From Rhodococcus sp. H36-A4 (GTDB taxonomy: Bacteria > Actinomycetota > Actinomycetes > Mycobacteriales > Mycobacteriaceae), in the NCBI RefSeq assembly GCF_027158005.1, contig NZ_JAPVLQ010000009.1, forward strand, positions 1 through 64,000: a stretch of DNA of 64,000 bases, written 5' to 3'. How positions within the stretch are numbered: the first letter of the stretch is position 1; every line of letters begins with the position of its first letter. Below the pieces are notes generated by a model. That model was not told where the DNA came from and did no database searches. It worked only from the letters and a program-made list of their open reading frames with translations. The position numbers were made by a program, and so were the translations under genes. Positions 1 to 64,000 of the stretch are shown in pieces.

Positions 1-20
1 AGTAGGACACCGCCGAACAT
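1..20 (+). rRNA. rrf: 3' end of a 5S rRNA gene (partial)
   Basis: The first bases read AGTAGGACACCGCCGAACAT, which matches the conserved 3' terminus of actinobacterial 5S rRNA (mycobacterial 5S ends with almost the same bases). A strong rho-independent terminator follows 12 nt later, as expected at the end of an rrs-rrl-rrf operon. Only the last ~20 nt are inside the window, so the rest of the rRNA operon should lie immediately upstream. Confidence 0.85.
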
Positions 21-32
21 ATTTTGCAGTGA

Positions 33-61
33 AGCCCCCAACCGTCAGGTTGGGGGCTTTT
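33..61 (+). terminator. rRNA operon terminator
   Basis: An 11-bp perfect stem (AGCCCCCAACC / GGTTGGGGGCT) with a GTCA loop is followed directly by a T-run. It sits just after the 5S end and should terminate the rRNA operon. Confidence 0.93.
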
Positions 62-121
62 CTGTGTTCATCCCCCCTTTTTTTTCTTTTGCTGCCGCCC
101 GCTGCAGCGAAAGCGTCGGTG

Positions 122-210
122 CATTCATACGGGTGCTTGATCGTCGCTTCGATGGCATCGTCGCCACTGTCGCTTCGATGGCGCTTCCACGCTATTTGAT
201 CGTATGAATG
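122..210. repeat. Inverted repeat enclosing a 14-bp direct repeat
   Basis: CATTCATACG (122-131) is perfectly inverted as CGTATGAATG (201-210). Between them GTCGCTTCGATGGC occurs twice (143-156 and 169-182). The stretch lies between the rRNA terminator and the next gene and has no convincing ORF. It could be a small repeat element, or a termination/processing structure for the gene arriving from the right. Function unknown. Confidence 0.5.
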
Positions 211-232
211 GACCATTCAAACGATAAGTGGG

Positions 233-538
233 CTATTTTTCGTCGGTTGATGCAGACGACTGGAGTAGATCGTCATACCGACCCGCACTCGACTCGATGA
301 ACTCTCGAACGAACCAGCATGCCGGGATTACGGAGAACCCGCCTGCCCGGCTGTCTTCGAGGACGTGCTCTGTCAATACCGCAGCGAGTCCGTGGCCGCG
401 ATGCTCGGGAAGTGTCACCGTGTGATTGAACGTTCGCACGCCTTCGGACTGTAGGTAGTCGGAGAATCCGGCAAGTGATTCGTCGAGGTATATCTCGAAT
501 CGATGCTGCGCTGGCAGGTGGGCGATGCGGCGTTCCAT
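233..538 (-). CDS. Small GNAT-type N-acetyltransferase
   Basis: A 101-aa protein with the compact one-domain GNAT layout (COG2388/YidJ-like). It opens with a short beta strand (RFEIYLDESLAGFSDYL), and the acetyl-CoA loop HRGHGLA lies at residues ~46-52, followed by a helix and the strand FSVIPACWFVREFI with Cys74. The substrate is unknown; members of this class are mostly uncharacterised. I chose the internal ATG at 538 because the longer frame adds 44 residues of non-conserved low-complexity sequence. No strong Shine-Dalgarno is visible, so the start is moderately certain. It is transcribed toward the rRNA operon and has no operon partner. Confidence 0.75.
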   Translation of the reverse strand: MERRIAHLPAQHRFEIYLDESLAGFSDYLQSEGVRTFNHTVTLPEHRGHGLAAVLTEHVLEDSRAGGFSVIPACWFVREFIESSAGRYDDLLQSSASTDEK

Positions 539-672
539 AATGATCGATTGTGCACGGGTTCCTGTCGAGGTGGTTGGGCGACTAGGCTGAGGTGGACATA
601 CGAGTCGTGCGCGCCGCCCGTCGTAGGCACTTCTCATCATCTGCACGGGTAAGCAGACCAGAGGTGGCATAG

Positions 673-1446
673 GTGGAAGATGTATCGGAGCAGGGAATCA
701 GGGCCTTCATCGGCGCTGTTGTATTGCGCGGCGGTCGGGCCGAACGGCTGACGACGTCGCGGCGTAATCCAGTTCAGGTCTGGGGTGTCGACGGTTCGAG
801 CTGCGTGGTTCGGGTGCGGTCCAAGGCCGTAGGCGATTGGAAAGCTCGACGCCAGGACGAGTCGTTGGCAAGTGACGACACCGGATCGTCTTACTGGGTG
901 TTCGTTGATCTGGGTGCTTCCGAGCCGTCGTTCTTCATGGTGTCTTCCGAAGAGATGGCGGCTGATATCCGCGGCGAAGTGGACCTGTGGGTACAGGATT
1001 CGCCGCTTCGAACTCGAACCGGTCACCACGCTATCGCGGTGGGACGAGTCCAACACGGACGTAACAAGTGGTCGCTGTTGGGTCTCCATGCGGCAGCCGA
1101 TCCGAAGCTCGAAGAGGAAGCTCGCGCCGCCGCTGTCCACCGGGCCAAGCCGGCCGTGCGTCGCGGCCCGTCGAAGAAAGCTGTTGCAGCCGAGGAAGAG
1201 ATCCCAGATCTGCGGGTCAGGGTCGTCGCCGATTTCGACGGCTACCGTCTCAGCGCCCGATTCGACCCGTCCAACAAGCGCCTCGAGATCATGCAGGGGC
1301 CGATGGAGGGTCGGAGGTTCGATGACCCCACTCAAGCTGCCAGCGCTGTCGCCACACATATAAGCGGCGATATCGAGGTAAGGGACGGCTGGAAATTCTG
1401 GGAATTGGACACTCCAGAGCGACTTCCGCTAGGGACTCTGCAGTAA
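673..1446 (+). CDS. Putative PD-(D/E)XK-like protein with RAMA-like C-terminus
   Basis: A 257-aa protein with a GTG start. Residues ~5-125 have the pattern of a PD-(D/E)XK-like uncharacterised domain: helix, VWGVDGSSCVVRVRSK where the nuclease D...xVK core would be, then YWVFVDLG...PSFFMVSSEEMAADIR...WV. The canonical acidic/Lys pairing is altered (VRVRSK), so nuclease activity is doubtful. A Lys/Ala-rich linker (~150-175) leads to a ~75-residue C-terminal domain ending DDPTQAASAV...DGWKFWEL, which resembles RAMA/DUF4357-like modules of modification-system proteins. Both assignments are inferred from pattern, not alignment. It stands alone on its strand and is followed by a palindrome at 1468-1502. 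Confidence 0.55.
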   Translation: MEDVSEQGIRAFIGAVVLRGGRAERLTTSRRNPVQVWGVDGSSCVVRVRSKAVGDWKARRQDESLASDDTGSSYWVFVDLGASEPSFFMVSSEEMAADIRGEVDLWVQDSPLRTRTGHHAIAVGRVQHGRNKWSLLGLHAAADPKLEEEARAAAVHRAKPAVRRGPSKKAVAAEEEIPDLRVRVVADFDGYRLSARFDPSNKRLEIMQGPMEGRRFDDPTQAASAVATHISGDIEVRDGWKFWELDTPERLPLGTLQ

Positions 1447-1467
1447 CGTACGCGAATCGGCTGATCT

Positions 1468-1502
1468 GGTTATTGTGATCGCTCACAACGATCTCAATAA
1501 CC
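1468..1502. promoter_or_regulatory. Nested palindromes, lac-operator-like core
   Basis: GGTTATTG (1468-1475) is inverted as CAATAACC (1495-1502). Inside lies a perfect palindrome TTGTGATCGCTCACAA (1473-1488), one base from the symmetric lac operator core TTGTGAGCGCTCACAA. It follows a stop codon by ~20 nt but has no T-run, so an operator is more likely than a terminator. The rest of 1447-1686 shows no gene. Which regulator would bind is unknown. Confidence 0.4.
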
Positions 1503-1686
1503 GGCATCGGGTCGTGTTTAGGTCGCTATCGTTGGGTGAAGAACAGGTTTTAGTTATTCGAATCTCGACACCCCTCACTCATGCGATCTTACTGATGTCG
1601 GAGTTTCGTCAACACTCTCGCCGGCTGTACTCGGCCGTACGTGGCGACAGTGGGTGGGTTGTCGACCCGCAGGAGAGGTCAGTCCA

Positions 1687-1995
1687 GTGGAGCAGTCGTC
1701 CCTTCACGCATCACGTTTCGTGATTTTGGTAGCGCAGTTCGTCGACCATCGGATCACGGCCGACTACTTCTCTTCGCAATTCCGGAACCTGGAGCGATCG
1801 GATGCCGAACACCTCGATCGGGATATAGCGACCGTTGTGGGCAAGCTGTCGGTGGACGTGGGGGCATATCGAGGAGATGTGAATCTTCTCGGTGTCGACT
1901 ACATCGATGCAAACCAACTGTGGCGGGCATCAGGCGAAGCGTTCCGTGACCTCTTGACATTGCAGTCGGAGCTGCTCGGGCGCCAAGCCGGCTGA
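1687..1995 (+). CDS. Small protein resembling colicin-D-type immunity proteins
   Basis: A 102-aa helical, acidic protein. I chose the GTG at 1687 because AGGAGAGG lies just upstream (1671-1678); an in-frame ATG at 1654 has no such signal. The layout (VAQFVDHRITADYFSSQFRNLE..., then VDVGAYRGDVNLLGVDYIDANQLWRASGEAFRDL) recalls the bacterial self-protective colicin-like immunity family: an N-terminal FVdg.isa.eF motif and a central vd.y. ..d...iD...L pattern. No toxin gene lies beside it. It converges with the HTH gene at 2003 with a 7-nt gap. The family call is tentative. Confidence 0.4.
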   Translation: MEQSSLHASRFVILVAQFVDHRITADYFSSQFRNLERSDAEHLDRDIATVVGKLSVDVGAYRGDVNLLGVDYIDANQLWRASGEAFRDLLTLQSELLGRQAG

Positions 1996-2002
1996 CACGA
2001 CG

Positions 2003-2368
2003 CTAGGGTGTGAACTTCTCCCGATGCCGTATGAGGTCTTCCAAGCGAAAGCGTCGGTGGGTTCCACGCATCTCGACGGTCAGTGACCCTGCGTCTGCGA
2101 GTTTGCGAACATATGTGTCGGATACTCCGAGGAGGTCTGCCGCCTGTGATGTGGTGAGCAACTCGCTGACCGGTCCGATCGTCACAGCGGTCCCTGACGC
2201 GAGTTGTCGGAGTAGTTCCATCACCGCGCGCCGACCGGACTCGTCGATATCGAGGTCGACTCCGTCCAACGCCAGGTGCGGAGTTCGTCCGTCCGCATCG
2301 GAAATCGACGACGTGACTCGACGCGCGTCCTGAGGTGAGAGCGCCGCTGCGATGTACCGGTGGTCCAT
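2003..2368 (-). CDS. Excisionase/MerR-type HTH protein, antitoxin-like
   Basis: A 121-aa protein. Residues ~69-115 form an excisionase-family winged HTH (LTTSQAADLLGVSDTYVRKLADAGSLTVEMRGTHRRFRLEDLIRHRE). The N-terminal half (residues 1-65, HRYIAAALSPQDARRVTS...LDIDESGRRAVMELLRQLASG) matches the dimerisation/antitoxin half typical of actinobacterial antitoxins paired with PIN-domain toxins. In those pairs the toxin gene normally follows with overlap. Here the 3' neighbour is a convergent gene and no PIN ORF is present, so this looks like a solitary antitoxin or an autonomous regulator. Confidence 0.7.
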   Translation of the reverse strand: MDHRYIAAALSPQDARRVTSSISDADGRTPHLALDGVDLDIDESGRRAVMELLRQLASGTAVTIGPVSELLTTSQAADLLGVSDTYVRKLADAGSLTVEMRGTHRRFRLEDLIRHREKFTP

Positions 2369-2425
2369 GTCTGAACCCTACTGCGGCATATCCTGTTCGG
2401 TACCCCACGATCCCAGGAGTGCTCC

Positions 2426-3067
2426 ATGCCGCAGTTGCTGCATCTCGATTCGTCCGCTGACCTGAATAACTCCGTTTCGCGTGCGGTCACGGCGCATTTT
2501 TCGGATGTGTGGCATGAGCAGAGTCCTGATCACTCGGTGATCCATCGCGATTTGCACCGAGATCCGCTGCCGCATCTTCCGACGTCAGCGATGCATTGGG
2601 CCCCACATCTGCGGACTCCGGACGAGGTTGTGGCGCCCGACGCCGAGGCACTGCAGAAGACATTGATCGACGAGGTGGTCTCGGCTGACGTCGTGGTGAT
2701 CGGTGCTCCGATGTACAACTGGTCGGTTCCGTCGACGCTGAAGGCATGGATCGACTATGTCCATGTTCCCGGTGTCACGGTTCCGTTCGACGGTCCGACT
2801 CGTCCGCTCGAAGGCAAGCCGGTAGTAGTGGTGTCGAGTCGTGGCAACGAGTATGGGCCGGGGACACCGGACTTCGGTACCGATTACGCCGTTCCGGTGC
2901 TACAGCAGGTTCTCGGCACCGCGCTCGGAATGGATCTGTTCGTTGTCCTCGTCGACCTGACGTTGTCGACCCGGGTGCCCGTGATGGCGCCCCTGGTTCC
3001 GCGGTCCAGAGACAGCCTGGACGCAGCATGGGTCGCGGTCTCGGACCTTGCGGCACGGCTGGGCTGA
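2426..3067 (+). CDS. azoR: FMN-dependent NADH:azoreductase (flavodoxin-fold)
   Basis: A 213-aa cytosolic flavoprotein of the AzoR/NQO family, expected to reduce quinones and azo compounds by two-electron transfer from NAD(P)H. The FMN-phosphate loop is HLDSS at residues 6-10. The isoalloxazine-binding segment APMYNWSVPSTLKAWIDY is at ~94-111, and the SSRGNEYG loop is at ~137-144. Length is normal for the family. An AGGAG lies upstream of the ATG. It converges with the thiamine-transport ATPase gene with only 2 nt between stop codons. Confidence 0.88.
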   Translation: MPQLLHLDSSADLNNSVSRAVTAHFSDVWHEQSPDHSVIHRDLHRDPLPHLPTSAMHWAPHLRTPDEVVAPDAEALQKTLIDEVVSADVVVIGAPMYNWSVPSTLKAWIDYVHVPGVTVPFDGPTRPLEGKPVVVVSSRGNEYGPGTPDFGTDYAVPVLQQVLGTALGMDLFVVLVDLTLSTRVPVMAPLVPRSRDSLDAAWVAVSDLAARLG

Positions 3068-3069
3068 GA

Positions 3070-3795
3070 TCAGCGGCCGGTGCTGCCGATCAATACCTCC
3101 AGCAGTTCTGCTTCCAGCGCAGCGAAGTGCGGTGTCGTGACGACGTCGAGTTTTCGTGGTCTGGGGAGCGATACTGTCACTTGCCGTCGTACATGTGCCG
3201 GCTTGTCGGATAAAACGATCACCCGATCCGAGAGATAGACAGCTTCCCGGATGTCGTGGGTGATCATCAGGACAGTCCATCGGTAGTCGAGCCAGACTTC
3301 CTGCAGCCACGCTTGCATCCCGGTGCGTGTCAGCGAATCCAGGGCTCCGAACGGCTCGTCGAGCAGTAACACCTCGCGTTCTTGAATCACCGTGCGCAGC
3401 ATTGCTGCTCGCTGCCGCATCCCACCGGACAATTCGGAAGGCCGCGCTTTCTCGTATCCCTCGAGCCCAAAGGCGGGAAAGAGTTTCTGCGCCTGGACAC
3501 GCGCTTGTTTCTTGCTCATTCCTCGAACCTCGAGGCCGAGTGTCGTGTTGTCGAGCACGGTGCGCCACGGAAACAGCAGGTCCTTCTGTGGCATATAAGC
3601 GCACGGGGGTGCCTCGACGATTCCGCTGTCGGGGGTGTCGAGACCAGCAATCATATTGAAAACTGTGCTCTTGCCCGAGCCGCTCGGACCGATGACGGAA
3701 ACGAACTCTCCGGGTTCGACGTCGAAGCTGACTCCGTCGAGAATTGTCCGATCGCCGTAGGACTTCGTGAGTCCGGACAGATGCACGGCCGTCAT
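3070..3795 (-). CDS. thiZ: ABC transporter ATPase, thiamine-precursor uptake
   Basis: A 241-aa ATP-binding subunit powering the importer encoded just upstream. Walker A is GPSGSGKST (36-44), the Q-loop is at Q70, the signature is LSGGM (122-126), Walker B is VLLLDEP (142-148) and the H-loop is H180. It is of the nitrate/sulfonate/taurine subclass, which also includes HMP (thiamine pyrimidine) importers. The ATG overlaps the permease stop as ATGA, indicating translational coupling. The substrate is inferred from the riboswitch and tenA at the head of the operon; the ATPase sequence alone could not distinguish sulfonate from HMP uptake. Confidence 0.85.
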   Translation of the reverse strand: MTAVHLSGLTKSYGDRTILDGVSFDVEPGEFVSVIGPSGSGKSTVFNMIAGLDTPDSGIVEAPPCAYMPQKDLLFPWRTVLDNTTLGLEVRGMSKKQARVQAQKLFPAFGLEGYEKARPSELSGGMRQRAAMLRTVIQEREVLLLDEPFGALDSLTRTGMQAWLQEVWLDYRWTVLMITHDIREAVYLSDRVIVLSDKPAHVRRQVTVSLPRPRKLDVVTTPHFAALEAELLEVLIGSTGR

Positions 3796-4625
3796 CGCGG
3801 CCGACTGTCCTGCGCCCATGGGGCGACTACCCGTTCGACGGCGTAGGTCAGAAGGAAGAGCGTCACGCTGATGACGGCGGTGACGAACACCGCGGCCAGG
3901 ACGAGGTCGGTGCGGAACGAATTCTTCTGCTGGCTCATGTATATCCCGAGTCCGGCGCTTGCTCCTGCGTATTCGGCGAAGATGGCACCCACGACGGCGT
4001 ATGTGATACCGATACGAAGCGAGGTGAAGAAGCGGGGCATCGCAGAGGGCAGCCGAATATATCGAAACTGCTGCCAGCGGGTTGCGCCCATACTGGCAAG
4101 GAGCGCGCGCGCATCTCGGTCGGCTGCCGCGAATCCTTCGATGAGGCCGATGGCCATGGGGAAGAACGTGGCGAGCGCGATCACGAGAATTTTGGGAAGT
4201 AGTCCGAAGCCGAACCAGATGATCAGTAGTGGGGCGATAGCGATGATCGGAAGAGTCTGCGAGATCACGAACAGCGGCACCACTGCTCGTCGGAGCCATG
4301 GTGAGAAGTCGACAGCGACGGCGAGTGTCCAAGCGACCAGCAGCGATACCGCAAATCCGAGAACGGTGACTTGTAGAGTTGCTGCCGCCTGTTCGGCGAT
4401 GGCTTCGCGCTGCGACCAACCCTGAGCCACGATTCTCGACGGCGAGGGCAGTACCTGCGGTCGGATCCCGCTGAGTTGGACGTAGACCTGCCATCCGATG
4501 ACGAGCACCACGACGATGGTGACCGACGGCATGGCCCACCTGACCGCAGCCCCGATTCGCGGTCTACGCTTCGCCGGCCGTTCGACAGCGCCGAACGCCG
4601 CGCTACTGAGCGCCGAGGTAGTCAT
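3792..4625 (-). CDS. thiX: ABC transporter permease, thiamine-precursor uptake
   Basis: A 277-aa inner-membrane permease with about six hydrophobic segments, beginning with PSVTIVVVLVIGWQVYV. The EAA-type cytoplasmic loop that docks the ATPase is visible as EGFAAADRDARALLASMGATRWQQFRYIRLPSAMP. The ATG at 4625 lies inside the end of the binding-protein gene (23-nt overlap); the longer frame is only a shadow of that gene. It is the second-to-last gene of the TPP-riboswitch operon and works with the lipoprotein upstream and ATPase downstream. Confidence 0.85.
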   Translation of the reverse strand: MTTSALSSAAFGAVERPAKRRPRIGAAVRWAMPSVTIVVVLVIGWQVYVQLSGIRPQVLPSPSRIVAQGWSQREAIAEQAAATLQVTVLGFAVSLLVAWTLAVAVDFSPWLRRAVVPLFVISQTLPIIAIAPLLIIWFGFGLLPKILVIALATFFPMAIGLIEGFAAADRDARALLASMGATRWQQFRYIRLPSAMPRFFTSLRIGITYAVVGAIFAEYAGASAGLGIYMSQQKNSFRTDLVLAAVFVTAVISVTLFLLTYAVERVVAPWAQDSRPR

Positions 4626-5616
4626 CGGTGAAGTAGGTGGACCAGTCGGGCTCGGTGTCGACGGCGTTGCCGGCTTCGTCGACCAGGACACCGTTCTCGT
4701 ACAGGAATTTCGAATATTCGGTCCATTTGTCGAGGTTCTGTCGTCCGACTGCGCCCGACTCGTCCAGCATGTAGTGGTCGGCGAGCATCTGTTGGCTTTC
4801 GAAGACCAACTGCTCGTCCGTGAAGACTCCTGGATTCGCATCGATGATGTCCTGCGCGGCGCGGACCGGATCGTCGGCCGCGAGTTGGTAGCCGCGTTGA
4901 AGCGCCTGGACGAACTGCTTGGCCTCGTCGGGATGGCTTGCCAGCCAGTTTTCGTTGCCGTTGACCGTGAGGGTGTAGGCGTCGGGGAAGCCGTAGTCGG
5001 TGTAGTCGAAGTATTTCATCGGATTACCGCTGCGCTCGGCCTCGATACCCTCCCACGCCAAATAGGACACGGTGAAGTCGGCTGTGCCCGAATACACTGC
5101 CTCGTAGGCCGACGTTCCGAGCACGACGGTCTCGTACTCACCTGCGCCGCCGTCGTTCTGAATGACCTGGCGTAGTCCTGCCTTCTCGCCGGTATCGCCG
5201 AAGCCTGCGTAGACCTTGCCGTCCAATGCTTTCGGGCTCGGTATGTCTGCGCGATCGGCTTTGACACCGATTCCGGTGGCCCAGTGTTGTAGCGGAGCCA
5301 GTACCGAAATAATTTGGGCCCCGGCAGTTTTCGCGAATGTAGTCGAACTCTGAGTGCTGATGCCGAACTCGGCATTGCCCGCGTCGACCAGCGTGTCCGG
5401 AGAAGTGCTGTTGTAAGGCAGTACTTCGACGTCGAGTCCGGCGTCGGCGAAGTACCCCTCCTGAATGGCAACGTACAGCCCGGTGTGGTTGGTGTTAGGC
5501 GTCCAGTCGAGTGCGAAGCGGATGATGTCGGAGTCAGTGGATTGTGCACACGAAGTCAGTGAAGTAATGGTCGCGACGGCAACTGCGATGGCGCCGACCC
5601 TTCGGAAAAGTGTCAC
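4603..5616 (-). CDS. thiY: HMP/thiamine-precursor binding lipoprotein (NMT1/THI5-like)
   Basis: A 337-aa substrate-binding protein. A signal peptide ends in the lipobox LTSC, so it should be anchored outside the membrane. The mature domain has the NMT1/THI5-like signature: IRFALDWTPNTNHTGLYVAIQEGYFADAGLDVEVLPY near the N-terminus, then the FGISTQSSTTFAKTAGAQIISVLA and GDTGEK segments seen in ThiY proteins that bind formylaminopyrimidine/HMP. The GTG start at 5616 overlaps the tenA stop (GTGA). Exact ligand (HMP, aminopyrimidine or formylaminopyrimidine) cannot be read from sequence, but pairing with tenA favours a salvage pyrimidine. Confidence 0.87.
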   Translation of the reverse strand: MTLFRRVGAIAVAVATITSLTSCAQSTDSDIIRFALDWTPNTNHTGLYVAIQEGYFADAGLDVEVLPYNSTSPDTLVDAGNAEFGISTQSSTTFAKTAGAQIISVLAPLQHWATGIGVKADRADIPSPKALDGKVYAGFGDTGEKAGLRQVIQNDGGAGEYETVVLGTSAYEAVYSGTADFTVSYLAWEGIEAERSGNPMKYFDYTDYGFPDAYTLTVNGNENWLASHPDEAKQFVQALQRGYQLAADDPVRAAQDIIDANPGVFTDEQLVFESQQMLADHYMLDESGAVGRQNLDKWTEYSKFLYENGVLVDEAGNAVDTEPDWSTYFTDDYLGAQ

Positions 5617-6353
5617 AGTGCTACCTCCAACGCAGCAATCTCGGAAGAGGGAAGTGGCCACGGTGTCGGGTGAAGTGCACTGTCCCAGAACATCGATTCG
5701 TACCGCGTCGCGATGACGAACGAGTCGATCATGGCGCTTCGTTGAGCATCGGTAGCGAGCCGAGCGGCGTCGTCCACCAGGATGCGCGCGCAATCGACGG
5801 CATCACGGAACTCATCGGATTCGTACGCCGAAACCCATTGTGCGTAGGGATGATTCGGATCATGATGGAGAACCCGTTTGGCCGATGTCGAAAGGCGAAC
5901 GGCCACGTCGGCATAGATCCAGAAGCATGGCAGGATCGCCGCCGCCGCAACGGGATAGGGCTCGGTGGCGGCGGTTGCTACCAAGTACGAGACGTACCCG
6001 AGGCAGGTGGGTGAATGCGTGGCCTGCGCGTTCGTCGTGGGGAGCGCGTCACCGGAGAGCAGTGACTCGTGAAGCGTCGCCTCCTCGACTGCGCTCGCCG
6101 CGGAGGTGGCCCAAAAGGCGGCAGTCGCAGTATCCGGCGCTTTCGATGCCAGAATGGCCAGCGCCTTCGCGTATCCCGCCAGATACAGCCGATCTTGCTC
6201 GAGATACGTGCGGAACGCGTCGAGCGGCAAAGTGCCTTCGCCCAGCAGTGTCAGAAATTCGAGTTGGTCGATCGAGTGACGCAACGAAGTCGTTGCGGTC
6301 CACATCAGATCCGTGTGACGGACAGAGTCCATCGAGTTTACAGGCGCAGTCAT
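5613..6353 (-). CDS. tenA: TenA family aminopyrimidine aminohydrolase (thiaminase II)
   Basis: A 246-aa all-helical cytosolic enzyme that hydrolyses 4-amino-5-aminomethyl-2-methylpyrimidine to HMP for thiamine salvage. Expected active-site residues are present: Asp54 in YLEQDRLYL, the catalytic Cys143 in ILPCFWIYADV and Glu219 in YESMFW. It is the first gene after the TPP riboswitch; its ATG is only a few bases from the aptamer. Position upstream of an HMP-type ABC importer fits import and processing of degraded thiamine. Length is slightly above the usual ~220-236 aa. Confidence 0.9.
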   Translation of the reverse strand: MTAPVNSMDSVRHTDLMWTATTSLRHSIDQLEFLTLLGEGTLPLDAFRTYLEQDRLYLAGYAKALAILASKAPDTATAAFWATSAASAVEEATLHESLLSGDALPTTNAQATHSPTCLGYVSYLVATAATEPYPVAAAAILPCFWIYADVAVRLSTSAKRVLHHDPNHPYAQWVSAYESDEFRDAVDCARILVDDAARLATDAQRSAMIDSFVIATRYESMFWDSALHPTPWPLPSSEIAALEVAL

Positions 6354-6358
6354 CGCCT

Positions 6359-6440
6359 TGACATCCCTTCGTCAGCATTACCTGCATCAGGTTCGACGGG
6401 TGTGATCTCAGCATCCGCATGTACGGACGCACCCCGTGTC
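6359..6440 (-). promoter_or_regulatory. TPP riboswitch (thi-box)
   Basis: Read on the minus strand it contains all the thi-box landmarks in order: GGGGTGC, CTGAGATCACACCC, GAACCTGATGCAGGTAATGC and GAAGGGA. GACA at the 5' edge (6440-6437) pairs with TGTC at the 3' edge to close P1. The tenA ATG is at 6353, so the aptamer almost abuts the ribosome-binding site (AAGG). This spacing favours control of translation initiation, as in E. coli thiM, because there is no room for a separate terminator. It should repress tenA-thiYXZ when TPP is abundant. Confidence 0.95.
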
Positions 6441-6444
6441 AGAA

Positions 6445-6477
6445 CATCGCCGACCCTAGCACCCTTGGTCGGCGATG
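6445..6477. promoter_or_regulatory. 11-bp inverted repeat upstream of the thi riboswitch
   Basis: CATCGCCGACC (6445-6455) is perfectly inverted as GGTCGGCGATG (6467-6477). It lies just 5' of the riboswitch. It either overlaps the thi operon promoter (a TAGGGT -10-like hexamer sits in the loop on the minus strand) and acts as an operator, or forms a 5'-leader hairpin. There is no T-run on either strand. Confidence 0.4.
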
Positions 6478-6590
6478 CAGTGTGAGCGGGCCGTAGACCT
6501 CTCCACGACCAACCCTGTCGCCTATGACCGAACAGGTAGGTGGTGGCCGATCCTGTGATCGTGCGTACAACGGGCGCTTACGATGGCGGC

Positions 6591-6998
6591 ATGAGTGCAC
6601 CGAGGAGATGGACGAAGTCAGCAGCAGTCTTGGGTTTCACGGCCGCGGCGTTACTCGCAGGAAGCGGAATTGCGACTGCCGACGAGTGGCCGCCGATACC
6701 GAATTACCCGAGTCCGAGCGTTCCGTTCGAGACAAAGGGCTTCCTGACGCCGACCGATCCGGCCTATTGGAATCCCTTTCTCGCCGAGAATCGGCTGACG
6801 TCGCCGTACGGAACGAGCACCAGGATCGTCTGCACCGCTTTTCACGGAGTGCTCACCGGATGCTGGCAGGCCGACGCACAAGGCAACCCACACAAGTTGG
6901 TTGCGCTTCCGTTCGACTTCCCGAACGTGACCGGATCCTCGATGCCAGGAGGTGGCCCGCAGCATTTCGTCTATCCAGGATTCATACCCGGAATCTGA
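6591..6998 (+). CDS. Secreted hypothetical protein
   Basis: A 135-aa protein with a clear Sec signal peptide: MSAPRRWTK basic start, hydrophobic core AAVLGFTAAALLAGSG, predicted cleavage after ATA before DEWPP. The mature ~105 residues are Pro/Gly rich with two cysteines (VCTAFHG...GCWQ) that may form a disulfide, and end PQHFVYPGFIPGI. I do not recognise the family; similar short exported proteins are common in Rhodococcus and Mycobacterium. The ATG at 6591 is preferred over an ATG 17 codons upstream because it gives a proper signal peptide. Divergent from the thi operon and not in an operon. Confidence 0.7.
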   Translation: MSAPRRWTKSAAVLGFTAAALLAGSGIATADEWPPIPNYPSPSVPFETKGFLTPTDPAYWNPFLAENRLTSPYGTSTRIVCTAFHGVLTGCWQADAQGNPHKLVALPFDFPNVTGSSMPGGGPQHFVYPGFIPGI

Positions 6999-7050
6999 TC
7001 TGATTTCGTGAGGTCGCCCGCGCTTGCGGAACACCCCCTCGGAATAGCGG

Positions 7051-7716
7051 CTACTTCAGCTCGAATGCCTTGTCCGACACCGTGAATCTATGGCCGACCT
7101 GATCCAGGCAGGTGACCCCGGACGACTCTTCGACTCGGCATTCGAGCCCATTGGAACGTCCACTTCCAGGTACGGCGAGTGTGACGCCGTACGGCAATTC
7201 CTTCGCCGTCCCGTCGAATCGATGAAAGCGTGGATCGCCAGAGCTGAGAAACCTGGCAGGGGATCCGGCAGTGATCTCGATGGTGTTGGGAGCGACCGAA
7301 GACTCCGGAGCACCACTTCCCGCCACTCGCGGGGCCGAGCGAGGGAACTCACCGTGACACCCAGCGACGGAGGTCTCGGTGACGACGATCGCGCATTCGA
7401 ACTTGCCACTCGGGCTGGCGAAGTAGAAGAACCCGGCAGTGCTTTCGTACTGGGACGGGTCGGCGGTCGGTGGAGGACTGCTCGTCGTCGACTTTTCGGG
7501 GGTCGACTTTTCGGGGGTCGACTCGGTGGTTGTCGGGGCGGGCGAGGTCGTCGGCGAGAGTGGAGTCGCGGGAGTCGTGCGGACCACTGACGGTGGGTCG
7601 GTGTCGACGGTGGCAAGTGGCGCCGTCGCACTGCCGTCGACATCGGACCCGCATCCGAAAAGAACCAGGACGGACGCTGCAGCCACGGCAGCGCCGTATG
7701 CGCGTAGTCGGTTCAT
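7051..7716 (-). CDS. Putative lipoprotein with Ser/Thr/Pro-rich linker
   Basis: A 221-aa protein. The signal peptide ends in the lipobox LFGC, so the Cys should be lipidated. Residues ~30-85 are a Thr/Pro/Ser-rich linker that includes the tandem repeat STPEKSTPEKS, encoded by a 15-bp direct duplication (7487-7516). The C-terminal ~130 residues form a domain with four Cys (FECAIVV, VAGCHGEF, GLECRVEESSGVTCLDQ) that probably make two disulfides. This layout is typical of actinobacterial surface lipoproteins of unknown function. Convergent with the secreted protein gene to its left. Confidence 0.7.
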   Translation of the reverse strand: MNRLRAYGAAVAAASVLVLFGCGSDVDGSATAPLATVDTDPPSVVRTTPATPLSPTTSPAPTTTESTPEKSTPEKSTTSSPPPTADPSQYESTAGFFYFASPSGKFECAIVVTETSVAGCHGEFPRSAPRVAGSGAPESSVAPNTIEITAGSPARFLSSGDPRFHRFDGTAKELPYGVTLAVPGSGRSNGLECRVEESSGVTCLDQVGHRFTVSDKAFELK

Positions 7717-7804
7717 ATTGCCAGCTTAAAGCGGACGGGCAGGTCTCAGTAATTGGTACCTTGACCGGTATCGGATGTGCCTACGTCGGATACGGAGGAA
7801 CGCC

Positions 7805-9364
7805 ATGACCGAAGTCGAGCAAGCCGGCATGTGGACATGTCAGGTGCACACTCCGGACGGCGATGTGGTCGGGTACCGCGACGGCACGCACTTCGTGTGG
7901 AAGGGAATCCCATACGCGGCTCCGACCGCAGGCGATTATCGCTTCAGGTCTCCGCGGCCTGTGGAACCGTGGGCAGGAGCCCGGGATTGTCGACGTTTCG
8001 GTGATGTCGCACCCCAGGGCAAAGCTAATCCGGTGCCGATCGATCCGGCGATCCCGATGTCGGAGGACTGTTTGTCGGTGAATGTCTGGGCTCCCGAGCC
8101 CGACGGTCGACCTCGGCCGGTGATGGTGTGGATTCACGGGGGTGCCTACTCGCTCGGTTCCGCCGCACAGAGCGTCTACGACGGCAGGCGGCTGGCCGAA
8201 CTCGGTGATCTGGTGCTCGTCACCGTCAACTACCGCGTCGGGGCTTTCGGATTCCTCGACTTGTCGTCGTTCTCCACAGCGGAGACGGTCTTCGAGACGA
8301 ATCTCGGCTTGCGTGATCAGATCGCGGCACTCGAATGGGTGCAGCGGTGCGTGGAATCGTTCGGTGGTGATCCGTCGAACGTGACCGTGTTCGGCGAGTC
8401 CTCAGGCGGCGCGTCGGTCACGACACTGATGACCTCGCCGAAGGCCGAGGGACTGTTTCATCGCGCTATCGTGCAAAGTGCGCCCGCGACGTCGGTGTAC
8501 GGACCGGAACGCGCGGCGGCCGTGGCCACGAGATTCCTCGAACTCGTCGATATCACTCCGGATCGAATCGGAGAGTTGAAAACCGTCGACTTCATGCGGC
8601 TCGTGGAGGCGGGCGACACCCTGTGTTACGAGGTTCCGACGCGGGTGCCGGGCACATTGGGGCTCGCGCCGGTGGTCGACGGAGATATCGTCCCGCGGTA
8701 TCCAGTGGCAGCGTTCCAGAAGGGATACTCGCACCGCATCCCGTTGATCATCGGAACGAATCACGACGAGGCATCGATCTTCCGATTGATGAAGTCACCG
8801 TTGATGCCGGTCACGTCGGACACCGTCACAGAGATGTTTCGTGCGATCGCGAACGATCACTCGGACCTGCCGGCGTTCCGGATCGCAGAAATCATGTCGG
8901 CTTATCCGGATCGATCGAAATCAGCTGGTGCACTTGCGATGTCGCGAGATGCCGGATTCCGAATGCCGACCATGTGGATCGCGGACGCACACAGCAGGTT
9001 CGCGCCGGTCTGGATGTATCGATTCGACCATGCGACACCGATGCTGAAAGCTGCTCGTATAGGCGCGGGGCACGCGACCGAGTTGCCTTATGTATTCGGC
9101 AATTTCGGAACGTTGAATCGAGATCCGACATTCTGGCTCGGTGGCCGTAAGGCAACGACTGCAGTGTCGCTTCGTGTGATGAAGCGATGGGTCGCCTTCG
9201 CTCAGCACGGAGTCCCAGCCACCCTCGACGGTGCGAAGCATTGGGCGCCGTACGTCGAGCCGACGCGCTCCACACTTGTCATCGACGCCCCGGATTCTCT
9301 TGTCGAAGATCCGGACGCCGCTCTCCGCGCGGCATGGGGAGATCAAGTACTCGGCTTCACCTGA
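7805..9364 (+). CDS. Type-B carboxylesterase / lipase family alpha/beta hydrolase
   Basis: A 519-aa esterase of the para-nitrobenzyl-esterase/carboxylesterase family (PF00135). Landmarks: the EDCLSVNVW signature at ~88-95, oxyanion hole HGGAY at 111-115, nucleophile elbow GESSGGAS with Ser199, a catalytic acidic residue in GTNHDEAS, and the catalytic His in GAGHATELPYVFG. No signal peptide is seen, so it is probably cytoplasmic. GGAGG precedes the ATG at 7805. Natural substrate unknown. Single-gene unit, followed after ~60 nt by ligB on the same strand. Confidence 0.87.
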   Translation: MTEVEQAGMWTCQVHTPDGDVVGYRDGTHFVWKGIPYAAPTAGDYRFRSPRPVEPWAGARDCRRFGDVAPQGKANPVPIDPAIPMSEDCLSVNVWAPEPDGRPRPVMVWIHGGAYSLGSAAQSVYDGRRLAELGDLVLVTVNYRVGAFGFLDLSSFSTAETVFETNLGLRDQIAALEWVQRCVESFGGDPSNVTVFGESSGGASVTTLMTSPKAEGLFHRAIVQSAPATSVYGPERAAAVATRFLELVDITPDRIGELKTVDFMRLVEAGDTLCYEVPTRVPGTLGLAPVVDGDIVPRYPVAAFQKGYSHRIPLIIGTNHDEASIFRLMKSPLMPVTSDTVTEMFRAIANDHSDLPAFRIAEIMSAYPDRSKSAGALAMSRDAGFRMPTMWIADAHSRFAPVWMYRFDHATPMLKAARIGAGHATELPYVFGNFGTLNRDPTFWLGGRKATTAVSLRVMKRWVAFAQHGVPATLDGAKHWAPYVEPTRSTLVIDAPDSLVEDPDAALRAAWGDQVLGFT

Positions 9365-9427
9365 CGATGCCCGGGGTCGGTGGTTCGAGGTGGATTGAGG
9401 TGGTCCACTTCTGGATACTCACATCTG

Positions 9428-10945
9428 GTGTTGTTCATCCGAATCGTCGAGACCTCGTTGGCCGTGGGTGCCACTCGCTCCCGTAAGGCCAAGACCGAGG
9501 CGCTGAGGCTGTTGCTCACCGAGGTCGACCCGTCCGAGATTGCCACCGTCGTAGCGTGGCTGTCCGGTGAATTGCCGCAGGGCCGAATCGGCGTGGGCTG
9601 GCGGACCTTGGCCGATATCGACGTCGATCCGTCGGACAAGGGGACACTCACCGTCGCCGAGGTCGACACGAAGATCACGAAAATTGCCTCGACCTCTGGT
9701 CCGGGTTCGAGCGCCCGGCGTCGCGAGGTCCTGACGGATCTTCTTGGGCGGTCGACGAGCGACGAGCGAGTGTTTCTGGTTCGGTTGCTGACCGGCGAGT
9801 TGCGCCAGGGTGCGCTCGAAGGTGTCATGACCGACGCAATTGCTGCGGCGGCGGGACTGAAAATCGACCCGGTCCGACGGGCATTCATGCTCTCCGGGAA
9901 TCTATCGGCAACGGCGTCCGCTGCACTCGCCGGAGGCGAGACTGCGCTGGCGGCCTTCGAACTCGAGGTGGGACGCCCCGTGCGTCCGATGTTGGCCTCG
10001 CCCGTGGAGTCGTCGGCCGCGGCATGGACCGAATTCGCCGGCGAGGTGAGTTTGGAGTACAAACTGGACGGTGCTCGCATCCAGGTCCATCGAGCGGGTG
10101 AAGATGTGCATATCTACACCAGGACCCTGCGGGAGATCACCGACAGCGTGCCAGAGCTCGTCGAGTTGATCCGGGCGTTGCCGTGCACCAGCGTCGTACT
10201 CGATGGGGAAACCCTCGCACTCACCGACAGCGGCAGACCGCGTCCTTTTCAGGAGACGATGAGTCGGTTCGGTGCCCAGAGTGCCCACGAGTTGCTGCTG
10301 CAGCCGTACTTCTTCGACTGCCTGCATCTCGACGGCGTGGATCTGCTGGACGAACCGCTCGAACGGCGGCGGGCAGCACTCGAACAGGTTGCACCCACTC
10401 ATCGGATTCCGTCAGTGGTACGCCCGGCCGCCGAGGCCGTAGAAGAGTTCTTCGAGGAGGCATTGGCCGCCGGACACGAGGGTGTGATGGTCAAGTCGTT
10501 GTCGGCGCCTTACGCCGCTGGTCGACGCGGCCGCACGTGGCTGAAGGTCAAGCCCGAGCACACGTTGGATCTGGTGGTGCTCGGTGCGGAATGGGGCTAC
10601 GGCAGGCGGACGGGCCGGTTGTCCAATCTGCACCTCGGGGCGCGCGATCCGGACGGTGGGGATCCGATCATGGTCGGCAAGACATTCAAGGGGCTCACCG
10701 ATGCACTGCTGCGATGGCAGACCGACGAGTTTCCGAAACACGAGAGTTCTCGTGACGAGCACACCGTGTACGTTCATCCCGATCTTGTCGTCGAGATCGA
10801 ACTCGACGGCGTGCAGCGGAGCACTCGCTACGCAGGCGGAGTGGCGCTGCGATTCGCCCGGGTGCTCCGATACAGGCCCGACAAGACACTTGCGGAAGCC
10901 GATACGATCGATACCGTTCGCGCGCTCCTCCTGCCGTCCACCTGA
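9428..10945 (+). CDS. ligB: ATP-dependent DNA ligase LigB
   Basis: A 505-aa DNA ligase that seals nicks using ATP, an accessory to the essential NAD-dependent LigA. It has the N-terminal helical DNA-binding domain (VGATRSRKAKTEALRLLL..., WLSGELPQGRIGVGW), adenylylation motif I EYKLDGARIQVHR with Lys212, motif III-like YFFDCLHLDG, motif IV EGVMVKS and motif V WLKVKPEHTLDLVV. It then has an OB-fold with VGKTFKGLTDA and ALRFARVLRYRPDK. It matches M. tuberculosis LigB (Rv3062, ~507 aa) closely from memory. The GTG at 9428 is chosen because it reproduces that length; an in-frame ATG-like start 16 codons upstream is possible. Confidence 0.93.
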   Translation: MLFIRIVETSLAVGATRSRKAKTEALRLLLTEVDPSEIATVVAWLSGELPQGRIGVGWRTLADIDVDPSDKGTLTVAEVDTKITKIASTSGPGSSARRREVLTDLLGRSTSDERVFLVRLLTGELRQGALEGVMTDAIAAAAGLKIDPVRRAFMLSGNLSATASAALAGGETALAAFELEVGRPVRPMLASPVESSAAAWTEFAGEVSLEYKLDGARIQVHRAGEDVHIYTRTLREITDSVPELVELIRALPCTSVVLDGETLALTDSGRPRPFQETMSRFGAQSAHELLLQPYFFDCLHLDGVDLLDEPLERRRAALEQVAPTHRIPSVVRPAAEAVEEFFEEALAAGHEGVMVKSLSAPYAAGRRGRTWLKVKPEHTLDLVVLGAEWGYGRRTGRLSNLHLGARDPDGGDPIMVGKTFKGLTDALLRWQTDEFPKHESSRDEHTVYVHPDLVVEIELDGVQRSTRYAGGVALRFARVLRYRPDKTLAEADTIDTVRALLLPST

Positions 10946-10962
10946 GCGCTCGACGAGCTACG

Positions 10963-12345
10963 TCAGAGGATCGCGCCGGGATTGAGAATGCCGCTGGGAT
11001 CGAGGGCGGTCTTGATCCGTTGAGTGAGCTGCATAACGTCCGCTCCTACCTGGTCGGGCAGCCATGCCTTCTTCAGCCTGCCTACTCCGTGCTCGCCGGT
11101 GATGGTGCCGCCCAAGGTCAGTGCCAGGTCCATGATCGCCCCGAATGCGATGTTCGCCCGACGCGTCATATCGGCATCAGCAGGATCGAACACGATGAGC
11201 GGGTGAGTGTTTCCGTCTCCGGCGTGGGCAATGACCGCGACGAGTACGGCGTACTTTTCGGAGATTCGTTCGATACCTTCGACCAGATCGGGTAGCGCCG
11301 GAAGTGGCACACCGACGTCCTCGAGAAGCAGACTGCCGAGACGTTCGACAGCGGGAATCGCGAATCGCCTTGCAGCAGCGAAAGCCTCGCCCTCGTCCGG
11401 ATCTTCGGTTGTGAAGACTTCGGTTGCACCAGCCTCGGTGCACGCGGCCGCCATGATCTCGATTTCATGCGCGCGGTCGTCACCGGGGGAGTCCGAACGG
11501 GCAATCAGCATCGCTGCGGCTCCGCGGTCCAGGCCCATGTTCATCGCGTCCTCGACCGCGCCGATCGACGCTCGATCCATGAACTCGAGCATCGATGGCC
11601 GAAGCGAGCGGGTGATCGCGAGGATGGCTGTGGTCGCGTCACGAACCGAGGAGAACGACGCGACGACGGTGCTGGCCGGCGGTTGGGCCGGAATGAGGCG
11701 CACGGTGATCTCGGTGATGATGCCGAGCGTTCCCTCGCTGCCGATGAATAGTTTGGTCAGTGAGAGGCCTGCAACATCTTTCAGGCGCGGTCCGCCGAGT
11801 CGTACCGCGGTGCCATCGGCGAGAACAACCTCGAGACCGAGCACATAATCGGCGGTCACCCCGTATTTGACGCAGCACAGACCGCCAGCGTTCGTAGCAG
11901 CATTCCCGCCGATCGAACACATCTCGAACGATGACGGATCCGGCGGGTACCAGAGCCCATGTTCGGCAGCAGCCTTCTTGACTTCGACGTTGAACAATCC
12001 GGGTTGGGTGACCGCGATGCGGGTGACCGGATCGACCGTGATGTCACGCATCAGTTCGGTGCTGAGCACGATTCCGCCGTCGACGGCCGTCGCGCCACCG
12101 GACAGTCCGGATCCAGCTCCCCGAGGAACTACCGAAATACGATGTGTGCTGGCCCATTTCATGACGTTCTGAACATCGAGAGTGCAGGTGGCTCGAACTA
12201 CCGCCAGGGGTGTTCCGGCATCCGGGTCCTTGGCCCAATCGCGGCGGTAGCCCTCCATCAGATCAGGATCGGTGAGGACCGCGCCGTCGGGCAACGACCG
12301 CTTCAACTCGAGCAGCCGCGGATCCAGTTCGATCGGTGCACTCAT
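10963..12345 (-). CDS. FAD-linked oxidase, GlcD / D-lactate dehydrogenase type
   Basis: A 460-aa flavoprotein of the VAO/PCMH superfamily, GlcD branch, which oxidises 2-hydroxy acids such as glycolate or D-lactate. The FAD-binding segments are visible: VVPRGAGSGLSGGATAVDGGIVLS (~71-95), WYPPDPSSFEMCSIGGNAATNAGG (~132-155) and LFIGSEGTLGIITEITVRL (~198-216). The C-terminal catalytic half ends with HAGDGNTHP, GTITGEHGVGRLKKAWL and DPSGILNPG. No GlcE/GlcF partner genes are adjacent, so it probably acts alone or with electron carriers encoded elsewhere; substrate unassigned. Convergent with ligB. Confidence 0.87.
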   Translation of the reverse strand: MSAPIELDPRLLELKRSLPDGAVLTDPDLMEGYRRDWAKDPDAGTPLAVVRATCTLDVQNVMKWASTHRISVVPRGAGSGLSGGATAVDGGIVLSTELMRDITVDPVTRIAVTQPGLFNVEVKKAAAEHGLWYPPDPSSFEMCSIGGNAATNAGGLCCVKYGVTADYVLGLEVVLADGTAVRLGGPRLKDVAGLSLTKLFIGSEGTLGIITEITVRLIPAQPPASTVVASFSSVRDATTAILAITRSLRPSMLEFMDRASIGAVEDAMNMGLDRGAAAMLIARSDSPGDDRAHEIEIMAAACTEAGATEVFTTEDPDEGEAFAAARRFAIPAVERLGSLLLEDVGVPLPALPDLVEGIERISEKYAVLVAVIAHAGDGNTHPLIVFDPADADMTRRANIAFGAIMDLALTLGGTITGEHGVGRLKKAWLPDQVGADVMQLTQRIKTALDPSGILNPGAIL

Positions 12346-12412
12346 CGCTCATCCTCGTCTCGATCTCGGCTCTCGCTGTCGAGGGTATGGGTCGGATGGG
12401 GATCGCGAGTCG

Positions 12413-12925
12413 TTACTGATTGCGTTGCAGCGTCAGTTCGGCGAGCTTCGTCGCACCTACGCAGGGGTCGACGGCCCCGCCGCGATATTGCACCCACCAG
12501 GTGATTACGCCGGTATACGCGGCGGTGATCCCACACGATGCGGGATCACCCGGCCGGCGTGAGAGAAAAGCGTTCGTACCGGCAACCGTGACGGGTTCGA
12601 CTGCGTAGTTCAGCTGTTCGGCCAGTGCCCGCTCACGACCGAGAGAATTGTTCTCGAACCAGGCGAATGTGACGTCGACCAAGCCTGCGGCCCCGGTGCC
12701 CGTCCACATGCACACTGCACCGTAGAAGTACTGTTCCACGACATCCGCCTGGACGGATTCGGCGATCTTGTCGTTCGGGACGGCCGTGCATTCCTGCAGC
12801 AATTTGTCGAACTGCGAATCGCCGCCCAATCCGGCAGGAGTGGGTGTTCCTTCGATGGTGGTACTGCAGCCGGTGAGTAGCAATGTTGCTGTCACCGCGG
12901 CAACTCGCGTGCGAGTTCGGTTCAT
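12413..12925 (-). CDS. DUF3558-like lipoprotein (downstream member of a pair)
   Basis: A 170-aa protein. The signal peptide MNRTRTRVAAVTATLLLTGC carries a lipobox (LTGC). The mature part has the DUF3558-like layout common among mycobacterial lipoproteins: an early cysteine (LLQECTAVPND), CMWTGTG...VTFAWFENNSLGRERALAEQL, then ASCGITAAY and a Cys near the C-terminus. ATG at 12925 is preferred over a GTG at 12934 because AGGTGAG gives a ribosome-binding site for the ATG. It starts directly after the paralogous upstream gene, so the two are co-transcribed. Function of the family is unknown. Confidence 0.72.
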   Translation of the reverse strand: MNRTRTRVAAVTATLLLTGCSTTIEGTPTPAGLGGDSQFDKLLQECTAVPNDKIAESVQADVVEQYFYGAVCMWTGTGAAGLVDVTFAWFENNSLGRERALAEQLNYAVEPVTVAGTNAFLSRRPGDPASCGITAAYTGVITWWVQYRGGAVDPCVGATKLAELTLQRNQ

Positions 12926-12934
12926 CGCTCTCAC

Positions 12935-13471
12935 CTATTTCGCATTCGCTACGGTTGCGCGGGCCAGGTCCTCGACAACCTCGCAACTGTCCCGAGGGGG
13001 TACTGCAAAGGCATAGTTCAGCGACCAATGCAGAAATCCGTCCCCCGATTCGACTCCCGCTTCACATGAAGTGTCGGCGCCCTTGGCGGTGAAACCGGGG
13101 TGTCCCTCGACGTCGATGTACGCGATCTCGCGACCGATCTGTGCGGCGACGGATCGTTCACGGTCGATCGGACTACCTCGATACCACGTGAACATGGCGT
13201 ACGCGCCGGAATTGGAAGCCTCCCACCTGCAGCGGACACCATTTTTGGACGAGGAGGCAATAGCGGGGACTCCGGTGATCGAACCCAACTGCTCGTCTGT
13301 CATCGAACCGCACTCTCCGACGAAGAGTTCCTCCGTGGCTGGTGTCGGGGCTGCCGTGGAACTCGTCGAATCGAGAGTGGATGCCGAGTTCTCCGCCGAA
13401 CAGCCGGCGGCAGCAAGGACCAGCACTGCGACGCCCAACGGAATTCCGCGCTTCCACACGTCCAGAACCAT
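12935..13471 (-). CDS. DUF3558-like lipoprotein (upstream member of a pair)
   Basis: A 178-aa protein with signal peptide WKRGIPLGVAVLVLAAAGCSAEN (lipobox AAGC) and a Ser/Thr/Ala linker. Its domain parallels its downstream neighbour: LFVGECGSMTDEQLGSITG, VRCRWEASNSGAYAMFTWYRGSPIDRERSVAAQIG, DTSCEAGVES, DSCEVVEDLA. Shared features (four Cys, CxW, ERxxAxQ) indicate a tandem duplication. Start chosen at the ATG at 13471, which begins a normal signal peptide; the open frame extends 32 codons further upstream without conservation. Role in the cell envelope unknown. Confidence 0.72.
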   Translation of the reverse strand: MVLDVWKRGIPLGVAVLVLAAAGCSAENSASTLDSTSSTAAPTPATEELFVGECGSMTDEQLGSITGVPAIASSSKNGVRCRWEASNSGAYAMFTWYRGSPIDRERSVAAQIGREIAYIDVEGHPGFTAKGADTSCEAGVESGDGFLHWSLNYAFAVPPRDSCEVVEDLARATVANAK

Positions 13472-13597
13472 ACCGATTCGGCAGATTCGACGCGGAGAGG
13501 ACCTGGCCAGTGAAGTCACATCTGTCACATCAGCCACTCTGTTACCCGATCGATGCAGCGACGACACGAAAACGCGTGGCTGTTGAGGCTAGCGTCC

Positions 13598-13633
13598 ACC
13601 ACTAGTGGTAGCTGCTCGGCGACCCGGCCGGGT
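13598..13633. promoter_or_regulatory. Two perfect 12-bp palindromes upstream of the small-protein gene
   Basis: ACCACTAGTGGT (13598-13609) and ACCCGGCCGGGT (13622-13633) are both perfect palindromes. They end 20 nt before the ATG of the next gene, just ahead of its AAGGAGGG ribosome-binding site. They could be operators; no regulator can be assigned. Confidence 0.35.
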
Positions 13634-13652
13634 ACCAAGGAGGGCGAGAAAC

Positions 13653-13964
13653 ATGATGGATTCCACCAGCAAGTCCTGGACTTTCGTCTCCGCGATCTTC
13701 TCGTACGAATTCCAAGGCGGCGGAGTCGATTACGACACCATCGAGATGATCCATCGCGGCGACGTTCACGAGTGGATCGTTGCGCTCGAACTATCCGGAC
13801 TCTTCGATCGAGCGGTCGTCGAACACGTGGAGATCACGTGGAAGCGACAACCTCGGCTACTCCTGGACACTCTTCTCGTCGACGCGGACGAGATGACCCG
13901 CAAAAGATGCGATATGGCATGGGCGTCGCTCGACCGTCTCGCGCCCATCGCCCAGTCCGGTTAG
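13653..13964 (+). CDS. Small conserved protein of unknown function (paralogue 1)
   Basis: A 103-aa acidic, helical protein without membrane segment or signal peptide. A strong AAGGAGGG lies 8 nt before the ATG. It is clearly related to the product of 20553-20930: both contain F-x-YEF, then V-x-EW-x2-ALE-x-SGLF, W-x3-P-x2-L, and D-x-DE-x-T-x2-R. I do not recognise the family. Its stop codon overlaps the stop of the convergent peptidase E gene (TTAG at 13961-13964). The strong ribosome-binding site suggests substantial expression. Confidence 0.7.
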   Translation: MMDSTSKSWTFVSAIFSYEFQGGGVDYDTIEMIHRGDVHEWIVALELSGLFDRAVVEHVEITWKRQPRLLLDTLLVDADEMTRKRCDMAWASLDRLAPIAQSG

Positions 13965-14599
13965 AGAAAGATAGGTAGTTCGCCGTCGATCACGACTACC
14001 TGCTCGTCGGTCAATGTCCGGTACGGGATGTTCTCTAGCTCGTACTGCGACACCATCTTCGGTCCGGAACCGTTGTCGTCGAGGATCGATCCGAAATGCG
14101 GCACTACCGCGAAATCGATCAGGCCGAGCCCGTCCCACACAACTTTGGTGCTGGTTGCCGGTAACACCTCGTCCGGATCGTCGGCCACCTCGACGCCGCG
14201 CAAGGTGGTCGACACGACACACGCGCCTGCGCTGTAACCGCCGTAGGTGAGGGTCCCCTCGCGCACTCGACGCGCGATTGCCCCGTCCGCCCCGCTGCGG
14301 CTCAATTGCGCACGTAGAACAAAGGTGTTGCCACCGCGAACCCAGACGGTGTCGTAGCGATCGAGCTCTTTCGCCAGTTGCGCAGGGCGGTCGACGAACG
14401 AGCGTAGGTCGAGTTCGTGTGGATCGAATCCGAGTTTCCGCAGATCTCGTACTTCGGTGGCGACTGCCGACTGACGGGCGGTGCTCGGCCATCCGTCGGC
14501 GGCGGAGGCGATGACCGCGATCCGTCCCGGCATTCCCGTCAACGCCAAGAACTCGTCTACGTGATCACCGAACCGGTACGACGCCAGGAACATTTTCAT
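13961..14599 (-). CDS. pepE: Peptidase E (S51) family protein
   Basis: A 212-aa cytosolic protein of the S51 family, which contains alpha-aspartyl dipeptidase and cyanophycinase-like enzymes. The nucleophile elbow YGGYSAGA carries Ser123 and the preceding loop WVRGGNTFVLRAQL (~86-99) is conserved. A His later in the chain (VVPHFGS) would complete the active site. Length fits the family. The ATG overlaps the HIT gene stop (ATGA), so it is the second gene of a two-gene unit. Substrate unproven. Confidence 0.82.
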   Translation of the reverse strand: MKMFLASYRFGDHVDEFLALTGMPGRIAVIASAADGWPSTARQSAVATEVRDLRKLGFDPHELDLRSFVDRPAQLAKELDRYDTVWVRGGNTFVLRAQLSRSGADGAIARRVREGTLTYGGYSAGACVVSTTLRGVEVADDPDEVLPATSTKVVWDGLGLIDFAVVPHFGSILDDNGSGPKMVSQYELENIPYRTLTDEQVVVIDGELPIFL

Positions 14600-15036
14600 G
14601 GTCGACCTTCTTGGGACAATCGAAGGATGCCCTCCTTGATCGCGTCCGCGGTCTCCTCCGGTTTGCGTAACCGTCGAAAGACGAACCCTCCCGCGAAGCG
14701 CAGCTTGTCACCCGCCCACCTGGGAACGACATGAAGATGGGTGTGGAAGACGGTCTGGAAAGCAGCCCGCCCATCGTTGACAACGAGATTGGCGCCGTCG
14801 GCATTCAGATCCGAACGCCGAAGTGCGCGTGAAAGGTGATGACCGGCTGCGAATACAGCCGCGCCGAGTATCGGATCCAACGAGTCGAGATCAGCGGCGT
14901 GCGCTTTCGGGACAACCAGTACGTGCCCCCTGGCGACAGGGCGAATATCCAGAAACGCCAACACGTCGTCTGTTTCGAACACGATCGTCGCCGGTAGGAC
15001 GCCTTCGACGATGCCGCAAAAAACGCACTCGATCAT
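14596..15036 (-). CDS. HIT family nucleotide hydrolase/transferase
   Basis: A 146-aa protein. The histidine triad is HTHLHVVP with H98, H100 and H102 (H-x-H-x-H pattern). N-terminal CVFCGIVEG and ARGHVLVVPKAH are typical of the HINT/Fhit-like bacterial branch, which hydrolyses nucleoside phosphoramidates or dinucleoside polyphosphates. It is translationally coupled to pepE (ATGA). The pairing may be only positional. Confidence 0.88.
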   Translation of the reverse strand: MIECVFCGIVEGVLPATIVFETDDVLAFLDIRPVARGHVLVVPKAHAADLDSLDPILGAAVFAAGHHLSRALRRSDLNADGANLVVNDGRAAFQTVFHTHLHVVPRWAGDKLRFAGGFVFRRLRKPEETADAIKEGILRLSQEGRP

Positions 15037-15293
15037 TGGGTCTACAGTAGGCGAGCCTCTACCTGTCGGGCACCTATGACGTCGATCACGTTGGGTGGCA
15101 TACCCGCACGTCGCGATACATCGCGCTCGCTTCCGGGTGGAACTTACTGTGGCGTGGGTTACCTAAGATCTATCGACTCTGGCTATCATCAGTGACCTTG
15201 TGCCTTTTCGCATGGATTCGCCTCCTCGTCGCGTGGATGAAGTAGCCATTCGACGAAACCGTAGGCGCCAATCAACTCACGAAAGTCGGAGAT

Positions 15294-16448
15294 TTGGAAA
15301 CATCGCAGAGCACTGAGAACAATCCGAGCACATCGGGCACCAGCGCTGAAGGAACGAGCACAGGTAAATCGGTGCGAGTGGGCGTAGTCCGCGAGTCCGG
15401 AGAGGGCGAGCGTCGCGTCGCGTTGGTTCCGAAGATCGTGGCGTCGCTGATCGGCAAAGGCGTCGAGGTGATCGTCGAATCCGGCGCAGGCTTGGGCGCA
15501 CTGATTCCGGACGAGCTGTACGTTTCGGCAGGCGCGACGATCGGGGACCCCTGGGGTGCCGATGTCGTCGTCAAGGTCGCACCGCCCACCGATGCCGAGG
15601 TCGCGAAGCTGTCTTCGGGTTCGACGTTGATCGGATTCTTGGCGCCGCGTAATGCGGAGAACAGTATCGGCGCGCTGAAGGCAGCAGGCGTTCAGGCGTT
15701 CGCCGTCGAGGCGATTCCCCGCATTTCTCGCGCGCAGGTCATGGACGCGTTGTCTTCACAGGCGAATGTCGCAGGCTACAAGTCGGTGCTGCTTGCAGCG
15801 TCCGAGTCGACAAGATTCTTTCCGATGCTCACCACCGCCGCGGGCACGGTCAAGCCCGCGACAGTGTTGGTTCTCGGTGTCGGTGTCGCCGGCTTGCAGG
15901 CATTGGCCACAGCCAAACGTCTCGGCAGTCGCCCGACCGGGTACGACGTGCGCCCCGAGGTTGCCGATCAGGTTCGCTCGGTCGGTGCTCAATGGCTCGA
16001 CCTCGGGATCGACGCAGCAGGCGAAGGCGGTTACGCCCGCGAACTGACCGAGGAGGAGCGTACGCAGCAGCAAGACGCCCTCGAAGAAGCAATCAAGGGT
16101 TTCGACGTCGTCATCACGACCGCGTTGGTGCCCGGGCGTCCGGCGCCGCGTCTGGTGACGGCCGCGGCCGTCGAGGGCATGAAGCCGGGAAGTGTCGTGG
16201 TCGACCTTGCCGGTGAGACCGGCGGAAACTGCGAGTTGACCGAGCCCGGTCAGACCGTCGTCAAGCACGCTGTCACCATCGCCTCGCCGTTGAATCTGCC
16301 TGCCAGCATGCCCGAGCACGCAAGCGAGCTGTACTCGAAAAACATTTCGGCGTTGCTCGAACTCATGCTCGTCGACGGCGGCCTCGCTCCCGATTTTTCG
16401 GACGAAGTCCTCGCCGGTGCATGCGTGACACGTGAGAAGGAGAACTGA
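15294..16448 (+). CDS. pntAA: NAD(P) transhydrogenase subunit alpha, part 1
   Basis: A 384-aa NAD(H)-binding dI domain of the proton-translocating transhydrogenase. It shows the alanine-dehydrogenase/PNT N-terminal signature VRVGVVRESGEGERRVALVPKIV and the Rossmann segment ATVLVLGVGVAGLQALATAKRLG, followed by the PNT mobile loop region. The open frame begins at TTG 15294 (GGAG only 2 nt upstream). An alternative start is GTG 15372, right before the conserved VRVGVV block, which would remove a Ser/Thr-rich tail of 26 residues; the true start is uncertain. Overlaps pntAB by one base (TGATG). Confidence 0.9.
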   Translation: METSQSTENNPSTSGTSAEGTSTGKSVRVGVVRESGEGERRVALVPKIVASLIGKGVEVIVESGAGLGALIPDELYVSAGATIGDPWGADVVVKVAPPTDAEVAKLSSGSTLIGFLAPRNAENSIGALKAAGVQAFAVEAIPRISRAQVMDALSSQANVAGYKSVLLAASESTRFFPMLTTAAGTVKPATVLVLGVGVAGLQALATAKRLGSRPTGYDVRPEVADQVRSVGAQWLDLGIDAAGEGGYARELTEEERTQQQDALEEAIKGFDVVITTALVPGRPAPRLVTAAAVEGMKPGSVVVDLAGETGGNCELTEPGQTVVKHAVTIASPLNLPASMPEHASELYSKNISALLELMLVDGGLAPDFSDEVLAGACVTREKEN

Positions 16449-16786
16449 TGTACACCCCGCTGTTGGCGAATATCGCGATCCTGGTGTTGTCCGGGTTCGT
16501 GGGCTTCGCGGTGATCTCCAAGGTGCCCAACACCTTGCACACCCCGCTCATGTCCGGCACCAACGCCATTCACGGCATCGTTGTGCTCGGCGCACTGGTC
16601 GTGCTGGGCAAGGTCGAGGATCCATCGATCGGTCTGCAGATCATCCTGTTCGTCGCCCTGGTGTTCGGAACTGTCAACGTGATCGGTGGATTCGTCGTCA
16701 CCGATCGCATGCTCAGCATGTTCAAGTCCAAGCCTGTGCCAGCCAAAGTTGCCCCTGAATCCGTCGAGAAGGGTGCTGACTCCTGA
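16448..16786 (+). CDS. pntAB: NAD(P) transhydrogenase subunit alpha, part 2
   Basis: A 112-aa membrane subunit (first part of dII). Three or four hydrophobic helices are visible: LLANIAILVLSGFVGFAVIS, NAIHGIVVLGALVVLG and GLQIILFVALVFGTVNVIGGFVV. The latter two include the conserved SGTNAIHGIV and VNVIGGF motifs that line the proton path. A short charged tail follows. Separation of PntA into AA and AB is usual in actinobacteria. Overlaps both neighbours by one base. Confidence 0.92.
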   Translation: MYTPLLANIAILVLSGFVGFAVISKVPNTLHTPLMSGTNAIHGIVVLGALVVLGKVEDPSIGLQIILFVALVFGTVNVIGGFVVTDRMLSMFKSKPVPAKVAPESVEKGADS

Positions 16787-18207
16787 TGGACAATCTCGTC
16801 AATATTCTCTACATCGTTGCCTTCGGCATGTTCATCTACGGCCTGATGGGACTGACCGGTCCGAAGACAGCTGTTCGCGGTAACCAGATCGCCGCGGTCG
16901 GCATGTTCGTTGCAGTCGTCGCGACGCTGATCGCGATTCGGGACACCGAGAACTGGATCCTGATCATCGTCGGCCTCGTCGTCGGTGTCGCTCTGGGGAT
17001 TCCGCCCGCACGCCGAGTCAAGATGACCGGTATGCCTCAGCTGGTGGCACTGTTCAACGGTGTCGGCGGCGGCACGGTCGCGTTGATCGCTTGGGCAGAG
17101 TTCCTCGACACGTCGGGATTCTCGGACTTCAACCATGGCGAGTCGCCGACGGTGCACATTGTCATCGGTTCGCTGTTCGCGGCGATCATCGGTTCGATCT
17201 CGTTCTGGGGTTCGCTCATCGCGTTCCTCAAGCTCCAGGAAACATTGCCGGGCTCTCCGATCACGATCGGAAAGCTGCAGCAGCCGATGAACGCACTTCT
17301 GCTCATCGGCGCCGTCGCCGCAGCGGTAGTGATCGGAATCAACGCAGCCCCTGGCGAAGGTGTCTCGCAGTGGTGGATCGTCGCAGTCCTGGTGCTGGCA
17401 GGCATTCTCGGTCTGACGGTGGTGCTGCCGATCGGCGGCGCGGACATGCCGGTGGTCATCTCGCTGCTCAATGCACTGACCGGGTTGTCGGCTGCGGCAG
17501 CAGGTCTGGCTCTGAACAACACGGCAATGATCGTGGCGGGCATGATCGTCGGCGCGTCGGGCACAATCCTGACGAACTTGATGGCCAAGGCCATGAACCG
17601 GTCGATTCCGGCCATTGTTGCCGGTGGATTCGGTGGCGGCGACGCTGCGGTCGGACCAGCGGGGGCCGCTGGTGGCACCGCGAAGGCGACGTCGGCTGCC
17701 GATGCTGCCATTCAGATGGCATACGCGAACCAGGTCATCGTTGTTCCCGGTTACGGACTCGCAGTGGCACAGGCGCAGCATGCCGTCAAGGACATGGCCA
17801 AGTTGCTCGAAGCGAAGGGCGTCGAGGTCAAGTACGCGATTCACCCGGTCGCCGGCCGTATGCCGGGACACATGAACGTGTTGCTCGCCGAAGCCGACGT
17901 CGAGTACGACGCGATGAAGGAAATGGACGACATCAACGACGAGTTCTCTCGTACCGACGTCACCTTGGTGATCGGTGCGAACGATGTCACCAACCCGGCT
18001 GCTCGCAATGATTCGTCGTCCCCGATCTACGGGATGCCGATTCTGAACGTCGACCAGTCCAAGTCGGTAATCGTGCTCAAGCGTTCGATGTCCTCCGGAT
18101 TCGCGGGAATCGAGAATCCGCTCTTTTTCGCCGAGGGCACTTCGATGCTCTTCGGGGATGCCAAGAAGTCGGTGTCCGCAGTGACCGAGGAACTCAAGGC
18201 GCTGTAG
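16786..18207 (+). CDS. pntB: NAD(P) transhydrogenase subunit beta
   Basis: A 473-aa protein with about nine membrane helices followed by the NADP(H)-binding dIII domain. Conserved PntB landmarks: MPQLVALFNGVGGGTVALIAW, GGADMPVVISLLNALTGLSAAAAG, then VIVVPGYGLAVAQAQHAVKDMAKLLEAKGVEVKYAIHPVAGRMPGHMNVLLAEA. It also has TLVIGANDVTNPAAR and the C-terminal KSVIVLKRSMSSGFAGIENPLF. With PntAA/AB it drives NADPH formation from NADH using the proton gradient. A bidirectional terminator follows the stop. Confidence 0.95.
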   Translation: MDNLVNILYIVAFGMFIYGLMGLTGPKTAVRGNQIAAVGMFVAVVATLIAIRDTENWILIIVGLVVGVALGIPPARRVKMTGMPQLVALFNGVGGGTVALIAWAEFLDTSGFSDFNHGESPTVHIVIGSLFAAIIGSISFWGSLIAFLKLQETLPGSPITIGKLQQPMNALLLIGAVAAAVVIGINAAPGEGVSQWWIVAVLVLAGILGLTVVLPIGGADMPVVISLLNALTGLSAAAAGLALNNTAMIVAGMIVGASGTILTNLMAKAMNRSIPAIVAGGFGGGDAAVGPAGAAGGTAKATSAADAAIQMAYANQVIVVPGYGLAVAQAQHAVKDMAKLLEAKGVEVKYAIHPVAGRMPGHMNVLLAEADVEYDAMKEMDDINDEFSRTDVTLVIGANDVTNPAARNDSSSPIYGMPILNVDQSKSVIVLKRSMSSGFAGIENPLFFAEGTSMLFGDAKKSVSAVTEELKAL

Positions 18208-18228
18208 CAGTCAGGTGGCTGGAGCCCG

Positions 18229-18267
18229 AAAAACGACCGAGCCTCGAAGTGAGGCTCGGTCGTTTTT
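18229..18267. terminator. Bidirectional rho-independent terminator
   Basis: AAAAACGACCGAGCCTC and GAGGCTCGGTCGTTTTT form a 17-bp stem around a GAAGT loop, with A-run on the left and T-run on the right. It therefore works on both strands and separates pntB from the convergent membrane-protein gene. Confidence 0.93.
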
Positions 18268-18271
18268 CGGT

Positions 18272-18973
18272 TCAGCGCAGCCGCCGCTGCACGGCCATGG
18301 CTGCCGTGTCGAGTGGGTTGCGTGCTTCCCGCTGGGCGGCGACGGGTGAGTAGAGCATCACTGCGGACGCCGCAGCCCACCATCCGGCGACTATCAGCAG
18401 GGTTGTGGCGACGCCGATGATCGTCGCCGCTCCGCTGATGACTGCAGCGGCGCCGACAGCGAGCACTGCGACCGTTCCGAGGCCCCACACGATCGGTAGA
18501 TGCCTGTTGGCGGCGACGAGTGTTGCAGCGCACATCAGCGCTGCGCACGCTGTCACGTAGCCGTTGGGGAGCGCGGAGGCAGGAACCCAGCCGTCCGCCC
18601 ATGTCCGAACGGCAGCGGTGGTCAGCGAAGCGCCGATGGTCAGAGCGATCACCGCGCCGATTCCGTAGTGAAGTTTGCGCATCAGGGCGACGACCGTGAG
18701 GGCGGCGACGGCAATCAACACCGGTGTGATGCCGAAGGTGGCGAGGACTTTCTCCGATAGGCCGACAAGTTCGGCCACGACTACGCGTGAGTGCGGGTAG
18801 GTGAATCCGAGCGTAGGTAATACGACCAGGATGGTCAGCAACATCAGAGCGGCTGCTCCGGCCGCGATTGTTCGCACAGTCGTGCCACGTCGGCGGAAGA
18901 CTGCGTCCAGTTCCTCGTTCGATTCGTCGTCGTTCAGTTCGACAAATTCCATGCTGTCGGTGTTCGTGGTCAT
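18272..18973 (-). CDS. Multi-pass membrane protein of unknown function
   Basis: A 233-aa protein. The N-terminal ~35 residues are acidic and cytosolic (MTTNTDSMEFVELNDDESNEELDAVFRRR). At least six hydrophobic helices follow (e.g. TIAAGAAALMLLTILVVLPTLGF, PVLIAVAALTVVALM, YGIGAVIALTIGASLTTA, VTACAALMCAATLVAA, LGTVAVLAVGAAAVISG). No enzymatic motif is visible. I do not recognise the family; similar hypothetical membrane proteins occur in Mycobacteriales. Start at ATG 18973 gives the acidic tail; upstream ATGs add unconserved sequence. Confidence 0.65.
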   Translation of the reverse strand: MTTNTDSMEFVELNDDESNEELDAVFRRRGTTVRTIAAGAAALMLLTILVVLPTLGFTYPHSRVVVAELVGLSEKVLATFGITPVLIAVAALTVVALMRKLHYGIGAVIALTIGASLTTAAVRTWADGWVPASALPNGYVTACAALMCAATLVAANRHLPIVWGLGTVAVLAVGAAAVISGAATIIGVATTLLIVAGWWAAASAVMLYSPVAAQREARNPLDTAAMAVQRRLR

Positions 18974-19063
18974 AGGCCCAGCACCGCTTGGTCTGCACGA
19001 TTCATGGCCACGACAATGCATCATGACCCTGAGCACTCGATGTGAATGGGTCGTGAACTCCGT

Positions 19064-20254
19064 TCAGGTCCTCTCTGCCTCGACGTGAGTCGGACGAACG
19101 GTTCCGGCGGTTGCAGCCGCGAGCAAGGTAAGAGCCAAGGGAACTGCCATCGCGGCGGTAAGCGGAACGACGTGCGACAACCAGCCGATGACGGCAGGAC
19201 CGGCGAGGAACCCCACATATCCCATGCCGACGACGCGCGACATGTTCGTCGCTGGCGCGCCTGATCCGAGGTTGCCTGCGCTGGTGAATATTTGTGGGAT
19301 GCTCCCGGACAATCCGAGGCCGAAGGCCGCCCAGCCTGCCAACGTGAGCGGTAGCGACTCGGACACTAGTACCAGGAGCATCCCTGCTGCGGCCACGAGA
19401 TTGCCATAGCGAACGACGGCGACCGGGCCGAATTGCGCGCTGATGCGGTCGGCGCAGAAGCGGCCAATGGTCATCGCCGATGCGAAGAACCCGAACGCGA
19501 GCGCCGCGATCCCGTCCGAGGTGCCGAGATGTTCCTTCACCTGCAATGTGCTCCAGTCGTTTGCGACGCCCTCGGACAGAAACAATGCGAATGCCAGTGC
19601 ACCCAGGCCGAGTACCCGCGGAGAGAACCAGCCGAGCGCGGGCGAGTCGGAACGATCCGGTGACATCGCGGGGTGAGTCGCGCGCAGCAGAAACGACCGG
19701 CACGACGCGATGGCGATCAGCCCGAGTACACCGGCGCCGCCCACCGATATCTCGATCGGAAGCTCGGCCCCCAGTGTCACAGCCCCTATCAGTGATCCGA
19801 GTACACCACCCACAGAGAACAGGGCGTGAAAGGCCGACATGATCGGTCTCGGATACATGCGCTCGACTTCGACTGCTTGAGCGTTCATTGCCACGTCGAG
19901 AGCGCCGTTGCACATTCCCAGCACGAAAAGGGACGCGCCGAGAGTGACTACGCCGGTCGACAGTGCCGGGCCCATCAATGCAACGGCCAACATCGAAGCC
20001 GAAACCATGACTAGTCGGTTACTGCCGAAGCGATCGGAGAGGCGTCCAGCGGCCTGCATTCCAACGATCGCTCCGATCGCGAGAAGGAGCAGCAACGATC
20101 CCAGTGTGGCGTGCGAGGTGTCGGTGCGGCGTTCGACCATCGGAATGTGTACGACCCAGACGGCAAAGAGAAAGCCGTTGACCGCGAATATCGTGAAAAT
20201 TGCGACGCGTGCTCGTTTTACGTGCGGGGATACGCGAACCGGTAAATCGACCAC
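19064..20254 (-). CDS. MFS transporter (YbjJ-like)
   Basis: A ~396-aa transporter with 12 predicted helices. The MFS loop 2-3 motif is visible as GRLSDRFGSNRLVM, and ALDVAMNAQAVEVERMYPRPIMSAFHALFSVGGVLGS marks the COG0738-related YbjJ subgroup. Mirror motif GRFCADRISAQFGPVAVVRYG lies in the second half. Substrate unknown. Start taken as GTG 20254; the longer frame adds a non-hydrophobic basic leader. Divergent from the small-protein gene at 20553, with a CRP/GlxR-type site between the two. Confidence 0.82.
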   Translation of the reverse strand: MVDLPVRVSPHVKRARVAIFTIFAVNGFLFAVWVVHIPMVERRTDTSHATLGSLLLLLAIGAIVGMQAAGRLSDRFGSNRLVMVSASMLAVALMGPALSTGVVTLGASLFVLGMCNGALDVAMNAQAVEVERMYPRPIMSAFHALFSVGGVLGSLIGAVTLGAELPIEISVGGAGVLGLIAIASCRSFLLRATHPAMSPDRSDSPALGWFSPRVLGLGALAFALFLSEGVANDWSTLQVKEHLGTSDGIAALAFGFFASAMTIGRFCADRISAQFGPVAVVRYGNLVAAAGMLLVLVSESLPLTLAGWAAFGLGLSGSIPQIFTSAGNLGSGAPATNMSRVVGMGYVGFLAGPAVIGWLSHVVPLTAAMAVPLALTLLAAATAGTVRPTHVEAERT

Positions 20255-20366
20255 GATGCTCGACGCTACCCTTTGCTCTTGCCGTGCTGGGTTCGGTTGT
20301 CTGCGGCGGTAGATCTGGTTCAGTCGAAGCATTCGTTGCCGAGCAGGTTCCGGATTGCCTCATGAC

Positions 20367-20382
20367 TGTGACGCTTGTCACA
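20367..20382. promoter_or_regulatory. CRP/GlxR-type binding site
   Basis: TGTGACGCTTGTCACA is a perfect match to TGTGA-N6-TCACA, the operator of CRP-family regulators including GlxR of corynebacteria and Crp of mycobacteria. It lies in the ~300-nt divergent intergenic region, 113 nt from the MFS start and 171 nt from the small-protein start, so it could regulate either gene. The rest of 20255-20552 shows no gene. Confidence 0.7.
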
Positions 20383-20552
20383 ACAGGCGGTTTGGTCTGG
20401 CGGCTCCCATCGCCGGGAGCGTAGTTTCTTCTCATCGGCCATGAGCGGTAATCGTTACAGGTTGTGCGTAACGATCCAGAAACGGTCTCGACCAGGTCAA
20501 CGCTTCGTGGTCTCATCTGAGTCACGAGACGAAGCCGCTCGAAGGAGAAGTC

Positions 20553-20930
20553 ATGACACTCGCAGACTCCCGCACCTCGGACACTGCCCTCATCAGCACC
20601 AGTGGATTGCCTACACTTTCCAGCAATCAGCTTGCCATGATGCGTGCCTTCTTTTGCTACGAATTCGAGATCGACGAACTCGAACGCACCGCACTGCCCG
20701 ACGCTACCGTCGAGGTCGTATCCGAATGGGTCGGAGCGCTCGAAATGAGCGGATTGTTCGCTCCCGCCGAGCTGCGGACCATGTCCGAGGCCTGGCTCAG
20801 TGAGCCCGACCAGCTCGTCTCGCTCCTCGTAGGAGACGTCGACGAGATCACTGCGCGCCGTGAGGTAGTTTCGACAGCAGAAGCCACAGTCTCCGGCGCA
20901 GCCGTTGCAGATTTGCTGCGCGCCAGCTGA
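20553..20930 (+). CDS. Small conserved protein of unknown function (paralogue 2)
   Basis: A 125-aa acidic, helical protein, preceded by GAAGGAGAAG. Its core FFCYEFEIDELERTALPDA...VSEWVGALEMSGLFAPAEL...AWLSEPDQLVSLLVGDVDEITARR aligns end to end with the 103-aa protein at 13653-13964. It has an extra Ser/Thr-rich N-terminus (~25 residues) and an Ala-rich C-terminus. No known fold recognised. The CRP/GlxR-type site upstream suggests carbon- or energy-linked control. Confidence 0.68.
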   Translation: MTLADSRTSDTALISTSGLPTLSSNQLAMMRAFFCYEFEIDELERTALPDATVEVVSEWVGALEMSGLFAPAELRTMSEAWLSEPDQLVSLLVGDVDEITARREVVSTAEATVSGAAVADLLRAS

Positions 20931-21000
20931 TTCAACCCCCGTTTCCGGGGTCTTGGCTACCATCCTTCCAACCGAGTAAGTGCTGGAAGGACGGAAGCGA

Positions 21001-22026
21001 ATGACCACAGCAGGTGTGGACGAACCCGCAGTCGCCGGGTGGATCGGAAGTCTGGGAATCGGTGCGGTCTCGCCGTTGAATTTCGAGCGCGTCGGCAATG
21101 GACAGTCCAACTTGACCTATTCCGTCAGTGATGCAGGCGGAAGCCGGTGGATCTTGCGTCGACCACCGCTCGGCCACCTGCTGGCATCGGCTCACGACGT
21201 CATCCGCGAGCATCGCATTATGTCTGCGCTGCAGAACACAAGTGTTCCGGTACCAAAGATGCTGGCAGTGTCGGACGATCCCGTCATATCCGAAGTACCC
21301 CTCGTGCTGATGAGCTTCGTCGATGGCGTCGTCCTCGACTCGGTCGCTACTGGCGAGCGGTTACCCGAGCAAGTGCGTCGAGCCGTCGGCCTCAACATGG
21401 TGGGGGCCTTGGCTGCCATCCATCGCGTGGATCTCGAGAGCGTCGGGCTTCTCGACCTTGCGAGCCACGGCTCGTATGCGGCCCGTCAACTCAAGCGTTG
21501 GATAAAGCAGTGGGAGCAGTCCAAATCTCGTGAGGTGCCCGCAATCGACTCCCTTGCCGAGCGATTGGCGTCGAACATTCCAGAGCAAGGCGAAATTTCG
21601 CTTGTACATGGCGATTTTCATCTCAACAACGTGATCGTGTCACCGACCAGAGGTTCGATCCTCGCCGTGGTCGACTGGGAGCTCAGTACGCTCGGTGACC
21701 CACTCGCAGACCTCGGCGGGCTTCTGGCCTACTGGCCCGAGGCCGGAGACGCCGTCGCGGGCCCCTTCATGGCGTCCACTGCGGCAGGATTCCCGACGCG
21801 TGAGGAATTGATCGCCGAATATGCGGCCAAAACAGGTCGTGATGTTACGTCGGCAGGGTTTTGGCAGGTGCTGGCGCTGTGGAAGCTGTCGATCATCGCT
21901 GAGGGCGTCATGCGTCGGGCCGAGGCCGATGTCCGTAACCGCGCCGACGCCGGATCGCCCACGACTTCGTTGATCGACGACATCGTGGGGCGGGCCGTCT
22001 CGACCGCGGACGCTATCGGTATCTAG
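21001..22026 (+). CDS. APH-family phosphotransferase (ACAD10-like kinase)
   Basis: A 341-aa kinase-fold protein. The nucleotide-binding N-lobe has SNLTYSVSDAGGSRWILRRPP. The catalytic loop is HGDFHLNN (H203, D205, N210) and the metal-binding segment is VVDWELSTLGDPLADLGGLLAYW. The LRRPPLGHLLASAHDVIREHRIMSAL pattern is that of the subgroup related to the kinase domain of ACAD10, often linked to acyl-CoA dehydrogenases and 4-hydroxy acid catabolism. Here no fadE is adjacent. Its stop overlaps that of the convergent thioesterase gene (CTAG). Confidence 0.82.
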   Translation: MTTAGVDEPAVAGWIGSLGIGAVSPLNFERVGNGQSNLTYSVSDAGGSRWILRRPPLGHLLASAHDVIREHRIMSALQNTSVPVPKMLAVSDDPVISEVPLVLMSFVDGVVLDSVATGERLPEQVRRAVGLNMVGALAAIHRVDLESVGLLDLASHGSYAARQLKRWIKQWEQSKSREVPAIDSLAERLASNIPEQGEISLVHGDFHLNNVIVSPTRGSILAVVDWELSTLGDPLADLGGLLAYWPEAGDAVAGPFMASTAAGFPTREELIAEYAAKTGRDVTSAGFWQVLALWKLSIIAEGVMRRAEADVRNRADAGSPTTSLIDDIVGRAVSTADAIGI

Positions 22027-22487
22027 CTCGGTATCACCAGAGTGCGTGCTGCTGCCTCGATTTGGGTGGGAATCGGCACAGGTCGACGGGTCTGGGCGTC
22101 GACGTAGACGTGTACGAAGCGGCCGGTTGCAGCAAGCTGCAATTCGTCGCCTACTGCGTCACGAAAGAGGGCGAGTTTGTAGACGATGCTGCGTGTTCCG
22201 AGTTTTTCGACCGACAGTCCGACCTGGAGTCGATCGGGAAACGACAGTTCGCGGTGGTAGTTGCACGAAGTTTCTGCGACGACGCCGATCGCAGACAGTT
22301 GCCGAATGTCGATTCCGGTTGTGGCCATCAGCCACCCGTTCACCGCAGTGTCGAAATACGAGTAGTACGTGACATTGTTGACGTGGCCATAGTGGTCGTT
22401 GTCGTCCCACCGCGTCCCGACGGGCCACAGAGCGGGGTATTCGGATGCCGGGTTGTGCTCGGCGCGCTGATCGGCAGAGGCAGTCAT
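22023..22487 (-). CDS. Acyl-CoA thioesterase, 4HBT hotdog family
   Basis: A 154-aa single-hotdog thioesterase. The signature WDDNDHYGHVNNVTYYSYFDTAVNGWL (residues ~27-53) carries the conserved Asp and the GHVNN loop of the 4-hydroxybenzoyl-CoA thioesterase/YbgC branch. Acyl specificity is unknown. It follows the BenE transporter gene by 6 nt on the same strand and is probably co-transcribed, which may hint at an aromatic-acid substrate. Confidence 0.85.
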   Translation of the reverse strand: MTASADQRAEHNPASEYPALWPVGTRWDDNDHYGHVNNVTYYSYFDTAVNGWLMATTGIDIRQLSAIGVVAETSCNYHRELSFPDRLQVGLSVEKLGTRSIVYKLALFRDAVGDELQLAATGRFVHVYVDAQTRRPVPIPTQIEAAARTLVIPS

Positions 22488-22493
22488 GCATGC

Positions 22494-23693
22494 TTACTCT
22501 ATCGGCTTCCGCGCTAGAACCCCGCGCAGGATCAGGCCGACAACCAGAGCCCAGAATGCCGATCCGATACCGAAGATAACCACGCCCGAAGCGGCGATGA
22601 GGAAGGTGAGGATTGCAGCCTCACGGCCAGTCTCCGCTTTCAATGCGCCGGCGAGCGACGCACCGAGCGTTCCGAAAAGTGCAAGACCGGCAACCGTTTC
22701 GACGACGCCGGGCGGAGCAACCGCGACGAGGGTAGCCACGGCTGCCGAGCACAGTGCGAGGAACAGGTAGAACCACCCTGCCGAAAAGGCTGCGATCCAG
22801 CGACGTTTCGTGTCCGGATGGGCACTGGGACCGGCGGCCAGCGCAGCGCTGATAGCGGCCAAGTTGATCGCGTGACCGCCGAATGGGGCGCCGAGGACGG
22901 TGCCGATTCCGGTGATGCTCAGGACCGATCGCCACGGGACGTCGTAGCCGAACGAGGTCATCACTGCCACTCCCGGGATGTTCTGCGACGCCATGGTCAC
23001 GATGTACAACGGCAGCGCTATTCCGATGATTGCCTGCCACGTCCAGTGCGGCATCGTCGGATCGATTCGTGGAATCAGATCGAGTGCGCGAGGAATTCGA
23101 TCCTGACTCCACACATCGATGGCGATGACGATCGCAGCCGCGCCGAACGCAGCAGGAACCGCCCAACGCTGGGAGAATCGTTGCAGGACAAGCCATACCA
23201 AAACTACTGGAGCGATTACCGCCGGTGAAGTAGCAAATGCTGTGACCGGTTGCAGGCACAACGGCAGCAGTACCCCGGCGAGCATCGCCTGGGCGAGTGA
23301 TGTCGGAATCGATTGGATCAGCTTGCCCAGTCGGGGCGAGAGCCCCGTTGCGACGATCAGGACACCCACCACGACGAAGGCTCCGACGGCTGCAGGCCAG
23401 CCGCCGACGACAGTTCCGGTACCCGCCAGCAGCGCTGCGCCAGGAGTCGACCAGGCGAGCGTGATGGGCTGTCGATAGCGGCGCGAGAGATACACCATGC
23501 CGACACCTTGTGTGATCATGACGGCGAGAAGACCTGAGGCTGCTTCGGTCGGCGTTGCTCCGACGGCACGAAGTCCGGTGAGGACGACGGCGAACGAACT
23601 GGTGAATCCGACGAGCGCGGCGACGATGCCTGCGAGGATCGGCTGCGCTCGACCCGCATCGGGCGCAGTAGTGATGTCTGGGTGATCGGGCAC
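22494..23693 (-). CDS. benE: BenE-family benzoate/H+ symporter
   Basis: A 399-aa membrane protein with ~12 helices and BenE-family segments: PILAGIVAALVGFTSSFAVVLTGLRAVG, PITLAWSTPGAALLAGTG, IPTSLAQAMLAGVLLPLCLQPV, MASQNIPGVAVMTSFGYDVPW and GAPFGGHAINLAAISAALAAG. It should import benzoate or a related aromatic acid with protons. The start is GTG 23693. No benzoate dioxygenase genes are in the window, so the physiological substrate is open. Upstream lies a decayed hydrolase gene. Confidence 0.87.
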   Translation of the reverse strand: MPDHPDITTAPDAGRAQPILAGIVAALVGFTSSFAVVLTGLRAVGATPTEAASGLLAVMITQGVGMVYLSRRYRQPITLAWSTPGAALLAGTGTVVGGWPAAVGAFVVVGVLIVATGLSPRLGKLIQSIPTSLAQAMLAGVLLPLCLQPVTAFATSPAVIAPVVLVWLVLQRFSQRWAVPAAFGAAAIVIAIDVWSQDRIPRALDLIPRIDPTMPHWTWQAIIGIALPLYIVTMASQNIPGVAVMTSFGYDVPWRSVLSITGIGTVLGAPFGGHAINLAAISAALAAGPSAHPDTKRRWIAAFSAGWFYLFLALCSAAVATLVAVAPPGVVETVAGLALFGTLGASLAGALKAETGREAAILTFLIAASGVVIFGIGSAFWALVVGLILRGVLARKPIE

Positions 23694-23796
23694 GAATGTA
23701 GATGATGCCCTGTGGCATGCGATGGCGCACGATCGGCGAGTTCGAGAAATAAAGCATGCGGAGGCGCATACTCTTCACGTGTTGGTCCGACACCTG

Positions 23797-24404
23797 ACAA
23801 GCGTCGACCGAGGACTTCTACGGCCGTCAGCGCCCCGACACCCCGCATCGATTCGATGCGCTGTCGGACTCGGCCGACCTGTTCACCCAGATGATCTGGG
23901 GGAACGACAGCGACTTTTCTGCCGGTGCGATGTCCTCCTGCGTCAGTGCGGCATGAGATCGCCGGGCGCCGACAGCCCGTGCGCAGATCAGTACGGCGCA
24001 TGTTTCGAAGACACCATCACCTCGCGGACCTACCCAGCCATTCGGCAGACGCTCGGCGATATCGAGCGACGCGCTCCACGGGCGCGCGTGGTCGTCGTCG
24101 GTTATCAGTGGCTCCTCCCGCCCTCGATCGGGTGCGCGCCGCGGATGCCGGTCGCGCCGGGGGACGTCCCTACCTGCGCAGTCTGCAGCGGGCACTCGAC
24201 ACGAGCATCGCCAGCGCGGCCGCCGAGACCGACACGACGTTCGTCGACATGTCCGTGGTGTCCGAGGGGCACGATGGATGTCAGGCCGTCGGAACGAGGT
24301 GGGTCGAACCGCTCGTGTTCTCGGATCAGTTCGTACCGGTGCACCCCAACGCTGATGGAGAAGCTGCAATGGCCGCGGAAGTGGAGAAAGCTCTAGCGTC
24401 GTGA
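23797..24404 (+). pseudogene. Frameshifted, 5'-truncated SGNH/GDSL hydrolase
   Basis: Family pieces appear in order but in different frames. First frame: TEDFYGRQRPDTPHRFDALSDSADLFTQMIWGNDSDFSAGAMSSC, ending in TGA at 23954-23956. Second frame from ~23957: SPCADQYGACFEDTITSRTYPAIRQTLGDIERRAPRARVVVVGYQWLLPP. Third frame from ~24170 to 24404: YLRSLQRALDTSIASAAAETDTTFVDMS...HPNADGEAAMAAEVEKAL. The GND block and the terminal HPN block of secreted SGNH lipases are recognisable. The N-terminal GDS block and signal peptide are missing. At least two frameshifts make a functional product unlikely. Its end overlaps aroE-like by 12 nt. Confidence 0.8.
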
Positions 24405-25205
24405 GTATTCGGATGCACGGGCGATTTGATCGCTCGTAGGCCGAACACCGGTGTAGAGGAAGAACTGTTCCGCTGCCTGCAATGCGATGACCTGTGCACC
24501 CGTTACTACCGGCTTGCCTGCGGCGCGGGCTGCGGCAAGGAACGGCGTCTCCGACGGCATGGCCACGACATCGAATACTGCTTGTGCAGAATGGATCTGG
24601 GCGTCGGTGAACGGTGACGCGTCGGCATCGGGTCCGCCTTCCATGCCGATGGGGGTGACGTTCACCAAAAGTTCCGCAGCCACGGGCTCCGGTGCCCAGT
24701 CGTACCCGTAGGACTCGGCGAGCGCATGTCCGGTCTTGGAGTTGCGCGCAACGACGGTTCCCTTGGTGAAACCGGAATCGCGAAGCGCCGCGACGACAGC
24801 TTTGGCCATTCCACCGCTGCCGGTGACTGCGACGGTGAACTCGGATGAAAAGCCCGAAGCAGCAAGTAGATCCGCGACGGCCTGGTAGTCGGTGTTGTAA
24901 GCGTGCAGGACGCCGTCCTCGTTGACGATGGTGTTCACCGACTCGATGGCGCGCGCCGACTCGTGCATCACGTCGACCAGCTCTATGACAGCTTCCTTGA
25001 ACGGCATGGACACGGCGCAACCACGGACGCCGAGCGCGCGGACACCGCCGATTGCCGCGGGCAGGTCGGTGGTGGTGAAGGCCTTGTACAGGTAGTCGAG
25101 ATTCAACTCGTCGTAGAGGTAGTTGTGGAATCGGGTGCCGATGTTGCTGGGACGCCCGGACAGTGACATACAGAGTGTGGTGTCCTTGGTCAACGAGCGA
25201 GTCAT
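24393..25205 (-). CDS. Shikimate 5-dehydrogenase-like protein (SdhL/HI0607 type)
   Basis: A 270-aa NAD(P)-binding protein of the AroE superfamily. Catalytic residues are kept: Lys70 in SMPFKE, Asn91 in SVNTIV and Asp106 in YNTDY; the dinucleotide loop is GSGGMAKAVVAAL (~129-141). However the shikimate-carboxylate motif S-x-S-P of true AroE is replaced by SGRPSNIGTRFHN. The whole N-terminus (KDTTLCMSLSGRP...FHNYLYDELNLDYLYKAFTTTD) closely follows H. influenzae HI0607 (SdhL) as I remember it, a class with weak shikimate activity. It is therefore probably not the main aroE of the organism. Confidence 0.8.
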   Translation of the reverse strand: MTRSLTKDTTLCMSLSGRPSNIGTRFHNYLYDELNLDYLYKAFTTTDLPAAIGGVRALGVRGCAVSMPFKEAVIELVDVMHESARAIESVNTIVNEDGVLHAYNTDYQAVADLLAASGFSSEFTVAVTGSGGMAKAVVAALRDSGFTKGTVVARNSKTGHALAESYGYDWAPEPVAAELLVNVTPIGMEGGPDADASPFTDAQIHSAQAVFDVVAMPSETPFLAAARAAGKPVVTGAQVIALQAAEQFFLYTGVRPTSDQIARASEYSRR

Positions 25206-25241
25206 GACCCCAAGTCTATTCCGGCCGGCCGAGGAGCAGTA

Positions 25242-25955
25242 TCAGCAGTTCTCGGCCACCGTGGCCAGGGCGCGATGATCCGCCTGCGTGATGGGTAGCC
25301 CGTATTGAGCGGCCACGGAGAGATATTTCCCTGCGTAGAAGCAGTGATATGCCTTGTTCGGGGGCAGCCAGTGCGAAGGTGTGTCGTCGCTCTTCGACTG
25401 GTTGTCGTGTCCGTTGACAGCGAGAAGATTGAAATCGAGGTCGTTGGCGAAGCGCACTCGCTTGTCCGGTAGCCACCCGTTGGCGCCCATGTCCCAGGCT
25501 GCAGACAACGCGTACACGTGATCGATCTGAACCGCGCTGGCATCCGATTTGCTGAACTTCACGACCTCACCCGAGTACGGGTCGGCAAGAGAGCCCTCGA
25601 GGACCACACAATTGTGGGTGCCTTCCCGGAACACCAACGCGCTCATACTGCGAGCAAGGACGTTGTTGCGGGTGTCGCAACCGTCGTGACCGCCGGGTCC
25701 GTCGTAGTCGTCGGTCCATGCTGGACCGAAGACGCAACCTTCACTCTTTTTGCACCCACGCTCGTAACCGAGGGCATCCGGCCTCGCGGCAACGACCGGC
25801 ACCTGGGCGAGAAGTTCCTCGATCTGCACGCGGGTGGGGCTGCCCGGCGCAGGAGGTGGAGGTGCGAAACCGGGTATCCCGCTATCGCAGGAACCGAACG
25901 CCGCCATCGCGAAAGTGACCGCCACCAACAGCAGCGCGATACGCAGCTTCTTCAC
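25242..25955 (-). CDS. Secreted/lipid-anchored HNH endonuclease-like protein (DUF1524)
   Basis: A 237-aa protein. The signal sequence KKLRIALLLVAVTFAMAAFGSC has a marginal lipobox, followed by a Pro-rich linker GFAPPPPAPGSP. The domain from ~75 on has paired cysteines (GYERGCKKSEGCVFG, GHDGCDTRNN) and the DUF1524/GmrSD-like HNH core IDHVYALSAAWDMGA...FANDLDFNLLAVNGHDNQSKSDDTPSHWLPPN. Extracellular nucleases of this kind are widespread in actinobacteria. The GTG start at 25955 gives a correct signal peptide. Tandem with the aroE-like gene (36-nt gap). Confidence 0.83.
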   Translation of the reverse strand: MKKLRIALLLVAVTFAMAAFGSCDSGIPGFAPPPPAPGSPTRVQIEELLAQVPVVAARPDALGYERGCKKSEGCVFGPAWTDDYDGPGGHDGCDTRNNVLARSMSALVFREGTHNCVVLEGSLADPYSGEVVKFSKSDASAVQIDHVYALSAAWDMGANGWLPDKRVRFANDLDFNLLAVNGHDNQSKSDDTPSHWLPPNKAYHCFYAGKYLSVAAQYGLPITQADHRALATVAENC

Positions 25956-26022
25956 ACACACCCAATCCTCGAACCACAGTTGACTCTCGAGAGTGTGCCG
26001 TATGGCACCGACAAGTGTGCAA

Positions 26023-26940
26023 TCAGTCGACTTCCAGGACAACCTTGCCCGCAACGTGCCCATCTTCTACGAGGGCCAGCGCCGGGCCTGCTTGCTCCAG
26101 AGGAAAAACATGATCGATACGCGGACGCAGAACTCCCGAGGCAACCAGTTCTGCCAGACGTGTGAAGGCGACAGCAGTGCGATCCCGCACCACCGAAGTG
26201 CCGCCCAACGAACCCGCGAGAGTCGGGTCTGCCACGCTGATGATCGGGGCACCAGGTTTCGCCAGCTTTGCGGCAGCTCTCAATGTGTCGCCACCGACCA
26301 GGTCGAAAATGCCGTCCACTCCCTCCGGCACCGCAACCCGGATCTCGTCGGAGAACGTGTCCCCGGACTCGACGAACTTCGCACGCATACTCTCCACCCA
26401 CTCACGCTTCGCCGGGCTCGCTACTCCGACCGCGGCGATTCCGTCGGCGTGAGCCAACTGCAATGCCGAGGATCCGACGCCGCCGCCGGCACCGAGTACC
26501 AGCAGGGTGTCCTTCTTACGCAGCCCCAACTGATCGAGCGCGTCGTACGCCGTGCCGGCCGCGACTGCGAGGGTGGCGGCGGTGGTGAACGGAACGCTCT
26601 CCGGCTTGTGCGCTGCATTCGCTGCGTTCAACACGGTGTACTGCGCATAGCCGCCGTGGCCGGAGGCCGTCGCGCCGAAGACGTGATCTCCGACCGAGAA
26701 TCCGTCTACGTGTGGGCCGATCTGAACGACGGTCCCCGCTACCTCGCGTCCCAGAACCGCAGGCAGAGGCGTCCGAACAGTGTCCTTGCGGTTACCTGCC
26801 CTTACCTTCCAATCAGCCGGATTGACCCCAGCGGCGTGGACGGCGACGAGTAGTTGTCCCGGCCCAGGATCGGCGATGGGAATGTCGAGAAAGTACTCGG
26901 TTTCGGGGCCACCGTACTCACTGAATCCGTAAGCGATCAT
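26023..26940 (-). CDS. NADP-dependent quinone-oxidoreductase-like MDR protein
   Basis: A 305-aa zinc-less medium-chain dehydrogenase/reductase. GroES-like N-terminus: GPGQLLVAVHAAGVNPADWKVRAG and LGREVAGTVVQIG. Rossmann motif: LVLGAGGGVGSSALQLA (~147-163). No structural or catalytic zinc Cys/His set is present, so quinone or enone reduction is more likely than alcohol oxidation. Standard length for the family. It starts divergently from the helicase gene; 26941-27064 separates them. Confidence 0.85.
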   Translation of the reverse strand: MIAYGFSEYGGPETEYFLDIPIADPGPGQLLVAVHAAGVNPADWKVRAGNRKDTVRTPLPAVLGREVAGTVVQIGPHVDGFSVGDHVFGATASGHGGYAQYTVLNAANAAHKPESVPFTTAATLAVAAGTAYDALDQLGLRKKDTLLVLGAGGGVGSSALQLAHADGIAAVGVASPAKREWVESMRAKFVESGDTFSDEIRVAVPEGVDGIFDLVGGDTLRAAAKLAKPGAPIISVADPTLAGSLGGTSVVRDRTAVAFTRLAELVASGVLRPRIDHVFPLEQAGPALALVEDGHVAGKVVLEVD

Positions 26941-27064
26941 CTACATACTGTGCCTTAATGTCCGGTTCTTCCGTTACCGAAGTCGCCTCGGTCCGCCGAT
27001 TTTTCGGTCTACGAATGGGCATGGTGTTCCAATTACGCACGGAGCGGACTGGATCCCGTCGGAA

Positions 27065-29938
27065 ATGGCTGCAACTGGAACACCACACCCAACTGCGCTG
27101 ATACCGCCCTGCTTGGATGGACCAATGCTGCATGGTCTCTGGTCTCCAGGTTCGGGGCTGATGCTGTGGCAGGAAGAGGCGTCCGGCAGTGAGCCGGATC
27201 TTCCGGCCACGCACGCCCGGGCGGTGGCCCGGACCTTCCGTCACAAGGTCGACATCGCGTTCCCGCCCGCCGGTGCGGGCGACCCGCGAGTGGTACGAGT
27301 GCCTGCCCTTGCGCTGGCGCCGGTCGATGCTGCCGAGCTTCTACTGCGCACCCCGGCCTCGCACGCCGCGATGTCCGGGGACCTTCGGTATCTCGGGCAT
27401 GTTGCGCGGGGAGTCGAGCGATGGGTGCGGGCCGGACGCGTCGTGCCCGCGCTGGTCCTCATCGAGGGGCACTGGTGGCCCAGGTGGCGTCTCGTCGGTG
27501 GGGAACGGCAGCGCGCGTGGCTCAGCGAGCTAGCTGTGACGATGCCTTCGGTTCAGTGCCACGGCAACAGGCCGAAGAAGTTGCTCGAGGACTTCCTCGA
27601 AGAGATCACCGATCCGATCGTGAGGTCGATACTGGGAAAGCCTGATTCGGATCATCCGTTGTTGGCTGCCCTCGTTCGCGACGATTCCGTCGAAGACGGT
27701 ACGACGCAGACCGCAACGTTGTTGGACAAGTGGCGGGCAAGCCTCACTGTCGACGAACCCGCGCTCGTGTTGCGTCTGCTGGAGCCAGACGACGAGGCCG
27801 CGGAGGCAGACGAGAGCGAAGGGGCGTTGTGGAAGCTGCAGGTGTGCCTGCGGGCCGATGGGGAAGCTCCGATTCCGGTGCCCATGAGCCGAAAGGTCGA
27901 CGCGAGCCTGTTGAGCACGGCTGTACGCAAGCTCGGTGAGGCGGTCGCGGCGTACCCGCGGTTGCGTGACCTCCCGTCCCACCCTGGGACCCTGGATCTT
28001 CTGCTGCCCACCTCTGTTGTGATCGATCTCGTCGAACACGGCGCGAAAGCCCTTTCGGAGTCGGGGACGACCGTTCTGCTGCCCAGGGCGTGGAGTCGAC
28101 TGGACCCGTCGATGCGACTGCGGGTCGATTCGCCTGCCGTGACGAAGGCCGCCGAGAATCGCGCCGTCGGGATGGATGAGCTCATTTCGTACGACTGGCA
28201 ACTGCAACTCGGCGACATGGTGCTGACCGAGGCCGAGTTGAATCGGCTGGCAGTGTCCAAGGGCGACCTGGTTCGTCTTCGTGGGGTGTGGGTGCTGGCC
28301 GACGGAAGCCAGCTCGCCGCCGCCGCCAAATACGTTGCGCAGCATCATGGCGACGGAACCGAACTGGGCAAGTTGATGCGCGAAATGACGATCTCCTCGC
28401 CGCCGCCTGCACCCGTCGAGGAGATCACCGCCACCGGGTGGGCGAAGACGCTGCTGCAGCCCGACGCCGTCCCGGAGCGGATTCCGTTGCCAGCTGGGGT
28501 GAATGCTGTTCTGCGGCCATATCAGGAACGTGGTTTGGACTGGCTGACATTCATGTCTCGGCTGGGGTTGGGCGCAATCCTGGCCGATGACATGGGTTTG
28601 GGGAAGACGCTGCAGGTGCTGGCTCTGCTCGCGCACGAGAAGAGCCCGACGCCGACGCTGTTGGTCGCACCTATGTCGGTCGTCGGCAACTGGCAGCGTG
28701 AAGCCGCGAAGTTCACTCCTGACTTGCGGGTCCTGGTTCATCACGGTCCGGCGCGGTTGCGGGACGACGCCCTCGAGCAGGCGATCAATGAGCACGACCT
28801 CATTGTCACGACGTACGCCCTGATGGCCAAGGACCGCGCGCAGTTCGCGGCTCGGACGTGGCGCCGGGTGGTTCTCGATGAGGCTCAGCACATCAAGAAC
28901 GCAGGGACGGTTCAAGCCAAGGCTGCTCGCGCGATTCCCGCCGATCTGAAATTGGCATTGACCGGCACGCCCGTCGAGAACAGGCTGGACGAGCTTCGAT
29001 CCATTCTCGATTTCGCGAACCCTGGAATGCTCGGTGCGCCTGCCGATTTCCGCAAGCGGTTCTCGGTGCCGATCGAGCGTGAGCAGGACGAGAGTGCGGT
29101 CACACGCTTGCGCGCGATCACCTCGCCGTTCATTCTTCGTCGCGTCAAGACCGATCCGACGGTCATTGCCGATTTGCCGGACAAGGTCGAGATGACGGTT
29201 CGCGCGAATCTGACGGCCGAGCAGGCGGGGCTCTACAAGGCAGTGGTGGACGAGATGATGGCTCAGATCGCGGACGCGAAGGGCATGAAGCGTAAGGGGG
29301 CGGTGCTCTCAGCCCTCACTCGCTTGAAGCAGGTCTGCAATCATCCCGCGCATTTCCTGTCCGACGGTTCGCCGGTGCTCAAGCGTGGTCAGCATCGGTC
29401 AGGCAAGGTCGGATTGGTGGAGGACATTCTCGATTCGGTTCTCGGGGACAACGAAAAGGTGCTGCTGTTCACGCAGTTTCGCGAATTCGGTGAACTCGTC
29501 GGACCGTATTTCGCCGAGCGTTTCGGTACCGAAGTGCCGTTCCTGCACGGTGGCGTCAGCAAGACGAACCGTGATGCGATGGTCGAGAAATTTCAGGAGG
29601 ACGGCGGGCCGCCGATCATGATGCTCTCCCTCAAGGCAGGCGGCACCGGTCTGAACTTGACTGCGGCCAATCATGTTGTGCATCTTGATCGGTGGTGGAA
29701 CCCGGCGGTGGAGAATCAGGCTACCGATCGTGCGTTCCGAATCGGCCAACGCAAGAACGTTCACGTGCGAAAGTTGTTGTGCGTGGGCACCGTCGAAGAA
29801 CGTATCGATGGGATGCTGGATTCGAAACAGGATCTTGCGGACCTCGCCGTCGGGACGGGTGAGAACTGGGTGACCGAGATGGACACCGGCGAATTGCGTG
29901 AGTTGTTCCGCCTCAGCGAAGATGCGGTGGGGGAGTGA
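27065..29938 (+). CDS. helZ: SNF2-family helicase HelZ-like
   Basis: A 957-aa Swi2/Snf2 ATPase (M. tuberculosis Rv2101-like, from memory). The N-terminal ~450 residues are the family-specific domain seen upstream of bacterial SNF2 cores. The helicase core has motif I ADDMGLGKT (~506-514), Ia VVGNWQREAAKF, II DEAQH (~605), III LTGTPVENRLDEL, IV KVLLFTQF, V LKAGGTGLNLTAA and VI NQATDRAFRIGQ (~884). It probably remodels nucleic-acid/protein complexes. The start may instead be ATG 27125 (MLHGLWSPGSGLMLW), which begins the conserved part. It overlaps the SWIM gene by one base. Confidence 0.9.
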   Translation: MAATGTPHPTALIPPCLDGPMLHGLWSPGSGLMLWQEEASGSEPDLPATHARAVARTFRHKVDIAFPPAGAGDPRVVRVPALALAPVDAAELLLRTPASHAAMSGDLRYLGHVARGVERWVRAGRVVPALVLIEGHWWPRWRLVGGERQRAWLSELAVTMPSVQCHGNRPKKLLEDFLEEITDPIVRSILGKPDSDHPLLAALVRDDSVEDGTTQTATLLDKWRASLTVDEPALVLRLLEPDDEAAEADESEGALWKLQVCLRADGEAPIPVPMSRKVDASLLSTAVRKLGEAVAAYPRLRDLPSHPGTLDLLLPTSVVIDLVEHGAKALSESGTTVLLPRAWSRLDPSMRLRVDSPAVTKAAENRAVGMDELISYDWQLQLGDMVLTEAELNRLAVSKGDLVRLRGVWVLADGSQLAAAAKYVAQHHGDGTELGKLMREMTISSPPPAPVEEITATGWAKTLLQPDAVPERIPLPAGVNAVLRPYQERGLDWLTFMSRLGLGAILADDMGLGKTLQVLALLAHEKSPTPTLLVAPMSVVGNWQREAAKFTPDLRVLVHHGPARLRDDALEQAINEHDLIVTTYALMAKDRAQFAARTWRRVVLDEAQHIKNAGTVQAKAARAIPADLKLALTGTPVENRLDELRSILDFANPGMLGAPADFRKRFSVPIEREQDESAVTRLRAITSPFILRRVKTDPTVIADLPDKVEMTVRANLTAEQAGLYKAVVDEMMAQIADAKGMKRKGAVLSALTRLKQVCNHPAHFLSDGSPVLKRGQHRSGKVGLVEDILDSVLGDNEKVLLFTQFREFGELVGPYFAERFGTEVPFLHGGVSKTNRDAMVEKFQEDGGPPIMMLSLKAGGTGLNLTAANHVVHLDRWWNPAVENQATDRAFRIGQRKNVHVRKLLCVGTVEERIDGMLDSKQDLADLAVGTGENWVTEMDTGELRELFRLSEDAVGE

Positions 29939-30696
29939 TGGCGGACTTCGGTCAGTACGGTAGACGTCGTAAAGTCAAGGGCGGCATAGAATCACAGAAC
30001 AAGCGTGGAGCTTTCGGGCAGACCTGGTGGGGCCGCCACTTCGTCACCGCCATGGAAGAGCTGGCAGATCCGGGTCGGATTGCGCGGGGGCGTACGTATG
30101 CCCGAGGTGGTCAGGTGCTGACGCTCGGGGTCGAACGCGGTCAGATCTACGGCGAAGTTCAGGGAAGTCAGCTCGAACCGTTCTCGGCATCGGTGACCGT
30201 GGATCCGCTGTCACAGGGCGAGGTTTCGGCTCTGGTGGGCAGGGTGCGCTCCAATCCGGGGATGCTCGCGGAACTTGCGTCCAATGCGATCCCGCAGGCA
30301 CTTGCCTCGACGCTTCTGCCGCACGACAAGGGGCAGCTCGATTTCGATTGCACATGCCCGGACGACGGGTGGCCGTGCAAGCATGCGGCCGCGCTGATGT
30401 ATATCGCGGCCGAGCACATCGACGCTTCGGCGGCGACGATTCTGACGTTGCGTGGCGTCGATCTGGAAATGTTGATCGAGGATGTCGGGGAATCCGAGGT
30501 CGAGTTCGATCGCGAGGACTGGTTCGGCAACGAGATGCCGTTTCCGTCGTTGCCGCGCGTTGAATTTTCTCCGGCGATCGACGATCTCGACCCGTTGATC
30601 CTGCGCCGCGCCTTCCGCTCGGGTGGCTACGAGGAGTTCGAGGTCAGCTCCGCTGTCGCCGATCTCGTGGGGTTCTATCGGAGGTTGGGCGAGTAA
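29938..30696 (+). CDS. SWIM zinc-finger protein, HelZ partner
   Basis: A 252-aa protein. The SWIM motif C138-x-C140-x6-C147-x-H149 lies in FDCTCPDDGWPCKHAAAL and should bind Zn. The N-terminus has FGQTWWGRHFVTAMEELADPGRIARGRTYARGGQV, typical of SWIM proteins encoded with SNF2 helicases (M. tuberculosis Rv2102-like). The ATG overlaps the helicase TGA (TGATG), so both are made from one mRNA, probably as a complex. In other SNF2 proteins the SWIM finger is fused to the helicase; here it is separate. Confidence 0.88.
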   Translation: MADFGQYGRRRKVKGGIESQNKRGAFGQTWWGRHFVTAMEELADPGRIARGRTYARGGQVLTLGVERGQIYGEVQGSQLEPFSASVTVDPLSQGEVSALVGRVRSNPGMLAELASNAIPQALASTLLPHDKGQLDFDCTCPDDGWPCKHAAALMYIAAEHIDASAATILTLRGVDLEMLIEDVGESEVEFDREDWFGNEMPFPSLPRVEFSPAIDDLDPLILRRAFRSGGYEEFEVSSAVADLVGFYRRLGE

Positions 30697-30701
30697 GCCT
30701 C

Positions 30702-30745
30702 TAGACATGCATGGATGTCCGACTATAGGATGACAACACATCATC
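30702..30745 (+). promoter_or_regulatory. Probable promoter with operator-like repeats for the valine operon
   Basis: TAGACA (30702-30707), a 16-nt spacer and TATAGG (30724-30729) give a plausible sigma-70-type promoter. GATGA-N7-TCATC (30729-30745) overlaps the expected transcription start. GACAT-N6-ATGTC (30704-30719) overlaps the spacer. Either inverted repeat could be an operator, for example for the MarR protein encoded beyond the operon, but this is inference. Confidence 0.45.
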
Positions 30746-30771
30746 TTCTCGTATCGGTTAGGACGGATCTC

Positions 30772-32277
30772 ATGACTCGCGAGCTCTCGCACTTCATCGG
30801 CGGCAAGCACGTCTCCGGCACCTCGGGCAACTTCGGTGACGTTTTCGATCCGAACACCGGCGAGGTGCAGGCACTCGTGCCGCTGGCCAGTGATGCCGAG
30901 GTCGAGGCCGTGATCGCGGACGCAGAGAAAGCCCAGGTCGAATGGGCCAAGTGGAACCCGCAGCGTCGCGCCCGCATCCTGATGAAGTTCGTCGAGCTCA
31001 TCAACCGGGACATGGACGAGCTGGCCCGGTTGCTCTCGAGCGAGCACGGCAAAACCGTCGCAGACGCCAAGGGCGACGTCCAGCGTGGGCTCGAGGTCAT
31101 CGAGTTCGCGATCGGTGTTCCGCACCTGCTCAAGGGCGAATACACCGAGGGTGCCGGTGGAGGCATCGACGTCTACTCCATGCGTCAGCCGCTCGGCGTC
31201 GTTGCAGGTATCACCCCGTTCAACTTCCCCGCCATGATCCCGCTGTGGAAGGCCGGCCCAGCCATCGCTACCGGCAACGCATTCATTCTCAAGCCATCCG
31301 AGCGCGACCCCTCGGTGCCGCTCAAGCTGGCCGAACTTTTCCTCGAAGCAGGCCTGCCGCCGGGCGTCTTCAACGTCGTCAACGGTGGCAAGAACGCCGT
31401 CGACGTTCTACTGAACGACGATCGCGTCAAGGCCATCGGCTTCGTCGGCTCCACGCCGATCGCGCAGTACATCTACGAGACCGCCGCCAAGAACGGCAAG
31501 CGTGCGCAGTGCTTCGGCGGCGCCAAGAACCACGCCCTGATCATGCCCGACGCCGATCTCGACCAGGTCGCCGACGCACTTCTCGGTGCCGCGTACGGCT
31601 CGGCGGGTGAGCGCTGCATGGCCATTTCGGTTGCTGTTCCAGTCGGTGAAGAGACGGCCGACGCACTGGTGGCCAAGTTGACCGAGCGTGTCAAGAACCT
31701 GAAGATCGGCCGCAGTGACGACGAGAACGCGGACTTCGGTCCACTCGTCGGTAGCGATGCACTGAAGCGAGTCAACGACTACACCCAGATCGGCGTCGAC
31801 GAGGGGGCCGAACTCGTCGTCGACGGGCGCGGTTTCAAGCTCGCGGGCCACGAGAACGGATTCTTCGCCGGCGCAACACTGTTCGACAAGGTGACGACGG
31901 ACATGCGCATCTACAAGGAAGAGATCTTCGGACCCGTCCTGATCGTCGTCCGCGCCAAGGATTACGAGGATGCACTGCGTCTGCCGTCCGAACACGAGTA
32001 CGGCAACGGTGTCTCGATCTTCACTCGCGACGGTGACACCGCGCGTGACTTCTGCTCACGCGTTCAGGTCGGCATGGTCGGCGTCAACGTCCCGATTCCG
32101 GTGCCGATCGCGTACCACACCTTCGGTGGTTGGAAGCGTTCGGGATTCGGCGATCTGAACCAGCACGGCCCCGATTCGATTCGCTTCTACACCAAGACCA
32201 AGACGGTCACGCAGCGTTGGCCTTCGGGCAAAAAAGAAGAGACTGCGAACCACTTCGTCATCCCGAACATGGACTGA
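30772..32277 (+). CDS. mmsA: CoA-acylating methylmalonate-semialdehyde dehydrogenase
   Basis: A 501-aa ALDH-superfamily enzyme converting (methyl)malonate semialdehyde to propionyl- or acetyl-CoA, the end of valine catabolism. Conserved MMSDH blocks: QRGLEVIEFAIGVPHLLKGEY, ITPFNFPAMIPLWKAGPAIATGNAFILKPSERDPS, VGSTPIAQYIY and the catalytic Cys282 in GSAGERCMAISV. It also has FFAGATLFDKV and the C-terminal NVPIPVPIAYHTFGGWKRSGFGD. Start at ATG 30772, with AGGA 9 nt upstream. First gene of a five-gene operon. Confidence 0.94.
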   Translation: MTRELSHFIGGKHVSGTSGNFGDVFDPNTGEVQALVPLASDAEVEAVIADAEKAQVEWAKWNPQRRARILMKFVELINRDMDELARLLSSEHGKTVADAKGDVQRGLEVIEFAIGVPHLLKGEYTEGAGGGIDVYSMRQPLGVVAGITPFNFPAMIPLWKAGPAIATGNAFILKPSERDPSVPLKLAELFLEAGLPPGVFNVVNGGKNAVDVLLNDDRVKAIGFVGSTPIAQYIYETAAKNGKRAQCFGGAKNHALIMPDADLDQVADALLGAAYGSAGERCMAISVAVPVGEETADALVAKLTERVKNLKIGRSDDENADFGPLVGSDALKRVNDYTQIGVDEGAELVVDGRGFKLAGHENGFFAGATLFDKVTTDMRIYKEEIFGPVLIVVRAKDYEDALRLPSEHEYGNGVSIFTRDGDTARDFCSRVQVGMVGVNVPIPVPIAYHTFGGWKRSGFGDLNQHGPDSIRFYTKTKTVTQRWPSGKKEETANHFVIPNMD

Positions 32278-32283
32278 CCGCCG

Positions 32284-33423
32284 ATGTTCACATTGACCGA
32301 GGACGAACGGGCGATCAACGAAACAGCGCGCGATTTCGCCGACGAGTTCCTGGCACCGAAGGCCGTCGAATGGGATCAGAACAAGCACTTTCCCGTCGAC
32401 GTACTGCGCAAAGCTGCAAGCCTGGGTATGGGCGGAATCTATATCGGTGAGGACGTCGGCGGGTCGGATCTGACGCGCGTCGACGCCGTGCGGATCTTCG
32501 AACAACTCGCCACCGGTGATCCGTCGATCGCGGCATACATCTCCATTCACAACATGGTGACGTGGATGATCGACACCTATGGCAACGACGAGCAACGTCG
32601 TCAGTGGGTGCCGGGGCTGTGCTCGATGGACCAGCTCGGAAGCTACTGCCTCACCGAACCAGGTGCCGGATCCGATGCCGCGGCACTGACTACCAAGGCT
32701 GTGCGCGACGGAGACGACTACATCCTCAACGGAGTGAAGCAGTTCATCTCCGGAGCAGGGGTATCCGACGTCTACGTCGTGATGGCGCGAACGGGTGAAG
32801 CTGGTCCCAAGGGCATTTCGGCAATCGTCGTACCGAAAGACTCTGCAGGCCTGTCGTTCGGAGCGAACGAGAAGAAGATGGGCTGGAATGCCCAGCCGAC
32901 CAGGCAGGTCGTCTTCGAAGATGTCCGTGTTCCGGCCGCCAACGTGCTCGGAAACGAGGGCGACGGTTTCCGTATCGCGATGAACGGCCTCAACGGCGGA
33001 CGCCTCAACATCGCCGCCTGCTCGATCGGTGGCGCACAGAGCGCTCTCGACAAAGCGGTGTCCTACCTCGCCGAGCGCAAGGCCTTCGGCAATCGATTGC
33101 TCGACGCGCAGGCTCTGCAGTTCCGACTGGCAGATATGAAGACCGAGCTCGAAGCCGCCCGAACTCTACTGTGGCGCGCTGCGGAGGCGTTGCAGACCGG
33201 CGCCGAGGACAAGGTCGAACTCTGCGCCATGGCAAAGAGATTCGGAACGGACACCGGATTCGACGTCGCGAACGCCGCGTTGCAGTTGCTCGGTGGCTAC
33301 GGCTACCTCGCGGAGTACGGTGTGGAGAAGATCGTCCGAGACCTTCGTGTCCATCAGATCCTCGAGGGGACCAACGAGATTATGCGAGTCGTCGTGGCTC
33401 GCTCGATTGTGGGAGCAGCATGA
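32284..33423 (+). CDS. Isobutyryl-CoA dehydrogenase-like acyl-CoA dehydrogenase
   Basis: A 379-aa FAD enzyme that should oxidise isobutyryl-CoA to methacrylyl-CoA. FAD/substrate segments: GSYCLTEPGAGSDAAAL, KQFISGAGVSDVYVVMARTG, EKKMGWNAQPTRQVVFEDVRVPAANVLG and LLGGYGYLAEYGVEKIVRDLRVHQILEGTNEIMRVV, with the putative catalytic Glu361 in LEGTNEI. Specificity is inferred from its place between mmsA and HIBYL-CoA hydrolase. It overlaps the next gene as ATGA. Confidence 0.9.
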   Translation: MFTLTEDERAINETARDFADEFLAPKAVEWDQNKHFPVDVLRKAASLGMGGIYIGEDVGGSDLTRVDAVRIFEQLATGDPSIAAYISIHNMVTWMIDTYGNDEQRRQWVPGLCSMDQLGSYCLTEPGAGSDAAALTTKAVRDGDDYILNGVKQFISGAGVSDVYVVMARTGEAGPKGISAIVVPKDSAGLSFGANEKKMGWNAQPTRQVVFEDVRVPAANVLGNEGDGFRIAMNGLNGGRLNIAACSIGGAQSALDKAVSYLAERKAFGNRLLDAQALQFRLADMKTELEAARTLLWRAAEALQTGAEDKVELCAMAKRFGTDTGFDVANAALQLLGGYGYLAEYGVEKIVRDLRVHQILEGTNEIMRVVVARSIVGAA

Positions 33424-34478
33424 GCGAACCCGAGGTGTTGTTCGACCTGCGCGGTGGCGTCGGCCGAATCACGCTCAACCGTCCGAAAGCCATCAACGCG
33501 TTGAATCACGCGATGGTGCTCGACATCGCGCCGCAGCTCGAGAAGTGGGCCGTCGATGACGAGGTCGAACTGGTGCTCCTCACCGGCGCAGGCGAACGTG
33601 GCTTGTGTGCCGGTGGTGACATCGTCTCGATCTACCACGACGCAAAAGAGGGCGGTAGCGGGTCGAAGGTATTCTGGCGCGACGAGTACATCCTCAATGC
33701 GGCTATCGCTCGATTCCCCAAGCCGTACGTGGCAATCATGGACGGGGTGGTGATGGGCGGCGGTGTCGGCCTGTCCGCCCACGCCAACACCCGCATCGTG
33801 ACCGACCGCTCGAAGATCGCGATGCCCGAGGTCGGTATCGGTTTCATCCCCGACGTCGGCGGGACGTTTCTGCTGTCCCGTGCCCACGGAGAGTTGGGAA
33901 CACACCTCGGCCTCACCACCGCACGCATGGACGCCGGTGACGCCATCGCGGCAGGTTTCGCCGATCACTACATCCCCTCCGACAAGTTGCCGGACTTCTA
34001 CGCTGCACTCGAAACCAGAACCCTCGCCGATGCGTTGGCTTCGTTCACCGAACCGGCACCCACATCGAGTCTCGACGCGGCACGCAGCTGGATCGACGCC
34101 GCGTACAGCGCCGATACCGTCGAAGAAATCGTGAACCGCTTGCGGCGCAGTGAGGTACCCGACGCACACAAGGCTGCCGATGATATCGAATCGAAGTCAC
34201 CGGTCGCCCTGAAGGTCACGCTGAAGTCGCTGCGGCGGGCCGCCGAAGCCGCCTCGCTCGAAGAGGTGCTCGACGACGAATATCGGGTGTCCTCGGCAAG
34301 TCTGGATTCACATGACCTCGTCGAGGGAATCCGCGCACAGGTGGTGGAGAAGGACAGAAACCCGAGGTGGTCTCCGTCGACACTCGCCGATGTCACCAGC
34401 GAGGACGTCGATCGCTATTTCGCCCCGTTGGGTGCCGCTGAACTGGGATTGAGCAACGAACTTGGAGGGCAGCGATGA
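33420..34478 (+). CDS. 3-hydroxyisobutyryl-CoA hydrolase
   Basis: A 352-aa crotonase-fold enzyme of the HIBYL-CoA hydrolase subgroup. It releases 3-hydroxyisobutyrate from its CoA ester so MmsB can oxidise it. Typical segments: [93 protein letters not shown] and the long C-terminal part with SPVALKVTLKSLRRA...DEYRVSS. The longer length than ordinary enoyl-CoA hydratases supports the call. Coupled to both neighbours by 4-nt overlaps. Confidence 0.9.
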   Translation: MSEPEVLFDLRGGVGRITLNRPKAINALNHAMVLDIAPQLEKWAVDDEVELVLLTGAGERGLCAGGDIVSIYHDAKEGGSGSKVFWRDEYILNAAIARFPKPYVAIMDGVVMGGGVGLSAHANTRIVTDRSKIAMPEVGIGFIPDVGGTFLLSRAHGELGTHLGLTTARMDAGDAIAAGFADHYIPSDKLPDFYAALETRTLADALASFTEPAPTSSLDAARSWIDAAYSADTVEEIVNRLRRSEVPDAHKAADDIESKSPVALKVTLKSLRRAAEAASLEEVLDDEYRVSSASLDSHDLVEGIRAQVVEKDRNPRWSPSTLADVTSEDVDRYFAPLGAAELGLSNELGGQR

Positions 34479-35374
34479 GTGAGAACACGATCGGTTTCGT
34501 CGGTCTCGGCCATATGGGCGGACCGATGGCAGCGAACCTGGTGAAAGCGGGATACACGGTTCAGGGCTTCGACCTCGTCCCTGCAGCGCTGGAGCAGGCA
34601 ACGAAGGACGGCGTGACCGTCGTCGAATCTGCCGTGGCTGCAGTGTCGAACGCCGATGTCGTGATCACGATGCTGCCCAACGGCAGACTCGTGCTCGATC
34701 TGTACAAGGATCTACTTCCCGGTGCCGCGCCCGGAACCCTGTTCATCGATTCCTCGACCATCGATGTCGCCGACGCGCATGCTGCGCACAAGCTCGTCGA
34801 CGACGCGGGCCACCGCGGTCTCGACGCTCCGGTATCGGGTGGTGTGGGCGGTGCGGCTGCGGGCACGCTGACGTTCATGGTCGGCGGGTCCGAAGATGAC
34901 TTCGCTTCGGCTGCCGCTGTTCTCGACGTCATGGGTCGCAAAGTTGTCCACTGTGGCGCCGCGGGCAACGGCCAAGCCGCCAAGATCTGCAACAACATGA
35001 TCCTCGGGGTGTCGATGATTGCGATCAGCGAGGCATTCGTGCTCGGTGAGAAGCTCGGTCTCAGTAATCAAGCGTTATTCGACGTCGCATCCACCGCATC
35101 CGGGCAATGCTGGGCGCTGACTACCAATTGTCCTGTGCCAGGACCGGTTCCGACGAGTCCGGCCAACAACGACTACACACCGGGTTTCGCGGCAGCATTG
35201 ATGGACAAAGATCTCGGTCTTGCTGCGAAGGCGCTGCGCGACAATGGTGTCCACGGCGTTCTCGGGCTCAAGGCCGCGGAGCTCTATTCGGAGTTCAAAG
35301 AAGCGTCCGGCGGCGGAGCGGACGTAGACTTCTCCGGCATCATCAACGACATTCGCCAGCGTTCGACAGAGTAG
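34475..35374 (+). CDS. mmsB: 3-hydroxyisobutyrate dehydrogenase
   Basis: A 299-aa beta-hydroxyacid dehydrogenase that oxidises 3-hydroxyisobutyrate to methylmalonate semialdehyde with NAD. N-terminal dinucleotide fold [20 protein letters not shown] (5-24), substrate loop [22 protein letters not shown] (~119-140) and catalytic Lys170 in [12 protein letters not shown]. Length is standard. Sits between the hydrolase and an enoyl-CoA hydratase in the same operon. Confidence 0.94.
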
Positions 35375-35379
35375 AGCAA

Positions 35380-36156
35380 GTGAGCGACTACGAAACCATC
35401 CTGCTGGAGCGACGAGGTCGAGTCGGGATCATCACGCTCAATCGGCCGAAGGCGCTCAACGCGTTGAACTCTCAGCTGATGCACGAGGTGGTGTCCGCCG
35501 TCGAGGACCTCGACGGAGACCTGGGTATCGGAGCCATCCTGATCACCGGCTCGGAGAAGGCGTTCGCTGCGGGTGCGGATATCAAGGAAATGCAGCCGAA
35601 GTCGTACATGGACGTGTATATCGAGGATCTGTTCAGTGCCTGGGATCGACTGTCGGCAGCGCGCACACCGATCGTCGCGGCCGTATCGGGATACGCGCTC
35701 GGTGGAGGCTGCGAGCTGGCGATGCTGTGCGATGTCCTGATCGCTTCCGACACCGCGGTATTCGGTCAGCCGGAGATCAAGCTGGGGGTCATCCCCGGAA
35801 TCGGTGGGTCGCAGCGTCTGACTCGCGCTGTCGGTAAGGCCAAGGCCATGGAGATGGTCCTGACCGGGCGAAACATGAAGGTCGACGAGGCCGAGCGAGC
35901 CGGGCTCGTCTCACGAATCGTGCCCGCCGCGGACCTGCTCGACGACGCTATCGCTACCGCGACGACCATCGCCGAGATGTCGCTTCCGATTGCGATGATG
36001 GCCAAGGAAGCGGTCAACCGCTCGTTCGAATCCTCGCTAGCCGAGGGTGTTCGGTTCGAGCGTCGACTGTTTCATTCGACCTTCGCGACCGAGGATCAGA
36101 AGGAAGGCATGTCTGCCTTCATCGACAAGCGTAAGGCGACATTCGTCAATCGGTGA
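35380..36156 (+). CDS. echA: Enoyl-CoA hydratase
   Basis: A 258-aa crotonase. GTG start at 35380, five nt after mmsB. Oxyanion-hole segments: [13 protein letters not shown] and [21 protein letters not shown]; the catalytic glutamates are in [20 protein letters not shown]. In this operon it would hydrate methacrylyl-CoA to 3-hydroxyisobutyryl-CoA, completing the route from isobutyryl-CoA. Homologous to mycobacterial EchA8-type enzymes, so wider beta-oxidation use is possible. Confidence 0.9.
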
Positions 36157-36167
36157 CCGATGTGTTC

Positions 36168-36196
36168 AGCCCTGCTGCCCGGCGGACAGCAGGGCT
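36168..36196 (+). terminator. Hairpin after the valine operon
   Basis: AGCCCTGCTG and CAGCAGGGCT form a 10-bp stem with a 9-nt loop directly after the echA stop. The T-run is poor (GCTTCG), so it is a weak or L-shaped terminator. Confidence 0.6.
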
Positions 36197-36235
36197 GCTT
36201 CGTGCGTGGATACCGCGAAGCTGGGCACGCTCCGT

Positions 36236-36769
36236 TCACCAGGCCGGTGACGACCCGATGTCCTCGAAGTCACCGGCTGTGCGCCTCAGTTCGGCGAGAA
36301 TGCGCACCAGCGACGTCAGACGGTCCTTCGACAGACCAGGCTTGCTGAATACCTGTTCGTTGAGTTTTTCGGTGGCGTCGACGGCCAGGGTGCGACCCTC
36401 TTCGGTGATCTCCACCAACGTAGTTCGACGATCGCTCGGGTGCGGCGTTCGGCGCACGTACCCCGCCGCTTCGAGGCGGTCGACAGCGTTGGTGACACTC
36501 GTGGGGTGCACCTGGAGTCGCGCACTGGCCTTCGCCATCGGCAGTGCACCGTTCTTGGTGAACGTCAGCAGGGTGAGAAGTTCGTAGCGGGAGAACGTCA
36601 ATCCAGTGGGCTTGAGCGTCTCTTCGACTCGCGCGAGCATGATCTGCTGCGCCCGCATCAACGAAGTGACAGCGGCCATTCCGTCGGCGACGTCACCCCA
36701 TCCATGTGCGGTCCACTGACGGTGGGCCTCTGCAATGGGATCGAGGGGAAGTGGCGACGGTGCTGGCAT
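36236..36769 (-). CDS. MarR-family transcriptional regulator
   Basis: A 177-aa winged-helix regulator. The N-terminal helix leads to SRYELLTLLTFTKNGALPMAKASARLQVHPTSVTNAVDRLEAAGYVRRTPHPSDRRTTLVEITEEG, with the recognition helix VHPTSVTNAVDRL and the wing HPSDRRTTLVE. GAAGGA precedes the ATG at 36769. It converges on the valine operon; a role controlling that operon is plausible but unproven. The ligand may be an acyl-CoA or aromatic acid, as in related regulators. Confidence 0.87.
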   Translation of the reverse strand: MPAPSPLPLDPIAEAHRQWTAHGWGDVADGMAAVTSLMRAQQIMLARVEETLKPTGLTFSRYELLTLLTFTKNGALPMAKASARLQVHPTSVTNAVDRLEAAGYVRRTPHPSDRRTTLVEITEEGRTLAVDATEKLNEQVFSKPGLSKDRLTSLVRILAELRRTAGDFEDIGSSPAW

Positions 36770-36870
36770 TCCTTCATCCTCCCATGGGACGCCGCGACGA
36801 TGCCCGGCTCTTCCCATCGGTCGCGGACCTGTCCTTGCGCGTAGGGCGCGTACTGCATCTCGAGTTCGAA

Positions 36871-37461
36871 TCAGGCGAGCAGCGAAGGAGCCCTGGCTAC
36901 CGTCACTGCCCAGTCCGCATTTTCGTGCCACGGTCGCAGATCCCACGTCGAGAAGCGGTGCTCGTGAAGTAAGCCGGCCGACTTCAGGTCGCCGTCGAAC
37001 TTCTCCACGGTGTACTCCCTGTCCGTGGCGAATCCGGCGACGAAGACTCCTCCGGGCTTCAGGTGCGCCGTCATCCGCTCGAGAGCCGATGGTTCGGTGC
37101 CCGGTGTCATGAAGACCATCACGTTGCCGGCGACCACGACGGCATCGAATGTCTCGCCGAGGTCGAGTTCGGTCAGATCGGCTTGATGAACCGTCAGGTC
37201 AATGTGCTCTCGTGCGGCTTCGACGAAGACCGGATCGAGATCCACCGCGGTCACTCGATGTCCGCGCCGGGCGAGTTCGGCGCCGAGACGGGCTGTGCCA
37301 CAACCCGCGTCGAGGACCGAACTCCCCGGCGCGAGGAGTGCGTCGACCATCCGAGCCTCGCCGTGTAGGTCGACGCCTCGCGCTTGGAGTCGCGCGAAGC
37401 GTTCGACGTACTCCCTGGACTGGTCCTCGGTGTTGTCGATCTGCCAGCGTGTCGGAGCCAT
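36871..37461 (-). CDS. Class I SAM-dependent methyltransferase
   Basis: A 196-aa methyltransferase. Motif I is VLDAGCGTARLGAELARRGH (~49-68), the acidic residue of motif II is VTAVDLDPVFVEAA (~70-83), and motif IV is FDAVVVAGNVMVFM. C-terminal LKPGGVFVAGFATDREY is the usual post-motif strand. Substrate cannot be inferred. It lies behind the sulfotransferase operon on the same strand with a 48-nt gap, so co-transcription is possible. Confidence 0.85.
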   Translation of the reverse strand: MAPTRWQIDNTEDQSREYVERFARLQARGVDLHGEARMVDALLAPGSSVLDAGCGTARLGAELARRGHRVTAVDLDPVFVEAAREHIDLTVHQADLTELDLGETFDAVVVAGNVMVFMTPGTEPSALERMTAHLKPGGVFVAGFATDREYTVEKFDGDLKSAGLLHEHRFSTWDLRPWHENADWAVTVARAPSLLA

Positions 37462-37509
37462 CCCGCCACCCTAGCGTTCACCGGAGTCGTGCAACACCGA
37501 CCTGCGGAG

Positions 37510-38655
37510 TCACCTCGTCCCGAACCGGCGGTCGATGTCTTCGCCGTCGAGGCCGAAGTCCTCGAGCGTGTACTTGTGCGCCGGCCGCCGTTGCCCACTT
37601 CGGCTTTCGGTGTGCATGGTGTCCATCGCTGAGCGTGCATTCTCGGTGAGATCGAGTCCGAAGTTCTGGTACACCTGCTCGACTGTGCGGAGGGGGTCGG
37701 CGACGAAGTCGTGATAGTCGACGTCGTAGAACTGCGCCGAGTTCGCACGGGACCTCGCGGCCGAGAAACTGTTGAGCCCACGCTCCCACAGATCGACCTG
37801 GGTGCGCCCGATGACGTTGCCGCGGAACAGGTCCGACCAACCTTCGGTGGCGTGCTCGGCGAGGCTGCACATCGACGGCATGATCGTGCGGGGTTCACGG
37901 TGGCATTGGATCACCAGCGCATCCGGGTAGACCTGTAGCAGCTCTTCGAGAGCGAACAGGTGGCTCGGATTCTTCAGAACCCAACGGCGATCGGTGTCGT
38001 TCATACCGATGAGCTGCAGATTCTTCCGGTGTCGCTGGTAGGTCGAGAGCCAGCTCTGTTCGGCCAGCCACGTCGAATAGGTCGGCAGGTACGCGAGGCA
38101 TTCGTAGGCTACGGAATGGACCGATTGCCGCAGAAGCTGCCAGCATTCCTCGACTTCGGCTGCGGACATGTAGTGCACGCCCATGAACTCGGGGTGTTCG
38201 ACATGGTGTTGCGCAAACCCTTTTTCGATCTGCGCGAACAGCGGATTGGATTCCCAGGTCTCACGCGGCGGCCGAGGTTGCGGCATCTCGGTCAGCCACA
38301 TCTCCAAACCCTGATGCGACGGGTCGGCGGTGAGCAGTCGATGCAGCGCAGTCGTGCCGGTGCGAGGAAGACCGGTCACGAAGATCGGCCGCTCGATCGC
38401 GACCTCGGCGTGCGTCGGATTCTGCTTCCATGCGAGCTCGCTGAGTGAACGCGCGACCAGCGCGCCGCGCAGGAAGTACCGGCTCATCTTCGATCCGAGT
38501 GCGGTCAGTTGTGCATCACGGTTGTACGAGTCGAGCAGCACGCCGAGGGCTTCGACATAGTCGTCGGAACCGAAATCTTCGAGGCCGGTGAATTTGGTGG
38601 CAGACGCGTGTAAATCTTCGACGGTACCGACGTCGGTGCGTTCGGTGCTGGTCAT
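37510..38655 (-). CDS. PAPS-dependent sulfotransferase family protein
   Basis: A 381-aa cytosolic protein of the Sulfotransfer_3 group. The 5'-phosphosulfate-binding loop is PIFVTGLPRTGTTALHRLL (~90-108), and the 3'-phosphate region includes WVLKNPSHLFALEELLQVYPDALVIQCHREPRTIMPS. It has no signal peptide. It would transfer sulfate from PAPS to an unknown hydroxylated metabolite. Last gene of the DUF1214-SDR-sulfotransferase operon; the same trio order occurs in M. tuberculosis around Rv3529c-Rv3531c (from memory). The PAPS-making operon lies on the other side of the IclR gene. Confidence 0.85.
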   Translation of the reverse strand: MTSTERTDVGTVEDLHASATKFTGLEDFGSDDYVEALGVLLDSYNRDAQLTALGSKMSRYFLRGALVARSLSELAWKQNPTHAEVAIERPIFVTGLPRTGTTALHRLLTADPSHQGLEMWLTEMPQPRPPRETWESNPLFAQIEKGFAQHHVEHPEFMGVHYMSAAEVEECWQLLRQSVHSVAYECLAYLPTYSTWLAEQSWLSTYQRHRKNLQLIGMNDTDRRWVLKNPSHLFALEELLQVYPDALVIQCHREPRTIMPSMCSLAEHATEGWSDLFRGNVIGRTQVDLWERGLNSFSAARSRANSAQFYDVDYHDFVADPLRTVEQVYQNFGLDLTENARSAMDTMHTESRSGQRRPAHKYTLEDFGLDGEDIDRRFGTR

Positions 38656-38663
38656 GTGCGCTC

Positions 38664-39446
38664 CTAGTGGTGGTATTCGCCGCAGTTGACGTCGAGGCAT
38701 TGGCCGGTGATCGCGCGAGCCGACGGGGAAGCGAGGAATACGACGGCGTCGGCGATCTCGTCGGGTTCGGGCAGCCGTCGTAGGTCCATTGTCGCGGCAG
38801 TTTGCTCGTAGATCTGTTCGCTGGTGATGCCGTACTTCTTCGCCATGTGGTCGAAGTAGCCTTTCAGTGACTCGCCCCAGATGTAGCCGGGCGCAACAGT
38901 ATTGACCCGAATTCCCTGCGGACCCAGCTCGCTGGCCAGGGTTTGCGACATGGCGAGCAATGCTGCTTTGGCGATCTTGTAACCGCCGTACTTGGGCTGG
39001 GAGTGCCGTATTACGGCCGAGTTGATCATGACGATCGAACCGGTCGACTCGGCCAACGCCGGGGTGAACAACTGCGAGAGTCTCAGCGTTCCGAACAGAG
39101 ACAGTTCCAAACCCTGCCGGATGACCGCGGGATCGGTGTGGGCGAGGTCTTTCATCGACGGTATCGCGAAGGCATTGTTGACCAGTACGTCGACGTGGCC
39201 GAACTCCTCGACTGCACGGGTGAGCAGCGCTTGGGAAGAAGCTTCGTCGGTGATATCGGTCGGGACGGTGATCGCCGTTCGGCCGAGTTCGGCAACTTCT
39301 TTGCCGACTTCGAGAAGGTAGCTTTCGGTGCGTGCGGCCAGCACCAGATCGGCGCCCGCGGCGGCGCTGCGTAGTGCGATGGATCGGCCGAGGGATGGTC
39401 CGACGCCGGAGACGACGACAACTTTGCCGTCGAGATGTCCCGTCAT
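38664..39446 (-). CDS. Short-chain dehydrogenase/reductase
   Basis: A 260-aa SDR. The cofactor loop is SGVGPSLGRSIALR (~13-26), a slight variant of TGxxxGxG. NNAFAI (~90-95) is the NNAG-type motif, and the catalytic set is Ser143, Tyr156 and Lys160 (YKIAK). It should oxidise or reduce a hydroxyl/keto group, perhaps on the same molecule the sulfotransferase modifies. The ATG overlaps the upstream gene stop (ATGA), and 8 nt separate it from the sulfotransferase ATG. Confidence 0.9.
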   Translation of the reverse strand: MTGHLDGKVVVVSGVGPSLGRSIALRSAAAGADLVLAARTESYLLEVGKEVAELGRTAITVPTDITDEASSQALLTRAVEEFGHVDVLVNNAFAIPSMKDLAHTDPAVIRQGLELSLFGTLRLSQLFTPALAESTGSIVMINSAVIRHSQPKYGGYKIAKAALLAMSQTLASELGPQGIRVNTVAPGYIWGESLKGYFDHMAKKYGITSEQIYEQTAATMDLRRLPEPDEIADAVVFLASPSARAITGQCLDVNCGEYHH

Positions 39447-40609
39447 CCGAGCATCCTTCGTCCGACAGCGTCGCGACGGGCTGCGATACGCAGGGCGAAG
39501 TCCGCCGGTGAAATCTTGTTCGCGTCGTAGTGCGGTAGATGCGAGGAAATGTCGTCGAAGTCGACTACTTCTACGGTAGGTCCGTCTGCCGCGGTCATCT
39601 CGCGGGAGACTCGTTGCCATCGAAACTGCGCGTAACCGCGGGCATGACCTGTCGTTTCGATCCAGTTGGTCACCTGCGGGTTTCGCTCGCTGACCACAAG
39701 CCTGATGTAACCGTCCGGATCGGTCTGCGCCTGCTCTGCGGTCAACGAAGTTTGGTGGTGGATGTAGTCGAGGGAGATATACCACATGCTGCCCAGCTGG
39801 AACCCTTGATACGGTGCGTCTGACACGGGCACCGTGATGATCATGGCCTGGTCCTCGCGCAGCTCGTAATGACCGGCCGAAGAATACTGGGTGCTCAATC
39901 CTCCCGGCGTGAGCCGCGGTTCGGTCAGGGTGTTGACGTCGAGATTGAGGTAGAACCACTGCGGGAACTGCAAAAATGTGTGGATGCGGCCGAGGAGCAT
40001 CTTGCCTGCGATGGAATAGCGCTTCGCCACAGATTCTTTCGTGGGCGATGCGGGTGATTCCCCTGAGGTGTCTGCTCGATGGATGGTGAGCGTGCCACGG
40101 GTCGCAGACCAGTCGTTGTAAACCTCGCGGACGACCAGCATCGAGGAACCCTCGCCGAGGGTGAAGTGGTTGGGGAGGTCGGAAGGACGACCGAAGTGTA
40201 CTTCGAACGATCCGTCGTCGGCGATGTCGATCGAGCGATCGTCGAAGGCGGTCAAGCTGTCCGGGACATCGACCGGGGAGTAGTCGCCCTTGAGTATCTG
40301 GAAGCTGAGATCGGTTGTGTTGCCTCGTGTTCCGCGTACGATATATTCCGCATCGTCACGAATGTTGGCGTGAAAGTACAGCGTGTCGGGGTTGTCGAGG
40401 CCCATCTTCGTGTACGGGCCTGTCGAGCTCGCGAAGAACGGAAAGTCCTTGTCGTACGCCCAGGCCATCTGGATGGATGCGCGGATGCTGCCGGCGAGGT
40501 AGTCGTATCCCTCGAGCAGGTCCTGTTCCGTTCGTATGTGCGGAGCGTCTTCGATAATCTTCTCGGCCGCTGCGATTGCTTCTGCGAGTGAATCGGTGAG
40601 CACACCCAT
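39443..40609 (-). CDS. DUF1214-like protein, first gene of sulfotransferase operon
   Basis: A 388-aa soluble protein without signal peptide or membrane segment. Segments such as DNPDTLYFHANIRDDAEYIVRGTRGNTTDLSFQI and YNDWSATRGTLTIHRADT, and the C-terminal GSMWYISLDYIHHQTSLTAEQAQTDPDGYIRLVVSERNPQVTNWIETTGHARGYAQFRWQ, match the DUF1214/Rv3531c-like pattern as I recall it. Biochemical role unknown. GAGGA lies only 1-3 nt from the ATG at 40609, so the GTG two codons later (40603) may be the real start. Divergent from iclR. Confidence 0.72.
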   Translation of the reverse strand: MGVLTDSLAEAIAAAEKIIEDAPHIRTEQDLLEGYDYLAGSIRASIQMAWAYDKDFPFFASSTGPYTKMGLDNPDTLYFHANIRDDAEYIVRGTRGNTTDLSFQILKGDYSPVDVPDSLTAFDDRSIDIADDGSFEVHFGRPSDLPNHFTLGEGSSMLVVREVYNDWSATRGTLTIHRADTSGESPASPTKESVAKRYSIAGKMLLGRIHTFLQFPQWFYLNLDVNTLTEPRLTPGGLSTQYSSAGHYELREDQAMIITVPVSDAPYQGFQLGSMWYISLDYIHHQTSLTAEQAQTDPDGYIRLVVSERNPQVTNWIETTGHARGYAQFRWQRVSREMTAADGPTVEVVDFDDISSHLPHYDANKISPADFALRIAARRDAVGRRMLG

Positions 40610-40624
40610 CTCCTCGTGCTTAGT

Positions 40625-40640
40625 GGTACAAATATGTACC
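40625..40640. promoter_or_regulatory. 16-bp palindrome, module operator copy 1
   Basis: GGTACAAATATGTACC has perfect GGTACA/TGTACC arms. With the following GATG it matches the copy at 41641-41660 at 18 of 20 positions. It lies 26 nt downstream of the -10 of the divergent DUF1214-SDR-sulfotransferase promoter, a position suited to repression. Confidence 0.7.
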
Positions 40641-40648
40641 GATGTGGT

Positions 40649-40684
40649 AGAACGAGTTCTGTATCGACAATAGAACGTGTTCTA
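40649..40684. promoter_or_regulatory. Paired AGAAC-N2-GTTCT operators, probable IclR sites
   Basis: AGAACGAGTTCT (40649-40660) and TAGAACGTGTTCTA (40671-40684) are perfect palindromes with centres 23 nt apart, just upstream of the iclR start. The second overlaps the -10 of the leftward promoter. A near copy, TGAAACACGTTCTA, lies in the cysD promoter (41599-41612). Confidence 0.65.
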
Positions 40685-40695
40685 GGAAGGGTCAA
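40667..40695 (-). promoter_or_regulatory. Promoter of the DUF1214-SDR-sulfotransferase operon
   Basis: On the minus strand TTGACC (40695-40690), a 17-nt spacer and TATTGT (40672-40667). The -35 overlaps the iclR start codon. It shares 13 consecutive bases, AACACGTTCTATT, with the cysD promoter. Confidence 0.65.
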
Positions 40696-41591
40696 TGACC
40701 AGTCGCAACTCGCCCCCCACGGACCGCGTCGTCGCGGTCCTCGACTTCATGGTTGCCAGGAGTGACCGACGATTCGGGCTCTCGGCGCTGGCACGTGAGC
40801 TCGGTCTGAGCAAGCCCACCTGCCTGGGCATCCTGACCTCGCTGGTCGGCGCGGGATACCTGGTTCGCGACCCTGTTTCGGTCACCTACGGTCTTGGTCC
40901 CGCGCTGATAGTCGCCGGACGTGCAGCGCAGCAGGGGTTCGCCGTCGGCCCGCTTGCGCGCACGCACCTCGAAGCGCTCAGCGCGAAATTCGACACGACG
41001 TGCACGGCTTCGGGTGTGGTCGGCGATCGCATCACCATCCTCGAGTTGACCTGCCCCGACGGTCGGCGGGCTGCCGCGAAGGTGGGGCAGGTCTACCCGT
41101 TCGCGCCACCGGTAGGCCTCATGTACGTGCTGTGGGACACCGATGAGCGGCTCGATTCGTGGCTTGGTCGTGAACCGACCCTGCCGGTCCGGATGGACGT
41201 CGCGCACCTTCGGCACGTGGTCGACGAGTGCCGTAGAACCGGGTATCTCGTGGAGACGTTGACAGCTGTGGGGCAGAGGTTGCATACCGTCATGGCGGGT
41301 GTTGCCGCACACGATCTTCCGGGGGAGGTCCGCGAACTCCTCGGTGAGATGGTGTCCGGCCTGGGTGAGCGGGTGTACCTGGGCGCGGAGGAGGCTGGTG
41401 CCGACGCTACGCACGAGGTCAGTGTCATCGCGGCTCCGACGTACGACGCTCGAGGGCATCAGTCGTTGGTCCTGACTCTGCATGTCGGAGCGTCGATCTC
41501 GGGCGAGGACATTGCCGAGCGTGGGCAAGCACTCGCTGCCGCCGCCGGCGCGATCACGGCAGAAGTGGGCGGTCGTGCACCGACCCGTTGA
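40695..41591 (+). CDS. IclR-family transcriptional regulator
   Basis: A 298-aa regulator. The N-terminal winged HTH (residues ~8-65) is RVVAVLDFMVARSDRRFGLSALARELGLSKPTCLGILTSLVGAGYLVRDPVSVTYGLGPAL. The C-terminal IclR effector domain has TASGVVGDRITILEL, PFAPPVGLMYVLWD and a final SVIAAPTYDARGHQSLVLTLHVG. It sits between two operons that share promoter and palindrome sequences, so it most likely controls both and itself. The inducer is unknown, perhaps the substrate of the sulfotransferase pathway. GGAAGG precedes the ATG. Confidence 0.9.
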   Translation: MTSRNSPPTDRVVAVLDFMVARSDRRFGLSALARELGLSKPTCLGILTSLVGAGYLVRDPVSVTYGLGPALIVAGRAAQQGFAVGPLARTHLEALSAKFDTTCTASGVVGDRITILELTCPDGRRAAAKVGQVYPFAPPVGLMYVLWDTDERLDSWLGREPTLPVRMDVAHLRHVVDECRRTGYLVETLTAVGQRLHTVMAGVAAHDLPGEVRELLGEMVSGLGERVYLGAEEAGADATHEVSVIAAPTYDARGHQSLVLTLHVGASISGEDIAERGQALAAAAGAITAEVGGRAPTR

Positions 41592-41616
41592 CCAATACTG
41601 AAACACGTTCTATTCT
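41588..41616 (+). promoter_or_regulatory. Promoter of the cysD-cysNC-cysQ operon
   Basis: TTGACC (41588-41593), a 17-nt spacer and TATTCT (41611-41616). The -35 overlaps the iclR stop codon. AACACGTTCTATT is identical to the divergent operon promoter. Confidence 0.7.
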
Positions 41617-41640
41617 TCGAGCACGGATTTGAACCGCACC

Positions 41641-41656
41641 GGTCCAAATATGGACC
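41641..41656. promoter_or_regulatory. 16-bp palindrome, module operator copy 2
   Basis: GGTCCAAATATGGACC has perfect GGTCCA/TGGACC arms and is followed by GATG, as is the copy at 40625-40640. It lies 24 nt after the -10 of the cysD promoter and 28 nt before the cysD ATG. Confidence 0.7.
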
Positions 41657-41684
41657 GATGCGTTGTGATCGGAGGACTTCACCG

Positions 41685-42596
41685 ATGTCGACCTCGTACG
41701 AACTCACGCACCTTGCTGCGCTCGAAGCGGAAGCCGTCCATATCTTCCGTGAAGTCGCGGCCACCGCCGAACGTCCGGTGCTGCTGTTCTCCGGCGGCAA
41801 GGACTCGGTGGTGATGCTCCATGTGGCAGCCAAAGCCTTCTGGCCCGCCCGACTCCCGTTCTCCGTCATGCACATCGACACCGGACACAACTTCGACGAG
41901 GTCCTGTCCTTCCGTGACCGAGCGGTCGAGCATTTCGGCGTCAACCTGACCGTGGCCAGCGTGCAGGACGACATCGACTCCGGACGCTCGATCGAGGAGA
42001 GCGGGCCGGGGGCCAGTCGAAACCGACTCCAGACCGCGACACTGCTACGCGCGATTGCCGAGAACTCGTTCGACGCCGTATTCGGTGGTGCCCGTCGGGA
42101 CGAGGAGAAGGCGCGTGCCAAAGAGCGCGTCTTCAGCTTTCGTGACGAACATGGCCAATGGGATCCGCGTCGCCAGCGCCCGGAACTGTGGCAGTTGTAC
42201 AACGGCCGTCACCGGCGCGGCGAACATTTCCGGGTGTTCCCACTGTCGAACTGGACCGAACTCGACATCTGGCAGTACATCGAGGCAGAGCAGATCGAAC
42301 TCCCGCACATCTATTACGCGCACAATCGCACGGTCGTGCCCAGAGCTGGAATGCTCCTGGCCGTTTCGAGATTCGTGCCGGTGCTGCCCGGCGAAGAACC
42401 CTTCGAGGAGACGGTCCGCTTTCGTACCGTCGGCGACGCGACCTGCACCGGGTGTGTGCAGTCCTCGGCCGCCGATGCGCACGACGTCGTACTGGAAGTC
42501 GCCGCCAGCAGAATGACCGAGCGCGGCGCGACACGGGCCGACGACCGTATATCGGAGGCCGGAATGGAAGACCGCAAGAAGGAAGGGTACTTCTGA
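41685..42596 (+). CDS. cysD: Sulfate adenylyltransferase subunit 2
   Basis: A 303-aa ATP sulfurylase catalytic subunit making adenosine 5'-phosphosulfate from sulfate and ATP. The PP-loop is LLFSGGKDSVVML (SGGKDS at 36-41). Further CysD landmarks are HIDTGHNFDEVLSFRD, AVFGGARRDEEKARAKERVFSFRD and the C-terminal GDATCTGCVQSSA, ending RKKEGYF. Start at ATG 41685, with GGAGGAC upstream. Its stop overlaps the cysNC start (TGATG). It acts as a complex with the GTPase part of CysNC. Confidence 0.95.
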   Translation: MSTSYELTHLAALEAEAVHIFREVAATAERPVLLFSGGKDSVVMLHVAAKAFWPARLPFSVMHIDTGHNFDEVLSFRDRAVEHFGVNLTVASVQDDIDSGRSIEESGPGASRNRLQTATLLRAIAENSFDAVFGGARRDEEKARAKERVFSFRDEHGQWDPRRQRPELWQLYNGRHRRGEHFRVFPLSNWTELDIWQYIEAEQIELPHIYYAHNRTVVPRAGMLLAVSRFVPVLPGEEPFEETVRFRTVGDATCTGCVQSSAADAHDVVLEVAASRMTERGATRADDRISEAGMEDRKKEGYF

Positions 42597-44437
42597 TGTC
42601 GCAACTGCTTCGAGTAGCTACGGCGGGAAGCGTCGACGACGGCAAATCGACTCTGATCGGTCGGCTCCTCTACGACTCGAAAGCGATTTTCGAGGATCAA
42701 TTGGAGGCCGTGGAGAAGACCAGTCGTGAACGAGGCGGCGACACAGTCGATCTCGCGCTGCTCACCGACGGACTGCGCGCCGAGCGGGAACAGGGCATCA
42801 CGATCGACGTCGCGTATCGCTACTTCTCCACGCCGAGAAGAAAATTCATCATCGCCGATACGCCGGGGCACCAGCAGTACACCAGGAACATGGTCACCGG
42901 CGCTTCGACCGCCGATCTTGCGCTGATACTCGTCGATGCCCGTCACGGGATCCTCGAACAGACGAAGCGACATGCGTTTCTCTCGTCCTTGCTCGGTATC
43001 CGACATCTCGTGTTGTGCATCAACAAGATGGATCTCGTCGACTATTCGTGCGCTCGATACGAAGAGATCAAAGCGGAGTTCCGCGAGTTCGCAATGAAAC
43101 TCGAAGTACCAGACCTCACGTTCGTACCGATGTCGGCCATCGATGGGGACAACGTTGTTCATCGCACCGCGCAGATGCCCTGGTACGAGGGGAGCTCGCT
43201 TCTGCACCACCTCGAGGACGTCCACGTTGCTTCCGACCGCAACCTCATCGACGCCCGATTCCCGGTCCAGTATGTAATTCGACCGAAACACAGCTCCGGT
43301 GAGCATGCCGACTTCCGGGGCTACGCAGGAACCGTCGCCAGCGGAGTGTTCAAACCCGGGGACGAAGTCGTAGCGCTCCCCTCCGGATTCGTCACCAGAA
43401 TCGCAGCGGTGTGGGGGCCGGGTGGAACGCCGGTCGACGAGGGGTTCGCGCCGTCGGCGGTGTGTATCGAACTCGAGGACAAGGTCGACGTCGGGCGCGG
43501 GGACATGCTGTGCCGTCCCAACAATCGTCCGCTCGTCGGAACAGAGCTCGATGCCATGGTCTGTTGGCTCGCAGAGGGCGCACAGTTGCGCAGTGACGAC
43601 CGGTACGTGCTGATGCACACCACGGCGTCGACACCAGCGCGGGTGGAAAAACTGGACTACCGGCTCGACGTCAATACTCTGCATCGTGACGAAGCTGCAC
43701 AATCGTTGGGTATCAACGACATCGGTCGAGTGCAGATCCGCACGCACAATCCGATCCTGTTCGATCCGTACCGACGCAACCGAGTCACCGGCAGCTTCCT
43801 ACTCGTCGACGAGTCGTCCGGAGCCACGGTCGCCGCCGGGATGATCACCGGGCCCACGTTGTCGGCAGCGAAAGTCGTCTGGCACTCGTCCCGGGTTGCC
43901 CGCGAGGAACGTGCAACGCTCGGTGCCACGATCTGGTTGACCGGCTTGTCGGCTTCGGGAAAGTCGACCGTGGCAGCGGAACTGGAACGTTTGCTGGTGG
44001 CGTCCGGGCGACCGGCATATCGGTTGGATGGAGACAACCTGCGTCACGGGCTCAATTCCGATCTCGGGTTCGATGCAGCCGACCGCACCGAGAACGTAAG
44101 ACGAGTGGGGGCCGTGGCCCAACTGATTGCCGACGCCGGGGTTGTTGCGATCGCCTGTCTCATCAGCCCGTACCGCGAAGACCGCGACGACGTGCGGAAG
44201 GTGCACGAGAAGGCCGGACTGCCCTTCTTCGAGGTCTTCGTAGACACCCCGTTCGACGTCTGCGCAGCGCGCGACCCGAAAGGTATGTACGCCAAGGCTA
44301 TCGCCGGTGAGATCACCGGCTTCACTGGAGTGGACGACCCCTACGAAGCGCCCGAGCACCCCGAATTGGTGCTGGCGGCCTCCGACGGTGATCCGGCAAC
44401 ACAGGCCGCTCGGATTGTGGAAATGTTGGGATCGTGA
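42596..44437 (+). CDS. cysNC: Bifunctional sulfate adenylyltransferase subunit 1 / APS kinase
   Basis: A 613-aa fusion. The N-terminal CysN GTPase has GSVDDGKST (11-19), DTPGH (88-92) and NKMDLVD, followed by EF-Tu-like beta barrels. The C-terminal APS kinase (from ~440) has P-loop GLSASGKST (450-458), RLDGDNLRHGLNSDLGF and FVDTPFDVCAARDPKGMYAKA. Together with CysD it turns sulfate into PAPS. The fusion is the usual actinobacterial arrangement. The absence of a PAPS/APS reductase gene here points to sulfonation rather than assimilation as the purpose of this locus. Confidence 0.95.
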   Translation: MSQLLRVATAGSVDDGKSTLIGRLLYDSKAIFEDQLEAVEKTSRERGGDTVDLALLTDGLRAEREQGITIDVAYRYFSTPRRKFIIADTPGHQQYTRNMVTGASTADLALILVDARHGILEQTKRHAFLSSLLGIRHLVLCINKMDLVDYSCARYEEIKAEFREFAMKLEVPDLTFVPMSAIDGDNVVHRTAQMPWYEGSSLLHHLEDVHVASDRNLIDARFPVQYVIRPKHSSGEHADFRGYAGTVASGVFKPGDEVVALPSGFVTRIAAVWGPGGTPVDEGFAPSAVCIELEDKVDVGRGDMLCRPNNRPLVGTELDAMVCWLAEGAQLRSDDRYVLMHTTASTPARVEKLDYRLDVNTLHRDEAAQSLGINDIGRVQIRTHNPILFDPYRRNRVTGSFLLVDESSGATVAAGMITGPTLSAAKVVWHSSRVAREERATLGATIWLTGLSASGKSTVAAELERLLVASGRPAYRLDGDNLRHGLNSDLGFDAADRTENVRRVGAVAQLIADAGVVAIACLISPYREDRDDVRKVHEKAGLPFFEVFVDTPFDVCAARDPKGMYAKAIAGEITGFTGVDDPYEAPEHPELVLAASDGDPATQAARIVEMLGS

Positions 44438-45543
44438 GCGCCCTCCACTCGGCCGAAGACGATGCCCGATTCGCCGCCGACCTCGCCGAGTCCGCAGGCC
44501 GATTGCTGCTCGAAATTCGCGAACGCGAAGGACGAACGACTCAGGGGCGGGAGCTCGGCAGGCTCGGCGACACCGAAGCCGACGCGCTGATCCTGGGCCG
44601 ATTGGCAGGCGAACGCCCCGGCGACGCAGTGCTCTCGGAAGAGTCGGCCGATGATCTCCGCAGGCTGGATGCTGCCCGTGTCTGGATCATCGACCCACTC
44701 GACGGCTCACGCGAATACGGCATCGAGGGTCGAGCCGACTGGGCAGTGCACGTGGGCCTGTGGGAAAAAGACCAGGGGATGACAGCGTCGGCAGTTGCCC
44801 AGCCTGCGCTCGGCGTCGTCTACTCGTCGGCCGACGTCGCCGGCCCGCCGCCGCAGTCCGGTAGGCCCACGCTTGTGGTCAGCGACTCTCGGCCGCCGTA
44901 CTACATGGACGATCTCGCGCGCTCGGTCGATGCCGACGTCGTGACCATGGGTTCGGCAGGTGCCAAAGCCATGGCGGTCGTACGCGGGGAGGTAGACGCC
45001 TACGTGCATTCCGGTGGTCAGTGGGAGTGGGACTCGGCAGCGCCCGTCGGCGTCGCACTCGCAGCGGGTTTGCATTGCTCGCGTATCGACGGAATGCCGT
45101 TGCGGTACAACCAGTCCCATCCGTACCTTCCAGACTTACTGATCTGCAGGCAGGAGCTCGCACAACCACTTCTGGCGGGAATTGCCACCTATGCCACGCG
45201 CGAGGTGGATTCCGGTCGCGCCGCGATGGCACGTGAATACATCAAGGCTCTGCTCAGTCACGATGCCACCAAGGTCCGTCTCGCCGACGACTGTCGGCGT
45301 GTGGAGAACGGACAGCAGACCGGTGACACCGGAGCATTCATCAGGGACGAACTCGAGAACGGCGCCCAGTACACGCCGATCATCGCCATCGGGGAGATAG
45401 AGATTCGAGAATGGGGCACCAGCGTCGTGGCACGTTTCTCCCTCGAGTTCGACGGCGGTATGTCGGTGGCAGTGACCGAGCATTTCGACATTCCGGCCGG
45501 AGATATCGTCGCCATTACGGCGATCATCGAACCGGTAAGTTAG
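44434..45543 (+). CDS. cysQ: CysQ-type PAP phosphatase fused to an NTF2-like domain
   Basis: A 369-aa protein. Residues ~1-262 are an inositol-monophosphatase-fold CysQ: GDTEADALILGRL, VLSEESAD, metal-binding WIIDPLDGSREY (D87, D90) and EWDSAAPVGVALAAG (D200). It should hydrolyse PAP, the by-product of sulfotransferases. Residues ~263-369 (REYIKALLSHDATKVRLADDCRRVENGQQTG...EWGTSVVARFSLEFDGGMSVAVTEHFDIPAGDIVAITAII) are not part of CysQ and look like an NTF2/SnoaL-like domain. No frameshift is seen. GTG start overlaps the cysNC stop (GTGA). Its stop overlaps that of the convergent gene (TTAG). Confidence 0.85.
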   Translation: MSALHSAEDDARFAADLAESAGRLLLEIREREGRTTQGRELGRLGDTEADALILGRLAGERPGDAVLSEESADDLRRLDAARVWIIDPLDGSREYGIEGRADWAVHVGLWEKDQGMTASAVAQPALGVVYSSADVAGPPPQSGRPTLVVSDSRPPYYMDDLARSVDADVVTMGSAGAKAMAVVRGEVDAYVHSGGQWEWDSAAPVGVALAAGLHCSRIDGMPLRYNQSHPYLPDLLICRQELAQPLLAGIATYATREVDSGRAAMAREYIKALLSHDATKVRLADDCRRVENGQQTGDTGAFIRDELENGAQYTPIIAIGEIEIREWGTSVVARFSLEFDGGMSVAVTEHFDIPAGDIVAITAIIEPVS

Positions 45544-46424
45544 CGGCCGAGACCCTCTACCGTGCTGCGCAACTCGGCAGTTCTCGCCTCGGCATCGGCA
45601 AGGACTCGTCGCAGGCGTCGCGCTTCGCGATCCGCCGACTTCTCGGCCGTGCGGGCCGCTGCCTCTTCGACCTCGGCGTCGTGGAGTTCGGCACGTAGGC
45701 GGGCCAATCGCTCCTTGATCTCGGAAAGGTCCGTGGACGCGGCTTCGGCGGCCGAATCGGCAGAGTCGACGGCCTCGCGGGCCGATACCTCGTCCTCCTG
45801 GGCCTCGGGGAGCTGTTCGCGGGCTTCCTCGAACCGCTTCAGGGCCGCGTCGTCACGCGGTTCGGCTTTCGGCTCCGCTCGTGATTCCTGGGGGGTGTTC
45901 TCGGGCTCGGGTGCCAAGGTGAGCACTGCGGGCCCGAAACCGCTGTAGGACTCCGCAGTCACGACGCGGCCCGCCTGCACCCGTGCGCCGATCTCGGGTT
46001 CCGCGAGCGCGGCACCCAGTGTCTGTCCGACTTCTCGTGCCGCATTCTCCGTGCTCGGGTGGCCGTGTTCGCGAGCAATCTCCACGGCCCGACGCGTCAG
46101 CGCGCGAATCGACTGTGCACGCGCGGCCGAGAGTTCCTTGAGTTTTTCGGCCGATGATCTTCGCTGCGCGTCGCGCAGGCTGTTCCCGATATCGAACAGC
46201 TCGGCAATGTCATCGGGTTCTTCGCGAACGAGGAGATTGACCATCCACGCGACAGTCGTGGGTTTACGGAACTTGCCGATCGAGGCCGCGAGCTTTCGAT
46301 TGCCGGATTCTTTCGCCGCTGCAACCGCAGCTCTGCGCGCGGCGACGAAGTCCTGTGGGTCGACGGCATACAGTTCGGATGCGGTGTTGTCGAGTTCGGT
46401 ATCGGCCACAACCCATGTTTGCAT
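45540..46424 (-). CDS. Coiled-coil protein of unknown function
   Basis: A 294-aa soluble protein. Residues ~1-75 are a helical domain (ELYAVDPQDFVAARRAAVAAAKESGNRKLAASIGKFRKPTTVAWMVNLL) seen in many actinobacterial hypothetical proteins. The C-terminal ~110 residues are a highly charged Ala/Glu/Arg coiled coil (RFEEAREQLPEAQEDEVSAREAV...LRRVLADAEARTAELRSTV). No catalytic motif. I start at ATG 46424; the longer open frame runs backward through the tRNA and is not real. It is transcribed in the same direction as the tRNA 36 nt upstream. Confidence 0.7.
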   Translation of the reverse strand: MQTWVVADTELDNTASELYAVDPQDFVAARRAAVAAAKESGNRKLAASIGKFRKPTTVAWMVNLLVREEPDDIAELFDIGNSLRDAQRRSSAEKLKELSAARAQSIRALTRRAVEIAREHGHPSTENAAREVGQTLGAALAEPEIGARVQAGRVVTAESYSGFGPAVLTLAPEPENTPQESRAEPKAEPRDDAALKRFEEAREQLPEAQEDEVSAREAVDSADSAAEAASTDLSEIKERLARLRAELHDAEVEEAAARTAEKSADREARRLRRVLADAEARTAELRSTVEGLGR

Positions 46425-46459
46425 CAAGGGTGGCAATAGGAAAGCGTGTGACGCAGGTG

Positions 46460-46532
46460 TGCCCCCGGCAGGATTCGAACCTGCGACCTTTCGCTCCGGA
46501 GGCGAACGCTCTATCCCCTGAGCTACGGGGGC
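46460..46532 (-). tRNA. tRNA-Arg (anticodon CCG)
   Basis: A 73-nt cloverleaf on the minus strand: acceptor GCCCCCG/CGGGGGC, D arm TAGCTCAGGGGATAGAGC, anticodon stem TTCGC/GCGAA with loop CTCCGGA (anticodon CCG) and T arm GCAGG-TTCGAAT-CCTGC. The CCA end is not encoded. It reads CGG arginine codons, common in high-GC genomes. Confidence 0.96.
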
Positions 46533-46675
46533 GCGCCGGACCTGTGCGTACTGAAAATCCGGCGTGCCTGTGGGCGGGTCCAAGACTAGCGCATCCCATC
46601 CGTCACCCGAAATCACCCTCATGTTGGCTTAGAAGGAGGACAGTCGGGGGCATCTACGTAGAGGAGAGGACCCAC

Positions 46676-49066
46676 GTGACCGATCACGACTATTCGAGCG
46701 AAGATCTGGACCTCGATCTGAGGTGGTGGGCAGCTGCCAACTACCTGACCGTGGCCCAGATCTACCTGAAGGACAACACGTTGCTGCGTGAGCCCCTCAC
46801 CGCGGCGCACATCAAACCGCGTCTGCTGGGACACTGGGGGACCAGCCCGTGCCTGTCGATGATCTACACCTTGCTCAACCGAAACATCAGGAACACCGGC
46901 ACGGACTGGCTGTACGTGACGGGCCCCGGCCACGGCGGGCCGGCACTGGTCGCTTCGACCTATCTCGAGGGGACGTACTCGGAGATCTATCCGCATATCT
47001 CGCGAGATACCGAGGGTGTGCACCGCCTGTGCCGCCAGTTCTCCTCGCCCGGTGGCATTCCCAGTCATGTGAGTGTGCAGACACCGGGCAGCATCCACGA
47101 GGGCGGCGAACTCGGGTACGCGCTCGTACATGCCGGTGGTGCAGCGTTCGACCGGCCGGATCTCATGGTGGCGTGTGTGATCGGCGACGGTGAGGCCGAG
47201 ACCGGACCACTCGCAGGCTCGTGGAAGCTGCCGGCGTTCCTCAACCCGCGCCGCGACGGTGCCGTGCTGCCGATTCTGAATCTCAACGGAGCAAAAATTG
47301 CAGGGCCCACGGTATTCGGACGCAGCAAAGACGAGGACATCGTCGACTTCCTGCACGGGCAGGGTTGGGACCCGGTCGTCGTTTCCGGTGATGATCCCCG
47401 CCTCGTTTTTCCAGCCCTCGAAGAAGCAATACGAAACTCGCACAGCAAAATTCGGGCCATTCAAGAGGCAGCACGATCAGGCGGTGCCCCGGTGGAGGTG
47501 CGATGGCCGGCCATCATCGTGCGCACCCCGAAGGGGTGGACAGGGCCGCACACCGTCGACGGGGTCCTGGTAGAGGGGACCTTCCGGGCCCACCAGGTGC
47601 CGCTGTCCGGAGTGCGGAGCAACCCCGCACACCTGGCGCAGCTCGAATCCTGGATGCGCTCGTACGAGCCAGAGGCGCTGTTCGACGCCGACGGCGCTCT
47701 CGTTCCCGAACTCGCTGCATTGGCACCGTCGGGGGACAAGCGAATGGGATCGACGCCGTACGCCAACGGTGGCAGACTCCTTCAGCCTCTGCGGATTCCA
47801 CCGCTCGAGAAGTACGAGATCGCGATCGAATCACCCGGAGCAGGTTTTCACGAGACGACCCGGGTCCTCGGCGAACTCATGCGCGACATCTACGCCGACA
47901 ACAAACGCCCCGACGGCGGTGGCAACTTCCGACTGTTCTGCCCGGACGAGACGTCGAGCAATCGGCTGGCGGCGGTGTTCGAGGAGACCGATCGATGCTG
48001 GCAGCTGCCGACCGAGGCGTGGGACGATCACCTTTCCGCGGACGGTCGCGTCATGGAGGTGCTCAGTGAGCACCTGTGCGAGGGATGGCTGGAGGCATAC
48101 GTTCTCGCAGGCGGGCACGGCGTTTTCGCCAGCTACGAGGCGTTCGCGATGGTAAGTGTGTCGATGATGATCCAGCACGTGAAATGGCTACAACATGCCG
48201 CCGACCTGCCGTGGCGCGAACCCGTCGCGTCACTGAACGTCCTGTTGACCAGTACGTGCTGGCGAAACGACCACAACGGATTTTCGCACCAGGGCCCAGG
48301 AATGATCGACGCCGTCATCCCGCTCTCACCTGCGGTCGTTCGAATTTGGCTGCCGCCGGACTCCAACACGCTGCTGTCGATTTCCGATCACTGCCTGCGC
48401 AGTCGTGATCATGTCAATCTGATCGTCGTCGACAAACAGCCCCATCTGCAGTATCTGACGCTCGAGCAGGCCAACGCACATTGCGCGGCGGGAGCGTCGA
48501 TCTGGGAATGGGCGGGAACCGAGACCGACTCCGACGGCGCCCCGAACGTGCCCGACGTCGTCCTCGCCGCGGCGGGAGATGTTCCCACGCAGGAGGTACT
48601 GGCGGCGGCGCAGATCTTGCGGGAATGGGTTCCGTACCTGCGTGTTCGGATGGTCAACGTCGTCGATCTGATGGCGTTGATGACTCCGGACGAGCATCCG
48701 CACGGCTTCCCGGAGGACAAGTTCGTGGGTCTGTTCACCGCAGATACCGATGTCGTATTCGCATTCCATGGTTACCCACGCGCAGTCCACGAGCTACTGC
48801 ACGGCCGCACCGGCGCGGGTCGCTTCCACGTCCGCGGATTCAATGAGCAGGGCACCACCACAACGCCGTTCGACATGGTCGTGCTCAACAAGATGAGTCG
48901 CTATCACCTCGTGCTCGAGGCCCTCCGACGATCGCGTCGAGTACCGGAGAACGGCAGTGAGCTCGAGAAATTTTGCTCAGCGCAATTGGTTCGGCACGCG
49001 AGCTACATCGTCGAGCACCTCGAGGATATGCCCGAGGTGACCGACTGGACGTATTCCGCGCGCTGA
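46676..49066 (+). CDS. xfp: Phosphoketolase (Xfp)
   Basis: A 796-aa thiamine-diphosphate enzyme cleaving xylulose-5-phosphate and/or fructose-6-phosphate to acetyl phosphate plus a triose/tetrose phosphate. Signature I: YLTVAQIYLKDNTLLREPL, RLLGHWGTSPCLSMIY, GPGHGGPALVASTYLEG. ThDP-binding: IGDGEAETGPLAGSWKLPAFLNP. Later blocks: FCPDETSSNRL, GGHGVFASYEAFAMV, TSTCWRNDHNGFSHQGPG and VRGFNEQGTTTTPFDM. The GTG at 46676 has AGGAGAGGA upstream; length matches the family (~790-800 aa). Single-gene unit. Confidence 0.95.
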   Translation: MTDHDYSSEDLDLDLRWWAAANYLTVAQIYLKDNTLLREPLTAAHIKPRLLGHWGTSPCLSMIYTLLNRNIRNTGTDWLYVTGPGHGGPALVASTYLEGTYSEIYPHISRDTEGVHRLCRQFSSPGGIPSHVSVQTPGSIHEGGELGYALVHAGGAAFDRPDLMVACVIGDGEAETGPLAGSWKLPAFLNPRRDGAVLPILNLNGAKIAGPTVFGRSKDEDIVDFLHGQGWDPVVVSGDDPRLVFPALEEAIRNSHSKIRAIQEAARSGGAPVEVRWPAIIVRTPKGWTGPHTVDGVLVEGTFRAHQVPLSGVRSNPAHLAQLESWMRSYEPEALFDADGALVPELAALAPSGDKRMGSTPYANGGRLLQPLRIPPLEKYEIAIESPGAGFHETTRVLGELMRDIYADNKRPDGGGNFRLFCPDETSSNRLAAVFEETDRCWQLPTEAWDDHLSADGRVMEVLSEHLCEGWLEAYVLAGGHGVFASYEAFAMVSVSMMIQHVKWLQHAADLPWREPVASLNVLLTSTCWRNDHNGFSHQGPGMIDAVIPLSPAVVRIWLPPDSNTLLSISDHCLRSRDHVNLIVVDKQPHLQYLTLEQANAHCAAGASIWEWAGTETDSDGAPNVPDVVLAAAGDVPTQEVLAAAQILREWVPYLRVRMVNVVDLMALMTPDEHPHGFPEDKFVGLFTADTDVVFAFHGYPRAVHELLHGRTGAGRFHVRGFNEQGTTTTPFDMVVLNKMSRYHLVLEALRRSRRVPENGSELEKFCSAQLVRHASYIVEHLEDMPEVTDWTYSAR

Positions 49067-49085
49067 CGCAAGCCGAAGGGTCGAC

Positions 49086-49781
49086 CTAATTGAAAGGAAG
49101 TGGTTCGGCGCCACGCTCGGCGAGCATCTGCTCCATGAGCGTGGCTTCACCTTCCTGCGTCGAGATCATCGACTGTGCGAGCCGAACCAGCGCAGGCGTT
49201 TCCGCGTGATCTGCGGCGTATTCCATCATCGCAAGCCCACCCTGATGATGCCGCAGCATCAACTGCAGGAACTTCACGTCGACGGCTGGGCCGGTCGCCT
49301 TTCGCAATGCGGCCAGCTCCTCGTTGGTTGCCATGCCGGGCATGGCTGCCATCGATCCTGATTCAGCCGGCGTCATCGATGCCATCGAATGACCGTGCTC
49401 GTCACCGGACATCCAGCTCATGTAGCCATCCGGGCCCACTGGGGAGCGGTCCCAAACCGCGAGCCAGCCCTGCATCTGACCGACCTGGTTCTGCTGGGAA
49501 GTCAGCATGTCGAACGCCAAAGTCTTCACGGGCTGATCCTCGGCGTTGGTCAACGCGACAGCGGACATGTCTATCGCCTGGTTGTGATGGACCGACATGT
49601 CCTGCGCGAAACCGACATCGACCGAGTCCGCGGCAGGTACCGAGTCGTCCCCGCCGAGAAACGTAGTGCGCGCAAGGAAGCCGAGTGCGAAACCGATCGC
49701 AATCGCGGCGACGATGCCGAGAATCAGTAGCGCCGTCTTCTGGCTCCGTACGGCCCGGGGCCTCTCCTCTACCGACGTCAT
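49086..49781 (-). CDS. DUF305 membrane-anchored protein
   Basis: A 231-aa protein anchored by one N-terminal helix (KTALLILGIVAAIAIGFALGFLA), rest outside. The DUF305/ferritin-like motifs are DMSVHHNQAIDMSAVAL (~61-77), a Met/His-rich middle (DEHGHSMASMTPAESGSMAAMPGM) and LMLRHHQGGLAMMEYA. Duplicated HHxQ/HHxG plus clustered Met and His suggest metal binding, possibly copper or silver. It is translationally coupled (ATGA) to the DUF3105 gene, so the two probably act together. Confidence 0.88.
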   Translation of the reverse strand: MTSVEERPRAVRSQKTALLILGIVAAIAIGFALGFLARTTFLGGDDSVPAADSVDVGFAQDMSVHHNQAIDMSAVALTNAEDQPVKTLAFDMLTSQQNQVGQMQGWLAVWDRSPVGPDGYMSWMSGDEHGHSMASMTPAESGSMAAMPGMATNEELAALRKATGPAVDVKFLQLMLRHHQGGLAMMEYAADHAETPALVRLAQSMISTQEGEATLMEQMLAERGAEPLPFN

Positions 49782-50698
49782 GGTGTCGGAGCTTGCTGCA
49801 GCTCGGGGGGTAACTGCAGATCGGACGGAAGCTGCAGATCGGCCGGTAGACCCGCGGTGCCTGCACCCGCACCCGATATCTCACTCGCGTCCGGAGTGAT
49901 CCCCGCACCATCCATCGGCACAGCGTCAGCGCCGGGTGCAGACGGATCGAACGGCAGTGGGTTGTCCGGATCGAACGAACCGGGAATGGTCGCGCAACTC
50001 GCGCCGACCTCGGGGTACGCGTAACGGTTCAGGCGGAGCGCTGCGATGAACTGGTCGATCCGCTCGTCGTCGACACTGTCCAGCTTGAGCTGGTGGCCCC
50101 AGGACTGCAAAGAAACCGGTGTATCCATCCCTGGGTACGGCGACATCATCATGTACGACTCGCCGTCCACCTTGTCGGCCAGCTGAGAAATTTCGTCCTC
50201 GCTGAGTTCATCAGGGTTGTACGTGACCCAGACGGCACCGTGCTCGAGGCCGTGGACGGCGTTTTCTGTGCGGATGGCTTCCGGATAGACGACGCCGGTG
50301 CAGGTAGCCCAGACAGCATCGTGCGGACCACCGAACGGCGGCGACTGGTCGTACGCGACGCGTTGCTCGGGCGAGACGTGCAGCGCAGCCGGGTAGTCCA
50401 TTTTCACTACATCGGCGATCGCCGACGAGGGGTCCTGGTTGCTTTCGCTCGGCGCGAACTTCTGCGCCTCGGCCTGGTTCTGATACTTGGGGAAGAGGTT
50501 GACGGCCAGGATCGCGACCAGGCCGACTATGACCACCACGGCACCGATGGTCAGCCAGGGAACCTGCGGTCCGCTCTTGGCCAATCCGCCTTTGACGGCT
50601 GGTATGCCTCTGTTCTTCTTCTTTGCGCCTTTGATGGCCTTGTTGGCTTTGGCGGCCGACTTCTTGCCCTGACCGCCGCTCTCTTCACCCGTGGGCAT
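49778..50698 (-). CDS. DUF3105 membrane-anchored protein
   Basis: A 306-aa protein with a Lys/Ala-rich cytoplasmic start (~45 residues), one helix [24 protein letters not shown], and an extracytoplasmic DUF3105 domain. That domain has [57 protein letters not shown], then [10 protein letters not shown] and a conserved Cys (GASCATI). The His/Cys positions suggest metal binding. The C-terminal ~70 residues are Pro/Asp/Gly-rich with [12 protein letters not shown] repeats. Start at ATG 50698. It heads the pair with DUF305 and is divergent from argS. Confidence 0.86.
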
Positions 50699-50920
50699 CG
50701 CTGTCGTCGCTCTTTCCGTTGTGGGGCGTGTGCCGGAGCACACAAAGCTGGCAGGCTCCGCGACAAGTTGGCGACCGTTATCGCAGAGCGCCACTACTGT
50801 ACGTTCTCCGCTCCGAGCGGACCCTTCGAGGGAGCTGCAGCGGTGACGGTGGTCTCGAGTGGGTCTGGTGTAGGTACTGGCTGCGAACCGGCCGTGCTCC
50901 AGACCATAAGATGGTTACCT

Positions 50921-52573
50921 GTGACTCCCGCCGACCTTGCCGAACTGCTACGCGCGACCGCCGCGAAGGTGCTTGCCCAACGCGGCCTCGACGTGTCCGT
51001 GCTCCCCCCGACGCTGACGGTCGAGCGTCCGCGCAACCCTGAGCATGGCGATTACGCCACCAATGTTGCTCTCCAGGTCGCCAAGAAGGCGGGCGCGAAT
51101 CCGCGTGACTTCGCCGGGTGGCTCGCGGAAGCACTAGCCGCCGAGCCCGCTGTCGCCAGCGCCGAGGTCGCCGGGCCCGGGTTCCTCAATATCCGCCTTG
51201 CCGCCGATGCTCAGGGCGCGATCGTTGCGCAGGCTCTGGCAGAGGGCGCATCCTTCGGTAGCGGAACTTTGCTCGACAACGTCAAGGTCAACCTCGAATT
51301 CGTCTCCGCCAATCCGACAGGTCCTATCCACCTCGGTGGTACCCGGTGGGCCGCCGTCGGTGACGCCCTCGGCCGCATTCTTTCGGCACAGGGAGCCGAA
51401 GTGGTGCGTGAGTACTACTTCAACGACCACGGCGCGCAGATCGATCGCTTCAGCCGCTCGCTCATCGCGGCGGCACAGGGCGAACCCGCACCCGAAGACG
51501 GATACGCGGGTGCCTATATCGGTGAGATCGCAGCGGCTGTACTGGCCAAGAACCCGCAAGCACTCGCCCTGTCCCCGGACGACGCGGCCGAGACATTTCG
51601 GTCCATCGGCGTCGAGCTGATGTTCGAACAGATCAAGAAGAACCTGCACGAGTTCGGTGTCGACTTCGACGTCTACTTCCACGAGAACTCGCTGTTCGAA
51701 TCCGGTGCCGTCGAGCGCAGCGTGGAGTACCTGAAGAATTCCGGCAGCCTGTACGAGGCCGATGGGGCATGGTGGCTCAAGAGCACCGACTACGGCGACG
51801 ACAAAGATCGCGTCGTCATCAAGAGTGACGGCAACGCCGCGTACATCGCCGGCGACATCGCGTACTTCCAGGACAAGCGCCGCCGTGGCTTCGATCTGTG
51901 CATCTACATGCTCGGCGCCGATCACCACGGGTACATCGGTCGACTCAAGGCCGCTGCGGCTGCCTTCGGTGACGATCCGAACACCGTCGAGGTGCTGATC
52001 GGCCAAATGGTCAACCTGGTGCGCGACGGTGTTGCCGTGAAAATGAGCAAGCGTGCGGGCACGGTCATCACGTTGGACGATCTCGTCGACGCCATCGGCG
52101 TCGACGCGGCTCGGTACGCCCTGGTCCGGTCCTCCGTCGACTCGAGCATCGATATCGACTTGGAACTGTGGGCCAGTGAGAGCAGCGAGAACCCGGTCTA
52201 TTACGTCCAGTACGCGCACGCCCGGCTCGCATCGCTCGCTCGCGGCGCCGTCGAATTGGGAGTCACCGCTGAAAACCCGGATCTGAGCCTGCTCACGCAC
52301 GAGCAGGAAGGTGAGTTGATCAGAACCATCGGCGAATACCCGAGAGTCGTCGCCAGTGCCGCAGACTTGCGTGAACCGCACCGCATTGCCCGCTACCTGG
52401 AAGAATTGGCTGGTACTTACCACCGTTTCTATGGAGCATGTCGTGTACTTCCCCAAGGAGACGAGGAGCCAGGCCCAGTGAACACCGCACGTTTGGCGTT
52501 GGGTAGTGCAACCAGGCAGGTGCTGGCCAATGGCCTTGCTCTGCTCGGTGTCAGTGCACCGGAGCGAATGTGA
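50921..52573 (+). CDS. argS: Arginyl-tRNA synthetase
   Basis: A 550-aa class I synthetase. The N-terminal Add-1 domain has [24 protein letters not shown]. The HIGH element is PTGPIHLGG, and KMSK is present as VKMSKRAGT (K374-K377). The C-terminal DALR domain ends [14 protein letters not shown], as in the family. GTG 50921 reproduces the ~550-aa length of mycobacterial ArgS; a much longer upstream open frame runs through the divergent intergenic region and is rejected. GTGA overlap with lysA. Confidence 0.95.
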
Positions 52574-53991
52574 GCGCGCATCCCGCCGGTCCGAAACATG
52601 CCGCAACCCCGATCGGAGACACCGTGACCGAGAAGCCGACAACTGCGTCGGACATGACGGTGCTTCCCTCGCATGTCTATCCACGCAACGCCGAACGCGC
52701 TGACGACGGCGTTGTCTGCTTGGCCGGAGTGCCGGTCACGGAGTTGGCAGCCGAATACGGCACCCCGTTGTTCGTCATCGACGAGGATGACTTCCGTTCG
52801 CGTGCAAGGGAAATGGCTGTTGCCTTCGGTGATCCCGCACGCGTTCACTATGCCTCCAAAGCGTTTTTGTGCGGGGAAATTGCGCGCTGGGTCGCCGACG
52901 AGGGGCTCTCGCTCGACGTCTGTTCCGGCGGCGAGCTGAGTGTCGCCCTTGCAGCTGGATTTCCTGCCGACCGAATTGCCATGCACGGCAACAACAAGTC
53001 CGTCGCAGAACTTGCCGCCGGCGTCACCGCCGGTGTAGAGCACGTCGTGCTCGATTCGATGATCGAGATCGATCGGCTCGACGCGATCGCCGGTCAAATG
53101 GACGTCGTGCAGGACGTCCTCGTGCGTGTGACCGTCGGTGTCGAAGCACATACGCACGAATTCATCGCAACTGCGCACGAGGATCAGAAGTTCGGCTTCT
53201 CGCTCGCCGACGGCTCGGCACTCGAAGCTGTACGCCGAGTATTCGCAGCCGGCAACCTCCGGCTCGTCGGATTGCACAGCCATATCGGGTCGCAAATCTT
53301 CGAGGTCGACGGATTCGAGCTGGCTGCGCACAAGCTGATCGGCATGCTGGCAGAGGTGGTCTCCGAGTTCGGTGTGGACAAGACCTCCCAGATTTCGACG
53401 ATCGACCTCGGCGGCGGCATGGGTATTTCGTACATACCGAGCGACGATCCGCCACCGATCGATGAGCTCGCAGCCAAGCTGAAGTCGATCGTCGCGACCG
53501 AATCCGCTCGGGTCGGTCTGCCTGTTCCGAAGATCGATGTCGAACCGGGTCGCGCCATTGCAGGTCCTGGAACGGTGACGCTGTACGAGGTCGGAACCAT
53601 CAAGGACGTCACCGTCGATGCCGCGAAGCGCAGACGCTACATCAGTGTCGACGGCGGAATGAGTGACAACATCCGTACCTCGCTGTATCAGGCGGAGTAC
53701 GACTGTCGGCTTGCCTCGCGGGACAGCGCGGCCGAGGGAGTTCTGGCACGTGTTGTCGGAAAGCATTGCGAGAGTGGCGATGTGGTGATCAAGAACACTT
53801 GGATGCCGAGTGATGTCGGTCCTGGTGATCTGCTGGCGGTAGCTGCGACGGGTGCTTACTGCTACTCGATGTCCAGCCGCTACAACCTGCTTACTCGACC
53901 TGCCGTGGTGGCAGTGAAAGACGGAAAGTCCCGCCTCGTTCTGCGCCGGGAGACATTGCAAGATCTGCTCAGCTTGGAGGTGCAACCATGA
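52570..53991 (+). CDS. lysA: Diaminopimelate decarboxylase
   Basis: A 473-aa PLP enzyme (fold III) that makes L-lysine from meso-diaminopimelate. PLP Lys97 is in [10 protein letters not shown]. Further landmarks are [48 protein letters not shown] and the CESGD...W motif. The first ~50 residues include an extended Thr/Ala-rich leader. GTG start overlapping argS stop (GTGA); a later start within the leader cannot be excluded. Order argS-lysA-hom-thrC-thrB is conserved in actinobacteria. Confidence 0.95.
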
Positions 53992-55288
53992 CATCGAAGA
54001 AGACCATAGGCATCGCCGTACTCGGACTCGGGAACGTCGGCAGCGAGGTAGTACGCATACTGACGGAGAACGCGTCGGATTTCGAGGCGAGAGTCGGTGT
54101 TCCCGTGGAGATCCGGGGTATCGCCGTACGTCGAATCGATGGAGATCGCGGAGTCGACCCGGCTTTGCTCACCGACAACCCGGCCGCGCTGGTGGATCGT
54201 GACGACGTCGACATCGTGGTCGAGGTCCTCGGTGGGATCGAGGTTCCGCGCAAACTGATCCTCGCTGCGCTGGAGAAGGGCAAGTCGGTGGTGACCGCCA
54301 ACAAGGCGCTGCTGGCGGAATACACCGGAGAGTTGGCAGACGCCGCCGAGAAGTCGCGCGCCGACCTGTACTTCGAGGCTGCGGTCGCCGGTGCCATTCC
54401 CGTCGTCCGTCCGCTCATGCAGTCCCTCGCCGGCGACCGTGTCAACAAAGTGGCCGGAATCGTCAACGGCACCACCAACTTCATCCTCTCCGCGATGGAC
54501 GAGACCGGTGCGGACTACGCCGAGACATTGGCCGAGGCAGGACGACTGGGCTACGCCGAGGCAGACCCCACCGCCGACGTCGAAGGCTACGACGCGGCAT
54601 CTAAGGCAGCCATTCTTGCGTCGATCGCATTTCATACTCGCGTGACGGCAGGCGACGTCTACCGTGAAGGCATCAGCAAGATCACCTCGGCCGACCTGGA
54701 GATGGCGCGCTCGCTCGACTGCACCATCAAGCTGCTCGCGCTCTGCGAGCGCATCACCACACCCAATGGCCAGGACCGAATCTCGGCGCGTGTGTATCCG
54801 GCATTGGTTCCGCTGGACCACCCGCTGGCCACAGTGAACGGCGCGTTCAACGCCATCGTGGTCGAGGCCGAGGCTGCCGGACGTCTCATGTTCTACGGTC
54901 AGGGTGCCGGCGGCGCTCCGACCGCGTCGGCCGTGCTCGGTGACCTCGTCATGGCTGCCCGAAACAAGTTCTACGGTGGCCGTGGGCCGCTGGAATCCAA
55001 GTACGCAAAACTGAAGATTGCTCCCATGGGCGACATCACCACCAGGTACTACGTCAACATGCAGGTGGCCGACCGCCCAGGTGTGCTGGCAACCGTTGCT
55101 GCGGAATTCGCCAACCACGACGTGAGTATCTCGACCGTGCGTCAACAGGGTTCGGGCGACGGCGCCTGCCTTGTCGTCGTCACTCATCTGGCGTCGGATT
55201 CCGCGTTGTCCAAGACTGTGTCGGCTTTGGAAAAGATGGACGTCGTCACCTCCGTTTCAAGCGTTCTCCGATTGGAAGGCACCACCGT

Positions 55289-55292
<4 letters not shown>
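53988..55292 (+). CDS. hom: Homoserine dehydrogenase
   Basis: A 434-aa enzyme reducing aspartate semialdehyde to homoserine. The NAD(P) loop is [18 protein letters not shown] (~5-22). Catalytic-domain segments are [48 protein letters not shown] and [23 protein letters not shown]. The C-terminal ACT domain (~350-434, [35 protein letters not shown]) implies threonine feedback. ATG overlaps the lysA stop (ATGA). Confidence 0.96.
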
Positions 55293-57306
<2,014 letters not shown>

Positions 57307-57326
57307 AACTCGCTGGTAACTGCTTG

Positions 57327-57355
57327 TTGCCGACTGCGCTCTCGGAGGCTATCCT
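57327..57355 (+). promoter_or_regulatory. rho promoter and long 5' leader
   Basis: TTGCCG (57327-57332), a 17-nt spacer and TATCCT (57350-57355) form a good sigma-70-type promoter. Transcription would start near 57362, leaving a ~250-nt leader before the rho GTG at 57615. The 308-nt gap 57307-57614 shows no convincing gene; an in-frame upstream ATG region is not conserved Rho sequence. The leader may allow autoregulation by Rho. Confidence 0.65.
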
Positions 57356-57614
57356 GAGGAAAGTCCGTACATCGTGCGCTTCAGACGCCGGTTATCACCA
57401 GGGCAATCAAGTCACAGTATTCGGGGGGATCAACGTCCGGGTTTCGTGATGCACCTGGTTCGGCCCCTCCCGTAGTTTGCATGCGGTCTCGGGTCGGTCG
57501 TCTGTCCGAATCGCGTCGATCATGAACGGAAATATCCGGGTTCGATACGACCTTCGTGCTCCGGAACGAACCCTCTGCTGCGCATATTGCGAGCGAGGGA
57601 AGGAAAGGACCTCC

Positions 57615-59804
57615 GTGACCGATACGGAACTGATCTCCGCCCCAGACAAGACGCGCCGCGGAGCTGGCCTGTCCGGAATGGTGCTCACCGAGCTACGCAG
57701 CCTTGCTGGCGAACTCGGCATCAAGAGTGTCTCCGGCATGCGCAAAGGCGACCTGATCGCCGCCATTTCCACGCGTCAGTCGGGTAGCGGTGCGCAAAAG
57801 TCGGACGGCTCCAAGTCCGGCGCATCCAAGTCCAATTCTGCTGAGTCCGACGCCGACAAGGCACTGTCGAGCGCCAGCGCTGCCACCGTCGATGTGAGCT
57901 CGGCGCCCGTCGTCGACAAGCCTGCGCGTGCTGAGGCTGCACCTGACCGGACTGCTGTGCAGTCCGGCGAACAGGCGCCTGCCGAAGACACGAGCGACGC
58001 GCCACGCCGTACCAGAGGCCGTAGAGCTGCAGGTCGCCGCGCAGGTGCGCCCGACCAGCTGCCGCTCGACGATTCCGCTACGCAGGCTGAAGTCACAACA
58101 CCGTCCGGTGCCACCGAATCGGTCGAGACCGCTACCGAGCAGTCCTCGGCGAACGCAGCTCCGAACAACTCGGATCAGTCTGAGTCCTCGTCCAACGAGC
58201 GACCACGAAGGACGCGTTCCGAGCGCGGCAACGACTCGCGCAGTGAATCCCGGGGCAACGACTCGCGGGGCAACGATTCCCGTGGCAGTCGCGGCGATTC
58301 ATCGGACGAAGACGGCAACACCCGCACCGACAGCAACCGTGGTGAGAACAACCGCAACGACAGTCGCGGCGAGAACAACCGCAACGACAGTCGCAGCGAG
58401 AACAACCGTGGCGAGGGTAGTCGCAACGAGAACAACCGCAACCGCAGTCGCAACCAGAGCGACGGTCGTGGCGAAGACCGTAATAGCAACAACAGCGGCA
58501 ACAACGGTCCTCGCGACGGCCGAGACAACAACAACCAGGACGATGAGGGCGACGGCCGGGGGCGTAGAGGCCGTCGGTTCCGTGAACGTCGTCGTGGACG
58601 CGATCGTGGCGAGGGTGGCGAAAGCCGCGAGCGTGAGCCCGAGATTCGTGAAGACGATGTCCTACAACCAGTAGCCGGCATCCTCGACGTCCTCGACAAC
58701 TACGCGTTCGTTCGTACCTCCGGGTATCTAGCCGGGCCCAACGACGTCTACGTCTCGATGAACCTCGTGCGTAAGAACGGTCTACGTCGTGGTGACGCCG
58801 TGACAGGCGCGGTTCGCGTTGCACGCGAAGGCGAGCAGTCCGGTCAGCGGCAGAAGTTCAATCCGTTGGTTCGTTTGGACACGGTGAACGGTGGCGATGT
58901 CGAGGCCGCACGCAAGCGTCCCGAATTCGGCAAGCTGACCCCGCTGTACCCCAACCAGCGTCTGCGCCTGGAAACGACACCGAACATTCTCACCACTCGG
59001 ATCATCGACCTGGTGATGCCGATCGGTAAGGGCCAGCGTGCACTGATCGTAAGTCCGCCGAAGGCAGGCAAGACCAGCGTTCTGCAGGCGATCGCCAACG
59101 CGATCTCGGTCAACAATCCCGAGTGTTACCTGATGGTCGTCCTGGTGGACGAGCGTCCCGAAGAAGTCACCGACATGCAGCGTTCGGTGAAAGGCGAGGT
59201 CATCGCCTCGACCTTCGACCGCCCGCCGGGCGATCACACCGCGGTGGCGGAACTTGCGATCGAGCGTGCCAAGCGATTGGTGGAAGCGGGCCAGGACGTA
59301 GTCGTCCTCCTCGACTCGATCACTCGACTCGGCCGCGCGTACAACAACAGTTCGCCTGCCTCGGGCCGAATCCTCTCCGGCGGCGTCGATTCGACGGCGC
59401 TGTATCCACCCAAGCGTTTCCTCGGTGCGGCTCGAAACATCGAGAACGGTGGATCGCTGACGATCATCGCCACGGCCATGGTAGAGACCGGTTCTACCGG
59501 TGACACCGTCATCTTCGAGGAGTTCAAGGGCACCGGCAACGCGGAGCTGAAGCTCGATCGCAAGATCGCCGAGCGACGTGTATTCCCCGCGGTCGACGTC
59601 AACCCGTCCGGCACGCGTAAGGACGAGCTGCTGCTCAATCCGGACGAGGCGGCGGTTTTGCACAAGCTTCGGCGTGTGCTGTCCGGCCTGGACTCGCATC
59701 AGGCAATCGATCTGCTTGTCGATCGTCTGAAGAAGAGCAAGAGCAACCTCGAATTCCTGATGCAGGTGTCCAAGACCGCTCCCGGCGGAATCGACGACAA
59801 CTAG
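57615..59804 (+). CDS. rho: Transcription termination factor Rho
   Basis: A 729-aa Rho, much longer than the ~420 aa of E. coli. The N-terminal Rho_N helix domain is LSGMVLTELRSLAGELGIKSVSGMRKGDLIAAIS. A ~280-residue disordered insert follows, ending in Arg/Asn/Asp-rich repeats (~200-345). The primary RNA-binding domain is GILDVLDNYAFVRTSGYLAGPNDVYVSMNLVRKNGLRRGD. The ATPase core has Walker A SPPKAGKTS (K486), DERPEEVTDMQRSVKGEV, VLLDSITRLGRAYN and the R-loop ILSGGVDSTALYPPKRFLGAARN. GTG start with AAGGAC upstream. Long N-terminal inserts are typical of actinobacterial Rho. Confidence 0.96.
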   Translation: MTDTELISAPDKTRRGAGLSGMVLTELRSLAGELGIKSVSGMRKGDLIAAISTRQSGSGAQKSDGSKSGASKSNSAESDADKALSSASAATVDVSSAPVVDKPARAEAAPDRTAVQSGEQAPAEDTSDAPRRTRGRRAAGRRAGAPDQLPLDDSATQAEVTTPSGATESVETATEQSSANAAPNNSDQSESSSNERPRRTRSERGNDSRSESRGNDSRGNDSRGSRGDSSDEDGNTRTDSNRGENNRNDSRGENNRNDSRSENNRGEGSRNENNRNRSRNQSDGRGEDRNSNNSGNNGPRDGRDNNNQDDEGDGRGRRGRRFRERRRGRDRGEGGESREREPEIREDDVLQPVAGILDVLDNYAFVRTSGYLAGPNDVYVSMNLVRKNGLRRGDAVTGAVRVAREGEQSGQRQKFNPLVRLDTVNGGDVEAARKRPEFGKLTPLYPNQRLRLETTPNILTTRIIDLVMPIGKGQRALIVSPPKAGKTSVLQAIANAISVNNPECYLMVVLVDERPEEVTDMQRSVKGEVIASTFDRPPGDHTAVAELAIERAKRLVEAGQDVVVLLDSITRLGRAYNNSSPASGRILSGGVDSTALYPPKRFLGAARNIENGGSLTIIATAMVETGSTGDTVIFEEFKGTGNAELKLDRKIAERRVFPAVDVNPSGTRKDELLLNPDEAAVLHKLRRVLSGLDSHQAIDLLVDRLKKSKSNLEFLMQVSKTAPGGIDDN
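58338..58445 (+). repeat. 27-bp degenerate tandem repeats inside rho
   Basis: About four 27-bp units (58338, 58365, 58392, 58419) encode RGENNRNDS-like nonapeptides. Just upstream (58229-58290) shorter copies encode RGNDSR. They form the low-complexity, positively charged part of the Rho insert and are likely to vary in copy number between strains. Confidence 0.8.
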
Positions 59805-59987
59805 CAGGGAACAAGCCGACAGGTGCGAGTGTTGTTGCAGCTGTCGGTATCGAAACATCGGGCGGAAGATCCGGTGATCGGGTCAGGCATTTCGTCTGGC
59901 ATACTGATCGGCTGAGTCCGGTTCCGGTTCACGTCCTCGATTGGCGAGGGCGACCCGGCGACCACTAGAAGAACGGTAAGGGACACC

Positions 59988-60221
59988 ATGAAGGCAGGAA
60001 TCCACCCCAACTACACGCTCACCACAGTTGTGTGCGGTTGCGGTAATACTTTCGAAACCCACAGCACCACCGACAAGGAGCGCATCAACGTCGAGGTCTG
60101 CTCGCAGTGCCACCCGTTCTACACGGGCAAGCAGAAGATTCTCGACACCGGTGGTCGCGTTGCACGTTTCGAGGCTCGTTACGGAAAGCGCGCCGGCAAG
60201 AAGACCGAAGCCGACGCATAG
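59988..60221 (+). CDS. rpmE: 50S ribosomal protein L31 (zinc-binding form)
   Basis: A 77-aa ribosomal protein. [27 protein letters not shown]...[18 protein letters not shown] shows the zinc set C16-x-C18 and C38-x2-C41, so this is the C+ paralogue used when zinc is sufficient. AAGGGACACC precedes the ATG. Followed by a strong terminator. The 183 nt between rho and rpmE hold only a weak hairpin with a long loop. Confidence 0.97.
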
Positions 60222-60229
60222 CTGTTCCG

Positions 60230-60274
60230 CCGACGCCCGTCCTGCGAAGTTCGCAGGGCGGGCGTCGGTTTTTT
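60230..60274 (+). terminator. Strong rho-independent terminator after rpmE
   Basis: A 19-bp stem (CCGACGCCCGTCCTGCGAA pairing with TTCGCAGGGCGGGCGTCGG, one G-U) with a 2-nt tip, followed by TTTTTT. Confidence 0.96.
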
Positions 60275-60330
60275 CGTGTGGTGACTGTGTTGTGTAGCGA
60301 CTGTGGATCTATCGAAGACGGAGAAATATC

Positions 60331-61410
60331 ATGGCGAGGACGACAAAGCCTTCGGCAATCGACGATATTCTCGCCGAGCATTCGGGCCTCGAGCAGCAGC
60401 TGGCCGATCCCGCGCTGCACAACGATCCCTCTGCGGCGCGTCGAGCAGGCAAACGTTTCGCCGAACTTGCACCCATCATGTCGGTGCACGGCAAGCTCAT
60501 TACCGCTCAGGACGATCTCGAAGCTGCCCGCGAACTTGCGGCCGACGATGCCTCGTTCGCCGCGGAGATCCCTGACCTCGAAGCGACGGTAGTTCGTTTG
60601 GAGCACACGCTCGCAGACCTTCTGGCTCCGCGTGATCCGCACGATGGCGACGACATCGTCATGGAGGTCAAGTCTGGGGAGGGCGGCGAGGAATCGGCGC
60701 TGTTCGCTGCCGACCTTGCGCGTATGTACCTTCGATACGCCGAACGCCGCGGATGGCGCGTAGAGGTACTGGACGCGAACGTCTCGGATCTGGGTGGATA
60801 CAAGGACGCCACATTGTCGATCAAGGCCAAATCGGGTTCGCTCGACGGCGTGTGGGCGCGACTGAAGTTCGAGGGCGGGGTGCATCGTGTGCAGCGTGTG
60901 CCCGTCACTGAATCACAGGGTCGAGTGCACACGTCCGCTGCAGGAATTCTGGTCTATCCGGAGCCTGACGAGGTCGAAGCAGTGCAGATCGACGAGACCG
61001 ATCTCCGCATCGATGTATATCGATCCTCGGGCAAGGGCGGACAGGGCGTCAACACCACTGACTCCGCTGTACGAATCACGCACCTTCCCACGGGAATTGT
61101 GGTGACGTGTCAGAACGAGCGATCGCAGCTGCAGAACAAGGCCCGGGCCATGCAGGTGCTCGCAGCGCGAATGCAAGCCGCTGCTGAGGAGGCTGCCGAC
61201 GAAGAGGCCGCGGCCGGGCGGGCGAGCCAGGTTCGTACCGTCGACCGTTCCGAGCGGATTCGCACATACAACTTTCCAGAGAACCGGATCACCGATCACC
61301 GCATCGGGTTCAAGGCGCACAACTTGGATGCCGTGCTCGACGGTGAACTCGACGCGTTGCTAGACGCGCTCGGCAAGGCCGACCGTGAAGCACGGATGCA
61401 GGCCGAATAG
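60331..61410 (+). CDS. prfA: Peptide chain release factor 1
   Basis: A 359-aa RF1 recognising UAA/UAG. The anticodon-mimic tripeptide PVT is at 191-193 ([15 protein letters not shown]), as in RF1 rather than RF2 (SPF). The catalytic GGQ is at 236-238 ([19 protein letters not shown]). GGAG lies ~10 nt before the ATG. PrmC, which methylates this Gln, is encoded next. Confidence 0.97.
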
Positions 61411-61490
61411 GTTTCGGCTGTTTTCCTCGTCTTCTTTTGCTCTGACCGTGCGTTTTCCTTCACCTCACGGCGTCATGGCACGCTGTACCG

Positions 61491-62375
61491 GTGACCCGTA
61501 AACCACTACGCCTGGCAATTCTCGAAGCGACGTCGAAGCTCGAGGCAGCTGGGGTTCCCAGTCCCCGCGTCGACGCCGAATTGCTGGCATCGCATCTCAT
61601 CGGTGTCGAGCGTGGTCGGCTGGGTCTCGTGCCGCTCGTCGAGCCGGAGGTGATCGAGGCGTATCAGAAGACGATCGCTCAACGGGCAAAGCGTATTCCT
61701 CTTCAGTACATCACCGGCACAACAGCTCTGGGTAATATCGATGTCGAGGTCGGTCCTGGTGTGTTCGTTCCACGTCCGGAGACCGAGTTGCTGCTCGGGT
61801 GGGCGCTCGCCTTCCTCGAAGGCGTCGATCACCGCCCTCCCGTAGTCCTCGACCTGTGCACCGGGTCGGGAGCACTCGCCCTCGCCTTGGCGAACGCCAG
61901 ACCCGACGCTCAGGTCCACGCAGTCGAACTCGACCCTTCGGCACTTGCATGGGCGAGACGGAATGCGGACCTGCGTGCAGGGCTCGGGGACACCCCGATC
62001 ACCCTTCACCACGGCGACGTCACCGATCGGTCACTACTGGCAGAGTTGGACGGTGGGGTAGACGTGATCGTCGCCAACCCTCCGTACATCCCTGAGGACG
62101 CCGTTCTCGAACCCGAGGTAGCCGATCACGATCCCCACATTGCGCTGTTCGGTGGCGTCGACGGACTGTCGGTGATCGGACCGATGATCGACAACATTGC
62201 TCGATGGCTTCGGGTCGGCGGGGGAGTCGGTGTCGAGCACGACGACTCGCACGGCGAACGCGTCGCAGAATTGTTCGAGCGTAGGCGCGTATTCACCGCC
62301 GTTGCTCCGCACCCCGACCTGACCGGCCGTCCACGGTTAGTCGTCGCGTCTCGAGCTGTCACTCCGGAGTCCTGA
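61491..62375 (+). CDS. prmC: Release factor glutamine methyltransferase
   Basis: A 294-aa HemK/PrmC SAM-dependent methyltransferase. N-terminal helical domain AILEATSKLEAAGVPSPRVDAELLASHLIGVERGRL, then FVPRPETELLLGWAL, motif I VLDLCTGSGALALALA and the catalytic NPPY at 196-199. It methylates the GGQ glutamine of RF1/RF2. GTG start at 61491. An 80-nt gap follows prfA, and co-transcription is likely. Confidence 0.95.
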   Translation: MTRKPLRLAILEATSKLEAAGVPSPRVDAELLASHLIGVERGRLGLVPLVEPEVIEAYQKTIAQRAKRIPLQYITGTTALGNIDVEVGPGVFVPRPETELLLGWALAFLEGVDHRPPVVLDLCTGSGALALALANARPDAQVHAVELDPSALAWARRNADLRAGLGDTPITLHHGDVTDRSLLAELDGGVDVIVANPPYIPEDAVLEPEVADHDPHIALFGGVDGLSVIGPMIDNIARWLRVGGGVGVEHDDSHGERVAELFERRRVFTAVAPHPDLTGRPRLVVASRAVTPES

Positions 62376-62445
62376 ACTTCACGTGTGAGGTGGGCAGGAT
62401 GAGGCTCGGGAATCTGTGGCCGGAACGCAGTGACAGGATAGAGGG

Positions 62446-63114
62446 GTGAGCACTGTCTACGACTGCCAGCAAGCCGACTCTCGCGCGGCCGGATTGACCG
62501 CAGCCAGAGGCGCCCTCAAGTCAGGACGTCTGGTCGTGATGCCCACCGACACCCTGTACGGACTCGGCGCCGATGCCTTCGACAGCAGCGCTGTCACCGA
62601 TCTGTTGCGCGCCAAGGGGCGAGGACGCGATATGCCCGTTCCGGTTCTCGTCGGATCCTGGAGCACCATCGACGGACTCGTGACCGGTGTACGCCCACGG
62701 ACGCGCGATCTGATCAAGGCCTTCTGGCCCGGGGCGCTCAGTCTCGTCGTCCAGCAAGCTCCGTCATTGGCATGGGATCTGGGAGATGCGCAGGGCACGG
62801 TCATGCTTCGGATGCCGCTGCACCCTGTCGCCCTCGAATTGCTGCGCGAGGTGGGACCACTGGCCGTCTCGAGCGCGAACATCTCCGGCCAACCCCCGGC
62901 CACCACCGTGGGCGAGGCACGTGATCAGCTCGGTGGCTCCGCTGCGGTCTACCTCGACGGTGGTCCGGCCGAGCACGCTGTCGCCTCCACCATCGTCGAT
63001 TTGACCTCCGAGACACCGCGAATTCTCAGAGAGGGCGCTATTGCTGCAGCGGCTGTCGCGGAGGTTCTCGGAGTGCCTGTCGAGAGTCTGCTGCGGGGGA
63101 GTGCCAGCGCATGA
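62446..63114 (+). CDS. tsaC: L-threonylcarbamoyladenylate synthase (Sua5/YrdC)
   Basis: A 222-aa YrdC-fold protein that makes threonylcarbamoyl-AMP for the t6A modification of ANN-reading tRNAs. Typical motifs: [94 protein letters not shown]. Length fits the YrdC domain alone, with no Sua5 C-terminal extension. GTG start; overlaps glyA by 4 nt (ATGA). Confidence 0.93.
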
Positions 63115-64000
63115 GTGGAACGCCCTTCTACGGCCCGGACTTCACCGAATTGCGCGCTGAGGATCCAGAGATCGCCGATATCCTGCTCGGTGAGTTGGAA
63201 CGGGTCCGCGGTGGACTGCAGCTCATCGCCAGCGAAAATCTGACGAGCCCGGCAGTGATGGCTGCGCAGGGAAGCGTCCTGAGCAACAAGTACGCCGAGG
63301 GATATCCCGGACACCGGTATTACGGCGGCTGCGAGATGGTCGATCGTGCCGAGAACCTCGCTGTCGATCGAGCAAAGGCACTGTTCGGTGCCGACCATGT
63401 CAACGTCCAGCCGCACTCGGGTGCAAATGCGAACCTTGCTGTGTACGCGGCGTTCGCGAAACCGGGCGACGCGGTCCTGGCCATGAGTCTGCCTCACGGC
63501 GGACACCTCACGCACGGTTCGAAAGTCAGCTTCTCGGGCAAGTGGTTCAGCCCCATTCCCTATCACGTTCGGAAAGACACCGAGCTGATCGACTATGACG
63601 AAGTACGAGATCTGGCGTTGGTGCATCGTCCAAAGATCATCGTCGCCGGAGCTACGGCATACTCACGCCTCATCGACTTCGCTGCCTTTCGTTCGATCGC
63701 AGACGAGGTCGGTGCCATCCTGTGGGTCGACGCGGCTCATTTCATCGGTCTCGTTGCGGGCCAGGCCATTCCGTCTCCGGTCCCGTACGCCGATGTCGTG
63801 TCCGCCACGACCCACAAGGTTCTGCGGGGTCCTCGTGGCGGCATGCTGATGTGCCGTGCCGAGCACGCTCGTGCCATCGACAAAGCAGTCTTCCCGTTCA
63901 GTCAGGGCGGGCCGCTCATGCACACCATTGCAGCAAAGGCTGTGGCGTTCGCCGAGGCGGCGACGCCGAGCTACCGCAAATATGCGCTGAACGTCGTCGC
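63111..64000 (+). CDS. glyA: Serine hydroxymethyltransferase (3' truncated by window end)
   Basis: The first ~296 residues are present: [78 protein letters not shown]. Then [16 protein letters not shown] and the PLP site [14 protein letters not shown] with Lys236. The enzyme interconverts serine and glycine with tetrahydrofolate. It is open to the right edge, so the gene continues beyond base 64000. The ATG at 63111 overlaps the tsaC stop. Confidence 0.95.

Follow-up and report, generated by a model that had tools for sequence, protein, structure and literature searches.

A locus in the genome of the soil bacterium Rhodococcus sp. H36-A4 is probably a steroid-induced module that supplies PAPS to a single sulfotransferase, with a steroid or a product derived from one as its acceptor (probability about 0.58). 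It lies in a stretch of 64,000 nucleotides, referred to as the window. An earlier note on this DNA had described a dedicated sulfonation module, which is supported by a second, assimilatory cysD-cysN pair and by linkage of the two halves in relatives; its substrate guess, a sterol or a lipid, gains support and stays unproven. The gene order it gave was confirmed: the DUF1214-like, SDR and sulfotransferase genes run leftward, followed by iclR and then by cysD-cysNC-cysQ rightward. The features are as follows.

36871..37461, minus strand: class I SAM methyltransferase (PF13649, E 1.2e-19)
37510..38655, minus strand (open frame from 38700): sulfotransferase, Stf1 type (PF13469, E 9e-59; 2zq5, E 4e-171)
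38664..39446, minus strand: short-chain dehydrogenase/reductase (SDR), PRK07890 type (NF005909, 402 bits)
39443..40609, minus strand: DUF1214-like protein, Rv3531c type (R3531)
40625..40640: palindrome GGTACAAATATGTACC, putative IclR operator of the left promoter (exact-site counts and conservation across loci)
40648..40661: second KstR-type box TAGAACGAGTTCTG, one mismatch
40667..40695, minus strand: promoter-like TTGACC-N17-TATTGT, left operon
40671..40684: KstR box TAGAACGTGTTCTA, within the left promoter spacer
40695..41591, plus strand: IclR-family regulator (PF09339, E 2.3e-8)
41588..41616, plus strand: promoter-like TTGACC-N17-TATTCT, right operon
41599..41612: KstR-type box TGAAACACGTTCTA, within the cysD promoter (spacer and -10)
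41641..41656: palindrome GGTCCAAATATGGACC, putative IclR operator of the cysD promoter
41685..42596, plus strand (open frame from 41658): CysD, ATP sulfurylase small subunit (TIGR02039, 445 bits)
42596..44437, plus strand: CysNC, fusion of the ATP sulfurylase GTPase with an APS kinase (NF004035, 942 bits; PF01583, E 8.6e-67)
44434..45543, plus strand: PAP phosphatase of CysQ type that carries an additional C-terminal domain (PF00459, E 1.6e-27; 5djf, E 1.5e-92)

The sulfotransferase and its PAPS supply

The sulfotransferase is the sole PF13469 match of the genome at E <= 0.001. Residues 19-394 of its 396 align with 2zq5 (E 4e-171), which we take to be M. tuberculosis Stf1 (Rv3529c), and the aligned parts include GLPRTGTTALHRLL and the CHREPRTIMPSMCSL region, presumably the PAPS-binding segments. 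The earlier assignment as a sulfotransferase stands and is narrowed by the 2zq5 match to the known Stf1/Rv3529c type. For the SDR, the nearest solved chain is 3ucx (E 3e-93), with 7-alpha-hydroxysteroid dehydrogenases among the next matches. R3531 falls below the Pfam cut-off for DUF1214 (PF06742; 17 bits vs 25), and its distant paralogues at two other loci, L143 and L144, exceed it (33.4 and 30.1 bits); its fold matches 6ans.

The linkage of these genes was followed in the best 80 of 108 confirmed relatives, so that the rates apply to the closest kin. The order Rv3531c-Rv3530c-Rv3529c is widely kept in this sample, with R3531 in 79/80 loci and the SDR in 77/80; no SDR was found at either of the two Antrihabitans loci. 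Six mycobacterial loci (L061, L069, L070, L077, L082 and L083) carry the trio in identical order. The SAM methyltransferase gene, 48 bp behind the sulfotransferase gene in the window, is also found behind Stf at 10 of the 80 loci (L005-L014); it probably belongs to the left operon, as its fourth member, in none but the nearest relatives.

All domains of CysD and of the CysN-APS kinase fusion were complete in profile searches. The genome holds no full-length APS kinase other than that of CysNC, the next PF01583 match (E 8e-4) covering 43 positions, which makes the idea of a dedicated module stronger than the earlier note had put it. No APS/PAPS reductase or sulfite reductase was found beside the module, and PF01507 matches CysD alone on its contig. 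Contig 24 carries a separate assimilatory locus with CysD, a CysN without APS kinase, an APS reductase and a protein of sulfite-reductase type. The module is unlike an assimilation locus, as the earlier note had put it. The contig 24 reductase contains CCAMRKVAPL, SIGCAPC and KTECGLH, which are given as APS reductase signatures (PMC8557817). It passes TIGR02055 (APS reductase) and fails TIGR02057 (PAPS reductase); it also passes NF002537 and TIGR00434, models named phosphoadenylyl-sulfate reductase. Based on the signatures and the TIGR02055/TIGR02057 results, assimilation in this strain appears to run through APS.

The extra C-terminal domain of CysQ comprises about 110 residues (about 45211-45540; pLDDT 90 in the model) and has no match in Pfam. 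It may be NTF2-like, as one reading of the order of strands and helices in the model; identity with the SnoaL-like partner protein was rejected by profile comparison (probability 0.4%).

A CysNC lineage private to the module was also rejected. A first tree placed all 32 sampled Stf1-linked CysNC in one clade. In a tree enlarged with unlinked genomes, the sister group was unlinked mycobacterial CysNC (96/90), followed, with weak support, by kinase-less CysN of Actinomadura/Microtetraspora kin (90/65). The Stf1-linked CysNC therefore looks like the ordinary actinobacterial line.

Linkage and distribution among relatives

CysD and CysNC were found at 58/80 Stf1 loci (best 80 of 108 relatives), in line with the linkage that the earlier reading implied. 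Three or more layouts of the halves occur. In Rhodococcus they diverge and IclR is present, in Saccharopolyspora and Kibdelosporangium they diverge without the window-type IclR, and in Nocardia they form a single co-directional operon, cysD-cysNC-R3531-SDR-Stf. Chance adjacency was rejected on these grounds.

Among 37 congeneric genomes, Stf1 and the module-type APS kinase occur in an identical set of 14. All 23 full-length APS kinases in these genomes lie beside a sulfotransferase, either Stf1 (14 cases, 4.5-5.6 kb) or Stf0 (9 cases, about 2.3 kb); the genome-wide sulfotransferase search covered families PF13469 and PF09037. Partial APS-kinase-like stretches were left out of this count. In G013 and G017 such a stretch lies on a CysN frame (50-52 bits, reaching position 109 of 152 at most), and no PF13469 or PF09037 match was found in these two genomes; in G012 and G035 it is present besides Stf0. 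In the APS-kinase and KstR surveys, at most 76 and 66 first-look candidates were scored per genome, respectively.

KstR was scored at its model cut-off only, because matches at E <= 0.001 (37/37 genomes and 13/14 controls) reflect TetR background; at the cut-off, 0/14 controls matched. KstR was detected in this way in 16/37 genomes. Stf1 is present in 14/16 KstR genomes vs 0/21 others (Fisher p 2e-8, ancestry ignored), a split that may partly reflect shared ancestry, while Stf0 shows no bias (5/16 vs 4/21, p 0.46). Two KstR genomes, G004 and G026, have no Stf1; steroid catabolism therefore does not need Stf1, if KstR marks such catabolism.

KstR boxes and the putative IclR operator

The KstR palindrome TnnAACnnGTTnnA occurs in the window at 40671 and 41599, two sites compared with 0.00 expected from shuffles, and promoter-like TTGACC-N17 sites were found twice in 1.5 kb where 0.2 were expected. 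Each box lies in the -35/-10 spacer of one of the two promoters, the right-hand box also reaching the -10, and a further palindrome, GGTnCAnATnTGnACC, lies about 25 bp past the -10 of both. This paired arrangement is new. Its geometry is conserved, with TTGAC 11-12 bp upstream of the KstR box in 76/82 box-operator pairs. At listed KstR sites the TGAAACACGTTCTA form also occurs, and at kstR the motif overlaps the putative -10 (PMC1995591).

The genome encodes KstR (NF033703, 337 bits; cut-off 280), and a box lies 26 bp before the longest open frame of kstR. Other boxes precede acyl-CoA-dehydrogenase-like genes, an acyl-CoA synthetase gene, and an SDR gene with an MlaE permease gene behind it; a further one separates the genes of a steroid 3-ketoacyl-CoA thiolase and of a P450. 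Since the genome has KstR, a boxed kstR and boxed genes of lipid/steroid type, we counted the box as the organism's own. Only four of the six other perfect boxes are directly upstream of steroid/lipid-type genes or kstR; of the remaining two, one (C22:811740) falls where an Rv3520c-like gene has its 3' end and one (C25:266185) at an NlpC/P60 gene. Two near-perfect boxes lie at a MurT-type gene and an alcohol-dehydrogenase-type gene. No KstR box was found in the assimilatory cysD region or at a paralogous operon of identical composition.

Within the best 80 of 108 relatives, a KstR-type box precedes R3531 at 67/80 loci and cysD at 49/58 linked loci. The 13 loci that lack it before R3531 are eight from Nocardia, two from Tomitella, and L037, L051 and L056; the L051 sequence stops before R3531, and L056 offers only 165 bp upstream. 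Seven of the eight Nocardia operons have no KstR box and carry another IclR and another palindrome; in the Nocardia locus L071 the box precedes cysD instead of R3531.

The palindrome tracks the IclR gene. Its GGTNCANATNTGNACC form has four exact sites genome-wide, two of them at the module. An IclR homologue of at least 45% identity is present at 44/80 loci (best 80 of 108). The palindrome lies upstream of R3531 at all 44 of these and upstream of R3531 or cysD at only 2 of the other 36. Before cysD it was found at 34/39 linked IclR-bearing loci and is missing from 5/39. Four of the ten nearest loci lack IclR (L008, L010, L011 and L013), and L010 keeps the palindrome nonetheless. Binding of KstR to the boxes and of IclR to the palindromes in Rhodococcus sp. 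H36-A4 is predicted from sequence. The control by IclR proposed earlier is amended accordingly: both promoters have KstR boxes, and IclR is not the sole likely control.

Proposed route, alternatives and known systems

In the steroid-induced module that we favor, CysD and CysNC would convert sulfate, ATP and GTP to PAPS, from which Stf1 would sulfonate a hydroxyl on a single acceptor, with CysQ destroying the PAP left behind. Preparing or handling this acceptor may be the task of the SDR and the DUF1214-like protein; a steroid or a metabolite derived from one is the most likely candidate. KstR, bound in the -35/-10 spacer, would shut both operons and open them during sterol degradation. The local IclR would act as a second lock through the palindromes, some 25 bp beyond each -10, and probably senses the module's own substrate or product. 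Speaking against this reading, steroid genes are not apparent in the parts of the window that flank the module, which appear acyl-CoA/valine-type when the translations are read by eye.

With the module and its regulation unchanged, the acceptor could instead of a steroid be a lipid or glycolipid of the cell envelope, formed while the cells grow on sterols; a propionyl-CoA surplus is one conceivable source. In mycobacteria, sulfolipid synthesis begins with Stf0, and Stf3 is a menaquinone sulfotransferase. PF13469 is uninformative on the acceptor, the SAM methyltransferase behind the sulfotransferase in the nearest relatives would fit a lipid, and transfer to bacterial metabolites in general is described (PMC3141025). 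However, the partners common to most loci include no glycosyltransferase, acyltransferase, lipid exporter or PKS, and the structural kin of the SDR include 7-alpha-hydroxysteroid dehydrogenases (SDR specificity being a weak guide), so that we consider a lipid acceptor unlikely. Still less probable is a phase-II-like detoxification, in which a hydroxylated foreign compound sensed by IclR is sulfated and the KstR boxes only place the module under a lipid-stress umbrella. IclR regulators often sense aromatic compounds, and the window IclR matches a PcaR/PobR model weakly, far below cut-off. The Nocardia and paralogous operons without a KstR box would fit such a role, whereas the co-occurrence of Stf1 with KstR and the retention of the box in both promoters argue against it.

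CysD and CysN are enzymes of assimilation, and an accessory sulfur-assimilation or starvation locus was also considered, as was sulfite disposal through PAPS, a role suggested for CysN2C-CysD2 beside Stf0 in R. qingshengii IGTS8, where CysD2 and Stf0 were found only in dibenzothiophene-grown cells (PMC8557817). That cluster resembles the module in placing a sulfotransferase beside a CysNC/CysD pair, in a strain whose assimilatory CysN likewise lacks APS kinase (PMC8557817). It differs in its sulfotransferase family and in the Stf0-type order, with the sulfotransferase next to cysD, an order that this genus has as well; Stf0 (PF09037)-adjoining CysNC in the genus belong to another clade and are 49-51% identical to that of the module (two compared). 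With an APS-based assimilatory locus elsewhere in the genome, and KstR-type boxes at the module and none at that locus, a role in sulfur supply or disposal is very improbable.

Among the closest known systems is M. tuberculosis Rv3529c (Stf1; PMC8882603), Rv3530c and Rv3531c of the KstR cholesterol regulon, with the same sulfotransferase type. Rv3531c is a KstR target in mycobacteria: KstR bound at Rv3531c/Rv3532 in EMSA, and RT-qPCR was positive for MSMEG_5932/5933 (PMC1995591). The KstR motif before R3531/Rv3531c is common to both systems, and mycobacterial relatives share the three genes and their order; in L082 the trio is surrounded by the KshA, KstD and hsa-type genes of a cholesterol cluster, and in L069 it lies beside thiolases. 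Unlike the window, 6/6 mycobacterial trio loci lack cys genes, IclR and the IclR palindrome over the sequence examined, which ends early on that side in L061, and in four trio genomes CysNC sits elsewhere (surroundings viewed in one). The three orthologous genes of the mycobacterial cholesterol regulon carry the annotations conserved hypothetical, possible oxidoreductase and hypothetical in PMC6429209, and our literature search, mostly of papers outside subscription, found no role of Stf1 in steroid metabolism.

Dedicated PAPS cassettes are already known. In Bacteroides thetaiotaomicron BT_0411-BT_0416, which yields cholesterol sulfate, the sulfotransferase adjoins its own putative PAPS genes, and the sulfotransferase gene and a putative PAPS gene are cholesterol-induced; this cluster is from another phylum, and the parts of the report available describe no KstR, IclR, SDR or DUF1214-like partner (PMC9417993). 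The adp cluster of Streptomyces davaonensis likewise has a dedicated PAPS cassette, presented by its authors as not general, but it belongs to an adipostatin natural-product cluster, with no link to steroid regulation described in the portions available (PMC12135136).

As a tentative extension, actinobacteria, relatives of M. tuberculosis included, may have an unrecognised steroid sulfonation branch, in which the product of the Stf1-SDR-DUF1214 trio is a sulfated steroid intermediate. This might serve export, solubility or signalling, or its sulfate might act as the leaving group when reduction and sulfation are followed by elimination. The branch would matter enough for rhodococci of this genus to keep PAPS synthesis for it, with PAPS supply, transfer and PAP removal under KstR and the local lock. 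The Rhodococcus layout indicates that genes of the Rv3529c-Rv3531c type need PAPS, and the question of their role in steroid metabolism becomes a metabolomics experiment in a non-pathogen. In the 37 genomes, with 23/23 full-length APS kinases beside a sulfotransferase, the sulfation branch is cleanly separated from assimilation. Finally, an Stf1-type enzyme with its own donor machinery and a KstR-like switch on both halves points to a hidden steroid sulfation step.

Organization of the module in the window and in relatives

The window belongs to contig 29; the genome, 4.65 Mb in size, is rated 100% complete. Its closest relatives are Rhodococcus sp. BP22, 1163 and 1168 (Stf identity 97-98%).

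Genes of the module in the window
36871-37461, leftward: methyltransferase, directly behind the sulfotransferase gene
likely start 38655, leftward: sulfotransferase (Stf1, Rv3529c type), after SDR; AGGAG precedes the start and overlaps the SDR stop
leftward, after R3531, overlap 4 bp: SDR
start 40609, leftward: R3531 (DUF1214-like, Rv3531c type), first gene of the left operon
start 40695, rightward: iclR
likely start 41685, behind GGAGG, rightward: cysD, after iclR
rightward, after cysD, overlap 1 bp: cysNC
rightward, after cysNC, overlap 4 bp: cysQ

The methyltransferase gene occupies this place in the nearest relatives only, and its product might methylate the same metabolite. CysQ is extended at its C-terminus by a further conserved domain, some 110 residues long (45211-45540) and retained in all 15 CysQ rows aligned; it has no Pfam match and looks NTF2-like from its predicted helix/strand order.

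Linkage was scored in the best 80 of 108 Stf loci, three of which (L051, L056, L061) are incomplete on the informative side. R3531 was found in 79/80 and SDR in 77/80, CysD and CysNC together in 58/80, and CysQ and an IclR at least 45% identical in 44/80 each. Where linked, Rhodococcus and Prescottella loci share the window's layout; in Nocardia the genes form a single operon, cysD-cysNC-R3531-SDR-Stf, and the IclR is another one (27-30%), while Saccharopolyspora and Kibdelosporangium have a divergent layout without the window-type IclR. No cys genes accompany the trio (R3531, SDR and Stf1) in the stretches covered from Mycobacterium, Actinomadura, Microtetraspora and Tomitella. A small-protein family lies near R3531 in nine loci (Microtetraspora, Saccharopolyspora, Kibdelosporangium); the two members tested (L052:6626-7108 and L081:7513-8013) are SnoaL-like (PF13577), and the family is another recurrent partner of the trio.

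CysNC kin were also sought in 17 of the 22 genomes with an unlinked trio, and three of the eight stretches taken around matches hold a paralogous operon of equal composition.

Paralogous operons
L143:5471-12405, Rhodococcus
L144:5738-12717, Rhodococcus
L147:4552-10851, Actinocorallia

The two Rhodococcus operons are from the strains whose contigs gave trio loci L045 and L046. The gene order is (CysQ)-CysD-CysNC-SDR-sulfotransferase-DUF1214 protein, with CysQ absent from L147 and a SnoaL-like gene included in L143 and L147. Identity to the window genes is 29-56% overall (CysD 47%, CysNC 49-51%, SDR 54-55%, sulfotransferase 49-52%, DUF1214 protein 29-30%), and no KstR box was found at any of the three operons. 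Their CysNC proteins fall in a separate six-row clade (support 100/100), which also includes Tomitella CysNC of L145 and L146, adjoining no trio paralogues. Two versions of one parts list, with dissimilar members, speak for SDR, sulfotransferase, DUF1214-like protein and PAPS genes functioning together as a unit.

PAPS supply and sulfate assimilation

PF01507 has three matches genome-wide: the window CysD, and a reductase and second CysD adjoining on contig 24, where a sulfite/nitrite-reductase-type protein and a CysN without the kinase part are also encoded. The reductase contains all three APS-reductase signatures given in the available portion of PMC8557817, passes TIGR02055 (236.7 vs 235.3 needed) and fails TIGR02057; it also passes two models bearing the PAPS-reductase name. 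Given the signatures, the TIGR02055 score and the kinase-less CysN, sequence evidence indicates that assimilation most likely starts from APS and that the fused kinase of the window most likely serves sulfation. This kinase is the genome's sole full-length one (a second match spans 43 positions, E 8e-4). By profile search, the genome holds a single PF13469 sulfotransferase and none of PF09037.

Across 37 congeneric genomes, the set behind all the kinase, sulfotransferase and KstR counts, 23 full-length APS kinases were detected. The 14 scoring 221-228 bits belong to exactly the 14 Stf1 genomes and lie on the Stf1 contig, 4.5-5.6 kb away; the nine at 207-212 bits belong to exactly the nine Stf0 genomes, about 2.3 kb from Stf0. 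Both sulfotransferases occur in 3/37 genomes and neither in 17/37. We put the probability that the PAPS supply is dedicated to Stf1 at about 0.93.

Four genomes (G012, G013, G017, G035) have a long frame (e.g., L111:2253-4010, L112; CysN in the two examined) that includes an incomplete kinase-like segment. The segment extends up to position 109 of 152 and is possibly a decaying kinase domain; two of the four genomes have no PF13469 or PF09037 hit.

KstR boxes and the putative IclR operator

In the available text of PMC1995591, the KstR core is TnnAACnnGTTnnA, EMSA shows KstR binding at Rv3531c/Rv3532, and the M. smegmatis counterpart, MSMEG_5932/5933, is positive by RT-qPCR. The pattern TRRAACNNGTTYYA occurs twice in the window (40671 and 41599; expected 0.00), both times within the spacer of a promoter-like TTGACC-N17-TATT(G/C)T. 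Boxes that keep the AAC/GTT core, differ from TAGAACNNGTTCTA at no more than two positions and lie within about 260 bp of the gene precede R3531 in 67/80 loci and cysD in 49/58 linked loci; a mononucleotide shuffle predicts 15 such sites, more loosely counted, in all 1.63 Mb. The box should be legible to Rhodococcus sp. H36-A4, since one stands 26 bp ahead of the longest open frame of its own KstR gene. KstR exceeds the cut-off in 16/37 genomes, namely the 14 Stf1 genomes, G004 and G026 (Fisher p 2e-8 for Stf1 vs KstR and 0.46 for Stf0 vs KstR, in tests that ignore ancestry). KstR control of the module is very probable.

Each -10 in the window is followed, at a distance of about 25 bp, by a perfect palindrome (GGTACAAATATGTACC and GGTCCAAATATGGACC); GGTNCANATNTGNACC has four sites in the genome, and the reversed control none. 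With at most one change allowed, the palindrome precedes R3531 in 44/44 IclR-bearing loci and cysD in 34/39 linked ones, and is found at either place in 2/36 loci without IclR (L010, L080). Because its presence follows that of IclR, it is likely the IclR operator, and its location past the -10 points to a road-block mode of repression. Box-palindrome pairs spaced by 20-70 bp were collected from IclR-bearing loci and the window. Their spacing is 38-49 bp in 77/82, and the remaining five pairs involve a second box, spaced at 21 bp; TTGAC, looked for in the 20 bp preceding each box, stands 11-12 bp ahead of it in 76/82.

In Nocardia, a perfect palindrome GTCGAATATTCGAC lies upstream of cysD, beside the different IclR, in 7/8 loci (L065, L067, L068, L073, L075, L079, L084; L071 has one change); it is probably the operator of the swapped-in regulator.

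Proposed mechanism and comparison with known systems

KstR is released by a steroid-CoA ligand. Without sterols, both operons would be held shut by KstR at the spacer and by IclR further downstream; sterol breakdown would lift KstR, and a module-specific molecule IclR. CysD and CysNC would then make PAPS, SDR would set the hydroxyl to be sulfated, Stf1 would sulfate the acceptor, and R3531 may bind or convert the product. We lean modestly towards a steroid or steroid-derived acceptor. CysQ would clear PAP, which inhibits at least one mycobacterial sulfotransferase according to the accessible part of PMC3141025.

In its ancestry, the trio corresponds to the Stf1 set of mycobacteria. As far as the available portions of the sources describe them, the Bacteroides cluster for cholesterol sulfation, itself inducible by cholesterol (PMC9417993), works like the window module, and dedicated PAPS cassettes are already known in adp (PMC12135136) and in R. 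qingshengii, in its Stf0 cluster (PMC8557817). Judged by the literature searched, the novel features are the union of the trio with a dedicated PAPS cassette, the double switch on both halves of the module, the one-to-one correspondence between PAPS enzymes and sulfotransferases, and the genus-wide tie of the module to KstR. The module matters in that it leads to a concrete, cheap experiment.
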